From NCBI RefSeq assembly GCF_000337135.1, contig NZ_AOIN01000043.1, forward strand, positions 65,695 to 117,343: DNA of 51,649 bases, written 5' to 3'. Below the pieces are notes generated by a model, which saw nothing but the letters and a program-made list of their open reading frames with translations, made no database searches and was not told where the DNA came from. Below, in pieces: positions 1 through 51,649 of the stretch (position 1 is its first letter; each line of letters starts with the position of its first letter). Source of the DNA: Natrialba chahannaoensis JCM 10990 (lineage in GTDB: Archaea; Halobacteriota; Halobacteria; Halobacteriales; Natrialbaceae). The translations under genes and the position numbers were made by a program.

Positions 1-340
1 GTATCGCGAGCGGGACCCCGATGAGCACCGAGAAGGTGGTGACGAGCGCGATCAGAACGAGCGTGTTCGTGAGGATCTCGAGTGTCATCGGCCGGAAGAC
101 GATCGACAGCGCCCGCTCGAGATCGACGGTGAACGCCATCACGCCGATCCAGGCGACGGGGACGACGATTACGGCGGCGACGGCGGCGGCCAGCAGGGTG
201 AGTCCCCACGGTCGCGAGCGCCCGTCATCTCCCGACTTGTCGCCTTCAGTGGCACTGTCTCCGGACGATATCGTGTGCGCTTGCCCGTCGCGTGGCGGCG
301 CTGTCACGGCGTCGTCCGTCCGGAATGGATCTGGTCCCAT
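1..340 (-). CDS. iron(III)-type ABC transporter permease, partial (C-terminus outside window)
   Basis: This is the N-terminal 113 residues of an inner-membrane permease. It starts at the ATG at 340 and reads off the left edge of the window. A hydrophilic cytoplasmic head of about 50 residues, rich in Asp, Gly and Ser, is followed by a first membrane segment (about residues 52-70). A second starts near residue 92 (TNTLVLIALVTTFSVLIGVP), as in the two-lobed FbpB/ThiP permeases. It lies 38 bases downstream of a Tat-exported binding protein on the same strand, so the two probably form one importer operon whose ATPase gene would lie to the left. Iron as substrate is inferred from the partner protein. 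Confidence 0.8.
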   Translation of the reverse strand, partial: MGPDPFRTDDAVTAPPRDGQAHTISSGDSATEGDKSGDDGRSRPWGLTLLAAAVAAVIVVPVAWIGVMAFTVDLERALSIVFRPMTLEILTNTLVLIALVTTFSVLIGVPLAI

Positions 341-378
341 GTCGTCACTCTGAAAGTCGCATGCTGTTGTCAGTCCCC

Positions 379-1581
379 TCAGAGAACGTTCTCCTCGCGC
401 AGGAGTCCGAGCGTTGGGTCAGGGTCGTCGAGCTCGTTCAGGTCAAACTCGGGTGGATCGAACTCGTCCGTGCCGGGGAGTTCCTCGAGTGGGGCGACGC
501 CGTCGATGACGGGGTACTCCCAGGTGGTCGTCGCGAAGTACTCTTGAGCTTCCGCCGAGAGCATATGCTGGACGAAGTTCGCGGCGGTCTCGGTGTCGTC
601 GCTGTCGGCCATCACCGTACCGCCGGTGACGTTGTACATCGCCCCCGCATCGTCGCTGGTGAACGCCAGGCCGACGGAGTCGCCACCGTGATCGCGGACG
701 ACGTAATGATTCGTCAGCCCGACGCTGACCTCGCCGTCGCCGACAGCCTGTGCCAGCGCGCTATCGCCGCCGGGTGAGACTTCGATGTTCTGGTTGTCGA
801 TCATTGACCGAATCCACGAGCGGGTCTCGTCCTCGCCGTGGAGCAGCCGCATCGAGGTGATGAACGCCTGGAACGAGCCCTGGTCTGGCGGCCACATGAT
901 ATCGTCCTGGAATCGCTCGTCCTCCGCATAGGCGAAGATATCGTCAGGTAACTCGTCGGCATCGTACGTGTCCGCGTTGTACGCCACCGCGCGGAATCGG
1001 CGGGTGAAACCGGTCCAGTGACCATCCGGATCGACGGAGCCCGTATCGACCAGCTCGACGACCTCGTCGGGCAACTCGACGGTGTAGCCCTCGTCCTTGA
1101 GGTGGGTCATCGACTGCGTCTCGCTACCGTAGAAGACGTCCGCTGGCGTCTCGGTTTCCGTCTCGATCGTGCTGATCAGATCCGCCGTGTCGTCGTATCT
1201 GACCTCGATGGTCAGGTCGTCGTACTGTGCCTCGACGTACTCCATCAGTTCGCCGATCCGTGGCTGGCTGCGTCCCGAGTAGATCGTCAGGCCCCCGTTC
1301 AGGTCCGGCATCTCCTCCATAGAGACCCCTCCCGGGTCCGGTCTCCCCTCCCGATATTCGGGATCACCGAGCACGTCCGATTCGTCGTTCCCGAGTCCAA
1401 GACAGCCACTCACGACGCCCGCGGAAACCAGTCCGACTGTGGCGAGGTATCGCCTCCGACTCCCGTTGCACCACTGTTGCCCACCCTTACCGCTTTCTCC
1501 GCCCTCGTTGCTCTCTTTGTCCCCATCGCGTCGCCCACCTTCGCTCCCGTGGGGTACTTGAGTCCCACTCGGCTCGTGCAT
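379..1581 (-). CDS. Tat lipoprotein, iron ABC transporter substrate-binding protein
   Basis: This is a 400-residue extracellular solute-binding protein of the FbpA/iron type, the capture component for the permease gene that follows 38 bases downstream. The N-terminus is long (about 40 polar residues), then a twin-arginine stretch SRRRYLATVG and a lipobox ending SGC near residue 60. It should therefore be exported folded and lipid-anchored outside the membrane. The mature part starts with the LTIYSGRSQPRIGELMEY block, typical of iron-binding proteins that read 'YSGR..'. A later ADVFYGSE block and a C-terminal SAEAQEYFA block are also family-like. A TATA-like AACTATAC sits about 50 bases upstream on the minus strand. 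The family also contains thiamine, sulfate and phosphonate binders, so iron is likely but not proven. Confidence 0.85.
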   Translation of the reverse strand: MHEPSGTQVPHGSEGGRRDGDKESNEGGESGKGGQQWCNGSRRRYLATVGLVSAGVVSGCLGLGNDESDVLGDPEYREGRPDPGGVSMEEMPDLNGGLTIYSGRSQPRIGELMEYVEAQYDDLTIEVRYDDTADLISTIETETETPADVFYGSETQSMTHLKDEGYTVELPDEVVELVDTGSVDPDGHWTGFTRRFRAVAYNADTYDADELPDDIFAYAEDERFQDDIMWPPDQGSFQAFITSMRLLHGEDETRSWIRSMIDNQNIEVSPGGDSALAQAVGDGEVSVGLTNHYVVRDHGGDSVGLAFTSDDAGAMYNVTGGTVMADSDDTETAANFVQHMLSAEAQEYFATTTWEYPVIDGVAPLEELPGTDEFDPPEFDLNELDDPDPTLGLLREENVL

Positions 1582-1735
1582 GATAGACTATTTCACGGCA
1601 AGAGGCCGCATAAAGCCCGAGAGTCGGGTATAGTTGTCCGTTGGAAAAGTATACACGCATCGTGGTGCTGTCGCCCCAGATGCGCCACGTCGGCGTATTC
1701 GATCGATGTGGACTTACGATTCGAAACAATAGCGA

Positions 1736-3661
1736 GTGACAGTGACTACCGAGACCGACGAGACGCCGTTCGACGTCTACCGGGAGGATGTCGACCGGCC
1801 GATTTCGAGACTCTTTCTGTCGTACGCACCGGGTCGATTGGGGTGGTTCTCCGCGGGTATGGTTGCGAACTTCGTCGCGCGGATGGCGAGTCTCGTTCCG
1901 CCGCTGTTGCTCGGCGTCGCCATCGACGCGATCTTCACCGACGCGGACGGCGCGTTCGAACTGCCGCTCGTTCCCGACGCCTGGCTGCCGGTGGAGCCGA
2001 TGGCCCAGTTCTGGTTCACGATCGTTGCCATTGCCGTCTCGTTCGTCGTTGTCGCCGTCTTCACCTGGATCTACGGCGTCACGGCCAACCTGTTCGCTCA
2101 CAGCGTGATGCACACCGTCCGGGTCGACTGTTTCGAGAAGATGCAACGGCTGGACATGGCCTTCTTCGACGACAAGCAGACCGGCGAGGTCATGGCCGTC
2201 CTCAACAACGACACACAGAACCTCGAACTCTTCCTGGACAACGCGCTGATGAACTCGGCGCGCCTTATCGTGATGGTCGCCGGCATCGCCGGGGTCCTGT
2301 TCTACCTGAACTGGCAACTCGCGTTCGTCACCCTGTTCGCGGTGCCCGCGATGGTGCTCTTTACCCTCTGGTTCATGCGCGTCGTCGAACCCCGGTACGT
2401 CCGCCAGCGTTCTGCCGTCGGCCGGCTCAACACCCGCCTCGAGAACGCCATCGCAGGGATGGGCCTCACCAAGACCTCCTCGAGTGAACCCTACGAAGTC
2501 GACCGCGTTAGTGACTCCTCGAAGAACCTCTTCGACCGGACGATGGACGTGCTCAAACTGACCTACGTCTACCGGCCGGGGATGGAACTGCTCGCGGGAC
2601 TCGCTTTCGCCGCGACCTTCCTCGTCGGTGGCCTCTGGCTCGCGACCGGCACCGCACCGGGGCCGCTGACTGGGACTCTCTCCGTCGGCGATTTCGTCGT
2701 CTTCCTGATGCTCACCCAGCGCATCGTCGACCCGCTTGCGGAGGTCTCGAACATTGTCGACCAGTACGAGAACGCCAAGGCCTCGAGCGAGCGCGTTTTC
2801 GGACTGATGGACATTCCTGTCCACGTCGACGACCCCGAAGACCCGGTCGAGATCGACACCGAGACCGTCGACGGCCGCGTCACGTATGACCACGTTTCGT
2901 TCAGCTACGGAGACACCAACGCCCGACTCGGCGACGATACCGACCCCGAAACCGTCGTCGAGGATGTTTCCTTCGCGGCCGATCCCGGCGAGACGGTCGC
3001 GCTTGTCGGCGCGACAGGTGCCGGCAAGTCGACGCTGCTCAAACTCCTCCTTCGGCTCTACGATGTCCAGGACGGTTCCATTCAGCTCGACGGCCACGAC
3101 GTGCGCGACCTCGCGCTCGCGGACCTGCGATCCGCGGTTGGCTACGTCGACCAGGACACGTTCCTCTTCGACGGCACCATCGCCGACAACATCCGCTACG
3201 GCCACTTCGAGGCCAGCGACGAGGCCGTCCGCGAGGCCGCAAACGCCGCCCAGGCCCACGAGTTCGTCACCGAACTCGAGTCCGGCTACGAGACGCGGGT
3301 CGGCGAGCGCGGCGTGAAACTGTCTGGCGGTCAGCGCCAGCGAATCGCGCTTGCGCGGGCCGTCCTCGCCGACCCGCCGGTTCTGATTCTGGACGAAGCG
3401 ACGAGCGCCGTCGACACGAAAACTGAGCGGCTGATCCAGGAATCGATCGATCGGCTTACCGAAGATCGGACGACCCTCGCTATCGCACACCGGCTCTCCA
3501 CTGTGAAGGACGCCGATACGATTCTGGTCATGTCCGACGGGCAGGTTGTCGAACGCGGCACCCACGACGACCTCCTTGAGGCTGACGGTCGCTATGCAGC
3601 CCTCTGGAAGGCACAAGCTGGTCATCTTGAATCGATGCCAGTGGCAGAGGAACTCGAGTAA
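1736..3661 (+). CDS. ABC exporter half-transporter (MsbA/MdlB-like), permease fused to ATPase
   Basis: This 641-residue protein has an N-terminal six-helix ABC exporter membrane domain (about residues 30-345) and a C-terminal ATPase. The Walker A GATGAGKS starts at about residue 425, the signature LSGGQRQR is near 529, and the Walker B block VLILDEATSA and an H-loop AHRLST follow. All ATPase motifs look intact, so it should work as a homodimer or pair with a relative encoded elsewhere. I chose the GTG at 1736 because the protein then begins with a short acidic head before the first amphipathic segment. Substrates of this family (lipids, drugs, peptides) cannot be read from sequence. It is transcribed away from the iron importer, and the 154 bases between the two must hold both promoters. 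Confidence 0.9.
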   Translation: MTVTTETDETPFDVYREDVDRPISRLFLSYAPGRLGWFSAGMVANFVARMASLVPPLLLGVAIDAIFTDADGAFELPLVPDAWLPVEPMAQFWFTIVAIAVSFVVVAVFTWIYGVTANLFAHSVMHTVRVDCFEKMQRLDMAFFDDKQTGEVMAVLNNDTQNLELFLDNALMNSARLIVMVAGIAGVLFYLNWQLAFVTLFAVPAMVLFTLWFMRVVEPRYVRQRSAVGRLNTRLENAIAGMGLTKTSSSEPYEVDRVSDSSKNLFDRTMDVLKLTYVYRPGMELLAGLAFAATFLVGGLWLATGTAPGPLTGTLSVGDFVVFLMLTQRIVDPLAEVSNIVDQYENAKASSERVFGLMDIPVHVDDPEDPVEIDTETVDGRVTYDHVSFSYGDTNARLGDDTDPETVVEDVSFAADPGETVALVGATGAGKSTLLKLLLRLYDVQDGSIQLDGHDVRDLALADLRSAVGYVDQDTFLFDGTIADNIRYGHFEASDEAVREAANAAQAHEFVTELESGYETRVGERGVKLSGGQRQRIALARAVLADPPVLILDEATSAVDTKTERLIQESIDRLTEDRTTLAIAHRLSTVKDADTILVMSDGQVVERGTHDDLLEADGRYAALWKAQAGHLESMPVAEELE

Positions 3662-3830
3662 GCCGAGTCCTCTGGCTTCTGGAATGACGTCTGCTGGGAC
3701 TGGGCGTACTCGAGTGGAATCGAAAGCGAGGGAGACAGTGTGGTCTCGGGTCGCCGTAGGCCGACGGTTGTGGTTGCGGTTGTGGTTGTCTCGGTGACCG
3801 ATTTGAGTTATCGGGCTGTCTCGCTGCCGA

Positions 3831-4295
3831 TCAGGCGTCCTCGCCGATGTCGAGTTCGAACTGTTCGTTCTCGGAGACGGCGTTGAGCACGACGCTGGTG
3901 TTCGAGGCCTTGATATCGGGGTCGGTCAGGAGCTCTTTGATCTGATCGTTCATGCCGTCGGTGTCTTTGAATTTGCCGATGGCAATCACGTCGTAGTCGC
4001 CGGTGACCTCGTAGACGCTGATCATCTGGCGGTGGTCACGCAGGGTGTCTGTGATGTCGGGGAGAGCGTTCCCTTCGACCTGGAGCTGGATAACTGCGGT
4101 TACGTCGTAGCCGACGGCATCGTAGTCGACTCTGGGTGTGTAGCCTTCGATGACTCCTTCGTCTTCGAGGTCCGAGAGGTGATTCGAGACCGTCGTGACG
4201 GACACGTCGAGTTCTTCGGCGAGGCTGCGCAGGCTCGCACGCCCGTCCCCGAGGAGGGCATTCACTAGTTTTGCGTCGAGATTTTCGTACGTCAT
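3831..4295 (-). CDS. lrp: Lrp/AsnC-family transcriptional regulator
   Basis: This 154-residue regulator has an N-terminal winged helix-turn-helix (about residues 1-55, with [17 protein letters not shown] as recognition helix and wing). A RAM/AsnC ligand-binding domain follows (about 65-150, with the [13 protein letters not shown] core). The family assembles into octamers and senses amino acids. I prefer the ATG at 4295 ([10 protein letters not shown]) to the GTG nine bases upstream because it matches the usual haloarchaeal start. It is divergent from glnA with about 125 bases between the starts. In Halobacterium salinarum, as I recall, an Lrp next to glnA controls glutamine synthetase, so control of glnA and of its own gene is the natural inference here. 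Confidence 0.92.
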
Positions 4296-4353
4296 CACGT
4301 TCACCCACTCATCGAGGCCTTTAGAAATTTACGAATATTCAATTCCACTCCGG

Positions 4354-4371
4354 TGAGCGAAGAATTGCTCA
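4354..4371. promoter_or_regulatory. candidate operator between lrp and glnA
   Basis: The short inverted repeat TGAGC, 8 bases, GCTCA lies in the shared lrp/glnA promoter region. It sits next to an AT-rich patch (about 4320-4345, including TTACGAATATTC) that could serve as promoter for either side. Lrp/AsnC proteins bind imperfect palindromes of about this size. The stem is only five bases, so this is suggestive only. Confidence 0.3.
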
Positions 4372-4421
4372 GAACAGTAGGGTTTTAGTCAGGGAGTTAC
4401 TTGGCTACCACGACGAGAAAG

Positions 4422-5777
4422 ATGACAAGCGGAAACATCACGGCTGCCGAACAAGATGTCCTCGACGAGATCGAGGAACACGATATCGATTTCCTTCGTC
4501 TTCAGTTTACTGACATTCTCGGAACCGTCAAGAACGTCTCGATCCCGGCACGACAGGCCGAGAAGGCCTTCGCTGAGGGTATTTACTTCGATGGCTCTTC
4601 GATCGAGGGCTTCGTTCGTATTCAGGAGTCGGACATGCGACTTACCCCCGACCCTGACACGTTCGCTATTCTTCCGTGGCGTGACCGTGAGGAGGGTGCA
4701 TCCGCCCGCCTCATCTGTGATGTCGTGAACACCTCGACTGGCGAACCGTTCGAGGGTGACCCACGCTACGTTCTGAAGCGCGCACTCGAGCGCGCCGAGG
4801 AGATGGGCTACACGGTCAACGCCGCACCCGAACCGGAGTTCTTCCTCTTCGAAGAGGACGAGGACGGGCGCGCAACGACGAAAACGAACGACGCCGGTGG
4901 GTACTTCGACCTCGCGCCGAAAGATCTCGCAAGCGACGTTCGCCGCGACATCATCTACGGTCTCGAAGACATGGGCTTCGAAGTTGAGGCGAGCCACCAC
5001 GAGGTCGCCGAAGGACAACACGAGATCAACTTTACTTACGACGACGCGCTTGCGACCGCGGACAACGTCGCAACGTTCCGTACGGTCGTCCGCGCAATCG
5101 CCGCCCAGCACGACTACCACGCGACGTTCATGCCGAAGCCGATCCCGAAGGTCAACGGCTCCGGGATGCACACCCACATCTCGCTCTTTACCGAGGACGG
5201 CGAGAACGCCTTCCACGACGGTGACGACGAGTTCGATCTCTCCGACGAGGCTCGGGCATTCACCGCAGGGATCCTCGAGCACGCACCCGCCATCACGGCG
5301 GTCGCGAACCCGACGGTCAACAGCTACAAGCGTCTCGTTCCGGGCTACGAGGCACCGGTCTACATCGCCTGGTCGGACCGCAACCGTTCGTCGCTGATCC
5401 GCAAGCCGGCCGCCCGTGTGCCCGCTGCCTCGCGCGTCGAACTGCGCTCGCCCGACCCGTCCTGTAACCCGTACCTCGCTATCGCCGTCATGATCCACGC
5501 CGGACTGAACGGCATCGAGAACGATCTCGACTGTCCAGACCCAGTGCGTGAGAATATCTACGAGTTCGACGAGCAGAAGCGCGAGGATTACGGTATCGAA
5601 ACGCTGCCGTCGAACCTCGGCGAAGCCATCGACGCCTTAGAGGCGGACGATGTCGTCTACGATGCGCTCGGTGACCACGTTGGTTCGAAGTTCGTCAAGG
5701 CAAAGCGCCAGGAGTTCGAGGAGTACCTGATCGACGTCTCCCAGTGGGAGCTCGACCGCTATCTCGAGACGTTCTGA
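4422..5777 (+). CDS. glnA: glutamine synthetase, type I
   Basis: Glutamine synthetase joins ammonia and glutamate using ATP and is the main entry point for nitrogen at low ammonia. The 451-residue protein has the N-terminal beta-grasp segment with DGSSIEGF (about residues 57-64). The catalytic barrel carries NGSGMHTH, the arginine-rich [10 protein letters not shown] stretch and [11 protein letters not shown]. Length and motifs match the dodecameric prokaryotic GSI-alpha type. An in-frame TTG at 4401 would add seven residues. I chose the ATG at 4422 because [11 protein letters not shown] is the common haloarchaeal start. Control by the divergent Lrp is likely. Confidence 0.97.
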
Positions 5778-5843
5778 AAGCAACGGCATACTGTCTCCTG
5801 TTTCTTCGCTCTGAATTTGAATCGAGTGGGGCCGAGCCGTGGG

Positions 5844-6755
5844 CTACTGCTCGATAGCACCGACCTGTGACCGCGGTGACGCCTGTTCCGTTACAAGTCG
5901 CGGCAACCCGACAACCGTCACGCCACCCGCGACACCCACGACGAACCAGACCAGGAGGGACTCGAGTACCATCAGTACGAGCGCAAGGAGCGCTAGCGCT
6001 GTGACCCCAGCAGCCGCGCGAAGAAGCACGCCTGTCGTGACGGGCCACGGCGTCTGCGGTGGTGTCGCGTACTGCCAGACGATGAGTGCCCCCACCGAGC
6101 CACCGAGCAGGGCCGCGCCGTCGACTCGGTTGCCGGTCAGCAGCGCGAGCAGCGCGATTACACCTGCGATGGCGAACAGCGCGCTTGCCACGCGGTGTGG
6201 GTCGCGGGCACCGATCCAGGAGCGAACGGTGAGCATGAGCGCGAGATAGCCGAGTGCGACGGCAACGCCGACGATTACGTCAATCGGGAAATGGACGCCG
6301 AGCACGACCCGTGAGAGCGAGACGAGCGCGATCATCACTGCCGCGACGAGCGCACGCTGGCGGCGCGTGCCGACGGGGGACTCGAGTGCGAGCATCGTCC
6401 AGATGATGGTGCCGGCGATGGCGTGGCCGCTGGGAAAGCTGGTGGTGGTGAGTTCGACGGCGGGGGCGTAGAACTGCTCGAGGCCGATCGGGAGTGCTGC
6501 GGGAGAGAGTGGTGGTGGCACGTCCGGCCGTGGCGTCGCGAAGAACCCTTTGGAGCCGACCATGACGGCATAGCCCCCCATCGCGATGGCGAGCCAGGGG
6601 GCAAATCGCTCGCGATCGCCGAACCAGTAAGCGAGCACGACGGTTGGGGCGACGAACCAGACACTTCCGAGGTGTGAGAGGAGCGCAAAGAGGAGGGCGG
6701 CCCACTCGGGGAATAGCTCACTAACGGCTTCAACGGTGGCGGGGTCAAACCACAT
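5844..6755 (-). CDS. PAP2-superfamily membrane phosphatase
   Basis: This 303-residue polytopic protein carries all three signature motifs of PAP2 phosphatases. KGFFATPRP is at residues 69-77, PSGH at 108-111 (the catalytic acid/base His), and SRVVLGVHFPID at 148-159 (nucleophile His155 and Asp159). The active site should face the outer surface and remove phosphate from a lipid such as phosphatidate or a polyprenyl diphosphate. After the catalytic core come about four more membrane helices (residues 165-290), a C-terminal extension common in haloarchaeal members. It stands alone and converges on glnA with 66 bases between. Confidence 0.88.
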   Translation of the reverse strand: MWFDPATVEAVSELFPEWAALLFALLSHLGSVWFVAPTVVLAYWFGDRERFAPWLAIAMGGYAVMVGSKGFFATPRPDVPPPLSPAALPIGLEQFYAPAVELTTTSFPSGHAIAGTIIWTMLALESPVGTRRQRALVAAVMIALVSLSRVVLGVHFPIDVIVGVAVALGYLALMLTVRSWIGARDPHRVASALFAIAGVIALLALLTGNRVDGAALLGGSVGALIVWQYATPPQTPWPVTTGVLLRAAAGVTALALLALVLMVLESLLVWFVVGVAGGVTVVGLPRLVTEQASPRSQVGAIEQ

Positions 6756-6915
6756 CAGTTTCTGCTACACGCAACGCGTTGTTATAAGCGTCGATTGGTT
6801 AGCTAATAGACAACATGTTACCCACGACTGCAGCGCCGTACGTGTGTTGCGGAGGTGGGGTGTGTAGTATGGAGTGTGCGGAACAGAAACCGGGAAAAGA
6901 GCGTCGGTTGCAGGA

Positions 6916-8340
6916 TCAGGACCGCCAGTCACCGATCCGATCCCGGAGTCGCCCCGGAATCCCGAGCACCGACATGCCAGCTCCGAACAGCACCATCAGC
7001 AGGTAGACGCCGAGCGTCGACGTCCAGACGACGAACATCGCCAGAATTGCCCAGCCGCCGCTGAGGAAGTAAAACGCCGCGATCGCCATCGCGGTTCCAT
7101 AGAGCAACACGAGGTACGGCCCCCAGCCGTGGGCGTGGCTATGGCGCACACGCCGGCGAACATAGCGTTTGAGTTCGCTCTCGAGTGATTCCTTTTCGAC
7201 CGTTCGACGCTCGACGTTCTCCTCGAAGGTCTCGACGCGGTCGCGCAGGCGCTCGATCTCCTCGCGGAGCACCTCGGGATCGTCCGACCGATCTCGAGTG
7301 CGGGCGCTGGCTCGGCGCTGCCCGGTGGTCCTCACGCGATCCGTCTCGGTCGACTCACCTGGCTCGTCAACCGTATCCGACACCTCCCGTGTGTCCGAGG
7401 CGGTCGATTCGGACGGGTCAGACGGTTCTGATGGTGCGGATGGATCGGACGGTCCAGACGACTCCGAGCGCTCCGTCGGCGTCCCCTCGTCGGCCCCCGT
7501 GGCGTCGTCGGTCATCGCTTCTGTCTGAACCTGTCGAGCGCCGGGACTTTGTAGCTGCCGATCCACTTCACGGCCGGCAAGCACAGCGTTGCAGATCGCG
7601 CCGAAGATGAGGATGATCGCGCCAGCGTACAGCCAGATCAATACTAGAAAGACCGCACCAAGCGCACCATATAGTGCGTAGCCGGTCGCAATGTTCGCGT
7701 ACAGTGAAAAGGCACGACTGAGTGCAAGCCAGCCCACAGCGGCAAGGAGCGTCCCAGGAATCGCCTCTCGAACACTGATATCCTTCCCAGGGAAGATGAC
7801 ATAGAGCGGCAGGAACGACATAAATAGTGCAAGCAGGATGAGCAGCGGCCCGATCGTTCGCACGATCGGGACGAACTGAATTACCAACTCGAGTGCGCCG
7901 ACGAGTGCGAGGCCGGCAGAAATGGCGAGTAAGACGATCATTGCGTCCCAGAGGGTATCGAGAAAGGATTTCGAGCCAGCGGTACCGTACACCTCGGAGA
8001 ACGCCCGATCGAGCCCGCGCAGGACACGACTTGATCCCCAGAGCACCCCGAGTGCGCCGGCGACGGTCGCACTCTGTCGGCCAGTGTCATCGACGATCGT
8101 CTCTGCGAGCACCTCCTGGGCCGCCGGTGTAAGCACGTCACCAGCCCCGGCGGTGAGCCGGGATGCGAGTGCTTCGCCACCGATCGAGGCGGCGATACCG
8201 AGCGCGAGCAGCATGAGCGGGACGAGTGAGATAAAGCCGTAGAAGGCGACGCCGGCCGACAGTAGCGTCAGCTGTTCGGTGCGCGCGAGGCGAACGATCC
8301 GCTTGCCGGTTTCGATGTGGTCGTCCCTGCGTTCGAGCAC
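6916..8340 (-). CDS. YihY/BrkB-family membrane protein with disordered linker and C-terminal coiled coil
   Basis: This 474-residue protein starts at a GTG. Residues about 20-265 are the BrkB/YihY domain: six hydrophobic helices and the family block VLWGSSRVLRGLDRAFSEVY. A linker of about 80 residues rich in Ser, Asp, Pro and Glu follows (about 275-350; GPSDPSAPSEPSDPSES-like). Next is a charged heptad segment (about 355-390, EVLREEIERLRDRVETFEEN), which looks like a coiled coil, then a basic patch and two more membrane helices (about 400-460). BrkB proteins were once called ribonuclease BN, which is wrong for this family. Their role, possibly transport or lipid handling, remains unclear. The extension suggests oligomerisation. 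Confidence 0.8.
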   Translation of the reverse strand: MLERRDDHIETGKRIVRLARTEQLTLLSAGVAFYGFISLVPLMLLALGIAASIGGEALASRLTAGAGDVLTPAAQEVLAETIVDDTGRQSATVAGALGVLWGSSRVLRGLDRAFSEVYGTAGSKSFLDTLWDAMIVLLAISAGLALVGALELVIQFVPIVRTIGPLLILLALFMSFLPLYVIFPGKDISVREAIPGTLLAAVGWLALSRAFSLYANIATGYALYGALGAVFLVLIWLYAGAIILIFGAICNAVLAGREVDRQLQSPGARQVQTEAMTDDATGADEGTPTERSESSGPSDPSAPSEPSDPSESTASDTREVSDTVDEPGESTETDRVRTTGQRRASARTRDRSDDPEVLREEIERLRDRVETFEENVERRTVEKESLESELKRYVRRRVRHSHAHGWGPYLVLLYGTAMAIAAFYFLSGGWAILAMFVVWTSTLGVYLLMVLFGAGMSVLGIPGRLRDRIGDWRS

Positions 8341-8385
8341 GGGTATCTAGACGCGGGGAACGACCAAATACGCGCGGCCCCTCTC

Positions 8386-9507
8386 TCAGCCGAGATTACC
8401 TTCCGTTGCCGCACGAATCTCTCCGACGCTCGCATCTGTCTTGAACGTCGTGCCACCGTAGTGTGCCCGCGAGGCTTCGTAGCCCGCCTTGCGCAGATCG
8501 GTGAGAAAGTCGTCCATCGCGTTTGCCGGCAGTCCCCAGTTACGACAGAGTTTGTGCTGGTCGTAGTGGGTCGGCTCGTCGAGTTCTGACTCGAGTTCGG
8601 CGCACAACTCACGAGCCTTTTCTGCCGTTCCGAACTCGTCGGGTGCGGAAACTTCCTCACGAACCGCGGCGACGAACTCCGGATCGCGGATCGAACCGAG
8701 CCAGACTGGCCCCGCCGTGAGCATTCGAGTCCCGTCACAGTGTGGGCACGTCTCGAGTGGGTTGGCGATCAGCCCGCGTTCGTGTTCGCGGTAGAGGCAG
8801 TCCTCGCAGTGGTGGATATGGCCCAGTTCGTCCACTGCTGCGTCGGCTGTGGTGGCCTTGTGTTCGAGTTCGAGGTAGGTTCGGACGTAATGGCTGGTCG
8901 CGTGGGTGAGGATCGGTTCGACGCCAACGTCGAAGCGGGCGGCGCTGCGGGCGAGCGCGGAGAGGAGGATGCGAACGCCCATCTCGGCGTGGTAGTCGGT
9001 GTTTCGCGGCACCGCAGAGTACGAGCGGACGCCACTGTTGAAGTGTGCGCCACAGAGCGGTGCCGTGTCGGTTGCGGTGACACAGACCAGGTCGCGGCAG
9101 TTCGCAAACGCCGCGTCGGCAAAGGGCATCGGCGTCCCGTAGGGATCGAGGTCGATCACGTCAAACACCTGCTCGTGCATGAGCGCGTTGACGTTGCGCT
9201 GTTCGACGGTCCCCTCGCAGTCGTTACGTGCGAGGTTCGATCGGGCGAGATCGATCGCGTCCTCGTTGACGTCACAGCAGGTGACGTCCCAGCCGTCGGC
9301 GGCAGCCCGAACACCGCGGATACCACTCGCGGTCATCGCGTCGAGGTAGGACTCGGCGCGCTCTTCGCGCTCGCGATAGGCGCGCAGCGTCGCGATCGTC
9401 AGATCCCGGTTCAGTTCCTGGCGCGGGTTGTAGAAGACCGATTCCTCGACTCCGTCCGTCTGCTCACCCGGGACCTCGAGTTCGACTCCACCCTCGGTGA
9501 TGCGCAT
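8386..9507 (-). CDS. trm1: tRNA (guanine26-N2)-dimethyltransferase
   Basis: Trm1 uses S-adenosylmethionine to make N2,N2-dimethylguanosine at position 26 of many tRNAs. The 373-residue protein shows a Rossmann methyltransferase core with [25 protein letters not shown] and the catalytic-loop block [10 protein letters not shown]-terminal domain carries two CxxC pairs (CEDC and CPHC) as expected for archaeal Trm1. An upstream in-frame start at 9573 would add 22 residues without family character. I chose the ATG at 9507 ([13 protein letters not shown]). It is divergent from the SWIM protein gene and lies 45 bases upstream of the BrkB gene on the same strand. Confidence 0.95.
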
Positions 9508-9591
9508 GTCTATCTCATCTCTCGTCGGTAGCGCACGAAAAGCGGCGTGGTATAGAGCGCCTGGGACGAACACAAGAGCACAACCAAACCG

Positions 9592-9600
9592 ATTTTACAG
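9592..9600 (+). promoter_or_regulatory. probable TATA box of the SWIM protein gene
   Basis: ATTTTACAG sits 21-29 bases before the GTG at 9621. This spacing fits transcription starting at or next to the start codon, the usual leaderless arrangement in haloarchaea, and it supports the GTG as the true start. Confidence 0.45.
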
Positions 9601-9620
9601 TCCGGGACACAGTCACGACT

Positions 9621-9977
9621 GTGCCGGACGTGACTCCCGTCGAGCGCTGGCAGGCCCAACTCGAGGAGGCGGGTGAGTTGACTCCCGATGTGGTTCAACA
9701 AATCTCGCGCCTCCACGGTGACCGCGGCGTCCAGGCCATCGAGGCCGTTGGGGAGAATCGCGTCAAATCCTATCGCGATTTTACGATCGTCGTCGGCTAC
9801 GACGACGAGTACATCATCGAGAACGAGGGCTGTACCTGCAAGGACAGCGAGTACAACCTCGATGCGGACGATCCGACGGACCTCTGCTGGCACGTCCTGG
9901 CGGTCGCCATCGCACGACGCGTAGGCCACGTCGATTACCACGACATGTGGTACTCAGAGGTTCGCGAGTTTCTGTAG
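9621..9977 (+). CDS. small SWIM zinc-finger protein
   Basis: This 118-residue protein carries one SWIM-type zinc finger with ligands Cys71, Cys73, Cys89 and His91 (CxCx15CxH). SWIM fingers bind DNA or protein partners and occur in recombination mediators and in bacterial SNF2 proteins. Here the finger stands almost alone. The N-terminal 45 residues look helical (TPVERWQAQLEEAGELTPDV), then comes a short beta segment YRDFTIVVGYDDEYII leading into the finger. Haloarchaea encode many such short SWIM proteins of unknown role. The gene is divergent from trm1. Confidence 0.8.
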   Translation: MPDVTPVERWQAQLEEAGELTPDVVQQISRLHGDRGVQAIEAVGENRVKSYRDFTIVVGYDDEYIIENEGCTCKDSEYNLDADDPTDLCWHVLAVAIARRVGHVDYHDMWYSEVREFL

Positions 9978-10024
9978 TCGGAGTCGGAGTCCGTTTGTGA
10001 TGCACAGCGGGGGTTACCCGATCG

Positions 10025-10576
10025 CTAGTGCAAGCTGAAAAACAACTGCACGTACATAATCGAGAAAATCACCAGAATACCGCCGACGAGAACCGTCATC
10101 GCGACTTCGATCGGGAACGGATCGCTGTCGTCGACCGCAGTCGGTTGCTCGCGTCCCAGTCGGACGAGTCCGAATCCAAGCGTCGCGACAGCGACAGCGA
10201 GCGGGATCAGCGCTGGCATAAGCGCCGTCTGAATCGCCGACACCAGCGGCCCAATCCAGCCAAAAGCCAGCATGCAAAACCCGAAATTCATCACTTGCCA
10301 CCAGCTAACCTCGCGTCCACCGACCGTGATGGACTCGCGGATGCCAGCGAGTACGAACGCAGCTGATCCCAGTAACACGAGCACGGCCCCACCGACCGAA
10401 ACCGGCGCGAGATCGTCCGTCTCGGGCGATGTTCCGTTCTCGGCCTCGATCTCTGTCCCGGTGTCTGTCCAGATGCCGGACTCGAGTGCAAGCAGTTCGC
10501 CGATGACGGTGAGCCCGAAGATGGTACAGAAGACGGCACCGAGAACGAGGCTGATCTGGCGCTGGAGACGGCTCAT
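10025..10576 (-). CDS. four-helix membrane protein of unknown function
   Basis: This 183-residue protein has about five hydrophobic segments. The clearest are near residues 8-28 (VLGAVFCTIFGLTVIGELLA), 60-80, 95-115, 118-138 and 158-178. An acidic loop follows the first helix. Part of the third region reads SWWQVMNFGFCMLAFGWIGP. I do not recognise the family. It is a monocistronic gene between the SWIM protein and hisH, with about 130 bases on its upstream side for its own promoter. Confidence 0.7.
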   Translation of the reverse strand: MSRLQRQISLVLGAVFCTIFGLTVIGELLALESGIWTDTGTEIEAENGTSPETDDLAPVSVGGAVLVLLGSAAFVLAGIRESITVGGREVSWWQVMNFGFCMLAFGWIGPLVSAIQTALMPALIPLAVAVATLGFGLVRLGREQPTAVDDSDPFPIEVAMTVLVGGILVIFSIMYVQLFFSLH

Positions 10577-10703
10577 GGCGTGTTCGTTGGATGGTACGGC
10601 GTGGAGCGTCTAAATGGTGGTCGTAGGAGTGGTCTCGGTAGTGGCGAGAACGGAGCAATGAGTGCTCAGACGACTGCCGTTCAGACGCCTACTGCTCTAC
10701 TAC

Positions 10704-11366
10704 TCAGCGGTCTGCACAGAGCTCGACGAAGTTCCGCAGGATCTGCAGTCCCGTCTCACCGCTCTTTTCGGGGTGGAACTGGGTGCCGAAGACGTTTCCT
10801 GCCTCGTTGGCGACAATCGAGGGGAACTCGCGCTCGTAGTCGGTGCTCGCGACTGTGTTTGTCTCGTCGTCGGGAACCGCGTAATAGGAGTGGACGAAGT
10901 AGGCGTACTCTCCGTCGACTCCCTCAACCAGCGGGTGGTCGCGCTCGACGGCCAGTTCGTTCCAGCCCATGTGCGGGACCTTTTGCCCGCCGTCGAAGCG
11001 AACGTTCGTGCCGGGGATGCGGTCGAGTCCTTCGACGGCTGACTCACCATCGGTGGTGCCCTCCTCACTTGCGGTCAGCAGCATCTGCATCCCGAGACAG
11101 ATACCGAACAGTGGCTGTCCGCGCTCGGCGACGGCAAGGAGGTCCTCGCGGATCGGATCGGCGTTCTCGACGCCCTCGCGGAACGCGCCGACGCCGGGGA
11201 GGACGACACCGTCGGCGTCTGCGAAGGCGTCCGGATCGTCGGTAATCTCGACGTCGGCACCCGCTCGTTCGAGTCCGCGCGTCACGCTTCGGAGGTTCCC
11301 CAGCCCGTAGTCGACGACGACGACGGAGGCGAGAGACTGCTCCGCGTCAGCAGCAAGGGTGCTCAT
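10704..11366 (-). CDS. hisH: imidazole glycerol phosphate synthase, glutaminase subunit
   Basis: HisH hydrolyses glutamine and feeds ammonia to HisF, which makes imidazole glycerol phosphate in histidine synthesis and AICAR as by-product. This 220-residue protein is a complete class I glutaminase. It has the oxyanion-strand block VVLPGVGAF, the nucleophile Cys90 in FGICLGMQ, and the catalytic His198 and Glu200 in TQFHPEKSG. The MGWN block typical of HisH is also present. No other his gene is nearby, as is usual in haloarchaea where his genes are scattered. The first about 12 residues before VVVVDYGLGN are longer than usual, so an internal start is possible. Confidence 0.95.
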   Translation of the reverse strand: MSTLAADAEQSLASVVVVDYGLGNLRSVTRGLERAGADVEITDDPDAFADADGVVLPGVGAFREGVENADPIREDLLAVAERGQPLFGICLGMQMLLTASEEGTTDGESAVEGLDRIPGTNVRFDGGQKVPHMGWNELAVERDHPLVEGVDGEYAYFVHSYYAVPDDETNTVASTDYEREFPSIVANEAGNVFGTQFHPEKSGETGLQILRNFVELCADR

Positions 11367-11517
11367 ATCGGATCTGGGAGTGGCGCGTTGAAGTGTATTG
11401 CCATTCGCGCAATTGCGCGCGGCGATTCTGTCTGGCGTACACGCGAGTTGCCCACCGCCGACTGCAGATCTCGCCTGCGAACGGAGACATATACGCTTCG
11501 CACGTGTACGGCCACCG

Positions 11518-11886
11518 ATGACTGCATCCGATCACGACCCAGAGTCCGTCGTTCGCGAGTACTACGACACCGTCGACGACGAACGCTACGACGACCTCGT
11601 CGAACTGTTCACCGAAAACGTTCGCTACGAACGCCCCGGACAGGGCGCGATCACTGGCCGCGAGGCCCTCCGCGAGTTCTATCTCGAGGGCCGCCCACTC
11701 GAGGACGGCAGCCACGAGGTTCACGATGTCGTCGTCGACGAACAGACGAATACAGCAGCAGTCCGCGGCAGTTTCTCGGGCGTCCAGAACGGCGAGTCCG
11801 TCGAATTCGGCTTCGCGGATTTCCACGAACTCGAGGACGGCCAGATTGCGCGGCGGTATACGTTTACGGATCGAGACGAAGTCTGA
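11518..11886 (+). CDS. NTF2-like/SnoaL-like protein
   Basis: This 122-residue protein is a single NTF2-fold domain of the SnoaL/ketosteroid-isomerase-like type. It opens with the helix block ESVVREYYDTVDDERYDDLVELF, continues with a strand block VRYERPG and ends with a sheet (VEFGFADFHELEDGQIARRY). Members of this fold are small isomerases, hydrolases or ligand binders, and the activity cannot be told from sequence. The start is the ATG at 11518. The upstream open frame has no family character. A paralogue lies at 27675-28079. It converges with the uracil-DNA glycosylase gene with only 7 bases between the stops. Confidence 0.8.
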   Translation: MTASDHDPESVVREYYDTVDDERYDDLVELFTENVRYERPGQGAITGREALREFYLEGRPLEDGSHEVHDVVVDEQTNTAAVRGSFSGVQNGESVEFGFADFHELEDGQIARRYTFTDRDEV

Positions 11887-11893
11887 GTTCTCT

Positions 11894-12496
11894 TTAGAAG
11901 CCGTCGAGTCGCGTCTGCCCGCTCGCGTTTTCACTGCCGTCGACCCCCGCCAGTTCGGCGGCGCGCTCGAGTGCCGACGCGAACGTCTCCTCCTGGCTTC
12001 GGTCGTACAGCGTCGCCGCGGGGTGGACACAGATCAGGAGTCGCCGGGGTGTGTCGTTGATGCGAACGTCCTCGACGGAGCCGGCTTCCTTCGTCACCGC
12101 AACGTCGCGGTCGAGCAGGTGTTCCGTCGGGACCTTCCCGAGCGTGACGATCACGTCGGGATCGAGCAGTTCGATTTCCTGTTCGAGATAGCCGCGGCAG
12201 TTCTCGAGTTCGTCTGTCGTCGGGTCGCGGTTCTCCGGTGGACGACAGCGCACGCAGTTAGTGATGCGGACGGTGTCGCGATCCAGCCCGACGATTCGCA
12301 GTTGGTCGTCAAGCACGGAGCCGCTGCGGCCGACGAACGGCTCTCCCTGGCTGTCCTCCTGTGCGCCTGGTCCCTCGCCGACGAACAGGATGTCGGCGTC
12401 TTCGGGGCCGGTGCCGTTGACGATCTGGCTACGAGAGTCGACGAGTGCGGGACAGCGCGTACACTCGGTGACACAGAGGTCCTCCATCTCTCCCAT
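11894..12496 (-). CDS. uracil-DNA glycosylase, type IV (iron-sulfur)
   Basis: This enzyme removes uracil from DNA in base excision repair. The 200-residue protein has the type IV signature VGEGPGAQEDSQGEPFVGRSG. It also has the four cysteines expected to hold a [4Fe-4S] cluster: Cys12 and Cys15 in CTRC near the N-terminus, and two more in the block from NCVRCRPPENRDPT to ENC. The C-terminal catalytic strand reads CVHPAA where many relatives have HPS. Length fits family 4. Cytosine deamination is a constant load in a GC-rich genome, so this is a standard repair gene. It stands alone. Confidence 0.93.
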   Translation of the reverse strand: MGEMEDLCVTECTRCPALVDSRSQIVNGTGPEDADILFVGEGPGAQEDSQGEPFVGRSGSVLDDQLRIVGLDRDTVRITNCVRCRPPENRDPTTDELENCRGYLEQEIELLDPDVIVTLGKVPTEHLLDRDVAVTKEAGSVEDVRINDTPRRLLICVHPAATLYDRSQEETFASALERAAELAGVDGSENASGQTRLDGF

Positions 12497-12584
12497 AGGT
12501 GTGGCTCAGACGGACGCCTACTACGTCTTTCGGGTCGCGGGTGCACGCCACTAGCCGCTACCTGCCGACGGGGCCGAAGTTGGG

Positions 12585-14417
12585 TCAGCCCAGCCGAGCA
12601 GCCCGGATCGACTCGAGTTCGCTCGCCACGCGCTCGTACGGCGTAGCCGCCGTCACGTCGACGCCGAGCGCGTCAAACGAGGTACTCGACTCATGCCGAC
12701 CCGTGTTTCGGAGGAACGCGAGATATTCCTCGGCCGAGAGCGCGCCAGACTGAAGCCGCCTGACGACCGAGACGGCCGCGACGGTGCCGGTGACGTACTG
12801 GTAGTTGTGGTACGGATCGCGGGTGTATGCCTGTTGTCGCCAGGGTGCGCCCCGCGCCGCTGCAGCCGTGTCGCACTCTGGTGGCGTAACCGGCGCGCGA
12901 AACTCGGCGGCGATGTCCGCGTACAGTTCCGAGAGCCGATCCGGCGTCAGGTCGGTCCCCGACTCGGCGGTTCGGTACACCTCGTGGAGGAACGTTGCGC
13001 TCTCGCCAGCGCCGTAGACGTTGCCGGCGAGGAACTGCGCTCGGCGTTCGCGGACGAACGGGACGAGTTCCGGGCCGCCTTCCTTGCGGAGATGATCGGC
13101 TAACAGCAGTTCGTGGACCAGACTCGGTACCTCACTGACCGGTCGCGGGCTGTTCACGTACCGCGGTGGCTGGGTCGCCCGCATACACTCGATGTGCATC
13201 GCGTGGCCGAGTTCGTGCGCGAGGTAGAACGCCGTCCGCACGTCTTCGCGGAAGTTCGCGAGCACGAACGGTCCGGCGTCCGGACTCGAGGGACAGTACG
13301 CCGGAATATCCGTCCGCTTTCGCGCCGTTGGATAGACATCGATCCGGCGCTCGCCGAGCACCGACTCGAGTCGGTTCCGATAGTCCGTGCCGAGCGGCTC
13401 GACTGCGGTCAGGAGATGGTCACACAGTTCCTCGAACGTGATCTCGGGAGCGTCCGCGTCGTCGGGAACCACCGGCACCCGCTCGTCCCACCGACGCAGT
13501 GTCTCGACGCCGAGTCGGTCGCGGCGGCTCTCGAGTAACCCGTGATACGCCCCGAGGTGATCGCGGACGTTCCCGAGAACCGCGTCGTGAGTGGCTTCGG
13601 CAAACGAGGTGTGCATCCCGGTGTCGGGATAGCTCCGCTCCGAGAGTGCGAGTTCGCGGACCGACTCGTAGTTTCGAACCGCTGTGAGGGCCGCATGAGC
13701 GCGCATTTTCTCGGTGAGCGCCGCCGCGAGCGCGTGGTCGTGGTCAGCCAGCGCGTCGATGTACGCCGTGTGCGCTCGTCGGCGGACTGATCGGTCGGGG
13801 GTATCGAGTGTCTCCCGATACGTGCCGTGGTCGATGGTAACCGGAGCGCCGTCCGGTCCCTCGACAGTTGGTGGATCAAAATCGTCAGTCTTGATCGCGG
13901 CGATCGTATCCGTCTGGGCCTCGATAACGGGCGCGAACGCACCGATGACCGATTCGGTGTCGGCACCACGGGTGTGTGGTGCCTGCGCGAGGAGGTCGTC
14001 GAGGTAGGCGTGCCAGCCGTCCAGTTCGGTGTGCGTTCCATTACGGAAGGCTCGCACGCTCGCTGCGTCGCGCTGAATTCGCCGCTGCAGCCCACGAACG
14101 GCCTCGTCGACGCTGGCGGCGAGTCGCTGTCCGCGACTGTGGCGGTCGCGCCGCTTCTCGTCCGTCGGGTGTTCGTTTCGGTGCAATTGCGCGTAGAGAG
14201 TTAGCCGGCTCTTGGCAACCAGCATAGACTCGATGGACTCGAGTGCGGCTGCCAGCGCGGCGGGTGAGTCGGTCGGCTGCTGGTGATCATGTACTCTTTC
14301 GAGTTGGGACTCGAGAACGTCTGCGGCGCGCGCCCAGTTGGCCGGCGTCTCGTAGAGGCGGGTCAGATCCCAGGTGTACTGTTCGTCCAGTTCGTCGCGT
14401 GTCGGGTAGTCTGTCAT
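12585..14417 (-). CDS. pepF: M3-family oligoendopeptidase F
   Basis: This is a 610-residue cytoplasmic zinc metallopeptidase that cuts short peptides. The zinc motif LAHELGHAMH places the two His ligands at residues 401 and 405, with the catalytic Glu402 and the third ligand in the following helix (HIECM). The rest is helical, as in the M3 clam-shell fold. The C-terminal blocks YQYVTGTVAA and the DPYHNYQY stretch are typical of PepF. No signal peptide is present. The start at 14417 gives MTDYPTRDELDEQYTWDLTRLY, the normal PepF opening. It probably recycles peptides from the proteasome or from importers. Confidence 0.94.
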   Translation of the reverse strand: MTDYPTRDELDEQYTWDLTRLYETPANWARAADVLESQLERVHDHQQPTDSPAALAAALESIESMLVAKSRLTLYAQLHRNEHPTDEKRRDRHSRGQRLAASVDEAVRGLQRRIQRDAASVRAFRNGTHTELDGWHAYLDDLLAQAPHTRGADTESVIGAFAPVIEAQTDTIAAIKTDDFDPPTVEGPDGAPVTIDHGTYRETLDTPDRSVRRRAHTAYIDALADHDHALAAALTEKMRAHAALTAVRNYESVRELALSERSYPDTGMHTSFAEATHDAVLGNVRDHLGAYHGLLESRRDRLGVETLRRWDERVPVVPDDADAPEITFEELCDHLLTAVEPLGTDYRNRLESVLGERRIDVYPTARKRTDIPAYCPSSPDAGPFVLANFREDVRTAFYLAHELGHAMHIECMRATQPPRYVNSPRPVSEVPSLVHELLLADHLRKEGGPELVPFVRERRAQFLAGNVYGAGESATFLHEVYRTAESGTDLTPDRLSELYADIAAEFRAPVTPPECDTAAAARGAPWRQQAYTRDPYHNYQYVTGTVAAVSVVRRLQSGALSAEEYLAFLRNTGRHESSTSFDALGVDVTAATPYERVASELESIRAARLG

Positions 14418-14676
14418 GGCTGTCGTGACGGAGCGGTGTGCAGGCGTTGCGGGGCCGGAAAACGAGACAACTTACTCGGTCATCCGTCACTCACTGGCTA
14501 CCAAGTGATTCGACGGTGGATACGTAACTGTTCCCTTGGTGTGATCAGTGGTACCATTGAACGATTCTCTGTAGATCCATTGCACTTTCTTTCGAGTCGA
14601 ACCACCACAAGCTCATTCAGAAACTCCTCTGAGAACAAACAGAACTCACTTACTCCGCTCTGGTGTCGACCATCGT

Positions 14677-15291
14677 ATGCCCTGGGAGTGGTCTCGACGA
14701 CACCTGCTTGGCGTCGCTGGCGTCTGTGCAGTCGCTGGCTGTCTCGATGCTGACGCTGGCGATCAACCCGAGTCAACTAACGGTTCTGGGACGGAACAGT
14801 CCGAAGATGACGGTGGCAATGCTGATTCGACCGGGGACAACGCCACCACGACCACTGACGACGGCGTGACGATACACGGTGACTACGAGCTGACCGAGGT
14901 TCGCGTGGAGAGCCCGGACGGGGCGGAACTCGCGTCTGTCACCGCGCTCATCGCCGATACGCCACAAAAGACCTTGCAGGGACTCAGCGGAACCGAGATG
15001 CTGCCGCCGACGGACGGCATGCTGTTCGTATTCGACGAGATGGACGACCGCGTCTTCCACATGCCCGACATGAACTACGGCATCGACATCATCTATGCCG
15101 ACGACGAGGGTACGATCACCGACATTCACCACGCGCCCGAACCCGGGCCAGACGAGGACGGTGCCGACCACCAGTATCCCGGGCGCGGGCAGTACGTCCT
15201 CGAAGTGGTCTACGAATGGACCGAAGAACACGGCGTCAGCGAGGGCGACGTGCTGGTGTTCGACCTCGACGAGGCAGTGCCGGCATCTTAG
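14677..15291 (+). CDS. DUF192 lipoprotein
   Basis: This 204-residue protein opens with a Tat-type signal (SRRHLLGVAG) and a lipobox ending AVAGC at about residue 22. It is therefore probably lipid-anchored on the outside. An acidic Gly/Ser/Thr linker (about 24-65) leads to a DUF192 domain (about 75-200) with the characteristic blocks VTALIADTPQKTLQGLSG, DGMLFVFDE, MNYGIDIIYADD and RGQYVLEV. DUF192 proteins form a small beta barrel of unknown function. The stop codon overlaps the stop region of the convergent DUF99 gene by 4 bases. Confidence 0.88.
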   Translation: MPWEWSRRHLLGVAGVCAVAGCLDADAGDQPESTNGSGTEQSEDDGGNADSTGDNATTTTDDGVTIHGDYELTEVRVESPDGAELASVTALIADTPQKTLQGLSGTEMLPPTDGMLFVFDEMDDRVFHMPDMNYGIDIIYADDEGTITDIHHAPEPGPDEDGADHQYPGRGQYVLEVVYEWTEEHGVSEGDVLVFDLDEAVPAS

Positions 15292-15995
15292 TCGTGATCG
15301 TCTTTCGGAGACTGCCTGTACGAATCACCAGCCCGAGCCGCGAGTCGCGCGACGCGAATCGGCTCCGGCCGCCCGCCAACCGGTGTGAACGCCCGAATCA
15401 CGGACACAGCCTCTTCGCGATCACAGCCGAGCCACCGGGCGTAGACCGTTTCGTCGTTAACCGTCACCTCGGTTCGTGGCGGCAGCCTCCGATAGACCGC
15501 GAGTCGGTGCTGGAGCACCTCGCCTGAAAACGCTTCTCGCAGGTTGTCCTCGAGTCCGGGACTCGCTTCGAAGGTAACTACGAGGACCGGCCGCTCGGCG
15601 GCCTCCTGGATCCGTGACAGGTCGAGAATATTGTACCATGCCGGGGCGATGGCACCGAGCAGAACGTACCGAACATCGGGCCGACACGCGGTCGCGAGGA
15701 GTGAGCACACAGCGTCAGTCGCGTCGATCCCCCCGACCGTGCAATTACCGTAGGCGAGACCATCGACGACCCGATCAGCGCGGACGACAGCGCCAGCCAG
15801 AGTGCTCTTGCTTCGGTGGACGACTCCAGTGTTGTCGTCGCTTCCACCGCTGTCGCCGTTTCCGCGGCTATCGTTGTCACTGGCTGCGTCCCGAGCACAC
15901 TGACACCGCCCTCGTCGGCACTGCTCTCGTCGCTCGTGCTCACGCCGGCCGCGGTACGATTCGGCGATGCCCAGCGCCCGTACCCCGGCTTTCAT
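15288..15995 (-). CDS. DUF99 family protein with an N-terminal insertion
   Basis: The conserved DUF99 (UPF0215) blocks are present: MKAGVRALGIAESY, then STLAGAVVRADRVVDGLAYG, VGGIDATDAV, APAWYNILDLSRI and a C-terminal EAVSVIRAFTPVG. Some DUF99 proteins resemble endonuclease V folds, and no activity is established that I know of. Between the first and second blocks there are about 45 extra residues (about 15-60). They are rich in Arg, Cys, Ser and Asn and do not look like the family, so this is either a lineage-specific loop or a small insertion that kept the frame. The gene converges with and overlaps the DUF192 gene by 4 bases. Confidence 0.8.
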   Translation of the reverse strand: MKAGVRALGIAESYRGRREHERREQCRRGRCQCARDAASDNDSRGNGDSGGSDDNTGVVHRSKSTLAGAVVRADRVVDGLAYGNCTVGGIDATDAVCSLLATACRPDVRYVLLGAIAPAWYNILDLSRIQEAAERPVLVVTFEASPGLEDNLREAFSGEVLQHRLAVYRRLPPRTEVTVNDETVYARWLGCDREEAVSVIRAFTPVGGRPEPIRVARLAARAGDSYRQSPKDDHD

Positions 15996-16028
15996 CGGTG
16001 CTGCCTGCGATTAAAATCGAGTCCGGCG

Positions 16029-16211
16029 TTAGCCGTCGTCGCCTTCGTCCTTGATATCCTTGAGACGGTCGAGAAGCTCGTCACTCGATGCCCCGTTTTC
16101 GAACTCGATCGTTCCATCGTGGCTGTTCTCCCCTGATTTTACGGCGTCATCCTCGTTAAAATCAGCGTCCACTTCCTGCTGTTCGGATTCGTCGTAGCTT
16201 CCGAATCCCAT
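16029..16211 (-). CDS. small acidic haloarchaeal protein, DUF5786-like
   Basis: This 60-residue, very acidic protein begins MGFGSYDESEQQEVDADF, the usual opening of a short protein family conserved across haloarchaea (DUF5786, from memory). The C-terminal half, SSDELLDRLKDIKDEGDD, looks like one amphipathic helix. The middle is probably disordered. There are no cysteines, membrane segments or catalytic motifs. It sits 33 bases upstream of the DUF99 gene start on the same strand and may be co-transcribed with it. The function is unknown. Confidence 0.85.
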   Translation of the reverse strand: MGFGSYDESEQQEVDADFNEDDAVKSGENSHDGTIEFENGASSDELLDRLKDIKDEGDDG

Positions 16212-16411
16212 ACAGTAACTCCTTGGACCCCGGCATTCAAAAATTCCGTGGTCACCCGTTTATATTCGTTTACGTACTGTGCGAAATAGGCTCGAAAGAA
16301 CCACTGCGGCATGATTCCCGGCTTTTGGCCGATCACGTGACCGCACTCTTGGCCAATCGGTCTACGGAATCAGACGGCACGATTTTCATCCCGGCACTCG
16401 AGTACACTCCT

Positions 16412-17023
16412 ATGGAGGTACACCACGTCACCGAAGACGCGGAGACGTTCACGTGTAACGCATTTCTCGCGGTCGGCGAGGAGACAACCCTGGTCGATGC
16501 GGGCGCGTGGGACGGCGTCGTCGATGCGATCCGCGAGCACACGGACGCCCTCGACGCTGTCGTTCTGACACATCAGCACGGCGACCACGTGAGTCAACTC
16601 GATGCGGTCTGTGAGGCGTTCGATCCGTCGGTGTACGCCTACAACCACCACCCACAGCGAGATCACTCAATCGACGGCGGCGATACGGTCCAGATCGGTG
16701 ACGAGACGTTCGACGTGGTCTACACGCCGGGACACGCGGACGATCACGTCTCGTTCGTCTCGGAGACGACGCTGTTCTCGGGCGACGTGGTTGTCCACGA
16801 CGACGGCGCGTTCGACTACGGTAGTTTCGGACGCACCGACATGGCTGGCCAGTCCCGCGAACAGCTCATCGAGAGTATCGAACAGCTGCTCGAGCAGTTC
16901 CCGGACACTGTCGAGCACATGTACGCAGGCCACGGCAACGTCTTCCACGGCGACGTTCGCGACGTCGTCGAGACGGCACTCGAGCGCGCCGAGAAGCGCG
17001 AGCCGAAGTATCCGGACAACTGA
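16412..17023 (+). CDS. metallo-beta-lactamase-fold hydrolase (GloB-like)
   Basis: This 203-residue protein is a single MBL domain. The metal-binding motif is THQHGDHV with His54, His56, Asp58 and His59. Further ligands lie in YTPGHADDHVS and in the FSGDVV block (the bridging Asp), and the last His is in the C-terminal MYAGHG. All metal ligands for a two-zinc site seem present. Glyoxalase II-like thioester hydrolysis is possible but not shown. I chose the ATG at 16412 (MEVHHVTEDAETFTCNAFL), the start of the domain. The upstream in-frame extension to 16223 has no family character. Confidence 0.88.
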   Translation: MEVHHVTEDAETFTCNAFLAVGEETTLVDAGAWDGVVDAIREHTDALDAVVLTHQHGDHVSQLDAVCEAFDPSVYAYNHHPQRDHSIDGGDTVQIGDETFDVVYTPGHADDHVSFVSETTLFSGDVVVHDDGAFDYGSFGRTDMAGQSREQLIESIEQLLEQFPDTVEHMYAGHGNVFHGDVRDVVETALERAEKREPKYPDN

Positions 17024-17206
17024 CCGACGATTTCCTCGCGTCGGCCGCTTTCGTTTCTGTGTCCGTCTCAGCGCCGAGTCCGTTCTCGACACGCTCATAC
17101 GAACTGCTGTCCGTCGTTACCGGTACAACCGCAGTGCTCGTCCCCGTGCTTTGCTCCAATCACGACCCGGCGGTAACAATAGCGAGTTGTGGTTCTGGGA
17201 ACCGGT

Positions 17207-17923
17207 TCAGTCGTCAGCTGCAGGGGCTGGATCGGCAGTGGACTTCTCGGTCCCGTCGAACCAGTCGTCGGCGTTGGCTTCGACGTACTCCTTTCCACCC
17301 AACCCGAACGCAATACCGATGGCGAGGGCGACGGCGAGGCCGGCACCGAACGCGAACGCCTGCCCGAACGTGTAGAGGATGGCGACGTTGAGTCCCATCA
17401 TGTCGAGGCCGATGACTGCAGCGACAAAGTAGACGAGCGCCGTCGTCGACCCAGCGATGAGAGAGGCGTATCCGGACGACTGGACCGGCCCCGACTGGTG
17501 GACGATATCGCCGACGGCGTCGGCAACGAAGACACCCACGACGAGGATAGTGATGCCAATGAGGACTGATGGAACGGTGATGAGGAGATACTCACTCCAG
17601 GTCGTGACGAACTGCAACTCGAGTTGTGACCCAGCGGCGAACACGGCAAGCAGGACGACGTAGTACTTTCCGAGGACGGCAACTGCCCGCGAGACTGCTG
17701 CTGTGTCGTCTGGAACCAGTGTTCCAAACGGTGTTCCCCGGACGTGGTCGTCCAGACCGGCCTGCTGTGCAGCGTCGCTCACGACCGGCTGGATCTTGCG
17801 ACCAGCGTAGATGCCAACTGCAACGAACAGGATCGCCGCAAGCAACGACGGGAGCAGCTCGATCACACTGTAGGCGCTCGATTCGAACTCGAGTCGAAGC
17901 GCGTCGACGAGCAGCGGGTGCAT
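17207..17923 (-). CDS. mechanosensitive-channel-like membrane protein without the beta domain
   Basis: This 238-residue protein has about five hydrophobic helices. Two are glycine-patterned repeats of the conserved TM-helix type that precedes the pore in MscS relatives: LLAAILFVAVGIYAGRKI near residue 28 and FAFGAGLAVALAIGIAFGLG near residue 190. The final helix reads like an MscS pore-lining helix (Gly/Ala alternating), but the protein ends about 30 residues later. The beta-barrel and cytoplasmic vestibule of MscS are therefore missing. It may be a short channel subunit or a regulatory membrane protein. The acidic tail carries no motif. Confidence 0.7.
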   Translation of the reverse strand: MHPLLVDALRLEFESSAYSVIELLPSLLAAILFVAVGIYAGRKIQPVVSDAAQQAGLDDHVRGTPFGTLVPDDTAAVSRAVAVLGKYYVVLLAVFAAGSQLELQFVTTWSEYLLITVPSVLIGITILVVGVFVADAVGDIVHQSGPVQSSGYASLIAGSTTALVYFVAAVIGLDMMGLNVAILYTFGQAFAFGAGLAVALAIGIAFGLGGKEYVEANADDWFDGTEKSTADPAPAADD

Positions 17924-18238
17924 CAGTTTGCCCTCCGTCGTCCGGACCAGTTATCGAGCTGTACACTCATGGAAGTTGATCTATCCATGGCTGTGAATGA
18001 TAATCGATATAATTAGTCCCTTTGATTCGTAACAGATCCCGGTGATTCGCTGTAGAGCCTGATGATCCATAATAAGCAATGGCTATTTGGAATCGGTTCA
18101 GTCAGTTCGGGTACGGCGTGTCGCGTGGAGTATGTTCCCGAGCAGGTTGAGGAAGATGCAACTAAGCGGCGTCGGAAGCGGAGTAGAAACGGGTCGTCCA
18201 CCGGCCACGAGGTAGCGTGGCCAAACCAGACGAGTGAA
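17924..18238. other. intergenic region, no gene recognised
   Basis: These 315 bases between the mechanosensitive-like gene and rpl40e are less GC-rich than the genes, especially at 17960-18090 (for example GATAATCGATATAATTAG). I find no tRNA cloverleaf and no convincing small ORF. The upstream promoter of the mechanosensitive-like gene should lie at about 17940-17970. The right end carries the hairpin listed separately. Confidence 0.5.
18203..18222 (-). terminator. hairpin downstream of rpl40e
   Basis: GGCCACG, a 6-base loop, then CGTGGCC form a perfect 7-bp stem 16 bases beyond the rpl40e stop on the minus strand. It may end or stabilise the tsr3-rpl40e transcript. No clear T-run follows on the minus strand. 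Because haloarchaeal termination usually relies on T-runs, the terminator role is uncertain. Confidence 0.3.
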
Positions 18239-18388
18239 TTATGCTGCGCGTGGCTCTTTGGCCTTCGGACGGAGGTTCTTGTAGCCGCACTTGCGGCAAC
18301 GCGTTGATTCCGCGGAGTTGCGTGCGTTACAGCGCATGCAGATCATCTTGTTGAGCATCCGGTCTTCGGCGGCGTCGAAACTTGGCAT
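18239..18388 (-). CDS. rpl40e: 50S ribosomal protein L40e
   Basis: This 49-residue protein is read from the ATG at 18388 to a TAA at 18239. It begins [20 protein letters not shown] and has a zinc ribbon with Cys17, Cys20, Cys31 and Cys34 (CMRC and CRKC) embedded in Arg and Lys, then a short basic tail [13 protein letters not shown]. This is the archaeal form of L40e, a zinc-ribbon protein of the large ribosomal subunit. In eukaryotes the homologue is made as a ubiquitin fusion, and here it is free-standing. The gene lies 86 bases downstream of tsr3 on the same strand, so a ribosomal protein and an rRNA-modifying enzyme are paired. Confidence 0.95.
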
Positions 18389-18474
18389 GTCGCTCCGTTG
18401 GCCCGTGGTGCATATAACCGCTGTGGTCCTGTGCGCCGGGTGTGGACTCGCTCATGGTTTCGGACTCGCCAGCG

Positions 18475-18990
18475 TCAGGTACCGTCATCCTCGCTGGCAG
18501 CAAGATACTCCTCTTGCACGGCGACGACCTCGGTGGAGTCGGCACACTCGCTGTACCGACGCAGCGGTTCCTCGTTGAGCGTCAGGAACGTTTCTCCCCA
18601 TCGGAAGTGTGAGAGCAGTTCCTCGGCGCGGTCCCAGTCGTCAAAGATACAGCAGGCAGCGGCGAGCGCTTCGACGGTCGTCAGCTGGAACGGGCGGCCG
18701 TAGTTAACCGGGTTCGCAGCAACGAGAAAGGGGAGTGCCCGGTGAACGCCGTTCATCTTGAACGCCGCTTCCTCTGCTGACTCCCAGGAACAGTCGAGGG
18801 CCACGAGCGTGCCCAATCCGTCGTCGGCGTCGGCTGGCGAGAGCGCTTGCTCGGCGTGGGGGTTAAGCACGACGCCGTACGGCACCTGTTGCATTGTGCG
18901 ATAGAGCGTCGCCTCGTCGAACTTCTCGAGTCGGCACGCGGTGCACTTCTTGGGGTCGTCGTCACCCTCGTAGTAGACGTGACACTCCAC
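18475..18990 (-). CDS. tsr3: 16S rRNA aminocarboxypropyltransferase Tsr3 (DUF367)
   Basis: Tsr3 transfers an aminocarboxypropyl group from S-adenosylmethionine to a uridine in the small-subunit rRNA decoding region. The 171-residue protein has the family blocks [44 protein letters not shown] and [16 protein letters not shown], and a cysteine-rich N-terminal [14 protein letters not shown] that varies between lineages. Length fits. The start is GTG (VECHVYYEG). It is supported by a TATATAAG-type promoter 21-28 bases upstream, which gives a leaderless message. rpl40e follows on the same strand. Confidence 0.9.
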
Positions 18991-19010
18991 AAGTCACACC
19001 TGCCGCCCAC

Positions 19011-19018
19011 TATATAAG
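19011..19018 (-). promoter_or_regulatory. TATA box of tsr3-rpl40e
   Basis: TATATAAG on the plus strand (CTTATATA on the minus) is 21-28 bases before the GTG at 18990. This is the right distance for transcription to begin at the start codon. It is one of the clearest core promoters in the window and decides the unusual GTG start. Confidence 0.65.
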
Positions 19019-19161
19019 AAGGTTCCTCGTGTGACCGAATCAGAAATCTGTAAGAATTGCTAATTACAACTTCCTCTTATTGTGAATATGTAGCTATCGA
19101 TTAGTATGTGAAACGTTTGTATGTGGTGTGCTACTAGTCCTATTGTTTTTGAATCACACAC

Positions 19162-19171
19162 CTTTATATAT
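19162..19171 (+). promoter_or_regulatory. TATA box of the peptide-type ABC import operon
   Basis: CTTTATATAT lies 26-35 bases before the ATG at 19197, inside a stretch (about 19050-19196) much richer in A and T than the surroundings. The spacing fits a leaderless or nearly leaderless operon transcript. I see no obvious palindromic operator next to it. Confidence 0.6.
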
Positions 19172-19196
19172 CTTTGATTAGACGTACTGCTGTAGA

Positions 19197-20861
19197 ATGG
19201 GAGACGATAGCAAATCGCGACGTACGGTGCTGAAGGGTGTTGGGGCTGCAAGTGCAGCGGGATTGACGACCAGTCTCGCAGGTTGTGTGAGTCAGAACGA
19301 AGAGTCGGATGTCGAGGGTGCGGAGAATCTCGGTGACGAAGTCCCAGAGATTCACCTCGTCGCACCGACGGCCGGTACGAACCCGTTCCGTAACGAACTC
19401 GCAGACATCGTTTCCGACAACTGGGAAGAACTTGGCTTCGATGTCGATCTTGAGGAACTGGAGTTCACCGCGCACGTTGATCAGGTGGTCGTCGAACAGA
19501 ACTTCGACGCGTCACTGCTCGGCTGGGGTGGTACGCCGGAGCGGATCGACCCGCACACGTTCATCTTCGATATGCACCATTCCTCGACGACAGACCAGGG
19601 CGGTCGAAACACGCCGGGGTACGAAAACCCCGACTACGACGAACTGGCGGAGTTGCAGGTGACGCAGGTCGACGAAGACGAGCGCCAGCAGACTGTCTAC
19701 GAGGCCCAGGAGATCATCGCGGAGGATCAACCGCGAACGTACATCGCGAACGAAGGCGGCTACGAGCCGTACGCGAGTTCCCGTGTCACCGACATCAATC
19801 CGACGCTCGGTGAAGGGCTGAACTCGTTCTGGAACCTGACGTCGGTGACGCCGACGGGCGACGACACGGTCCGCTTTGGCTACCCGTCCGAGATCATCTC
19901 GCTGAACCCGATGCGGGACCTGGCGACGCCTGACCGGCAGTTCGTCCGCCTTCTCTACGATCAACTCTACCGGATCGGCGAGGACGGGATGCCGACGTCG
20001 TGGCTGGCGGCAGACGACCCCGTCATCGAAGACGACGGCATGACTTACACCGTCGAGATTCAGGACGGCCACACCTTCCACGACGGCGAGCCAGTGACGA
20101 TCGACGACGTGGCGTTCACCTACGAACTCTACGCCGATTCGCCGACCTACAGCTCGCTCGTCGAGGATATCGAGGAGATCGACACCTCGGGGAACGAGAT
20201 TACGTTCCACCTCGCAGAGGAGTACGCGCCGTTCGTGGCAAACGTCCTCGGACAGGTGTACATCTTCCCTGAACACATCTGGGGCGATGTCGATCCTGAC
20301 GAGCTCGTCGACTTCGAAGACGAGAACTGGACCGGCAGCGGCCCGTTCGAGTTCGTTGACTGGGAGCGCCAGGCCGAACTGCAGCTATCGGCGTTCGACG
20401 ACCACTTCGAGGCACCGAACGCGGACAACCTCATCCGCGTTCCCGGTGCAGACACCGCACAGCTCGTCAACGATCTCGAGGCCGGTCAGCTCGATATGGT
20501 TGGTGCGGTGCCACAGCCGACGGCCGTCAATCGTGTCAGAGATGACGACGACCTTGATCTCGCCGAGTTCGAGGCCATCGGGTACGCGATGATCGAGTAC
20601 AACATGCGCCGCGAACCGTTGGGCGACCGCCACATTCGCCGGGCACTCTCCTACGGTGTCCCGAAGGAGGAGTACGTCGAGTTCATCCGTGATGGCATGG
20701 GGACAGTGACGCATTCGACCATCTCCGAGCACAACGAGTTCTGGCACAATCCCGACGTCGAGCAGTTCAACGAGGACTTAGAGGCCGCACGTCAGGAACT
20801 CGCAAACGGTGGCTACGGCTGGAACGACGACGGTCGACTCCACTACGGCGAAGACCAGTAA
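19197..20861 (+). CDS. circularly permuted SBP_bac_5-type ABC substrate-binding lipoprotein
   Basis: This 554-residue binding protein serves the peptide/nickel-type importer encoded by the next four genes. A Tat signal (RR at residues 8-9) and a lipobox LAGC with Cys30 give surface anchoring. The order of the mature part is unusual. Residues about 50-216 are the segment that closes normal DppA-like proteins: NELADIVSDNWEELGFDVDL, then ASLLGWGG near 105, HHSS near 128, GYENPDYDEL at 141-150 and VYEAQEIIAED. Residues about 222-554 are the normal N-terminal part: SLNPMRDLATP, YTVEIQDGHTFHDGEPVTID at 284-303, GSGPFEFVDW and RRALSYGVPKEEYV. The chain ends at ARQELANGGYGWNDDGRLHY plus GEDQ, where a normal protein would run into the segment found here at residue 50. 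All parts are present once, so it is a circular permutation, not a truncation. Confidence 0.9.
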   Translation: MGDDSKSRRTVLKGVGAASAAGLTTSLAGCVSQNEESDVEGAENLGDEVPEIHLVAPTAGTNPFRNELADIVSDNWEELGFDVDLEELEFTAHVDQVVVEQNFDASLLGWGGTPERIDPHTFIFDMHHSSTTDQGGRNTPGYENPDYDELAELQVTQVDEDERQQTVYEAQEIIAEDQPRTYIANEGGYEPYASSRVTDINPTLGEGLNSFWNLTSVTPTGDDTVRFGYPSEIISLNPMRDLATPDRQFVRLLYDQLYRIGEDGMPTSWLAADDPVIEDDGMTYTVEIQDGHTFHDGEPVTIDDVAFTYELYADSPTYSSLVEDIEEIDTSGNEITFHLAEEYAPFVANVLGQVYIFPEHIWGDVDPDELVDFEDENWTGSGPFEFVDWERQAELQLSAFDDHFEAPNADNLIRVPGADTAQLVNDLEAGQLDMVGAVPQPTAVNRVRDDDDLDLAEFEAIGYAMIEYNMRREPLGDRHIRRALSYGVPKEEYVEFIRDGMGTVTHSTISEHNEFWHNPDVEQFNEDLEAARQELANGGYGWNDDGRLHYGEDQ

Positions 20862-20948
20862 CTGATCGACGCGACCCTCCACTACTGTATTTAACAACTA
20901 TACGATACGATACATGATATTCATTAGCGACACTGGGTGTGGTGACCG
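20862..20948 (+). other. AT-rich gap inside the importer operon
   Basis: These 87 bases separate the binding protein from the first permease, while the later genes overlap. They are AT-rich (TATTTAACAACTATACGATACGATAC) and could hold an internal promoter or an RNA processing site that allows more binding protein than membrane complex. No hairpin with a T-run was found. Confidence 0.35.
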
Positions 20949-21929
20949 ATGGGACTGAGAGCCTACGTCGTGAGACGGTGTCTCCAGCTCGTCGTCACGT
21001 TCTGGGCGTTCTTTACGCTCCTGTTCGTTCTCTTTCGAATGATGCCGGGCGATCCGACATCCATGTTCATCATGGACGGCATGACACCCGAACAGCGCGA
21101 ACAGCGGATCGCAGAGCTCGGCTTAAACGAACCCCTCCACGTGCAGTACATCGAATACGTTCGCCAGCTGCTGACCGGCGACTTCGGCCAGTCGTTCATC
21201 TACAACGATCCGGTGACCAGCATCATCGTTGTCCGGTTCATGAACACGATCGTCCTGATGGCGACAGCGCTCATCTTCGCCTACATCATCGGCATCACCT
21301 TCGGTGCCCTCATGGGCTGGTGGCGCGACTCGCGGTTCGAACGCGGTGGCATCATCGTGACGCTCGTGGCCCGCTCCTCGCCGGAGTTCTGGGTCGGCAT
21401 CGTCCTCCTGTCCGTGTTCGTCTTCTGGCTCGGCTGGTTCCCCTCGAGTGGGATGCGCACGACGGGTGGTGAGCTCGGCGGCGGCTTCGTCGCCCGGTAC
21501 GGCTCGCTTGACTTCCTGCACCACCTGTTCCTGCCGGCGTTGACCGGTGCGATTGCCTATCTGGCGACGCCGACGCTGCTCATGCGCTCGACGATGCTCG
21601 ACGTTCTGAACGCCGACTTCATTGAGATCAAGAAGGCGGAGGGACTGCCAGAGCGGACGGTACTGTACAAGCACGCCGCTCGAAACTCGATCCTGCCGAT
21701 CGTGACGGTTGCAGCAATCGCGACTGGGACTGCGATGGGTGGCTCGGTCGTCATCGAGACCGTCTTCAACTGGCCAGGAATGGGTCGTGAGATGGTGAGT
21801 GCGGTAAACAACAACGACTATCCGCTGGCGATGGCGGCGTTCTTCCTCATGGGATCGGTCGTGATCATCATGAATTTCGTCGCTGACCTCGCCTACGTCT
21901 ACCTCGATCCGAGGGTGGAGTACGAATGA
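20949..21929 (+). CDS. peptide/nickel-type ABC transporter permease (DppB-like)
   Basis: This 326-residue permease has the family N-terminus, a first helix VVTFWAFFTLLFVLFRMMPGDP followed by an outer loop, and five further helices. The binding-protein-dependent transport domain is in the C-terminal two thirds. The cytoplasmic coupling loop reads IKKAEGLPERTVLYKHAARNSILP, the EAA-like motif that contacts the ATPase, and is followed by GGSVVIETVFNWPGMG. All are typical of DppB/OppB. The stop overlaps the start of the next permease by 4 bases, indicating translational coupling. Confidence 0.94.
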   Translation: MGLRAYVVRRCLQLVVTFWAFFTLLFVLFRMMPGDPTSMFIMDGMTPEQREQRIAELGLNEPLHVQYIEYVRQLLTGDFGQSFIYNDPVTSIIVVRFMNTIVLMATALIFAYIIGITFGALMGWWRDSRFERGGIIVTLVARSSPEFWVGIVLLSVFVFWLGWFPSSGMRTTGGELGGGFVARYGSLDFLHHLFLPALTGAIAYLATPTLLMRSTMLDVLNADFIEIKKAEGLPERTVLYKHAARNSILPIVTVAAIATGTAMGGSVVIETVFNWPGMGREMVSAVNNNDYPLAMAAFFLMGSVVIIMNFVADLAYVYLDPRVEYE

Positions 21930-22870
21930 GCACCGAACAACCGTCACCGATCGACAGCACGACGACCAGCATCGGCGAGCGATTCGCATCGCTCCGACAG
22001 CGATTCGAGGTATTCGAAGGCGACCGACTCGGGCAGATCGGGCTGGCGATCCTCGCGCTGTTCATCTTCATCGGGATCTTCGCTCGACCGTACACGATCG
22101 AGCTCTTTGACTTCACGATTTCGACACCCGGACTCGCACCGTACGATCCGGGTGAGCGAGCAGTCGGCGACCGACTCGAGTCCCCCTCGGTAGCGCACCC
22201 CCTCGGAACGACCGACATGGGTCGGGACGTGTTGTCCCAGCTTATCGCAGGGACGCGCGTGACGTTGATCGTCGGCAGTCTCGCGGCGTTCATGGCTGTC
22301 TTCATCGGTACGAACGTCGGCCTCATCAGCGCCTACTTCGGCGGCTGGGTCGACGACGTGCTGATGCGGATCACCGACATCGTTTACGGTGTGCCGTTCC
22401 TGCCGTTCGCGATCGTCCTCGTGGCGGTCCTGGGCAGCAGTATCGTCAACATCATCGTGGCGATCGTGTTGATTCTGTGGCGCTCGACGGCGCGGGTGAT
22501 CCGAGCGCAGGTGTTGAGCCACAAGCAACGACCGTACGTCGAGAGTGCACAGGCCATCGGTGCCGGCCACGTGCGGATCATGTACCGCCACATCCTGCCG
22601 AACGTGTTGCCGCTGACGTTCCTGTACGCGGCGTTCGCAGTTGCGTGGGCAGTCATCGCCGAGGCCAGCCTCTCGTTCCTCGGCTTTGGCGATCCGAACA
22701 TGCTCTCGTGGGGTGAGATGATCTACAACGTCTACACCGCGAACGCGATCCGCGAGGCGTGGTGGTGGGTCTTCCCACCGGGCATCTGCATCATGCTGTT
22801 CGTAATGTCGGTGTTCTTCATCGGCCGCACGCTCGAGAAAGAGGTCAACCCTGAACTCAACCACCAATAA
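21926..22870 (+). CDS. peptide/nickel-type ABC transporter permease (DppC-like)
   Basis: This 314-residue second permease has an N-terminal helix (about residues 33-52), then the DppC block HPLGTTDMGRDVLSQLIAGTR. The permease core follows with coupling loop SAQAIGAGHVRIMYRHILPN and the EASLSFLGFGDP block. It ends ...FIGRTLEKEVNPELNH as DppC proteins do. It pairs with the preceding DppB-like protein to form the membrane channel. The TAA stop shares one base with the ATG of the ATPase gene that follows. Confidence 0.94.
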   Translation: MSTEQPSPIDSTTTSIGERFASLRQRFEVFEGDRLGQIGLAILALFIFIGIFARPYTIELFDFTISTPGLAPYDPGERAVGDRLESPSVAHPLGTTDMGRDVLSQLIAGTRVTLIVGSLAAFMAVFIGTNVGLISAYFGGWVDDVLMRITDIVYGVPFLPFAIVLVAVLGSSIVNIIVAIVLILWRSTARVIRAQVLSHKQRPYVESAQAIGAGHVRIMYRHILPNVLPLTFLYAAFAVAWAVIAEASLSFLGFGDPNMLSWGEMIYNVYTANAIREAWWWVFPPGICIMLFVMSVFFIGRTLEKEVNPELNHQ

Positions 22871-23955
22871 TGACGCTACTCGATATTGACGGACTGAAGA
22901 CGTACTACGGTGCCGACGACGGCTGGGTTCGTGCGACGGACGACGCCTCGCTGTCGATCGAGCGCGGCGAGACTGTCGGTCTGGTCGGCGAAAGTGGCAG
23001 CGGGAAGACGACACTTGCGAAGTCGATCATTCGCTTGCTGCCGGACAATGCCGAGATCGTCGACGGCTCCATCGAGTTCGACGGAACTGAGATCACCGAG
23101 CTCTCCGACAAAGAGCTCAGACGCCAGATCCGCTGGTCGGAAATCTCGATGATTCCGCAGAACGCGATGAACGGCTTCGACCCTGTCTACACTGTCGGCG
23201 ACCAGATCGTCGAAGTGATCAGACACCACGAGGACGACACCTCGAAGGCCGAGGCCCGCGAGCGCGGCCGCGAACTGTTCGACGATCTCGGGATCGATCC
23301 CGACCGCATCGACGACTATCCCCACCAGTTCTCCGGTGGGATGGCCCAGCGTGCGATGATCGCGCTCGCACTCGCGCTCTCGCCGTCGCTCGTGCTCGCA
23401 GACGAGCCAACGACGGCGCTCGACGTGGTCATTCAGGACCGTATCCTGGAGACGATCAAAGAGATGCAGGAGGAACTGAACAGCGCGATGATCATGATCA
23501 CCCACGACATGTCGGTCGTCAGTGAAACCTGCGACCGCATCGCCGTGGTCTACGGCGGCCGAATCGTCGAACTCGCGGACGCCGAGACGATCATCACGAA
23601 CCCGCGCCACCCCTACACGCTCGGACTGCGAAACGCCTTCCCCGACATCAGCGACGACGATCAGGAACTCATCTCCATCCCCGGCTCGCCGCCGGAGCTT
23701 GTCGACCCTGGCGAAGGCTGTCGCTTCGCACCGCGCTGTCCGTTCGCCGAGGAGGAATGCTGGGAGGTAACGCCCCAACCCGAGTCCTACGGCGACGGCC
23801 ATCAGGTCGAGTGCCACCGCGCCGACGAGATCGAGCACCTGCAGGCGGAAGCCGGCAAGAAAGAGACCTGGCGCGAGCAGGACCTTGGCGACCGTGAACC
23901 GGTTGGGACAGCCGACGAGCAGGCCGCGGAAGCGGAGGTGAGACTCGATGACTGA
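22870..23955 (+). CDS. peptide/nickel-type ABC transporter ATPase (DppD-like)
   Basis: This 361-residue ATPase has Walker A GESGSGKT at residues 40-47, a Q-loop, signature FSGGMAQRAMIALAL, Walker B LVLADEPTTALD and switch His in MIMITHDMSVV. The signature reads SGGM rather than SGGQ, which is usual in DppD. A C-terminal oligopeptide-transporter tail carries the Cys block CRFAPRCPFAEEECW, and another Cys lies downstream in VECHR. In relatives these cysteines can bind an iron-sulfur cluster. It works as a heterodimer with the next gene product. It overlaps that gene by 8 bases. Confidence 0.94.
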   Translation: MTLLDIDGLKTYYGADDGWVRATDDASLSIERGETVGLVGESGSGKTTLAKSIIRLLPDNAEIVDGSIEFDGTEITELSDKELRRQIRWSEISMIPQNAMNGFDPVYTVGDQIVEVIRHHEDDTSKAEARERGRELFDDLGIDPDRIDDYPHQFSGGMAQRAMIALALALSPSLVLADEPTTALDVVIQDRILETIKEMQEELNSAMIMITHDMSVVSETCDRIAVVYGGRIVELADAETIITNPRHPYTLGLRNAFPDISDDDQELISIPGSPPELVDPGEGCRFAPRCPFAEEECWEVTPQPESYGDGHQVECHRADEIEHLQAEAGKKETWREQDLGDREPVGTADEQAAEAEVRLDD

Positions 23956-25324
23956 TCCGAACGCAGTTGGACTCGATTCTGACCCCGAATCCAACGCCGA
24001 GTCGACCACCGCCGCCACCGCGGGCGACGATCACGACGAAACGTACAAGCTCCGTGTCGAGGGACTCGAGAAGCACTTCCCGGTCAACACGGGACTCGTC
24101 TCGCGCATCCTCCACGGCGAGAGCAACGACGCAGTCAAAGCCGTCGACGGCGTCTCACTCGGTATTCGTGAGGGAGAGGCGTTTGGACTCGCTGGCGAAT
24201 CCGGCTGTGGAAAGACGACGCTCGGCAAGAGCGCGATAAGACTGCTTGAACCAACGGGTGGCGATATCTACTTCGACGGGAAGGAGATCACCGACGTCGG
24301 CGGTGCTGAACTCAACGAGTTCCGTCGTGAGGCGCAGATCATCCACCAGGACCCGTACAAGTCACTCAATCCGCGATTCACGGTCTACGAGTGGGTCAAA
24401 GAGCCTCTCGACGTGCACGACGTCGGCACCAGCGAGGAGCGCGACGCGCGCGTCTACGAGACCATTGAACAGGCCGGACTCCGACCGGCTGCGGCCTACG
24501 CCGACGAGTACCCGAGCGAGCTTTCGGGCGGCGAACGCCAGCGCGTCGGCATCGCTCGCGCGCTTGCGCTCAAGCCGTCGTTCCTGCTGGCCGACGAGCC
24601 GGCGAGTATGCTCGACGTTTCGATTCGGGCGAGCATTCTCGACCTGTTCAAGGAGCTCCAGACGGAGCTCGGACTGACGGCGGTCTACATCAGTCACGAC
24701 CTCTCCCTGCTCAAGCACATGTGCGACCGGATCGGGATCATGTATCTAGGCGAACTGGTCGAAGTCGGGCCGGCCGACCAGATCATCAACGATCCAAAGC
24801 ATCCCTACACGCAGGCGCTTGTCTCTTCGGTCCCGCGGATCGACCCGACCGAAGACCGCGAGCGGATCGAACTCGTCGGCGAGGTGCCTGACCCCGTCGA
24901 CGTGCCGAGTGGCTGTCGGTTTCACCCGCGCTGTCCGAAACTGGTCCAACCAGAAGGCTACGAGCTGGATCAGGATCACTGGCGTGCGGTCGCGAACTTC
25001 CGGCAGGACCTGCTCTGTGACGATCTCACGCTCACGAGCGAAGACGAGGAAGCGACACCTGCTGCGCTCCGTGAGTCCTACGACATTCCGCCTACACTCG
25101 CAGATTCGGCGGCCGAACGCGTCCTCTCGGATGTCCTCACGACGGCGACCGAGGGTGACCGCGAACAGGCTCGCGACCGAATCGAAACCGAGTTCGAATC
25201 ACCCTGTGAACGCGGCGAAATCACGACGCATCAGGTGACGCCGGAGCAGACAGCGAAGTGTGTCCGGTACGACGACGCCGACCGGTACGGTCCGGAGGGC
25301 GGCGGCACGATTCAGGGCGACTGA
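23948..25324 (+). CDS. peptide/nickel-type ABC transporter ATPase (DppF-like) with C-terminal insertion
   Basis: This 458-residue ATPase has Walker A GESGCGKT, signature [16 protein letters not shown], Walker [13 protein letters not shown] and switch His in YISHDLS. The oligopeptide-transporter tail begins with [10 protein letters not shown]. Before its last cysteines (SPCERGE and AKCVRY) lie about 110 extra residues (about 340-430), acidic and helical. I have seen this arrangement in other haloarchaeal DppF proteins, so it is probably a lineage feature. The first 30 residues are also disordered and acidic. It closes the operon, and 22-base tandem repeats follow just after its stop. Confidence 0.93.
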
Positions 25325-25329
25325 CGAGC

Positions 25330-25395
25330 TGCGCCCTGCGCACGGCGTTCTTGCGCCCTGTGTACGGCGTTCCTGCGCCCTGTGTACGGCGTTCC
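25330..25395 (+). repeat. three 22-base tandem repeats after the importer operon
   Basis: The unit TGCGCCCTGTGTACGGCGTT plus CC occurs exactly at 25352-25373 and 25374-25395. A copy with three changes lies at 25330-25351. The array begins 5 bases after the operon's last stop codon. Each unit contains TGCGCC..GGCG, partly self-complementary, so the RNA could stack small hairpins. Confidence 0.9.
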
Positions 25396-25435
25396 GCCTC
25401 ACTGTACCTTCGTATAACTGTAATTCGTTTGTGCC

Positions 25436-27283
25436 TCAGTTCGCGTCTGCAGCCTCGTGAATCGCTTCGCCCCGATTGAGTCGCGCAGCGATGGTAAACG
25501 TCTGTTCGGCCTCCCGGCGTGTCGGGAAGTGCGCCGCCATATAGCGAGCCATCGCGATGAACGGCACGCGCCGGCGCTGCTCACGTTCGTCGGAGTCGAG
25601 CCCCCGATCCACTGTCGTGTCGGCGGCGAGTTCGGCCTGCCGGAACGCCGCCTCGACGTTCTGGAGCGTGTGGAAGCCGGCATCCTCGCGTAGTAAGCCG
25701 TGGCCGAGTGTTTGCCGTAAGTCAGCGGGGTCGCCGCCACAGTCGAAGAACTCGGCGACTAACCGACCCGCTTCGTCCACCTCGCCCTCAGCGTCGAACG
25801 TCTCGAGTACCGCCTGGCGAACGGCGTCCGGATCGCGTCCGGTGTCGTTCTCGCCGGGGGCGGGAATCGGCGCGGGCGGCGTGTTGAGGAACCGGTCGAG
25901 ATAGACCGAGAGCGCGCCGTCGAAGACGCCACGGTAGGTCTCGACGGCGTCCGTCCGGCGCGCGAACTGGTGGACTGCGTTCGCGTAACTGAACGTGTGG
26001 TGGACGGTGTTCCAGTCGCTGAATTCGTTCGCGGTCCCGAACTGGGCAACGCGCGTCGCGGCAGCGTAGGCGACCTCGCCCGCGAGGTCCTCGGTCGTCG
26101 CTCCCTGCCGAATCGCCTCGGCGAGTGTGTCGACGATGACTTCGGGATCGTCCCCGAGAAGGATTTCCTGGAGGTCTGCGGGTGGCGTCCACGGCTCGTC
26201 GGCAGCCTGTCCCGCAGCGGCGAGGGACTCGAGTCCGCTCGTTTCTGTAACGCTGCCGCCGTAGGTGTCCTCGAGGAGTACGACCAGATCGTTCGGCTGT
26301 CGCCACGAGGACCGCTCGTCGCTGCGGGCGGCGGTGACGAGCGGTTCGATGAGCGCCGCGAGCGTCGTATCAGCGTGCTCCCAGTCGGTGCGTTCGAGGC
26401 TCTCGAAGGCCTTGTTCGCGAAATCGAGGACGTGACCGGTCGAGAGGTAGGGATGATCCGTCGCGCCGGCGACGACGAGTTCAGCGATTTCGGCTGCCGA
26501 GTAGTCCGCGGCGACAGCGGTTCGCAAACAGCGCTCCGCGCCGTCAGCGTCTCGGACTTCGACACAGTCGCGGAACCAGGATTTCAGCCGGTCGAAGGTG
26601 ACCTCCGTCGTATCGAAGGCGGGCTGGTCGAAGCTCGGTGGCTCGCCCGCACAGTCGTCCGCGACGTGGCGGATACCGGTGTACAGTGCCCGTTTTCGGT
26701 CGTCTGGCTCAACGTCGTCCAGCAGATTCGTCATGCAGCCGAGGATCGTGAGTCCCGGCCCCCAGCCCGACTCCCGATACTGGGTCCCGAACGCGAGCGT
26801 CGTCCCGATCGATTCTTCGGGTTCGACGCCTGCATCCTGCAGGCCGATCGCAGACTTCGCCGCGACCAGCCGCAGGTTCTCTTCGAGTGCCGTCTCGAGA
26901 CGATTGGCCCAGTGTTCGGCAGGTGGCAGGTCTCGCTCTGGATTCGGATTCACGTAGACGGTCCCGTCTCGGATCTCGACGGGATACGTCTGGACATCGT
27001 CGGCCCAGGGGTCGAAGGTGTCGCCACAGGAGAGTTCGAATCGCGCGTGGTGCCAGTGGCAGGTGAGAATGCCGTCGTCGACAGTCCCCTCGACGAGCGG
27101 GAACCCCATGTGCGGACAGCGGTTGTTCACGGCCTTGACCTCGCCGTCGTGGTAGAAGATCGCCAGCGGTGTGGCGTCGATGCTTACCAGTTCGCGCCCG
27201 GCCTTCTCGAGTTCCTCGAGTTCGACGGCTGGACTGAACGCAGCGTCGGGTTGGTCTTCGTCAGTCGTTGCCATGGGGGACAT
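25436..27283 (-). CDS. Rieske [2Fe-2S] protein with large C-terminal helical domain
   Basis: This 615-residue protein starts with a soluble Rieske domain (about residues 20-115). The cluster ligands are clear: Cys56 and His58 in RCPHMG, and Cys75 and His78 in TCHWHH. The domain resembles the ferredoxin-like Rieske units of dioxygenase and nitrite reductase systems. The remaining about 480 residues are predicted mostly helical, with no membrane segment and no motif I can name. They contain helix-rich blocks such as CLRTAVAADYSAAEIAELVV and a late MARYMAAHFPTRREAEQTF. No electron-transfer partner is adjacent. An ATG three codons later is an alternative start. It may be an oxygenase-like enzyme or redox sensor, but neither is shown. 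Confidence 0.85.
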   Translation of the reverse strand: MSPMATTDEDQPDAAFSPAVELEELEKAGRELVSIDATPLAIFYHDGEVKAVNNRCPHMGFPLVEGTVDDGILTCHWHHARFELSCGDTFDPWADDVQTYPVEIRDGTVYVNPNPERDLPPAEHWANRLETALEENLRLVAAKSAIGLQDAGVEPEESIGTTLAFGTQYRESGWGPGLTILGCMTNLLDDVEPDDRKRALYTGIRHVADDCAGEPPSFDQPAFDTTEVTFDRLKSWFRDCVEVRDADGAERCLRTAVAADYSAAEIAELVVAGATDHPYLSTGHVLDFANKAFESLERTDWEHADTTLAALIEPLVTAARSDERSSWRQPNDLVVLLEDTYGGSVTETSGLESLAAAGQAADEPWTPPADLQEILLGDDPEVIVDTLAEAIRQGATTEDLAGEVAYAAATRVAQFGTANEFSDWNTVHHTFSYANAVHQFARRTDAVETYRGVFDGALSVYLDRFLNTPPAPIPAPGENDTGRDPDAVRQAVLETFDAEGEVDEAGRLVAEFFDCGGDPADLRQTLGHGLLREDAGFHTLQNVEAAFRQAELAADTTVDRGLDSDEREQRRRVPFIAMARYMAAHFPTRREAEQTFTIAARLNRGEAIHEAADAN

Positions 27284-27423
27284 AACGGCGGGTGTTCGTG
27301 TAAGTGTTTGCTGAACGTCATTTCAGTAGCTGATCTGATAATTCGACATTCGATCGCGTTGCGATGCTGAACATCTGTTGCTCCGAACACCGATCATCTC
27401 AGGCATCGAATACCAACCCAGCC

Positions 27424-27933
27424 ATGGGCCGCTGGCCGTTCGGATACACTATCGCTCTCCTCGCCGGTCTCGGATTCATCCTCTTCGGATCCGGAGTCCT
27501 GAACAGCACTGTGCAGGGGCTCGCCTGGCTGCTCGTTACTTTCGCCGCGGTCTGCTTCTGGCTCCTCGAGCAGTTTCTGCAGGGATATTCAGACGCGCTC
27601 TGGCGGGCGGTAATACCTGCTGCATTGTTCAACAGGCGCGCACGCTTTTCACACTCCAGCCAGAATAGCCCGCCATGGACGCCACCGGCCTGGTTCGACG
27701 CTACTACGACGCGCTCGACGCCCACGACTACGACGACCTCGAGACGGTGCTTGCCCCGGCGTTCACCCAGCACCGGCCTGACCGCACCTTCGAGGATCGC
27801 GCGGCGTTCATCGAGTTCATGCGCGAAGAGCGACCGAACCCGGAGACGACACACGAACTCGAGTTGCTCCTCGCAGGTGACGAAGCACACGAGCGTGAGT
27901 CGGACTCGGACTCGGACTCGAACTCGAATTTGA
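27424..27933 (+). pseudogene. possible small membrane protein remnant overlapping the next gene
   Basis: From the ATG at 27424 an open frame encodes MGRWPFGYTIALLAGLGF, then a second hydrophobic stretch QGLAWLLVTFAAVCFWLLEQ. This looks like a genuine two-helix membrane protein of about 80 residues. The frame then runs on without a stop, out of phase, through the NTF2-like gene, where the protein becomes low-complexity Thr/Arg/Ser. A small membrane protein probably lost its stop or suffered a frameshift near 27660. It could also be a chance hydrophobic frame. Confidence 0.35.
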
Positions 27934-28079
27934 ACTCGAGTGCCGACGAGCTCACGGTCACGGTCGCGGCTCGCGGACGAGTGTGTGACGAGTCCGGCGA
28001 ACTGTTCGAGTTTGCGGATTTCTTCACGGTCGACCGCGAGACAGAGCGCCTGATGCGCCTCGAGACGTACTCCCGATAA
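27675..28079 (+). CDS. NTF2-like/SnoaL-like protein with acidic serine-aspartate loop
   Basis: This 134-residue NTF2-fold protein is clearly related to the product of 11518-11886: compare LVRRYYDALDAHDYDDLE here with VVREYYDTVDDERYDDLV there. The middle holds a low-complexity loop (about residues 73-93) of Ser-Asp and Ser-Asn pairs encoded by repeated TCGGAC/TCGAAC hexamers at about 27898-27945. The loop appears to lie between two strands and should not break the fold, but the hexamers are slippage-prone. The activity is unknown. Confidence 0.78.
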   Translation: MDATGLVRRYYDALDAHDYDDLETVLAPAFTQHRPDRTFEDRAAFIEFMREERPNPETTHELELLLAGDEAHERESDSDSDSNSNLNSSADELTVTVAARGRVCDESGELFEFADFFTVDRETERLMRLETYSR

Positions 28080-28090
28080 CGGGTGTTCGT

Positions 28091-28339
28091 TCAGGCGAAC
28101 ACAACTCTAAGCGCACGTTCGGCACCGAGCCCGAGTGCGGTGACAGCGCCAGACCCGAGGAGAAAGAGGCCGGTGACCTGGCCGGCCTCGACGGCCGTAA
28201 CGTCCGACGCGAGCAAGAGGAGCACAGTGATCACTGCGCCCATGAAGATGAGCGGCAGCGCAAACCAGCGCAACGCGGGATGCTCGCCGAGGAACAGCTG
28301 TACCCGGTGGATGCGGTCAGACCACGCCTGGGAGATCAT
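28091..28339 (-). CDS. small two-helix membrane protein
   Basis: This 82-residue protein has a polar, aromatic N-terminus (MISQAWSDRIHRVQLFLGEH) and two hydrophobic helices (about residues 27-47 and 55-75, the second glycine-rich: VTGLFLLGSGAVTALGLG). I do not recognise a named family. I chose the ATG at 28339. A GTG-type extension to 28366 would run into the promoter region shared with the divergent 47-residue membrane protein. It converges with the NTF2-like gene, 11 bases apart. Confidence 0.65.
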   Translation of the reverse strand: MISQAWSDRIHRVQLFLGEHPALRWFALPLIFMGAVITVLLLLASDVTAVEAGQVTGLFLLGSGAVTALGLGAERALRVVFA

Positions 28340-28398
28340 GTCGTTTCGGACGATCCTCTGGTACAAAAGTTTTAGTTCGGAGACATACTGTCTCCACC

Positions 28399-28542
28399 AT
28401 GGTAACGGAACTCGTCTTCAGCTACACGACGCTGGCCGCGCTGGTGTTTCTCGTCGCCGTCGGGCTCACGTCCTCCATCGGGGCGAGCGCTGCGATCACG
28501 CGCCACCTCGACCCGTACCAGGCGAGTGACAGCGAGTCGTAG
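28399..28542 (+). CDS. very small single-helix membrane protein
   Basis: This is a 47-residue protein from ATG 28399 to TAG 28540-28542. It has a short head MVTELVFSYTT, one hydrophobic segment LAALVFLVAVGLTSSIGASA (about residues 12-31), then a polar tail ITRHLDPYQASDSES. Its start is 60 bases from the divergent two-helix membrane protein gene, and both share an AT-containing promoter region (GGTACAAAAGTTTTAG). Haloarchaea carry many conserved proteins of this size. The function is unknown. Confidence 0.6.
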   Translation: MVTELVFSYTTLAALVFLVAVGLTSSIGASAAITRHLDPYQASDSES

Positions 28543-28625
28543 CGTCGAGTCATTATCCAGAGTCCCCGCCGGTCAGTTCAGAGACGACTCACCGCTTGCT
28601 CTTGGCGCGAGCAGTCACACCACAC

Positions 28626-29831
28626 TCACGCCGAACAGTTGTTCGGCCCCATCTCGAGTTCGACTCGCTCCTCGGGCGGCAGGTCCAGTTCCCCGCGGTT
28701 GCGGTCGATGATCTCCTCGTAGTTCGCGGGCTTCTCGCCAGCGTCGGCCATGCGTTCAACGAACGCCTCCTCGTCCAGTTCGAACAGATTGATACCGGTC
28801 CGTGCCGCACGCACGGTGGTCATGATCGGTTCTCCTGGGAAGCCGTGCTCGAACTTGCCCTCTTCAGTGACGGTCACGTGACCCGGCAGGACCGCAAGGT
28901 GTTCGGGTTCCGCCAGGATGGTCCGGTGGAGCGTCTCGTAGAGCATCCGCGCACCGTCCTCGCCCCTTCTCACGGTTTCACCGTTCGAATCCTCCGAGGC
29001 GCGCTGCGCCTCGCTATCTTTGCTGAACTCGAGTTCGGTCCGTCCCGTCGAGTCGACGTGCAGCGTGTCGGCGGTCAGGAGTGCGGTGGCGTCGACGAGG
29101 AGGGTGATCATCTCGCTGGTGTGGCCGGGTGTGGCGAGTGCCTTGACTTCGAGGCTGCCAACGTCGAGGACCTCGTTGCGCTGGAGCGCCGTGAACTCGA
29201 CTTCGACGCCGCGCTCCTTGGCACGTGCGCCGAGATAGTAGGGTACGTTGAGGCTGTTTGCGAGATCCCGGCCGCCTGAGACGTGGTCAGCGTGGACGTG
29301 CGTGTCGACGACGCCGACGATGGAGAGCCCGGCGTTGCCGGCCGCGATTTCGAACTCGTCGATGTCAGCGGTGGGATCGACGACGACGGCTTCACCGGTC
29401 TCGCCGCAGCCGACGAGGTAGCCAAGACAGCCTTTCGCGCGGCGCTGGACTTGCACGACGGTGAGGCCGTCCGTTGGCATCTCGTCACTCAGGTCGACGT
29501 GATCGTAGACGCCGCTCCAGCCCTCCATCCCGCCGTTGACTGTCTGCACCTCGTACTCGTCCGTGGCGGACTCGAGTTGGATTGCGAGATTTCCCGAGGA
29601 GATTCCCTTCGCACAGATGGTGATCACCTGATTCGTGTCGCCGACTGTTTCTTTGAACGACTCGAGTTGGCCGTTCTCGTCGAGTTGTTCGTCTGGGCCG
29701 AACGGGAAGTTGATCGCGTCGGGGACGCGCCAGGCCTTGTAGCTGTCTTCGGGGCGGGTGTCGACGAGCGCGAACGATTCGCCCGCGTCTTGCAGTTCCG
29801 CGAGGCGATCGGCCGAGAGTGTGGTGACCAT
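28626..29831 (-). CDS. rhodanese-MBL fusion (persulfide dioxygenase-like)
   Basis: This 401-residue protein joins an N-terminal rhodanese domain (about 1-110) to a metallo-beta-lactamase domain (about 120-400). Rhodanese Cys73 lies in the active loop ICAKGISSG. The MBL metal motif is DTHVHADHVSGG, with further ligands in ATPGHTSEM and LTADTLHVD. Such fusions oxidise glutathione-like persulfides or move sulfane sulfur. In haloarchaea the thiol would be gamma-glutamylcysteine rather than glutathione. The protein ends PNNCSA. Around residues 265-290 a hydrophilic stretch (SEAQRASEDSNGETVRR) is encoded by hairpin-bearing DNA and looks inserted. Confidence 0.87.
   Translation of the reverse strand: MVTTLSADRLAELQDAGESFALVDTRPEDSYKAWRVPDAINFPFGPDEQLDENGQLESFKETVGDTNQVITICAKGISSGNLAIQLESATDEYEVQTVNGGMEGWSGVYDHVDLSDEMPTDGLTVVQVQRRAKGCLGYLVGCGETGEAVVVDPTADIDEFEIAAGNAGLSIVGVVDTHVHADHVSGGRDLANSLNVPYYLGARAKERGVEVEFTALQRNEVLDVGSLEVKALATPGHTSEMITLLVDATALLTADTLHVDSTGRTELEFSKDSEAQRASEDSNGETVRRGEDGARMLYETLHRTILAEPEHLAVLPGHVTVTEEGKFEHGFPGEPIMTTVRAARTGINLFELDEEAFVERMADAGEKPANYEEIIDRNRGELDLPPEERVELEMGPNNCSA
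28995..29013. repeat. 8-bp hairpin with 3-base loop inside the rhodanese-MBL gene
   Basis: CGAGGCGC, loop GCT, GCGCCTCG is a perfect hairpin within the coding sequence. It has the same layout (8-10 bp stem, 3-base loop, core CGC-NNN-GCG) as hairpins at the ends of the TnpB element (42726-42744, 44086-44108, 44116-44138). It lies in a low-complexity segment that seems absent from the fold of this family. Confidence 0.75.
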
Positions 29832-29964
29832 AGCGGTTGTAGGCGGAGTAGTCCTGTAAACCTCGCCGTGGCAGTCGCTCGCTGCTGATTCGACGACAGT
29901 TGTGCTGTACGAAACGCAATGGATGTCACAATCACTACGTACGGTGGCTCCAAAACGGCCCACA

Positions 29965-30243
29965 ATGGTATCCATCCAGTCCATCATGAAGGGGCTTCTC
30001 GCGAGTGTTATCGGGATCCTCGTTATCGGCCTGCTCGCAACCGTCGTCTTCGCAGTCACGATCTTCGTCATCTCGACCGGAGCCAGCCTTGCCGGCTACG
30101 AGCCAAGCGCTGACTACGTCGTTCTCGCGGCCGCGCTCATCGTCGTCGCTGTTATCCTCACGGGCGGGTTCACCCCGCGGCTCTCCGGCAACCGCGACGA
30201 CACCGAGTCCGAGGACGGGTTCGAGGACCGCACGTTCAACTGA
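29965..30243 (+). CDS. two-helix membrane protein of unknown function
   Basis: This 92-residue protein has a short N-terminal amphipathic start (MVSIQSIMKG) and two hydrophobic helices (about residues 12-40, LLASVIGILVIGLLATVVFA, and 50-66, VVLAAALIVVAVILTGG). An acidic cytoplasmic tail DDTESEDGFEDRTFN follows. I chose the ATG at 29965. An upstream in-frame ATG at 29902 would add polar residues that do not suit a membrane start. The gene lies 69 bases upstream of the SpoIIM-domain gene and may share its transcript. Confidence 0.65.
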   Translation: MVSIQSIMKGLLASVIGILVIGLLATVVFAVTIFVISTGASLAGYEPSADYVVLAAALIVVAVILTGGFTPRLSGNRDDTESEDGFEDRTFN

Positions 30244-30312
30244 TCGCCGGACACGCTGTTCGGTTCCGACAGGTTCACTTAACTGATACTGGTCCGAAGG
30301 CGGCCCATAGCG

Positions 30313-31848
30313 ATGTCACTCTCCGACTCCGTCACCGCCGTCGTCGCAGCACTCCGGCGTCGTCCCGGGGACCTGTTCCCCGTGTATTTCCTCGGAGCCG
30401 CACTTCCCGCGATCATCCGGGTCGTTCCCATGATCGCTGCGCTGATCGGGATCCTGTATCTCAGCTTCAGCGGTCGACTCGAGTCCATCATCTCGTTCGT
30501 CCAGGAGACAGATCTGGGAGAGGTCCCTGGTCCCGAGGCCAGCGAGGAAGCCGTCGAACAGTGGGTCAGCCAGTTCGAACCGCTCATCGAGTTGCTGATT
30601 ACGCCAACGACTGCCCTGTTGATCCTTGGGTCGCTCCTCCTCACGGTCGTCCTCGCGTTCGTACTCTACGCGGTCACGACGGCGGCACAGCTGAGTGCCT
30701 GCTACGGCCGCACCCGTAACGACCGCGGGATGATCGCTGCCCTCGCCGGTGCCCGGCGGTACTGGCTGCGCTTGCTTGGGCTGGTGCTCCTCGAACTCAT
30801 CCTCTGGGTCGGCATCCTCGGTGCAGCCACCGTCGGTCTCGTCGCCACTGTCGGGACCATTACAGCAGTCACCGGTGCGTCTGTCGTCGCTGTACCCGCC
30901 GTGCTCCTCGCTCTCCTCGTCATCGTTGTACTCTTGGCCGCGATTCGTGCACTGTTCGCGTTCGCACCAGTTGCTGTCGTCGCTGACGACGCTGGCGTCT
31001 TGGAGTCGCTTTCGAGCACCGCCGGTTTCATCCGCGCCCGGCCGGTCGACGCGCTGTTCTACTACGTGCTCTGGATCGGCACCTCCGTCATCATCGCGGT
31101 CATCTCGCGCATCCTGTTGCTCGTCGAGGTCGTCGCGTTCACGTCGCTCGTGACGATGATTGTCCTCCTCCCAGCGCTCGACCTGCTGAAGATGTCGCTG
31201 TATGTCAACTACCGCGGCCGACTCGAGCCGCCGGAAATGCCCGAACAACCCCTCTGGACCCAGTTCCGCGGCGGTATCAGCCGTGGCTGGCGTGAAATGG
31301 TGTCCTACGTCCGCGAAACACCGCTGCTCCACGCAGCAGTCGTTGTCCTCGCGATCGCCAGCTTCTGGATCGGCTGGCGCGCTGGCGCACCGCTGGTCGA
31401 CGCCGGTATCGAGACCTCGATCGCAGCCCGACTCGAGGGCCACATTGCGCCGGCGGCCGCACTCGAGTTCTTCGGGAACAACTGGATGGTCGCGATCACG
31501 ACGGCGTTCAGCGGCATCGCCCTCGTTATTCCGGCAATCGTTTCGCTGGTGTTCAACGGTGTCTACATGGGCGTTATCGCCCGCACAGAAGCCGAACTGA
31601 TGGAGCTCGTCGCTTTCGTCGTCCCGCACGGCATTTTCGAGATTCCTGCGATCTTTATCGCGACCGCGGTCGGGGTGACGCTGGGCCTGACAGGCTGGCG
31701 GGCGTTCCGCGGGCGGACGACGCGAGTCGCGTTTGCGGACGAACTCGAGCGGGCGTTCTGGGTGCTCGTAGGCGTCGGTCTCCTGCTTCTGGTCGCGGGT
31801 ATCATCGAAGGATTCGTGAGTCCGTACTACGCGGACCTGGTGTTCTGA
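30313..31848 (+). CDS. polytopic membrane protein with C-terminal SpoIIM (DUF95) domain
   Basis: This 511-residue protein has two parts. The N-terminal half (about 1-320) has about six long hydrophobic helices with Ala/Val/Leu repeats, such as VSAVV-type segments between 100 and 260. The C-terminal part (about 330-511) is the stage II sporulation protein M domain, seen in NNWMVAITTAFSGIALVIP, FNGVYMGVIA, FVVPHGIFEIPAIFIATAVG and LVAGIIEGF. SpoIIM-type proteins occur widely in non-sporulating prokaryotes and act in membrane or envelope processes not well defined. The fusion to a long membrane domain is common in haloarchaea. Confidence 0.82.
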   Translation: MSLSDSVTAVVAALRRRPGDLFPVYFLGAALPAIIRVVPMIAALIGILYLSFSGRLESIISFVQETDLGEVPGPEASEEAVEQWVSQFEPLIELLITPTTALLILGSLLLTVVLAFVLYAVTTAAQLSACYGRTRNDRGMIAALAGARRYWLRLLGLVLLELILWVGILGAATVGLVATVGTITAVTGASVVAVPAVLLALLVIVVLLAAIRALFAFAPVAVVADDAGVLESLSSTAGFIRARPVDALFYYVLWIGTSVIIAVISRILLLVEVVAFTSLVTMIVLLPALDLLKMSLYVNYRGRLEPPEMPEQPLWTQFRGGISRGWREMVSYVRETPLLHAAVVVLAIASFWIGWRAGAPLVDAGIETSIAARLEGHIAPAAALEFFGNNWMVAITTAFSGIALVIPAIVSLVFNGVYMGVIARTEAELMELVAFVVPHGIFEIPAIFIATAVGVTLGLTGWRAFRGRTTRVAFADELERAFWVLVGVGLLLLVAGIIEGFVSPYYADLVF

Positions 31849-31934
31849 GCGGTTTCGTTCACCGGAATTTCGGCACAGCAGCCCGAACAGAGCGATGCAG
31901 GCAGTTTAACCGCGCGCCGGCCGACGGATCGTTC

Positions 31935-32927
31935 GTGAACGCGCTCGAGCGGTACCAGACGCCTACCATCGCCCTCGCTATCGCGGGTGGGCTTGTCGCG
32001 GGCCAGTTCTCCGGTATCCCTTCCATCGCGGATCGGTTGATCCTGCCGTTTCTGCTGGTGATGCTCTTCGGTGCGTTCCTGCAGATTCCGCTCGCGGACC
32101 TCCATGCGGCCGTCGGCAATCGCCGCGTCGCCGGCGCGAGTCTCGCGATCAACTTCGTCTGGAACCCGCTGCTCGCGGTCGGTCTCGGCTTCGTCTTCCT
32201 GCAGGACCAGCCGGCGCTCTGGGTCGGCCTGCTCATGCTCCTCGTCACGCCTTGTACCGACTGGTATCTCATCTTCACCGATCTCGCTGACGGCGACGTG
32301 GCCCTCGCAACGTCGTTGCTGCCCTACAACCTCGTGCTGCAGTTGCTCTTGCTCCCCGTTTACCTCGCCGTCTTTGCCGGCGAACTCGTCACGCTGCCAC
32401 TCGAGACGCTGGCCGAGAGCATCCTGCTCGTCCTCGTCATTCCACTCGGCGCGGCCGCAATCGGTCGCGTGGCGTTTTCCCGCCACTTCGACGAGTCGGT
32501 CGTCGAGGAGACGCTGCTTCCCGCGTTTGGACCGGTCCAGATAGTCTTTCTCGCACTCGCAATCGCAGCGATGTTTGCTTCCCAGAGTACGGTTCTCGTC
32601 GCTAACCCTGGCGTTCTCGCGTTGCTCGCCGTCCCCGTCCTCGCGTTCTACACACTCACCTTCCTGCTTGGGCTCGTTGTCAGTGCTGTCGGCGGCTTCA
32701 GCTACGAGGAAACCGTCTGCCTTACCTGCACGATCCTCTCACGCAACTCGCCGACCGCCCTCGCCATCGCAGTCGTCGCGTTCCCCCACGAACCGCTCGT
32801 CGCAATGGCACTCGTGATCGGCCCGCTACTCGAGTTACCGCTGTTGCACGTCGTCACCCGATTGTTGTGTCGACTCCGTGACCGGCCGCGCTGGGCGCGT
32901 ACGAGCGTGGGGACGGGAGTAGAGTAG
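31935..32927 (+). CDS. bile acid:sodium symporter/arsenite permease-type transporter
   Basis: This 330-residue protein has about ten membrane helices with the two-fold repeat of the BASS/Acr3 superfamily. Blocks PFLLVMLFGAFLQIPLADL, INFVWNPLLAVGLGFVFL and LVTPCTDWYLIFTDLADGD match the haloarchaeal 'arsenic resistance protein' group. The Cys in TPCTDW sits at the place of the conserved Cys of Acr3 arsenite pumps. The substrate cannot be fixed from sequence. The start is the GTG at 31935. There is no arsR or arsC nearby, which argues against a dedicated arsenic operon. Confidence 0.8.
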   Translation: MNALERYQTPTIALAIAGGLVAGQFSGIPSIADRLILPFLLVMLFGAFLQIPLADLHAAVGNRRVAGASLAINFVWNPLLAVGLGFVFLQDQPALWVGLLMLLVTPCTDWYLIFTDLADGDVALATSLLPYNLVLQLLLLPVYLAVFAGELVTLPLETLAESILLVLVIPLGAAAIGRVAFSRHFDESVVEETLLPAFGPVQIVFLALAIAAMFASQSTVLVANPGVLALLAVPVLAFYTLTFLLGLVVSAVGGFSYEETVCLTCTILSRNSPTALAIAVVAFPHEPLVAMALVIGPLLELPLLHVVTRLLCRLRDRPRWARTSVGTGVE

Positions 32928-33150
32928 GGTGCTTTGCCGACTGGTGTCGGGTGTTGAGTGTCGGTCCCTGGGTGTCGGATATCGGATGTCGATTGCCCAT
33001 TATCAACTTCCAGGTGTCAATCACCGACTGTTAGTCCCCCGTGAAACGGTCCAGAACAGGACTGTCCGACCACCGGACTCGAGTGTCGAGTCCGGCGGAC
33101 AGTCGACATCAAAGGACAGTATAAAGACCGGCCGGTCCGTCGACTGGGGC

Positions 33151-34110
33151 ATGACGACGACGCTCGGAACGGCGAGTGCAGGGCCCGGAGAGATCGATAC
33201 GGGCCGTCTCGAGGTCGGCGAGACCCGGGATGGGAGCCCGATCGGTCTGCCGGTCGCCGTCATCAACGGCGCACAATCGGGGAAGACGTTGTACGTGCAG
33301 GCGGTAAGCGACGGCGACGAACTCAACGGTGTCGGCGTGATACAACGGGTTGTCCCGCAACTCGATCCCGCAGAGATTTCGGGAACGATCCTGATCGTCG
33401 GAATCGTCAACTATCACGCGTTTCAGATCGCAGAACACCGGAACCCGATCGACGACACGAAGATGAACCGTGCCTATCCCGGCAACGAGAGCGGAACCTC
33501 CAGCGAGCGTATCGCCGCCGCTACCTTCGAGGCAGCGTCACGTGCTGATCTTGTACTCGACCTCCACCAGGGCTCAACTAGTCGTATGTTAAACGAGGTC
33601 CGTGTCCGCTGTGGCAAGCGCCACCGCCTCCACCAGGAGTGTCTCGAACTCGCGAAGGCATTCGGCTGTGGCTACGTCCTCGACCAGAAGGGACCCGACG
33701 GCCAGCTCGCTCGTGCCGCCCCTGACGAGGGAGTTCCGACCATTGACCCCGAACTCGGCGGCTGTGTCGGCTGGGATAAGACCAGCATCCGGAAGGGCGT
33801 CGAGGGCGTTTTCAACGTGCTTACTCATTATGACTTCCTCGAGGGAACGGTCGAACTCGAGCGCCAGACTCGCGCCAACGGCTTCGATCAGTATGGCTCG
33901 CCGAACGGCGGTCTCGTCAGCTTCGAGAAGAACCTGGGCGACCGCGTCGTCCGCGGTGACACCCTCTTCGAGGTGACGACTCCCTTCGGCGAGACCAAAG
34001 CACCCGTCACCGCCGACAACGAGGGCATCCTCTGGCGCACCCGCCGACTCCCACAGGTCGCCACCGGCGAGTACGTCTGTTCGGTTGGCACCGATATCGA
34101 TTCCTACTAA
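33151..34110 (+). CDS. succinylglutamate desuccinylase/aspartoacylase-family protein
   Basis: This 319-residue protein of the AstE/AspA (M14-related) family has the NPIDDTKMNRAYPG block (98-111) and DLHQGS with His139, one of the zinc ligands. The first zinc motif, usually H-G-x-E, reads S-D-G-D-E here (residues 53-57). Glu57 is kept, but Asp54 stands where the first His is expected. A C-terminal beta domain (about 240-315, GGLVSFEKNLGDRVVRGDTLFEV) resembles the lipoyl-like tail of deacylases such as DoeB. The likely reaction is hydrolysis of an N-acyl amino acid or amide. The ATG at 33151 begins the family sequence. Confidence 0.8.
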   Translation: MTTTLGTASAGPGEIDTGRLEVGETRDGSPIGLPVAVINGAQSGKTLYVQAVSDGDELNGVGVIQRVVPQLDPAEISGTILIVGIVNYHAFQIAEHRNPIDDTKMNRAYPGNESGTSSERIAAATFEAASRADLVLDLHQGSTSRMLNEVRVRCGKRHRLHQECLELAKAFGCGYVLDQKGPDGQLARAAPDEGVPTIDPELGGCVGWDKTSIRKGVEGVFNVLTHYDFLEGTVELERQTRANGFDQYGSPNGGLVSFEKNLGDRVVRGDTLFEVTTPFGETKAPVTADNEGILWRTRRLPQVATGEYVCSVGTDIDSY

Positions 34111-34268
34111 TTGCTAGGGTTGCCAACAAGTACTCACACCGATTCCACTGACCATGTTCACTATCTCGACCACCTACAGTACACTATCACACTGACTTCA
34201 CCCTCACACACTGATCAGATATACGACAGCACTCACACTCGCTACCCAGACCACACAACCCACCGCAC

Positions 34269-35378
34269 ATGACATCCAATCTCATCTGCCCCGCGTGCGA
34301 AACCACGTACGAAGCCGGCCCCAACGAACCGTGGCGCTGCCAGTGCGGCCGCGCACTCGAGTTCACCGAGCGCCCACATCCCGAAGGCGACCCGCTCCCC
34401 CTCTCTCAACTCGACACGAGCGACGGTCTCTGGACGTTCTTCGAATTCCTCCCGATCGAACCACACGTCACCTTCCACGAGGGCTTTACGCCACTGGTTG
34501 ACGACACCGAGTGGAACGCACAGTTCAAACTCGAGTACGTCTTCCCAACGGGTTCGTTCAAAGACCGTGGCGCGACGACGACGCTCTCGCGCGCGGTCGA
34601 ACTCGGTGTCGACCGGATTATTGAGGATTCTTCGGGTAACGCGGGGGCGGCCATCGCGACGTACGCGGCTCGCGCCGGTCTCGAGGCGGACATCTATGTG
34701 CCGGCGGACGTCAAGCAGTCGAAGCTGATGACGATCCAGCGCGCCGATGCCCGCCCGGTTCGAATCGAGGGGAGCAGACAGGACGTGACTGACGCCTGTA
34801 TCGAGGCGGTCGAATCGGGCGACGGCTGGTACGCAAGCCACGCCTGGAACCCCGCGTTCTACGCGGGCACGATGACGTTCGCGTTCGAAGTCGCAGCCCA
34901 GCGGGACTGGACCGTCCCCGACGCGGTCGTCCTCCCGGTCGGCCATGGGACACTCCTGCTCGGTGCTTATCGCGGCTTCTCGCTGTTGAACGAGGCCGGT
35001 ATCGTCGACGAGATGCCTCGACTGTTCGGCGCGCAGGCGGCCGGCCACGCCCCCATCGTCGAGGCGGTCGGTGGCGACCCAACTGGCGAGGAGGACGACC
35101 ACGACGAAACCGACATCGCGGATGGGATTCAGATCGAACTCCCCGCACGCAAGAACCAGCTTATCGAAGCCATCACCGAGACCGACGGCGACGCTATCGC
35201 GCTCGGCGACGATCCCATCGAGGCCGCGCTGGATCGCCTCCACCGAAACGGCTTCTACGTCGAACCGACGAGCGCCGTCGCCCCTGCCGCCCTCCAGCAG
35301 TTCCGCGAGGATGGCACGCTCGCCGAAGATGACGACGTGGTCGTCCCGCTCACCGGCAGCGGACTGAAAACGCTTTGA
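34269..35378 (+). CDS. threonine synthase-like PLP enzyme
   Basis: This 369-residue protein has an N-terminal zinc ribbon (Cys7, Cys10, Cys24, Cys26) and then a fold-type II PLP domain. The cofactor lysine is Lys98 in TGSFKDRGA, and DSSGNAGAAIATYAARAG is the phosphate-binding block. The end LTGSGLK is the usual closing motif. Threonine synthase converts O-phosphohomoserine to threonine. Haloarchaea have several paralogues and not all are authentic ThrC, so the exact substrate remains open. It is followed by the Nudix gene after 25 bases, in the same direction. Confidence 0.85.
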   Translation: MTSNLICPACETTYEAGPNEPWRCQCGRALEFTERPHPEGDPLPLSQLDTSDGLWTFFEFLPIEPHVTFHEGFTPLVDDTEWNAQFKLEYVFPTGSFKDRGATTTLSRAVELGVDRIIEDSSGNAGAAIATYAARAGLEADIYVPADVKQSKLMTIQRADARPVRIEGSRQDVTDACIEAVESGDGWYASHAWNPAFYAGTMTFAFEVAAQRDWTVPDAVVLPVGHGTLLLGAYRGFSLLNEAGIVDEMPRLFGAQAAGHAPIVEAVGGDPTGEEDDHDETDIADGIQIELPARKNQLIEAITETDGDAIALGDDPIEAALDRLHRNGFYVEPTSAVAPAALQQFREDGTLAEDDDVVVPLTGSGLKTL

Positions 35379-35403
35379 ACCCCCATCCCCGATGACCGCG
35401 TAG

Positions 35404-36000
35404 ATGGTCAGTCGACCGCCGGCGTTTTGTCCCCAGTGTGGCGATGCACTCGAGACGACCACGATCGAGGATCGCGAGCGAAAGTACTGTTCTGTCTGCG
35501 AGCGCGTCGTCTGGCACAATCCGGTTCCCTGTGCGACCGTCGCGGTCGTCGACCCCGACGAGTCCGCAGTGCTTTGCGTCGAACGCGGCGTGCCGCCGGG
35601 CGTCGGCGAGTGGACGCTTCCTGGCGGGCACATGGAGATCGGCGAGTCACCCGAGGCCGCTGCGGCGCGGGAACTCGCCGAGGAGACCGGGCTCGAGGTC
35701 GACCCCTCGTCGCTCGAGATTCTCGATGCGGTCTCGCTCCCGCCGCGAAACGGCAAGCACGTGATAACGACGTACTACGTGGTCGAGCGCGCGGCAGCCA
35801 CCGGCGATCTGATCGCGGGAAGCGACGCGACCGACGCTACGTTCTGGTCGCCCAGCGAGTTCGACACGGCAGAGGAAACGTTCCGCCCGGTTCACGAGGA
35901 GCGCTTTCGCGCTGCAGCGGCCGTTTTTGATCAGCCGACAAACGTGGTCACAACCTCCGAACTGTCGGCCCAACACGTCGAATCCGAATCACCGGATTAA
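35404..36000 (+). CDS. Nudix hydrolase with N-terminal zinc ribbon
   Basis: This 198-residue enzyme has a zinc ribbon (Cys9, Cys12, Cys29, Cys32: CPQC and CSVC) followed by a Nudix domain. The Nudix box is complete, with Gly75, Glu81, Arg89-Glu90 and Glu93-Glu94 before Gly96, so it should bind the divalent metals and cleave a nucleoside diphosphate derivative. The zinc ribbon plus Nudix arrangement is like NudC/NADH pyrophosphatase relatives, but the NudC SQPWPFPxS motif is not visible. Its stop TAA shares one base with the ATG of the kinase gene that follows, so the two are likely co-translated. Confidence 0.9.
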   Translation: MVSRPPAFCPQCGDALETTTIEDRERKYCSVCERVVWHNPVPCATVAVVDPDESAVLCVERGVPPGVGEWTLPGGHMEIGESPEAAAARELAEETGLEVDPSSLEILDAVSLPPRNGKHVITTYYVVERAAATGDLIAGSDATDATFWSPSEFDTAEETFRPVHEERFRAAAAVFDQPTNVVTTSELSAQHVESESPD

Positions 36001-36737
36001 TGACCGCAACGGACCAGCAACGGACGATGAGTATCCCTTCGTTCGCCATCGGCATCGCCGGCGGTACCGGTGCCGGCAAGACTACCGTCGCGCGGACAGT
36101 CGCCGACACCGTCGGCGAGGCCGTCACCCGTATTCCAATCGACAACTACTACGAGGACCTCTCCCATCTCGACCGCGCGGAGCGCACGGACGTCAACTAC
36201 GACCACCCGAACGCCTTCGAGTGGGACCTTCTTCGGGAGCACCTCGATGCGCTACTCATGGGTCAGCCTATCGAGATGCCACAGTACGACTTCGAGCGAC
36301 ACATTCGCAAGGACGAGTCCGTGCGCGTCGAACCAACAGATATCGTCGTCCTCGAGGGAATCCTCTCGCTGCATGACGAGGCGATCCGCGAGATGCTCGA
36401 CCTGCGGGTCTACGTCATGACCGACGCAGACGTGCGCATCCTCCGGCGCATCGAACGCGACGTGGCCGAGCGCGGTCGGCAACTCGAGGGCGTCATCGAC
36501 CAGTACCTCGAGACGGTGAAACCGATGCACGAGCGATTTGTCGAACCCACGAAGAAGGACGCCGACGTGATCATCCCCGAGGGGGCAAACCGGATGGCGG
36601 TCGACCTGCTCGTCGAGAAGGTGCAGGCCGAACTGGGTGGTGAACACGAGGAGACACGGGATGTACCGCCGGATAGCGAGCGGCCAGAACGCGACGAACT
36701 CGAGTCCACTGTTTCGCCGCTGGACCCAACCGAGTAA
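36000..36737 (+). CDS. udk: uridine kinase/phosphoribulokinase-like kinase
   Basis: This 245-residue P-loop kinase has Walker A GGTGAGKT at residues 21-28. The uridine kinase block DNYYEDLSHLDRAERTDVNYDHPNAFEWD is in two parts and is followed by MPQYDFERHIR. The catalytic and lid region includes VVLEGILSLHDEAIREMLDLRV and RRIERDVAERGR. These are the motifs of uridine/cytidine kinase, which makes UMP from uridine with ATP or GTP. The acidic C-terminal tail of about 40 residues is a halophilic extension. It begins in the stop codon of the Nudix gene. An internal start at 36027 (MSIPSFAIG) is also possible. Confidence 0.9.
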   Translation: MTATDQQRTMSIPSFAIGIAGGTGAGKTTVARTVADTVGEAVTRIPIDNYYEDLSHLDRAERTDVNYDHPNAFEWDLLREHLDALLMGQPIEMPQYDFERHIRKDESVRVEPTDIVVLEGILSLHDEAIREMLDLRVYVMTDADVRILRRIERDVAERGRQLEGVIDQYLETVKPMHERFVEPTKKDADVIIPEGANRMAVDLLVEKVQAELGGEHEETRDVPPDSERPERDELESTVSPLDPTE

Positions 36738-37010
36738 TCGCGTTGCTGACCCGCCGCACGATCGGGTGCTGATTTCGTCCATTTTGCGGCTGTGATTGTC
36801 TGCAGAGCGGTGCAACTGTATTGGGAAAATCGGGGGTGCGACAGAAGCCGGGTCACGTTCTGCTGGAACAGCGACAATAGCTCGAATAGTGCCACAGATA
36901 GACAGATATTCTCTAATTGAAGCCCTGTATGGACATTCGTATATTGAGTGAGCAAATCTAAAAACGAATACGGAAGGTTTACACGTGTGCCGGGGATTTG
37001 TTTAGTCGTA

Positions 37011-37205
37011 ATGGCAAACGGTACTGTTGATTTCTTCAACGACACAGGCGGCTACGGTTTCATCGAGACAGAGGATGCTGACGACGACGTGTTCTTCCAC
37101 ATGGAAGACGTTGGCGGCGAGGATCTGACGGAAGGGACCGAAATCGAATTCGACATTGAACAGGCCCCAAAGGGTCCCCGCGCAACGAACGTCGTTCGCG
37201 CGTAA
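37011..37205 (+). CDS. cspA: cold-shock protein, CspA-type
   Basis: This 64-residue single cold-shock domain binds single-stranded RNA or DNA through two aromatic motifs. RNP1 is GGYGFIET (about 13-20) and RNP2 is DVFFHMED. The start MANGTVDFFNDT matches the haloarchaeal CspA proteins, so I chose the ATG at 37011 over upstream frames. The 273 bases upstream hold no other gene. They become AT-rich toward the start and contain a TTTACA-like element (about 36979-36984) at about the right distance for a leaderless transcript. Confidence 0.96.
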   Translation: MANGTVDFFNDTGGYGFIETEDADDDVFFHMEDVGGEDLTEGTEIEFDIEQAPKGPRATNVVRA

Positions 37206-37463
37206 GTACGTATACCGTACGACTTCACGACGTCGTCTTCTGACGATAGCGTGTAAGTTTACTTTTCCCAACACACAACTCCACTGCAGAGAGACGTCTC
37301 CGTGTAGACAGGGTCACTACGCTGACAGAGTGTGATCAGTCTCGTTCTGGCTCTCGCTCTCGCTGCCAGCTACGGCACCCCCCAACGACAGCACTCACAA
37401 CCGCCGCACCCGCCACCAACGAAACCCGACATTCCTTTACTTGCGCCCTGAATACGAGCGGGT

Positions 37464-39266
37464 ATGTTCCTTGCCCTACGCGAAGAGGTCGAGGGCGCAC
37501 TCGAGTCCGCACTCGCTGCACTCGAGTACCCCACGGACGACCTCGGGATCGAAGAACCGCCGGAAGACGTCGAGAGCGTGCTCGCATCGAGCGTGGCGTT
37601 CCGACTCGCCGGCGAGGCCGGGGCGGCCCCGCCGCAGGTTGCGGGCCAACTCGCCGACGAAATCGACGCGGACGAACTAACCTACGTCGCAGCGGTGCAG
37701 ACGCAGGGACCGTATCTGAACTTCCTGCCGAGTGACGCCTATCTCGCGATGACACTCGAGACTGCGACCGAGGCGGACTACGGCCACCTCGACGACCGCG
37801 AGGAGTCCGTTGTCGTCGAGCACACGAGCGCGAACCCGACCGGGCCAGTTCACGTCGGCCGCGCGCGCAACCCGATCATCGGCGACGCGGTCGCAAGCCT
37901 GCTCGATGCCGCGGGCTACGACGTGGAGCGCCACTACTACGTCAACGACGCGGGTCGTCAAATCGCGACGTTCACCTGGGCCTACGAGACCTTCGACGAG
38001 GAGGACCTAGAGGACGAACCGGAACGCGACCGCACCGAGTACGATCTGGTGCGCTACTACCGCAAGGGCAACGCGTTCCTTGAGGACGGTCCCGAGGAGG
38101 AGGTCGAAGACGCCGAAGCCGAAATCGAGGCCATCATGCAGGGTCTCGAGGAGGGCGACGAGGAGGCCTACGACCGCGTCAGCGAGGTCGTCGACCAGGT
38201 GCTCGGCGGTATGACGGAGTGTCTGGCCCGCCTGCCCGCGGAGTTCGACGAGTTCGTCAAGGAGACGCGGTTCATGCGCAATGGCGACACCAACGAACTG
38301 GTCGACCGCCTGCAGGAACTCGACGAGGCCGTCTACGAGGACGACGCCTGGCAGCTCGAACTCGACGACCACGGCATCGACAAGAATCTCGTCTTCCTGC
38401 GCTCCGATGGCACCACTCTCTATACAACTCGCGACCTCGCCCACCACGAGTGGAAGTTCGAGAACTACGACCGCGCAGTGACGGTTCTTGGCGAGGACCA
38501 CAAGCTTCAGGCCGACCAGCTTGGACAAACCCTCGAACTGCTTGGCAACGACACCGACCAGCTCGAGAATGTTATCTTCTCCTGGGTCAACCTCCCCGGC
38601 GGGCTCGGGATGTCTACCCGCAAGGGCACTGGCGTTGACTTAGACGACCTGCTTGACGAGGCAATCGACCGTGCCCGCGAGGAAGTCGAAGATCGCCTCG
38701 ACGACCGTATCCGCGACGACGACCTAGACGAGGCGGACATCGAGCGCATCGCCCACCAGGTCGGCATCGGCGCAGTCCGCTACGACATCGTCTCGAAACA
38801 GGCGACGAAGGCGATTACCTTCGAGTGGGATCAGGCGCTCGACTTCGAGGCCCAGTCCGCGCCGTACGTCCAGTACGTCCACGCGCGCTGTTGTGGTATC
38901 CTCGAGGAAGCTGGCTTCGACCCGACAGAGCCGCTCGCCGCAGCAGGTCAGGAGGAATCACTCGACTTCGACGCCATCGACGCCGACCGCCTCGAAACAC
39001 CCGCAGAACAGGACCTCCTCGAGACGATCGCGCGCTTCCCGGCGGTTATCGACGAGGCCGCCTCGGACCTCGAACCCCACCAAATTGCGACCTACACCCG
39101 CGAGTTCGCCGACCGGTTCAACGGGTTCTACCGTGAGTGCCCGGTGCTCGCGGACGATGTCGATCCCGAGGTCCGCGAGACGCGTCTCGCGCTCGTTGCG
39201 GCGTCGAAGCACACGATCGCGAACGCACTCTCCGTTCTGGGTGTGGCTGCGCCACGCTCGATGTAG
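37464..39266 (+). CDS. argS: arginyl-tRNA synthetase
   Basis: This class I synthetase charges tRNA-Arg using ATP. The 600-residue protein has an N-terminal ArgRS additional domain (about 1-110). The HIGH-equivalent HVGR is at 130-133 in [14 protein letters not shown], followed by DAGRQIATF. The KMSKS-equivalent MSTRKG is at 383-388. A DALR anticodon-binding domain lies at the C-terminus ([16 protein letters not shown] and an end in [12 protein letters not shown]). All landmarks of an ordinary archaeal ArgRS are present. The high content of Asp and Glu is typical for a haloarchaeal enzyme. It has its own promoter region (257 bases upstream free of genes). Confidence 0.97.
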
Positions 39267-39395
39267 AACTGGCACGGGCATCGACGGACACCCACAGCTA
39301 CCCGTTCACCGTCTTCTCCAGAAAACAGGCCGTAACTCGGCTCCTGCCGACAGCGTAGTCGCTCGCACCGGTCTGCGGCGAGCGCCTAATTCGGA

Positions 39396-39923
39396 TCAGT
39401 GAGCCGAGTCGATCATTTTGTCGACGAGTTCGTCGCGCGAAATCTCGTCTTCGATGTAGTCGACGACCCAGCTGACGTCGACGTAGAGGCCGACGACGCG
39501 GTTATCGTCGTGTTCGAGAACCCACGACACCGTATCGATCTCGTCTTTGAATCGATCCGGGTCCGTGATCGCGGCCGCGATGTCTGCGGCCACGGACTCA
39601 AGTTCCGCGTAGAGTGCCTCGGTCTCGGTGACCTCGGTGCTCACGAGCACGTCGACCGTATCACCGCTCCGGTCGAGTTCCATCACTGTGAGGTCACTGC
39701 TGCTCAGTTCGAATCCGTCACTGTCGAATCCCGGCACGTCCGCGCTCGAACTTGAGTCCGAGTCAGACCCGTTGCCTGAGTCGGATCCGTTACCGCTGGA
39801 TCCAGTGCTGCCGTCGTCGTCGGTTCCATTGCCAGAACCGTCGTCGGTTTCGCTACTGGAACAGCCAGCGAGTGCGGTTGCGAGTGCGGCTCCACTGCCG
39901 AGGAGGATTTTTCGTCGCTCCAT
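39396..39923 (-). CDS. Tat lipoprotein of unknown function
   Basis: This 175-residue protein starts with a Tat-like signal (MERRKILLGSG) and lipobox ATALAGC at about residue 20. A linker of about 45 residues of Gly, Ser, Asp and Asn follows, and then a domain of about 110 residues (SDLTVMELDRSGDTVDVLVSTEV ... in a strand-helix-strand pattern). The domain has no cysteine or known motif. I do not recognise a named family. It should sit on the cell surface. It converges with argS, with 129 bases between. Confidence 0.72.
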   Translation of the reverse strand: MERRKILLGSGAALATALAGCSSSETDDGSGNGTDDDGSTGSSGNGSDSGNGSDSDSSSSADVPGFDSDGFELSSSDLTVMELDRSGDTVDVLVSTEVTETEALYAELESVAADIAAAITDPDRFKDEIDTVSWVLEHDDNRVVGLYVDVSWVVDYIEDEISRDELVDKMIDSAH

Positions 39924-40226
39924 GCACGAGCCAACCAGAAGGGATGGAATTAGTAATTAGCTCGTACCGTTTCCGGTGTTGAAAAATCTGTTTGGTGGTG
40001 TCTCCGCTATTGGAATACCGGTCCTATCTGGACTCCAGGGCCGTTTTTCGGCGGTCTCGAATAGTCATGAAATCAAATCAGTCACATCCAAACACTGTCT
40101 CGAAACGGCAATAGTCCGAAACCGGTTGCAATCATCGCAAACGATAGAAATCGCCGCGACAGGCCGAGTTCGACGGTTCAGGCGGTGCCTACCGCCGTGA
40201 AATGAGGTCTCGACCGCGGTAGCGAC
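39924..40226. other. intergenic region, no gene recognised
   Basis: These 303 bases lie between the surface lipoprotein and the end of the MinD gene. The left part (39945-40000) is AT-rich and should contain the lipoprotein promoter on the minus strand. An open frame at 39976-40200 has no family character. No tRNA or hairpin with a T-run was found. Confidence 0.5.
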
Positions 40227-41123
40227 TCAGTCGTTCGACTCGGCTTCGGTGATGGCACTCGAGACGGCGTCCGAATCAGCGTCGGTGTCGTCCTCGGTAT
40301 CGTCGTCCGCATCGTCACCACCATCGGTGTCAGAACTCGCATTCGCTGCTTCGGCATCGTCTTCCACGGTCGCATCCGACGCTGCCTTCTCGCTATCGTT
40401 GGGGGACTCGAGTTCGATACCGGCCAGGTCAGCCGCGAGTCGGCGGTAGGCCGCGGCTGCGGGGCCGTTCGGTTCGTAGGCAACGAGCGGGGTGCCGGCG
40501 TAGACACTCTCGCGTGCGGCGTCGTCTTCGGGGACGCTCGCGAGGAGTGGGACGTCGAGACGGCTGGCGAGGTCCTCGTGGGAGATATCGCTGCCGGGGA
40601 GGGTGCGCGTGAGGACGAGACCGGCGATGTCGCCACCAGCGCGCGCGGTAAGTTCGATCGTCTTCTGTGTGTCCTGGACGGCGGCGGGTTCCGGCGTCGA
40701 GACGAGCAGGACAGCATCTGCGAGGCCGAGCGGGAGAACGGTTTCGTGGCTGATGCCCGCGCCGACGTCGAGCAGGACGTAGTCGTACGCCGCACGCAGG
40801 TCGGAAACGGCCTCGCGAAGCCCTTCGGGTGAGGTCTCTGCGTACTCGTCTAGTCCGATGCCGCTCGGGACGGCGACGATGTTCTCTGCCAGTCGATACG
40901 TTGCGTCCTCGACTGCTGCGTTGCCGGCGAGGACGTCGTGGAGCGTCGTCGAGTCGGGTGAGAGGCTGACGAAGCCGGCCAGGTTCGCCATGCCGAGGTC
41001 GACGTCGACGATGGCGACGCGCTTGCCCGCCTGCGCGAGCGCGGTCCCCAGGTTGACTGTCGTCGTCGTCTTTCCGACGCCGCCTTTCCCGCTCGCGATG
41101 GAATATACCGTCTCGTGAGACAT
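40227..41123 (-). CDS. minD: MinD/ParA-family ATPase
   Basis: This 298-residue deviant Walker ATPase has KGGVGKTTT (about 13-21), DVDLGMANLAGF (switch I) and VLLDVGAGIS (Walker B, with Gly-Ala in place of the usual Pro after the acid). The first about 225 residues are the ATPase. The last about 70 are extremely acidic (SSDTDGGDDADDDTEDD...) and likely disordered, and no classical amphipathic MinD membrane-targeting helix is seen at the end. Haloarchaea have several MinD paralogues that act in positioning of surface machines (archaellum, chemotaxis arrays) rather than in cell division. This one's role is unknown. It is divergent from prf1. Confidence 0.9.
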   Translation of the reverse strand: MSHETVYSIASGKGGVGKTTTTVNLGTALAQAGKRVAIVDVDLGMANLAGFVSLSPDSTTLHDVLAGNAAVEDATYRLAENIVAVPSGIGLDEYAETSPEGLREAVSDLRAAYDYVLLDVGAGISHETVLPLGLADAVLLVSTPEPAAVQDTQKTIELTARAGGDIAGLVLTRTLPGSDISHEDLASRLDVPLLASVPEDDAARESVYAGTPLVAYEPNGPAAAAYRRLAADLAGIELESPNDSEKAASDATVEDDAEAANASSDTDGGDDADDDTEDDTDADSDAVSSAITEAESND

Positions 41124-41299
41124 ATTCGATTACTGTCCGGACAGTGGGACGGGAACACCTTAAATCGTCACCTCCGGCGCTCGCGGTAGTCGAGCGGCCA
41201 CGCGACCGCCGAAATGCCGACGTTTTCCCCGGGAATGACCTGCATACGCACTGGTGCGTGTCAAAGAATACTTACCCGCAGCACCGTTTTGTACGGATA

Positions 41300-42559
41300 A
41301 TGAGCCAGGAGGGCGAGCAGGACCAATCCGACCGGAAAAAGTACGAATTCCGGAAGGTTATCGAGGACCTCAAGAACTTTGATGGATCCGGGACGCAACT
41401 CGTCTCGATCTACGTTCCCGAAGACCGACAGATCAGCGACGTGGTCGCCCACGTCACACAAGAACACAGCGAAGCAGCCAACATCAAGTCGAAACAAACG
41501 CGGACGGCCGTTCAGGACGCGCTGACGAGCATCAAGGACCGACTGCGCTACTTCGATACCTACCCACCAGAGAACGGCATCGTACTGTTCTCCGGTGCGG
41601 TCGACTCCGGCGGCGGTCAGACCGAAATGGTCACGCACGTACTCGAGAGTCCGCCCCAGCCAGTCGAGTCCTTCCGCTATCACTGTGACTCTGACTTCCT
41701 GACGGAGCCACTCGAGAACATGCTGGCGGACAAGGGCCTCTACGGGCTGGTCGTGCTCGACCGGCGCGAGGCAAACGTCGGCTGGCTGAAGGGCAAGCGC
41801 GTCGAGCCGGTGAAGTCCGCCTCCTCGCTCGTCCCCGGCAAGCAGCGCAAAGGTGGCCAGTCCGCCCAGCGTTTCGCTCGCCTGCGTCTCGAGGCGATCG
41901 ACAACTTCTACCAGGAGGTCGCAGGGATGGCGAACGACCTGTTCGTCCCGAAGCGCCACGAACTCGACGGCATCCTCGTGGGCGGTCCTTCGCCGACGAA
42001 AGACGAGTTCTTAGACGGCGACTACCTTCACCACGAGATTCAGGATAACGTCATCGGCAAGTTCGATGTCGCCTACACGGACGAGTCCGGCCTTCGGGAT
42101 CTCGTCGACAACGCAGAGGATGCACTGGCCGACGCCGAGGTGATGAAGGACAAAAAGCAGATGGAGGAGTTTTTCGAGGAACTCAATGCAGGCGACCGCG
42201 CGACCTACGGTTTCGAGCAGACCCGCCAGAACCTCATGATGGGTGCTGTCGACCGCCTGCTGATCAGCGAGGATCTGCGTAAGGACGTCATCACCTACGA
42301 CTGTGAGGAGTGTGACAACACCGATCGTGAGGTCATTGACCGCCGCAAAGCGACGCCGGACCACACCTGCAGCGAGTGTGGCAGCGATGTCGACGCGATC
42401 GAGGACGACCGCGAGGACGCGATCGACCACCTCATCGACATCGCCGAACAGCGTGGCACCGAGACGAAGTTCATCTCGACTGACTTCGAGAAGGGCGAAC
42501 AGCTCTATAACGCCTTCGGCGGCTTCGCCGGCATTCTGCGCTACAGCACGGGCGTCTAA
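41300..42559 (+). CDS. prf1: peptide chain release factor aRF1
   Basis: aRF1 reads all three stop codons and releases the finished protein. The 419-residue protein shows NIKS (61-64) in the codon-recognition domain, GGQ (185-187) in the catalytic domain, and a zinc-binding minidomain with CEEC and CSECG near the C-terminus. The closing FGGFAGILRYSTGV is conserved. The ATG at 41300 is the normal start (MSQEGEQDQSDRKKYEFRKV), and an in-frame extension back to 41144 has no family character. The gene is followed by the insertion of the TnpB element, about 60 bases after its stop. Confidence 0.97.
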   Translation: MSQEGEQDQSDRKKYEFRKVIEDLKNFDGSGTQLVSIYVPEDRQISDVVAHVTQEHSEAANIKSKQTRTAVQDALTSIKDRLRYFDTYPPENGIVLFSGAVDSGGGQTEMVTHVLESPPQPVESFRYHCDSDFLTEPLENMLADKGLYGLVVLDRREANVGWLKGKRVEPVKSASSLVPGKQRKGGQSAQRFARLRLEAIDNFYQEVAGMANDLFVPKRHELDGILVGGPSPTKDEFLDGDYLHHEIQDNVIGKFDVAYTDESGLRDLVDNAEDALADAEVMKDKKQMEEFFEELNAGDRATYGFEQTRQNLMMGAVDRLLISEDLRKDVITYDCEECDNTDREVIDRRKATPDHTCSECGSDVDAIEDDREDAIDHLIDIAEQRGTETKFISTDFEKGEQLYNAFGGFAGILRYSTGV

Positions 42560-42696
42560 CGCAACTGTTCCGTTTCCCGATACGCTCGCCGACCTGCTTA
42601 GCTCTCTTGTCTCTTCGATTTACCTGAATTGAGGCGCTAAGGCCCCTTCCTCAACGAGCGACCGAAGGGAGCGAGTAGGGAGGGGATACAGCGTCC

Positions 42697-42744
42697 CCAG
42701 AAATCTTCGATTTCTGGTGTGCGAACGAGACGCGGAGCGTCTCG
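42697..42744 (+). repeat. two 3-base-loop hairpins at the left end of the IS element
   Basis: CCAGAAATC, TTC, GATTTCTGG (42697-42717) and CGAGACGC, GGA, GCGTCTCG (42726-42744) are perfect hairpins. Subterminal hairpins are the recognition sites of single-strand TnpA transposases in this family, so they are probably the left-end binding sites. Confidence 0.7.
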
Positions 42745-42813
42745 TCAACGCCGCACGGTTCTCAAACACGTTCGTCGCTCGGCCTACAGTCCCACGCAAT
42801 CGCAACTGTTTAG

Positions 42814-42832
42814 TATGCAGTTTGCATAACTT
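42814..42832 (+). promoter_or_regulatory. AT-rich palindrome before the tnpB operon
   Basis: TATGCAGTTTGCATAACTT, containing the inverted repeat TATGCA..TGCATA, lies immediately before the GTG at 42838. It probably serves as promoter and possible autoregulatory site for the ribbon-helix-helix-like protein. The repeat is ATGCA, 3 bases, TGCAT. Confidence 0.45.
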
Positions 42833-42837
42833 ATGGT

Positions 42838-42960
42838 GTGGCAACGCGCAAGACCATCTCTATCCGCGACGACCAAGAGGAGTGGATTCAGGAGAACCAC
42901 CTGAGTCTGTCCTCGTTCGTCCAAGAGAAACTTGACGAACACATCGAAGAACGCTCGTAG
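42838..42960 (+). CDS. 40-residue ORF abutting tnpB, ribbon-helix-helix-like
   Basis: This short frame starts at GTG 42838, and its TAG ends at 42960, directly before the ATG of tnpB with no gap. The product begins MATRKTISIRDDQEEWIQEN and ends SSFVQEKLDEHIEERS. A strand-like KTISIRD followed by two helices is the pattern of ribbon-helix-helix DNA-binding proteins such as antitoxins and small repressors. It may repress the element's own expression or be coupled to tnpB translation. Similar small frames precede haloarchaeal tnpB genes, as I recall. TATGCAGTTTGCATAACTTA just upstream (from 42814) is an AT-rich palindromic region suitable as promoter/operator. Confidence 0.7.
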   Translation: MATRKTISIRDDQEEWIQENHLSLSSFVQEKLDEHIEERS

Positions 42961-44244
42961 ATGAACTACAACTACAGGTATCGACTCCGACCGTCCGACG
43001 CTCTCGAAGAACAGTTAGCGTGGACTGTCAATACCTGTAGACAGGTCTACAACCACTTCCTCCACCGACTCAACCGAACCGACGATACCTCGGCATACAG
43101 CGAACAGAAACTCCTGCCGAGCCTCAAGAAGTGGTGGAACGACCTGAAACACGTTCACTCGAAAGTGCTTCAGAAAGTCGTTCAGCGGTTGTACGACAAC
43201 CTCTCGACGCTTCGCGGTCGCAAAGACAACGGCTACCGCGTCGGCACGCTCAACTGGAAAGCACCGGGCGAGTACCGCAGTTTCACCTACAGTCAATCCG
43301 GCTTCAAGCTCAAGAACACGAGCGGTCGGACCCGATTGTGGCTCTCGAAACTCGGAGAAATCCCACTCACCTTCCACCGTGACCTCCCCGACGACGCCGA
43401 AATCAAGACCGTCACGGTCAAACAGGAACCGACCGGGAAGTGGTACGCCATCCTCGGTGTCGAAACCCCTGACGACCCGCCGGAGAAACCGGAGAATCCC
43501 GAGCGGTACGTCGGCATCGACGTGGGGATTCTCAAGTGCGCCCACGACACCGACGGAACCGCCGTCGAATCGCTTGACCTGTCCGACGAACGCGAACGGT
43601 TGGAACGCGCACAGCGTGACCTCTCGCGGAAACAGCACGGGTCTGAGAATTGGGAGAAACAGCGTCGAGTCGTGGCCGAGCGTCACGCCGAGTTGAAGAC
43701 CAAGCGCCGTGACTTCCTCCACAAGCTCTCGAACTACTACGCCACCGAGTACGACTTTGTAGCGGTCGAGGACTTGGACGCGAAGGGCTTGGTCGAACTA
43801 CCGGGCAACTCTCGGAACCGCGCAGGGGCGGCGTGGGGGACGTTCCTACGGATGCTTGAGTACAAGTGTGAGCGGGAAGGAACGCACTTCGTCGCGGTGA
43901 ATCCGCGTGGGACGACCAAAGAGTGTGCGTCCTGTGGTGTTTCGACTGAGAAACCGCTGTGGGTGCGCGAACACTCCTGTCCGGCGTGTGGGTTTGAAGC
44001 GGATAGAGACGCGAACGCGGCATGGAATATTCTTTCTCGCGGTATCAAGAAGCGGTTAGGAGCGGGACGCTCCGAATCAACGTCCTCAGAATCGCACAGC
44101 GATTCTGATGGGCTGCGAAAATCGCTCAGCGATTTTCGAACGCCTGTAGAGACTGCGCTCCCTGTGGATACGTCCGTATCTGCAAAGCGCGTCGTTGAAT
44201 CAGGAAGCCCCACCCTCAAGCGCGAGCCGTCAGGCGAGCGGTAG
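42961..44244 (+). CDS. tnpB: RNA-guided endonuclease TnpB
   Basis: TnpB is the OrfB protein of IS605-type elements, an RuvC-like nuclease guided by RNA from the element's right end and related to Cas12. The 427-residue protein keeps every RuvC acid: Asp187 in GIDVG, Glu270 in VAVEDL and Asp350 in ADRDANAAWNI. The zinc finger has Cys322, Cys325, Cys340 and Cys343. The N-terminal about 180 residues form the recognition part (YRYRLRPSDALEEQ, CRQVYNHFL). It therefore looks active. The last about 57 residues (from about 370) are Ser-rich and charged because this DNA also encodes the omega-RNA hairpins; they are not needed for the fold. Confidence 0.93.
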   Translation: MNYNYRYRLRPSDALEEQLAWTVNTCRQVYNHFLHRLNRTDDTSAYSEQKLLPSLKKWWNDLKHVHSKVLQKVVQRLYDNLSTLRGRKDNGYRVGTLNWKAPGEYRSFTYSQSGFKLKNTSGRTRLWLSKLGEIPLTFHRDLPDDAEIKTVTVKQEPTGKWYAILGVETPDDPPEKPENPERYVGIDVGILKCAHDTDGTAVESLDLSDERERLERAQRDLSRKQHGSENWEKQRRVVAERHAELKTKRRDFLHKLSNYYATEYDFVAVEDLDAKGLVELPGNSRNRAGAAWGTFLRMLEYKCEREGTHFVAVNPRGTTKECASCGVSTEKPLWVREHSCPACGFEADRDANAAWNILSRGIKKRLGAGRSESTSSESHSDSDGLRKSLSDFRTPVETALPVDTSVSAKRVVESGSPTLKREPSGER

Positions 44245-44259
44245 GGTGGGGTAGTTCAC
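44060..44259 (+). ncRNA. probable omega-RNA (reRNA) of the TnpB element
   Basis: The tnpB 3' end and right end fold into a row of hairpins: TCAGAATCGC-ACA-GCGATTCTGA at 44086-44108, CGAAAATCGC-TCA-GCGATTTTCG at 44116-44138, GATACG-TC-CGTATC at 44167-44180, and the long terminal stem 44208-44251. TnpB omega-RNAs start inside tnpB, end at the element's right border and carry a guide of about 16-20 bases beyond it. The guide here would begin at 44260, GTGTGAACTCGAGTGCC. In Halobacterium such sense-overlapping RNAs from IS1341-type genes are known. The 5' end is a guess. Confidence 0.65.
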
Positions 44260-44344
44260 GTGTGAACTCGAGTGCCACTGCACGGAACCCGTCAGTTTGG
44301 CCGATGCTCTTTTAGTCGAAACTGACGACCCTCTAACAGACTGT

Positions 44345-45187
44345 ATGTATCCGCCGACTGCCGACGTCGTCGAGACAGTGTCCCGGCGACGCGAACTGCT
44401 CGAGGCGCTTGCGGCCGGGCCACAGCGAAAGCGCGACCTCGTCGAGCAGTTGGCGTGCTCGCGGTCGACGGTCGACCGTGCGATCCGCGAACTCGAGCGC
44501 TTCGAGTTCATCGAGCGCGCCGAGTCAGGCTACCGACTCACGGCAGCCGGCCAACTGGTCTTCGAGGAGTTCAGCCGGACCACCGAGACGTTCGCGGCAA
44601 TCGGCGAGGCGAGCCAGGTGCTCGCTGCCATCCCACGGGAGGCCCCGATGTCACCGGCCTTCCTCAAGGATGCCACCGTCTCCGAACCGAAACCGCACGC
44701 GCCAAACGCTCCCCTGCAGGAACTGGCGGCAAGTTTTGAGACCGCGACACGTGTTCGGGGCACGTCCGCTGCAGAACGCCTTCCGGAGACGCGCGACCGA
44801 TTGTACCACCGATCCATCGAGGAGGATCTCTCCGTCGAGGCGATCCTTACCCCCGACCTCGCTGACTTCCTCTTTAAATCGTACCCGGGCCAGGCCTACG
44901 GCGTCCTGAATCACGGCGACTTCGAGATATACGAAATCGAGTCGCTCCCATACGAACTCACCATCGTCGAACAGCCCGAGGGCTGTCAGCTCTTCCTCTT
45001 TGCACTCAATGACCGCGCCGAGATCGAGGGCGTCATCAAGAACGATACGCAGGCTGCACTCGAGTGGGCCGAGTCCGTGTTTGACGAGTTGCGGGCGGCG
45101 GCGTCGCCGTTGGTGCCGCCAGATCGGTCGGAAATGGAGTCAGAAGCAGCGTCATTGGACATGGATCGGTCGGAGAGCCGAGATTAA
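44345..45187 (+). CDS. winged-helix regulator with FilR1 (DUF1724) middle domain
   Basis: This 280-residue regulator has an N-terminal winged helix (about 1-80, with ACSRSTVDRAIRELERFEFIE as recognition helix and wing). A FilR1-type domain of DUF1724 follows (about 100-260), with blocks RDRLYHRSIEEDLSVEAILTPDLADFLF and a beta segment YELTIVEQPEGCQLFLFALND. Such regulators control a range of genes in archaea; the name comes from a methanogenesis regulator. I chose the ATG at 44345 (MYPPTADVVETV). A TTG 48 bases upstream would add residues close to the IS border. The insertion just upstream may have altered its promoter. Confidence 0.8.
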   Translation: MYPPTADVVETVSRRRELLEALAAGPQRKRDLVEQLACSRSTVDRAIRELERFEFIERAESGYRLTAAGQLVFEEFSRTTETFAAIGEASQVLAAIPREAPMSPAFLKDATVSEPKPHAPNAPLQELAASFETATRVRGTSAAERLPETRDRLYHRSIEEDLSVEAILTPDLADFLFKSYPGQAYGVLNHGDFEIYEIESLPYELTIVEQPEGCQLFLFALNDRAEIEGVIKNDTQAALEWAESVFDELRAAASPLVPPDRSEMESEAASLDMDRSESRD

Positions 45188-45429
45188 AGCGTCCCACGAA
45201 GTCGGACGGTTTCCTCGGTGATCTCCTCGATACTGCCCTCGTCAAGTGGGTGTGCGCCGTGGGTGATGTCGCCCCAGCCGAGTTTTGCCTTGATCGTTTT
45301 CGTGAGCGATGGGTCTGGATCGACGTAGCCACGTCCCTCCTCGACGGCGACGATGCGGCCGACTTCGGTCCCGTCGATGTTCAGGACTCGTTTTCCTTCG
45401 TCGGCTTTTGTGAGCGTGTCCTGTGTCAT
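45184..45429 (-). CDS. PRC-barrel-like small protein
   Basis: This 81-residue protein starts at ATG 45429 (MTQDTLTKADEGKRVLNIDG). It has the PRC-barrel pattern: KRVLNIDGTEVGRIVAVEEGRGYVDP, then a middle GWGD region and a C-terminal strand IEEITEETVRLRG. PRC barrels occur in RNA maturation proteins and photosynthetic reaction centres and commonly bind protein or RNA partners. Stand-alone copies are frequent in haloarchaea. It converges with the FilR1-type regulator and overlaps its stop region by 4 bases. Confidence 0.75.
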   Translation of the reverse strand: MTQDTLTKADEGKRVLNIDGTEVGRIVAVEEGRGYVDPDPSLTKTIKAKLGWGDITHGAHPLDEGSIEEITEETVRLRGTL

Positions 45430-45871
45430 GTCGTGGTGTGGGTGTCGGAGGGTGTGTCTGTTCGACGGGTCCCAGGGGCCATCACGCACAGTCCCTGCAT
45501 TTGTGCTACGGACACCATTCCCGGCATCGTGCCACGCGTCTCACGTCCGTTGTCAATCGTGCGGACACCACAGGAAACCGGAACCCCATCTGTCGCCGCG
45601 TTGCGAACGCGTGATTGACGATTGACACGACATCATCTTTAGGAGGATGCCGACAATAAATCGCCGAAACCGTCATGCCGTCACACTGACCCATTATACG
45701 GCGCGACGGTCGTAATAATATATTACCGGCTTACTCGTCGCTCGTATGCAGTTCATACTATCTGCTCGCTGGCGCTCACCACTGCCTGCTATCGAGTAAG
45801 AAAGTACTTCTACTGTTCCCGAGCACACAACGGAAGCGTTATGGCGCTAGTCCCGTATTACTATTCGATCG
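45430..45871. other. 442-base intergenic region, no gene recognised
   Basis: The region separates the PRC-barrel gene from the TraB-like gene, which diverge from it. It contains an unusually AT-rich patch at about 45690-45735 (GTAATAATATATTACC, nearly palindromic). A second TATA-like patch lies nearer the TraB-like start (TATTACTATTCG, about 45855). A minus-strand frame at 45506-45694 has no family character. I find no tRNA. Confidence 0.5.
45716..45731. promoter_or_regulatory. AT-rich palindrome in the 45430-45871 gap
   Basis: AATAATATATTACC and its surroundings (GGTCGTAATAATATATTACC) form a near-perfect inverted repeat, GTAATA ATATATTAC-like. It is a strong AT island in otherwise GC-rich DNA. 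It could be a promoter core, a regulator site or a bend, but nothing close starts just after it. Confidence 0.35.
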
Positions 45872-46738
45872 ATGGACGAGTCCTTGCTCTTCCCCGAATC
45901 GGTCGACGATCCACGGATCACCGGGCAGTTCTGCCGGTGCGTCTCCGACCCTCGTTCAGCCGTCTCGTCTGTGTCAGCGCCGACCGACCCCGAACCGGTT
46001 CCTGAAACTGAGAGTACTGACGGTAGTACCAACACCAACACCAACACCCTCTACCTCCTCGGCGTCGTTCACGACCATCCCGCAAGCATCGGCCGCGTCA
46101 TGCACGTCGCCAACGAGGTCAACCCTGCCGTACTCGCACTCGAGTTACCTCCAGCAGCCCTCCCGCTGTATCGCGTCTACGCTCGAAACGGGTCGGTGAC
46201 TGAGACGGCCGATGGCACGGCGTTTGCCCCGCCCTCGCGCGGCGGCGAGATGGGCGCGGCGATCAGTGCTGCTGACGGGGCGTCGCTCGTCGGGATCGAC
46301 GCGCCGAACTGGTCGTTCCTGCGCCGACTCGTGACGCGACTCGTCGCGGACCGCGTCTCGCCGGGCACCGCGCGGCGACTCCTCTCAAGTCTCGGTGGAG
46401 CGACGCGCGAGGCACTAACCTGTCGTATCGCGGCGACGCTGACGGATGCGACGTCGATGACGATCACGCCCGACGAGCAGATCGAGTATGACTGCTCGTT
46501 CGACGATCCGCCGGCCGAGCAGGCATCCCACGAGCGCGCCCACGTCGCGAGCGTGCAGGCGTTGCTTGGTAGTCTCGAAACGACAGACAGCGCACTGGCC
46601 TACAGAGACGAGACCCGCGAGCAGTGTATGGTTGATCGACTGACCGAGATCCGGGACGAAACCGACGGTGACGTGGTAGCGGTCGTCGGTATCGACCACC
46701 TTGATCGACTGGAAAACGAGTTGTCGGCCGAGCGCTGA
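45872..46738 (+). CDS. TraB/PrgY-like protein
   Basis: This 288-residue protein has an acidic, low-complexity N-terminal about 60 residues, including TNTNTN from six-base repeats at about 46029-46048. A TraB/PrgY-like domain follows: LYLLGVVHDHPASIGRVMHVANEVNPAVLALELPP is the opening strand-helix unit with the family's conserved His and Glu. VVAVVGIDHLDRLENEL closes it. TraB-type proteins are thought to be related to Tiki/GumN hydrolases with a metal-dependent site, and the archaeal role is unknown. The initial part is longer than usual. No membrane helix is visible, unlike many haloarchaeal TraB proteins. Confidence 0.6.
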   Translation: MDESLLFPESVDDPRITGQFCRCVSDPRSAVSSVSAPTDPEPVPETESTDGSTNTNTNTLYLLGVVHDHPASIGRVMHVANEVNPAVLALELPPAALPLYRVYARNGSVTETADGTAFAPPSRGGEMGAAISAADGASLVGIDAPNWSFLRRLVTRLVADRVSPGTARRLLSSLGGATREALTCRIAATLTDATSMTITPDEQIEYDCSFDDPPAEQASHERAHVASVQALLGSLETTDSALAYRDETREQCMVDRLTEIRDETDGDVVAVVGIDHLDRLENELSAER

Positions 46739-46807
46739 GAGGTAACTTATGGTTCCGTTTCCCGCTACGGTCGCTACTACCTCTCCGTCACTTTCACGTC
46801 CGCGCTC

Positions 46808-47146
46808 TCACACTGGCTGTCGCAGCGTCGTCACACAGTTCCAACAGTACGTATAGGTTTTGTCGGCCGCGTTCTCTGCTCCGCAGTGACGACAACGAAT
46901 CGATTCGCCATCGACCTCGTGATCGTCCTCGACGGGTGGTGGATCGTGCCCACCGCGCTTTTCACCGCTTGTGGGGTATCGATCGGTCGTCCCTGACGAG
47001 CGTGACGATGCGCGATTCGGATCGGCAAAGGACGGTGAACCTGTTCCGTCGCTGTCCTCGCGGCGGACGTACACGTAGTACAGTAGCAGATGGAGGAGGG
47101 CGAATAACACCACATATCCGATGAGCCAGCCCCAGAGTTCCATCAT
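46808..47146 (-). CDS. membrane-anchored zinc-ribbon protein
   Basis: This 112-residue protein has one N-terminal helix (MMELWGWLIGYVVLFALLHLLLYYVYV), a disordered polar linker, and a C-terminal zinc ribbon with four cysteines (CRHC and, 17 residues on, CWNC). I read the start as the ATG at 47146 (or the next codon). An upstream in-frame TTG adds only polar residues. Small membrane proteins with a zinc ribbon at the end are common in haloarchaea, but their role is not known to me. Confidence 0.7.
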   Translation of the reverse strand: MMELWGWLIGYVVLFALLHLLLYYVYVRREDSDGTGSPSFADPNRASSRSSGTTDRYPTSGEKRGGHDPPPVEDDHEVDGESIRCRHCGAENAADKTYTYCWNCVTTLRQPV

Positions 47147-47259
47147 TATGACATAGGTTCTCAATCCACTTGGATATTCCCCGATTCACGGCAGTCTGAC
47201 TGTCTGTGGCGGCAGAATTACACGGCTCAGTATTTTGAGAGCCCAAAACAGACGTGGCG

Positions 47260-48159
47260 TCAGTTCGGCGGCTGCAGGTCGCGGTTGAACTCGTCGAATA
47301 CCTCAAACTCCTCGGGCAGGTTGTAGGGGAGGTGGCGCTCGTCTTGGCGGTTGATACCGGCCTCGTCGATGGGTGTCGCGACGGACTCCCAGCCGGGCTT
47401 GATCTTGACACTCTGGGCGGGCATCCCGACGGCAATGTGATGTGCAGGAATATCGTGTTGTACGACGCCGCGTGCGCCGACGATGGCGTTCTCGCCAACC
47501 TTGTTCCCGGCGCGGACCATCGAGTCGTAGGTGAGGCGCACGTCGTCCTCGACGATGGTGTGGAAGTTGCGCACCTCGGTCTGGTCGACGACATCGTGAT
47601 CGTGACTGTAGATGTGGACGCCGTCGGAAATCGACACGCGGTCGCCGATGGTCAGCTTTCCGCGGTCGTCTAAATGCACGTCGTCGTGGACGATCGTGTT
47701 GTCGCCGATCGTGATGTTGTGTCCGTAGGTGAACGTAACCCCCTTAAAGAATCGGCAGTTGTCACCGCAGTCCTCGAAGAGGTGGTCCGCGAGCATCTGC
47801 CGGAAGCGCAGTGCGAACTCGACGTTGTCAGCGATCGGGAGACTGTCGAACTGCCGCCAGAGCCACTGGAGGTGCTTCGAGCGACGATACATCTCCTCGT
47901 CCTTCTCGGCGTAGTATTCGCTCTCTAAGGTCGTGTTACACGGATCATAGCTCTGCAGGCGAACCTGTTCTGCGGGCGAGACCGACTCACCGCTCTCCCA
48001 GCGTTCGTAGGCCTTACGGTCGCCCGAGAGGTCGATTAGCACGTCCTCGACGACCGAACAGGTATCCTCGTCACCCGAGAGCCGTCGGTCGACCTCCTCA
48101 ATGAACTCGCGCATGCCCGCTTCCGCCTCGTCGGGGAGCGAGACGTACCGCTTTGTCAT
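47260..48159 (-). CDS. hexapeptide-repeat acyltransferase (LbH fold)
   Basis: This 299-residue protein has an acidic helical N-terminal part (about 1-130) and a left-handed beta-helix of hexapeptide repeats (about 140-250). The repeats include FTYGHNITIGDNTIVHDDVHLDD and ISDGVHIYSHDHDVVD, with His residues in the catalytic loop, and VGENAIVGARGVVQHD. The end IAVGMPAQSVKIKPGWE is the usual C-terminal cap of maltose/galactoside/chloramphenicol-acetyltransferase-like enzymes. It should transfer an acetyl or other acyl group from CoA. The acceptor is unknown. The first about 120 residues are not standard for the smaller MAT/GAT enzymes. Confidence 0.82.
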   Translation of the reverse strand: MTKRYVSLPDEAEAGMREFIEEVDRRLSGDEDTCSVVEDVLIDLSGDRKAYERWESGESVSPAEQVRLQSYDPCNTTLESEYYAEKDEEMYRRSKHLQWLWRQFDSLPIADNVEFALRFRQMLADHLFEDCGDNCRFFKGVTFTYGHNITIGDNTIVHDDVHLDDRGKLTIGDRVSISDGVHIYSHDHDVVDQTEVRNFHTIVEDDVRLTYDSMVRAGNKVGENAIVGARGVVQHDIPAHHIAVGMPAQSVKIKPGWESVATPIDEAGINRQDERHLPYNLPEEFEVFDEFNRDLQPPN

Positions 48160-48296
48160 ACACCGTGGTATTGTCCGCGGAGTTGATAGGGGTTCGGTTG
48201 TCGGTTTGTCTTTCCCGTGTATTGCCCGAGAACACGAGTGTTACCGGCTCCGCGGTCGCAGTATTCACTCTCACTCTCGCCTGCTCTGACTCGCCT

Positions 48297-48512
48297 TCAC
48301 TCTGTAGCATCGGCAGCCCGCCACTCCGCGAAAATCAGCGCTGGCAGCGAGAGCGCACCGATCACGAGCAGTCCGCTCACGACGGCCGTTCCAACTGTCA
48401 CGCGCTGGGGACTCACCTCGAGTTGGGTCACCGCGATCGGGAGGAGAAGGGCGACCGCGAGGACGACGCCGAGCAGTCGCCGCCCGGCAGTCGTCCGACA
48501 GACCTTGTTCAT
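48297..48512 (-). CDS. small two-helix membrane protein
   Basis: This 71-residue protein has a basic head MNKVCRTTAGRR and two helices (about 13-30, LLGVVLAVALLLPIAVTQL, and 40-60, VGTAVVSGLLVIGALSLPAL). The start is the ATG at 48512. The short polar tail EWRAADATE follows. It lies 137 bases downstream in coordinate terms from the acyltransferase start and on the same strand, so it may lead an operon with it. Function unknown. Confidence 0.6.
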   Translation of the reverse strand: MNKVCRTTAGRRLLGVVLAVALLLPIAVTQLEVSPQRVTVGTAVVSGLLVIGALSLPALIFAEWRAADATE

Positions 48513-48688
48513 ACTGACTCTCCGGACCCCCCTCCCCAAGAACGATTCGACTCTCCACTGTCACGATCGGTTCGCTGTGCAGTGTCACGATCCATCTCAT
48601 CGGGTCAGTTCGCAGGAGCCGAACGAGTTCGGATTCGCCGGCCTCGCGTTCCGTACCCCATAAGTTCTCTCGCTACGAACACTCACCC

Positions 48689-49744
48689 ATGCACCACAGC
48701 GAACTCGGAACGTCCGGCGTCGAAGTGAGCGAGATCGGCTTCGGCGCGTGGGTCGTCGGCACCGACTGGTGGGGCGACCGCTCGGAGGAGGACGCTATCG
48801 AGATGATCCAGTACGCCGTCGATCAGGGAATTACCTACTTCGACACGGGTGACGTCTACGGCCACGGCCGAAGCGAGGAACTCATCGGCCAGGCGCTCGC
48901 TGCGGTCCGCGACGAGGTCACCGTCGCCACCAAGGTCGGCTACGACTTCTACAACAATCCACAGGCCGGTCACGGTGAACTCCCCAAGGAGATGGACCCC
49001 GAATACCTCCGGGACGCCGTCGAGCAGAGTCTCGATCGCCTCGAGATGGACTCCATCGACATGCTCCAGCTCCACAACGCCAACGTCGACGAAATTACGC
49101 CCGACGTACTCGAGTTACTCGACGAACTCGAGGAGGAAGGGAAGATCGACGCCACGGGACTGGCGCTGGGTCCCTCGATTGGCTGGCTCGCGGAGGGCGA
49201 CCTCGCCATCGAGGAGGAGTTCGACTCCGTACAGCTCGTCTGGAACGTGCTGGAGCAAGAAGTCGGAAACCACTTCCTCGAGACGATCGAGGAGACTGGC
49301 TCGACCACGAGTCTCATCCCGCGCGTGCCCCACTCCTCGGGGATTCTCAACGAGCAGGTGACGCCCGAGACCGAACTCGGCGAGGGCGACCACCGCGGCT
49401 TCCGCCCCGACGAGTGGTACGAGACGGGCTGGGAGAAACTCGAGGAACTGCGCTTCTTAGAGCGCAACGGTGAGCGGACGATGGGGCAAGCCTCGATCGC
49501 GTGGCTGCTCTCGCACGACGCCGTCGCGACCGTCACGCCGACGTTCCGGACGACCGAGGACATCGACGAGTGGGCGGCTGCGAGCGACGTGCCGAAGCTC
49601 TCCGATGAAGAGATGGACCGCGTCGACGAGCTCTACGAGACCAACTTTGATATCGACCGCGACGACGGCATGGACGCGCTTCGATCGTCGGTCGACGGTG
49701 CGGACATCGAATCTGCGGGTCTCGACAAGCTCGCAGCTGACTGA
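48689..49744 (+). CDS. aldo/keto reductase
   Basis: This 351-residue NADPH-dependent oxidoreductase has the (beta/alpha)8 fold. The AKR blocks are GFGAWVVG, ITYFDTGDVYGHGRSEE with Asp52 and Tyr57 of the catalytic tetrad, Lys82 in ATKVGYD, and a His in MLQLHN. C-terminal SIAWLLSHDAVATVTPTFRT is the cofactor-binding segment. The family reduces aldehydes, ketones or sugars. It is monocistronic. Confidence 0.9.
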   Translation: MHHSELGTSGVEVSEIGFGAWVVGTDWWGDRSEEDAIEMIQYAVDQGITYFDTGDVYGHGRSEELIGQALAAVRDEVTVATKVGYDFYNNPQAGHGELPKEMDPEYLRDAVEQSLDRLEMDSIDMLQLHNANVDEITPDVLELLDELEEEGKIDATGLALGPSIGWLAEGDLAIEEEFDSVQLVWNVLEQEVGNHFLETIEETGSTTSLIPRVPHSSGILNEQVTPETELGEGDHRGFRPDEWYETGWEKLEELRFLERNGERTMGQASIAWLLSHDAVATVTPTFRTTEDIDEWAAASDVPKLSDEEMDRVDELYETNFDIDRDDGMDALRSSVDGADIESAGLDKLAAD

Positions 49745-49899
49745 AGCGGCTGATTCTCTGTTCCTCCGAACCTATCCACGATATATCACCGTCCCACAGG
49801 TCTTCCGGCACTTCACAACCGAGAGTGGTTGCTTCCGATCCGTTTACCATCTCTCAGCTTATTATGTTTGGCTGTGACTAGCAGCAGTGGGGTGGGACG

Positions 49900-50892
49900 A
49901 TGGGGGTGAGTATGAGTCGGCTGTTCGAACGCGCGGCCGAGATCACGAGCACGTACTTCGTCGTCTGGATCCTTCTCGGCTCCGGGCTCGCACTCTACTC
50001 GCCGTCGACGTTCACCCCGCTCGGCGACCATATTTCGCTCATGCTCGGCATCATCATGCTCGGCATGGGTCTTACGCTCACCGTCGAAGATTTTCGGCGG
50101 GTACTTGAGCGTCCCCGTGACGTGTTCATTGGTGCAGCGGCACAGTGGCTGTGCATGCCGCTCTTTGCGTACCTGCTCGTCGCGTTGCTGGGGCTGCCGT
50201 GGGAGTTTGGAATTGGACTGCTTCTGCTCGGGGCAGCACCGGGCGGGACGGCCTCGAACGTGATGACCTATCTCGGGCGGGGTGACGTCGCGCTCTCGGT
50301 GACAATTACGTCGGTGACGACAATTGCTGCGCCGCTGGTCTTGCCGGCGTGGATCGTCCTGCTTGCGGGCGAGGAGATCACCGTCACCTTCGCCGAAATG
50401 GCCGAGGAGATCGTCCTGATCGTCCTCATCCCGGTTGTCGCGGGACTGCTCCTTCGCATCTTGCTCGACAGGTACGCGCCGACGGTAGCGAAGGTGGGGC
50501 TCACTGTCTTTCCCGCGATCAGCGTGCTCGCGATCGTGTTGATCGTCGCGGCCATTGTCGGTCTCAACGTCGAGGAAATCTTCGCCGCGAGCGCCCTGGT
50601 GTTCCTCGCCGTCATTATTCACAACGCGCTCGGACTCGGGGCCGGCTACGGCGTCGGCCACCTGACCGGGATGGCCGAGGACCGGGCACGCGCCTGCGCG
50701 TTCGAGGTCGGCCTGCAGAACAGCGGGCTGGCAGTTGCGCTCGCTGTCGCCTTCTTCGACCCGCTTGCCGCGCTCATCCCGGCGCTGTTCAGCGTCTGGC
50801 ACAACGTTACAGGACCGGCGCTAGCGACAGTGTTCACCCGGATGGACGGTGAGTCGACGCCGACATCTAAGCCAACGGTAACATCTGACTAA
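49900..50892 (+). CDS. bile acid:sodium symporter-family transporter
   Basis: This 330-residue protein has about nine or ten membrane helices in the BASS fold. Characteristic blocks are IIMLGMGLTLTVEDFRRVLERP, LLLGAAPGGTASNVMTYLGRGDVALSV (the crossover region of the sodium and substrate site) and CAFEVGLQNSGLAVALAVAFF near the end. This is the classic BASS type, whereas the transporter at 31935 belongs to the Acr3-like side, so the two do not duplicate each other. Substrates are probably organic acids or pantoate/pyruvate-like anions, not bile acids. A second start at 49912 is possible. Confidence 0.88.
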   Translation: MGVSMSRLFERAAEITSTYFVVWILLGSGLALYSPSTFTPLGDHISLMLGIIMLGMGLTLTVEDFRRVLERPRDVFIGAAAQWLCMPLFAYLLVALLGLPWEFGIGLLLLGAAPGGTASNVMTYLGRGDVALSVTITSVTTIAAPLVLPAWIVLLAGEEITVTFAEMAEEIVLIVLIPVVAGLLLRILLDRYAPTVAKVGLTVFPAISVLAIVLIVAAIVGLNVEEIFAASALVFLAVIIHNALGLGAGYGVGHLTGMAEDRARACAFEVGLQNSGLAVALAVAFFDPLAALIPALFSVWHNVTGPALATVFTRMDGESTPTSKPTVTSD

Positions 50893-50911
50893 CGCGACTC
50901 CCTGTCTACTG

Positions 50912-51649
50912 TTACTTCGATAACGCCCGTTCGACGGCCGCTGCGACGCTTTTGGCTTTCTCAGCCAATTCCACAGCGACCAAGCCGTCCGCAACGGCGT
51001 CCTCGAGTTCGCCTTCGTCGACAATCTCGACCTCGCCGTCCGGTCGACGGATCACGTCGATGTAGAGATCGACATACCGGACCGTGTCTGGAAAGAGCTC
51101 AACCGGCGTGCAGATGTTGACGTAGGTCCCCTTCGAGCTGCTGTCAGCGCCCCTGTACGTCGTCGGATACCACCAGCGCCCCTCGCGGAACTTCGTGACC
51201 GCGGTGTCGCCGTTCTCCTTCGGCGTGCCGAGGGCGTCGTAGCTCCCGCCCCCACCCATCGAGCGCTCGAGTGTGACCTTCCCCTCGGGGTCCCACTCGG
51301 TTACGTCGCCGTAACCGAGCGAGATGAGTCTCCCGTCGGGTTTCCCGTGGCCGATCTCGAGTCGGTCGCCGGAGAGCGGGCCGAACTGTCTCGAGACGGC
51401 GTCGAACGGGAACGCGTCCTCGCCAGTGTCGAGGTCGTCGACGACCGAGCCACAGACGGCCTCCGCGAAGTCGACGGCCGAACTGGCCGCCCTGTCGGCT
51501 GCCTTCGTCCGGTGGTGGCCCGGCATCGTCGTTTCGACCGCGCGACGGGCCTCGTCGAGCGCGAAGCGCGAGTCGCGGCCGAACCAGAGCCACTTCGTCG
51601 CCCGTGGGGCGGCGAGCAGTCCTGGCTCGCCCGGTTCGTCGGGCGCGTC
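50912..51649 (-). CDS. ribonuclease FAU-1 (DUF402 domain), partial (N-terminus outside window)
   Basis: The last 245 residues of an RNase E/G-type/FAU-1 protein are visible, entering from the right edge in frame. The DUF402 domain lies toward the C-terminus: a strand-rich GTYVNICTPVELFPDTVRYVDLYIDVI block, then VEIVDEGELEDAVADGLV. Upstream is a region with WLWFGRDSRFALDEARRAVETT and a PGHHRTK patch. FAU-1 is an archaeal RNA-binding endonuclease with an N-terminal S1/OB-like part, which is not in this window. It converges with the BASS transporter, 19 bases apart. Confidence 0.85.
   Translation of the reverse strand, partial: DAPDEPGEPGLLAAPRATKWLWFGRDSRFALDEARRAVETTMPGHHRTKAADRAASSAVDFAEAVCGSVVDDLDTGEDAFPFDAVSRQFGPLSGDRLEIGHGKPDGRLISLGYGDVTEWDPEGKVTLERSMGGGGSYDALGTPKENGDTAVTKFREGRWWYPTTYRGADSSSKGTYVNICTPVELFPDTVRYVDLYIDVIRRPDGEVEIVDEGELEDAVADGLVAVELAEKAKSVAAAVERALSK

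Follow-up and report, generated by a model that had tools for sequence, protein, structure and literature searches.

Sequence evidence for a circular permutation in a haloarchaeal peptide-importer binding protein, and for its recurrence at one loop

Can the substrate-binding protein (SBP) of a peptide-type ABC importer have been circularly permuted, and if so, how and how often? The question is raised by one gene in the window analysed here, a 51,649-nucleotide stretch of the Natrialba chahannaoensis JCM 10990 genome. The original prediction, made from the letters alone, held that residues of about 50 to 216 of its product are normally C-terminal and residues of about 222 to 554 normally N-terminal. 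The open reading frame occupies exactly 19197-20861 of the + strand (554 aa plus stop). Residues 1-30 (19197-19286, +) read as a Tat-type lipoprotein signal, with SRRTVLKG, the lipobox LAGC, Cys30 and a weak TAT_signal match, and an acidic linker follows behind the lipid anchor (residues 31-49, 19287-19343, +). In profile and structure-sequence alignments, residues 50-216 (19344-19844, +) correspond to the normal C-terminal part, comprising the second half of lobe 2 and the final lobe 1 segment. The joint between the old C-terminus and the old N-terminus was placed by alignment at residues 217-222, or about 215-222 (19845-19862, +), and residues 222-554 (19860-20858, +) match the normal N-terminal part, lobe 1 plus the first half of lobe 2, in Pfam and phmmer searches.

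The native protein matched SBP_bac_5 (PF00496) at 208 bits in two pieces of reversed profile order (293-362 before 3-284). Residues 267-546 aligned with profile positions 3-284, and the fragment 46-217, searched alone, aligned with 293-362; it is thus the missing C-terminal part of the SBP, and the idea that residues 50-216 form an additional domain can be dismissed. Phmmer against the PDB placed residues 224-546 on positions 13-328 of 8efz and residues 54-179 on positions 341-455, with the same swap against AppA (1xoc). When the sequence was rotated (218-554 followed by 46-217), a single SBP_bac_5 piece covered profile positions 3-361 of 368 at 218 bits, and the matches to 8efz, AppA 1xoc and DppA 1dpp each became single and collinear, bearing out the predicted exchange. 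The predicted breakpoints (end GRLHYGEDQ, start EIHLVAP) and short joint agreed with the alignments, and the view that nothing is duplicated held as well, since a blastp comparison between the two blocks returned nothing at E<=1. None of 2000 shuffles of the protein matched either block profile at E<=10. An AlphaFold2 model from 11 close sequences was too poor (mean pLDDT 41), so the fold assignment rests on sequence. At this level the protein is identified as a circularly permuted family-5 (cluster C, SBP_bac_5) binding protein, in which the old N- and C-termini meet with hardly any linker between them and the new opening lies at a helix-strand loop in lobe 2.

Four genes identified by Pfam follow on the + strand: a dppB-like permease (BPD_transp_1, 20949-21929), a dppC-like permease (BPD_transp_1, 21926-22870), and dppD-like (22870-23955) and dppF-like (23948-25324) ATPases, both with ABC_tran and oligo_HPY. 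Ten relatives with the permuted order, at 60-93% identity, were found in Natrialba, Natronorubrum, Halobiforma, Halorubrum, Natronocalculus, Natronococcus and a Halococcaceae bin. In all 10 relatives from named genomes dppBCDF comes directly after the permuted gene, with dppB adjoining it and dppC, dppD and dppF kept. Comparison of the window protein with the five relatives tested gave dN/dS values of 0.09-0.16 in both blocks, indicating that both halves are under purifying selection. Full-length permuted matches at 1e-80 occurred in 32 of 392 genomes of the order.

Block profiles built from 24 permuted sequences (alignment A1) were used to classify fetched open reading frames. The number of residues after the N-block separated the two orders cleanly, being 0-57 in permuted vs 150-248 in normal proteins. 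By this measure 62 of 111 distinct SBP reading frames were permuted, in a set gathered by similarity to the window protein and therefore giving no frequency. At 1e-60 the A1 profile matched 95 of 145 well-assembled haloarchaeal genomes (39 of 49 genera), and among the matches listed nearly all were collinear over the whole permuted model, a few being partial. The guess that haloarchaeal relatives share the order was right. N. chahannaoensis itself has 11 SBP_bac_5 genes, of which four are permuted (on contigs C43, C55 twice, and C77) and seven are normal, or unclassified with long C-terminal parts. On contig C55 (17032-21660; L066, L067, L070), two divergent permuted SBP genes of about 630-730 aa lie close together. 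In the bacterial survey, which covered plasmids, full-length permuted relatives at about 28-33% identity were present on alphaproteobacterial plasmids, the plasmid hosts being Nitratireductor, Microvirga, Ketogulonicigenium, Roseomonas, Maritalea and Neorhizobium. A scan of viral contigs yielded no relative. In a search of the phylum, permuted proteins outside haloarchaea appeared in one other archaeal class, in genome G550 and in a genus labelled g136. A PGF-type C-terminal anchor is among the features that suggest Archaeoglobi for both. A lipobox was present in 54 and an RR motif in 49 of 55 permuted archaeal homologues, and the lipobox was absent from seven alphaproteobacterial permuted proteins. 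By these surveys, the permuted order marks an old, widespread family.

What might these proteins bind? Several bacterial and haloarchaeal permuted SBPs adjoin genes for permeases, ATPases, a peptidase, hydantoinase/oxoprolinase, creatininase, D-aminoacylase or dipeptide epimerase. For the members concerned, such neighbours speak for peptide-like substrates. Among permuted-SBP operons (L055, L051, L052, L057, L127, L128), genes for creatininase, M20/M28/M81 peptidases, hydantoinase/oxoprolinase, D-aminoacylase and dipeptide epimerase recur, hinting at D-amino-acid or cyclic peptide substrates. Directly beside the window operon there is no neighbour of the peptidase, hydantoinase, creatininase, D-aminoacylase or epimerase type. 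About 5 kb from the importer, an oligoendopeptidase F-like gene was recognised by sequence reading (12585-14417, -); its product may act on imported peptides. An IS605-type OrfB/TnpB transposase gene is located at 42961-44244 (+).

The dipeptide is bound in DppA by R383 and D436 (PMC12136057), and both positions were compared as a clue to the substrate. No residue of the permuted family corresponds to R383, and D436 aligns with an acidic residue (E115 in the window protein). In the permuted-family alignment A1, residues 110-122 of the window protein carry W-x-G-x-P-x-R-x-[DE]-P-x-x-F, a signature shared by many permuted members and absent from the normal-order proteins compared; we regard it as a candidate ligand-contact region. 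Against the DppA model NF043070 the window protein scored 73.8 bits in two pieces, below the curated cut-off of 1005 bits. Ordinary capture of peptide-like ligands is the function that we infer for the permuted SBPs.

To count the origins of the permuted order, we built trees from each block. In the N-block tree, which does not use the moved part, the haloarchaeal and bacterial permuted proteins formed one group requiring one change. Support for this group was SH-aLRT 85 or 89 depending on the row set, and 51 with only nine rows, so that its standing as one clade is moderately supported. Bacterial rows fell among haloarchaeal rows, which shows transfer between domains in one direction or the other. 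A small C-block tree required three changes, of which starred branches forced none; with the full-length alignment after rotation the number was one. The AU test rejected a single clade of all permuted proteins (p 4e-55, at a cost of 216 log-likelihood units), a clade of the haloarchaeal group with G550 (p 4e-9) and a clade of g136 with G550 (p 1.2e-4). Taken together, the trees and these rejections set the number of separate permutations at three or more.

In alignments to DppA, OppA and YejA of E. coli, the three cuts map to residues 367-376 of the DppA precursor and 395-416 of mature YejA. Lobe 2 of YejA spans residues 287-539 (PMC10924461), and the new ends therefore lie in a helix-strand loop of this lobe. 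Because the N- and C-termini of other oligopeptide-binding proteins lie near each other in domain I (PMC10924461), the ends that have been joined are expected to be neighbours in the permuted protein. Thus three or more permutations have cut the same lobe-2 loop. The presence of the order in bacteria and its repeated origin go beyond what the original prediction had seen.

The most recent case is that of genus g136, in which three genomes (L188-L190) have the permuted form and four (L191-L194) the normal form; in the class concerned, all other matched genomes except G550 are of normal order. Between permuted and normal g136 genes, protein identity is 83-86% in both blocks, and DNA identity is about 77-81%. 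They have similar signal peptides, and one pair shares a matching leader stretch around the start codon. The normal gene reads ...AGYSEDNKLKLELWW... and terminates in ...FRYYLVYETT, while the permuted gene has a lipoprotein signal of the normal kind, followed by KLKIELWW, then ...FRYYLVYSEEQKDTITIGV..., and the last residues ...KKAGYSE. The linker SEEQKDT is similar to the acidic stretch that follows the signal peptide of the normal protein, a likeness consistent with duplication followed by fusion and trimming. The direction of change, from normal to permuted, is taken from the nesting of the g136 permuted genes among normal genes, not from change counts. The permuted gene stands, divergent, beside dppBCDF, whereas the normal gene of the sister species is far from dppBCDF, which in these species is located elsewhere without an adjacent SBP of that type. 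In outgroups of g136 a normal SBP lies directly upstream of dppB. The permutation thus coincides with a local rearrangement. The permuted SBP of G550 (L161:3733-5472, -), an independent permutation by the AU test, begins with a cleavable-type signal and ends, behind a linker rich in Thr, Pro and Glu, in a PGF-type membrane tail.

We are highly confident that the product of the gene is the binding protein of a DppABCDF-type peptide importer, that its chain has been circularly permuted, and that such permutation recurred at the same loop. Duplication, fusion and trimming make up the most likely origin. By this inferred route, the gene would have been duplicated in tandem and the copies fused in frame with loss of the second signal peptide; the N-terminal part of the first copy would then have been deleted behind its signal peptide, and a stop would have arisen in the second copy at the loop. 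The duplication-and-truncation part of the original prediction is suggested by the recent g136 case, but a tandem intermediate, sought beside the g136 permuted genes, was not found. In the resulting protein, lobe 1 would become one continuous insert in lobe 2, and the lipid anchor would hang from lobe 2 instead of lobe 1. The flytrap itself would be unchanged, capturing its ligand, probably peptides or related compounds, and handing it over to DppBC as usual.

Could the reversed order be an artefact of assembly, or of two misjoined neighbouring genes? We consider the probability of this negligible. The same order recurs in dozens of independent genomes, including single-contig assemblies (G491, G094, G128), and in complete plasmids, and the low dN/dS is against it as well; all the sequence checks proposed beforehand (separate alignment of the blocks, rotation, profile search, relatives, a tree) support circular permutation. 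A mosaic, in which the C-like block was fused from a different SBP gene, is unlikely, if less remote. Such an origin was put forward for TpMglB-2, in which the moved part gives a poor alignment to the normal relative (PMC4990184), and the three changes of the C-block tree, compared with one for the N-block, would suit it. However, the conflict in the C-block tree of the old family is unsupported and gives way to one change in the rotated full-length alignment, and both g136 blocks are equally near the same normal gene (about 83-86% each).

That every permuted protein is cut in the same loop would also be expected if a single ancient permutation lay behind all three groups and normal order had been restored later. 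Such a history is very improbable given the 216 log-likelihood units that an all-permuted clade costs (p 4e-55), the g136 permuted genes nested inside normal genes at 83-86% identity, and the repeated reverse permutations needed to bring back the exact normal order together with a fresh signal peptide. A further proposal concerns only the cause and is compatible with permutation by duplication at a recurrent site: the permutation may have been selected for moving the anchor from lobe 1 to lobe 2. The authors of the TpMglB-2 study raised a similar idea (PMC4990184), and both the near-universal lipobox of the archaeal permuted proteins and the C-terminal membrane-spanning tail that the G550 protein has instead are in keeping with it. 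Nevertheless, the seven alphaproteobacterial proteins without a lipobox and the normal-order g136 orthologues, which are likewise lipoproteins, weigh against selection for a new tether, and we hold this cause to be possible but doubtful.

Circular permutations in nature are as a rule single, ancient events seen after their traces have vanished. Here, by contrast, the change recurs at one loop in separate lineages, and within an archaeal genus pairs of permuted and normal genes only about 15% apart open the route and effect of permutation to before-and-after study. A class of importers that is common in haloarchaea is, moreover, split or incompletely annotated by profiles of linear order. We lean slightly towards a broader proposal, namely that cluster C proteins have a preferred lobe-2 permutation site used at least three times, that the permuted form, a 'cluster Cc', would make up a major class of importers in archaea and alphaproteobacteria that has gone unrecognised, and that the move of the anchor or of the folding order to lobe 2 is functionally consequential.

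Among known systems, the window protein resembles DppA, OppA, AppA and YejA (SBP_bac_5, cluster C) in having all the sequence elements of the family, dppBCDF partners and a lipoprotein or Sec/Tat signal, and after rotation it can be aligned from one end to the other with DppA, AppA and 8efz. It differs from cluster C proteins in that the chain is opened in lobe 2 and the old termini are fused, so that Pfam and NCBIfam see split pieces only. We found no description of a permuted family-5 protein in the open-access literature, in which the sole permuted transport binding protein found was TpMglB-2 (Tp0684), a circularly permuted glucose-binding lipoprotein of 'Type Ic / Cluster Bc' with a solved structure (PMC4990184). 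Like the window protein, it is a naturally permuted, lipid-anchored binding protein of an ABC importer, and ligand binding by this flytrap, permuted but of another cluster, involves a conformational change (PMC4990184). Unlike the window protein, it has a Type I/cluster B fold, an N-lobe cut, a fourth hinge crossing and a large insertion; its moved part is 13% identical to its counterpart, and it occurs mostly in treponemes and Gram-positive bacteria (PMC4990184). In Pfam, NCBIfam and phmmer searches, the window protein matched only family-5/cluster C proteins, not Type I/cluster B. The nearest normal-order relatives are the normal g136 orthologues (L167-L170) for the recent g136 permuted proteins, and SBPs of the Cytobacillus/methanogen type (L122, L086, L089, L091) for the old haloarchaeal ones; both differ from the permuted proteins in having their blocks in standard order, with about 160 residues after the N-block.
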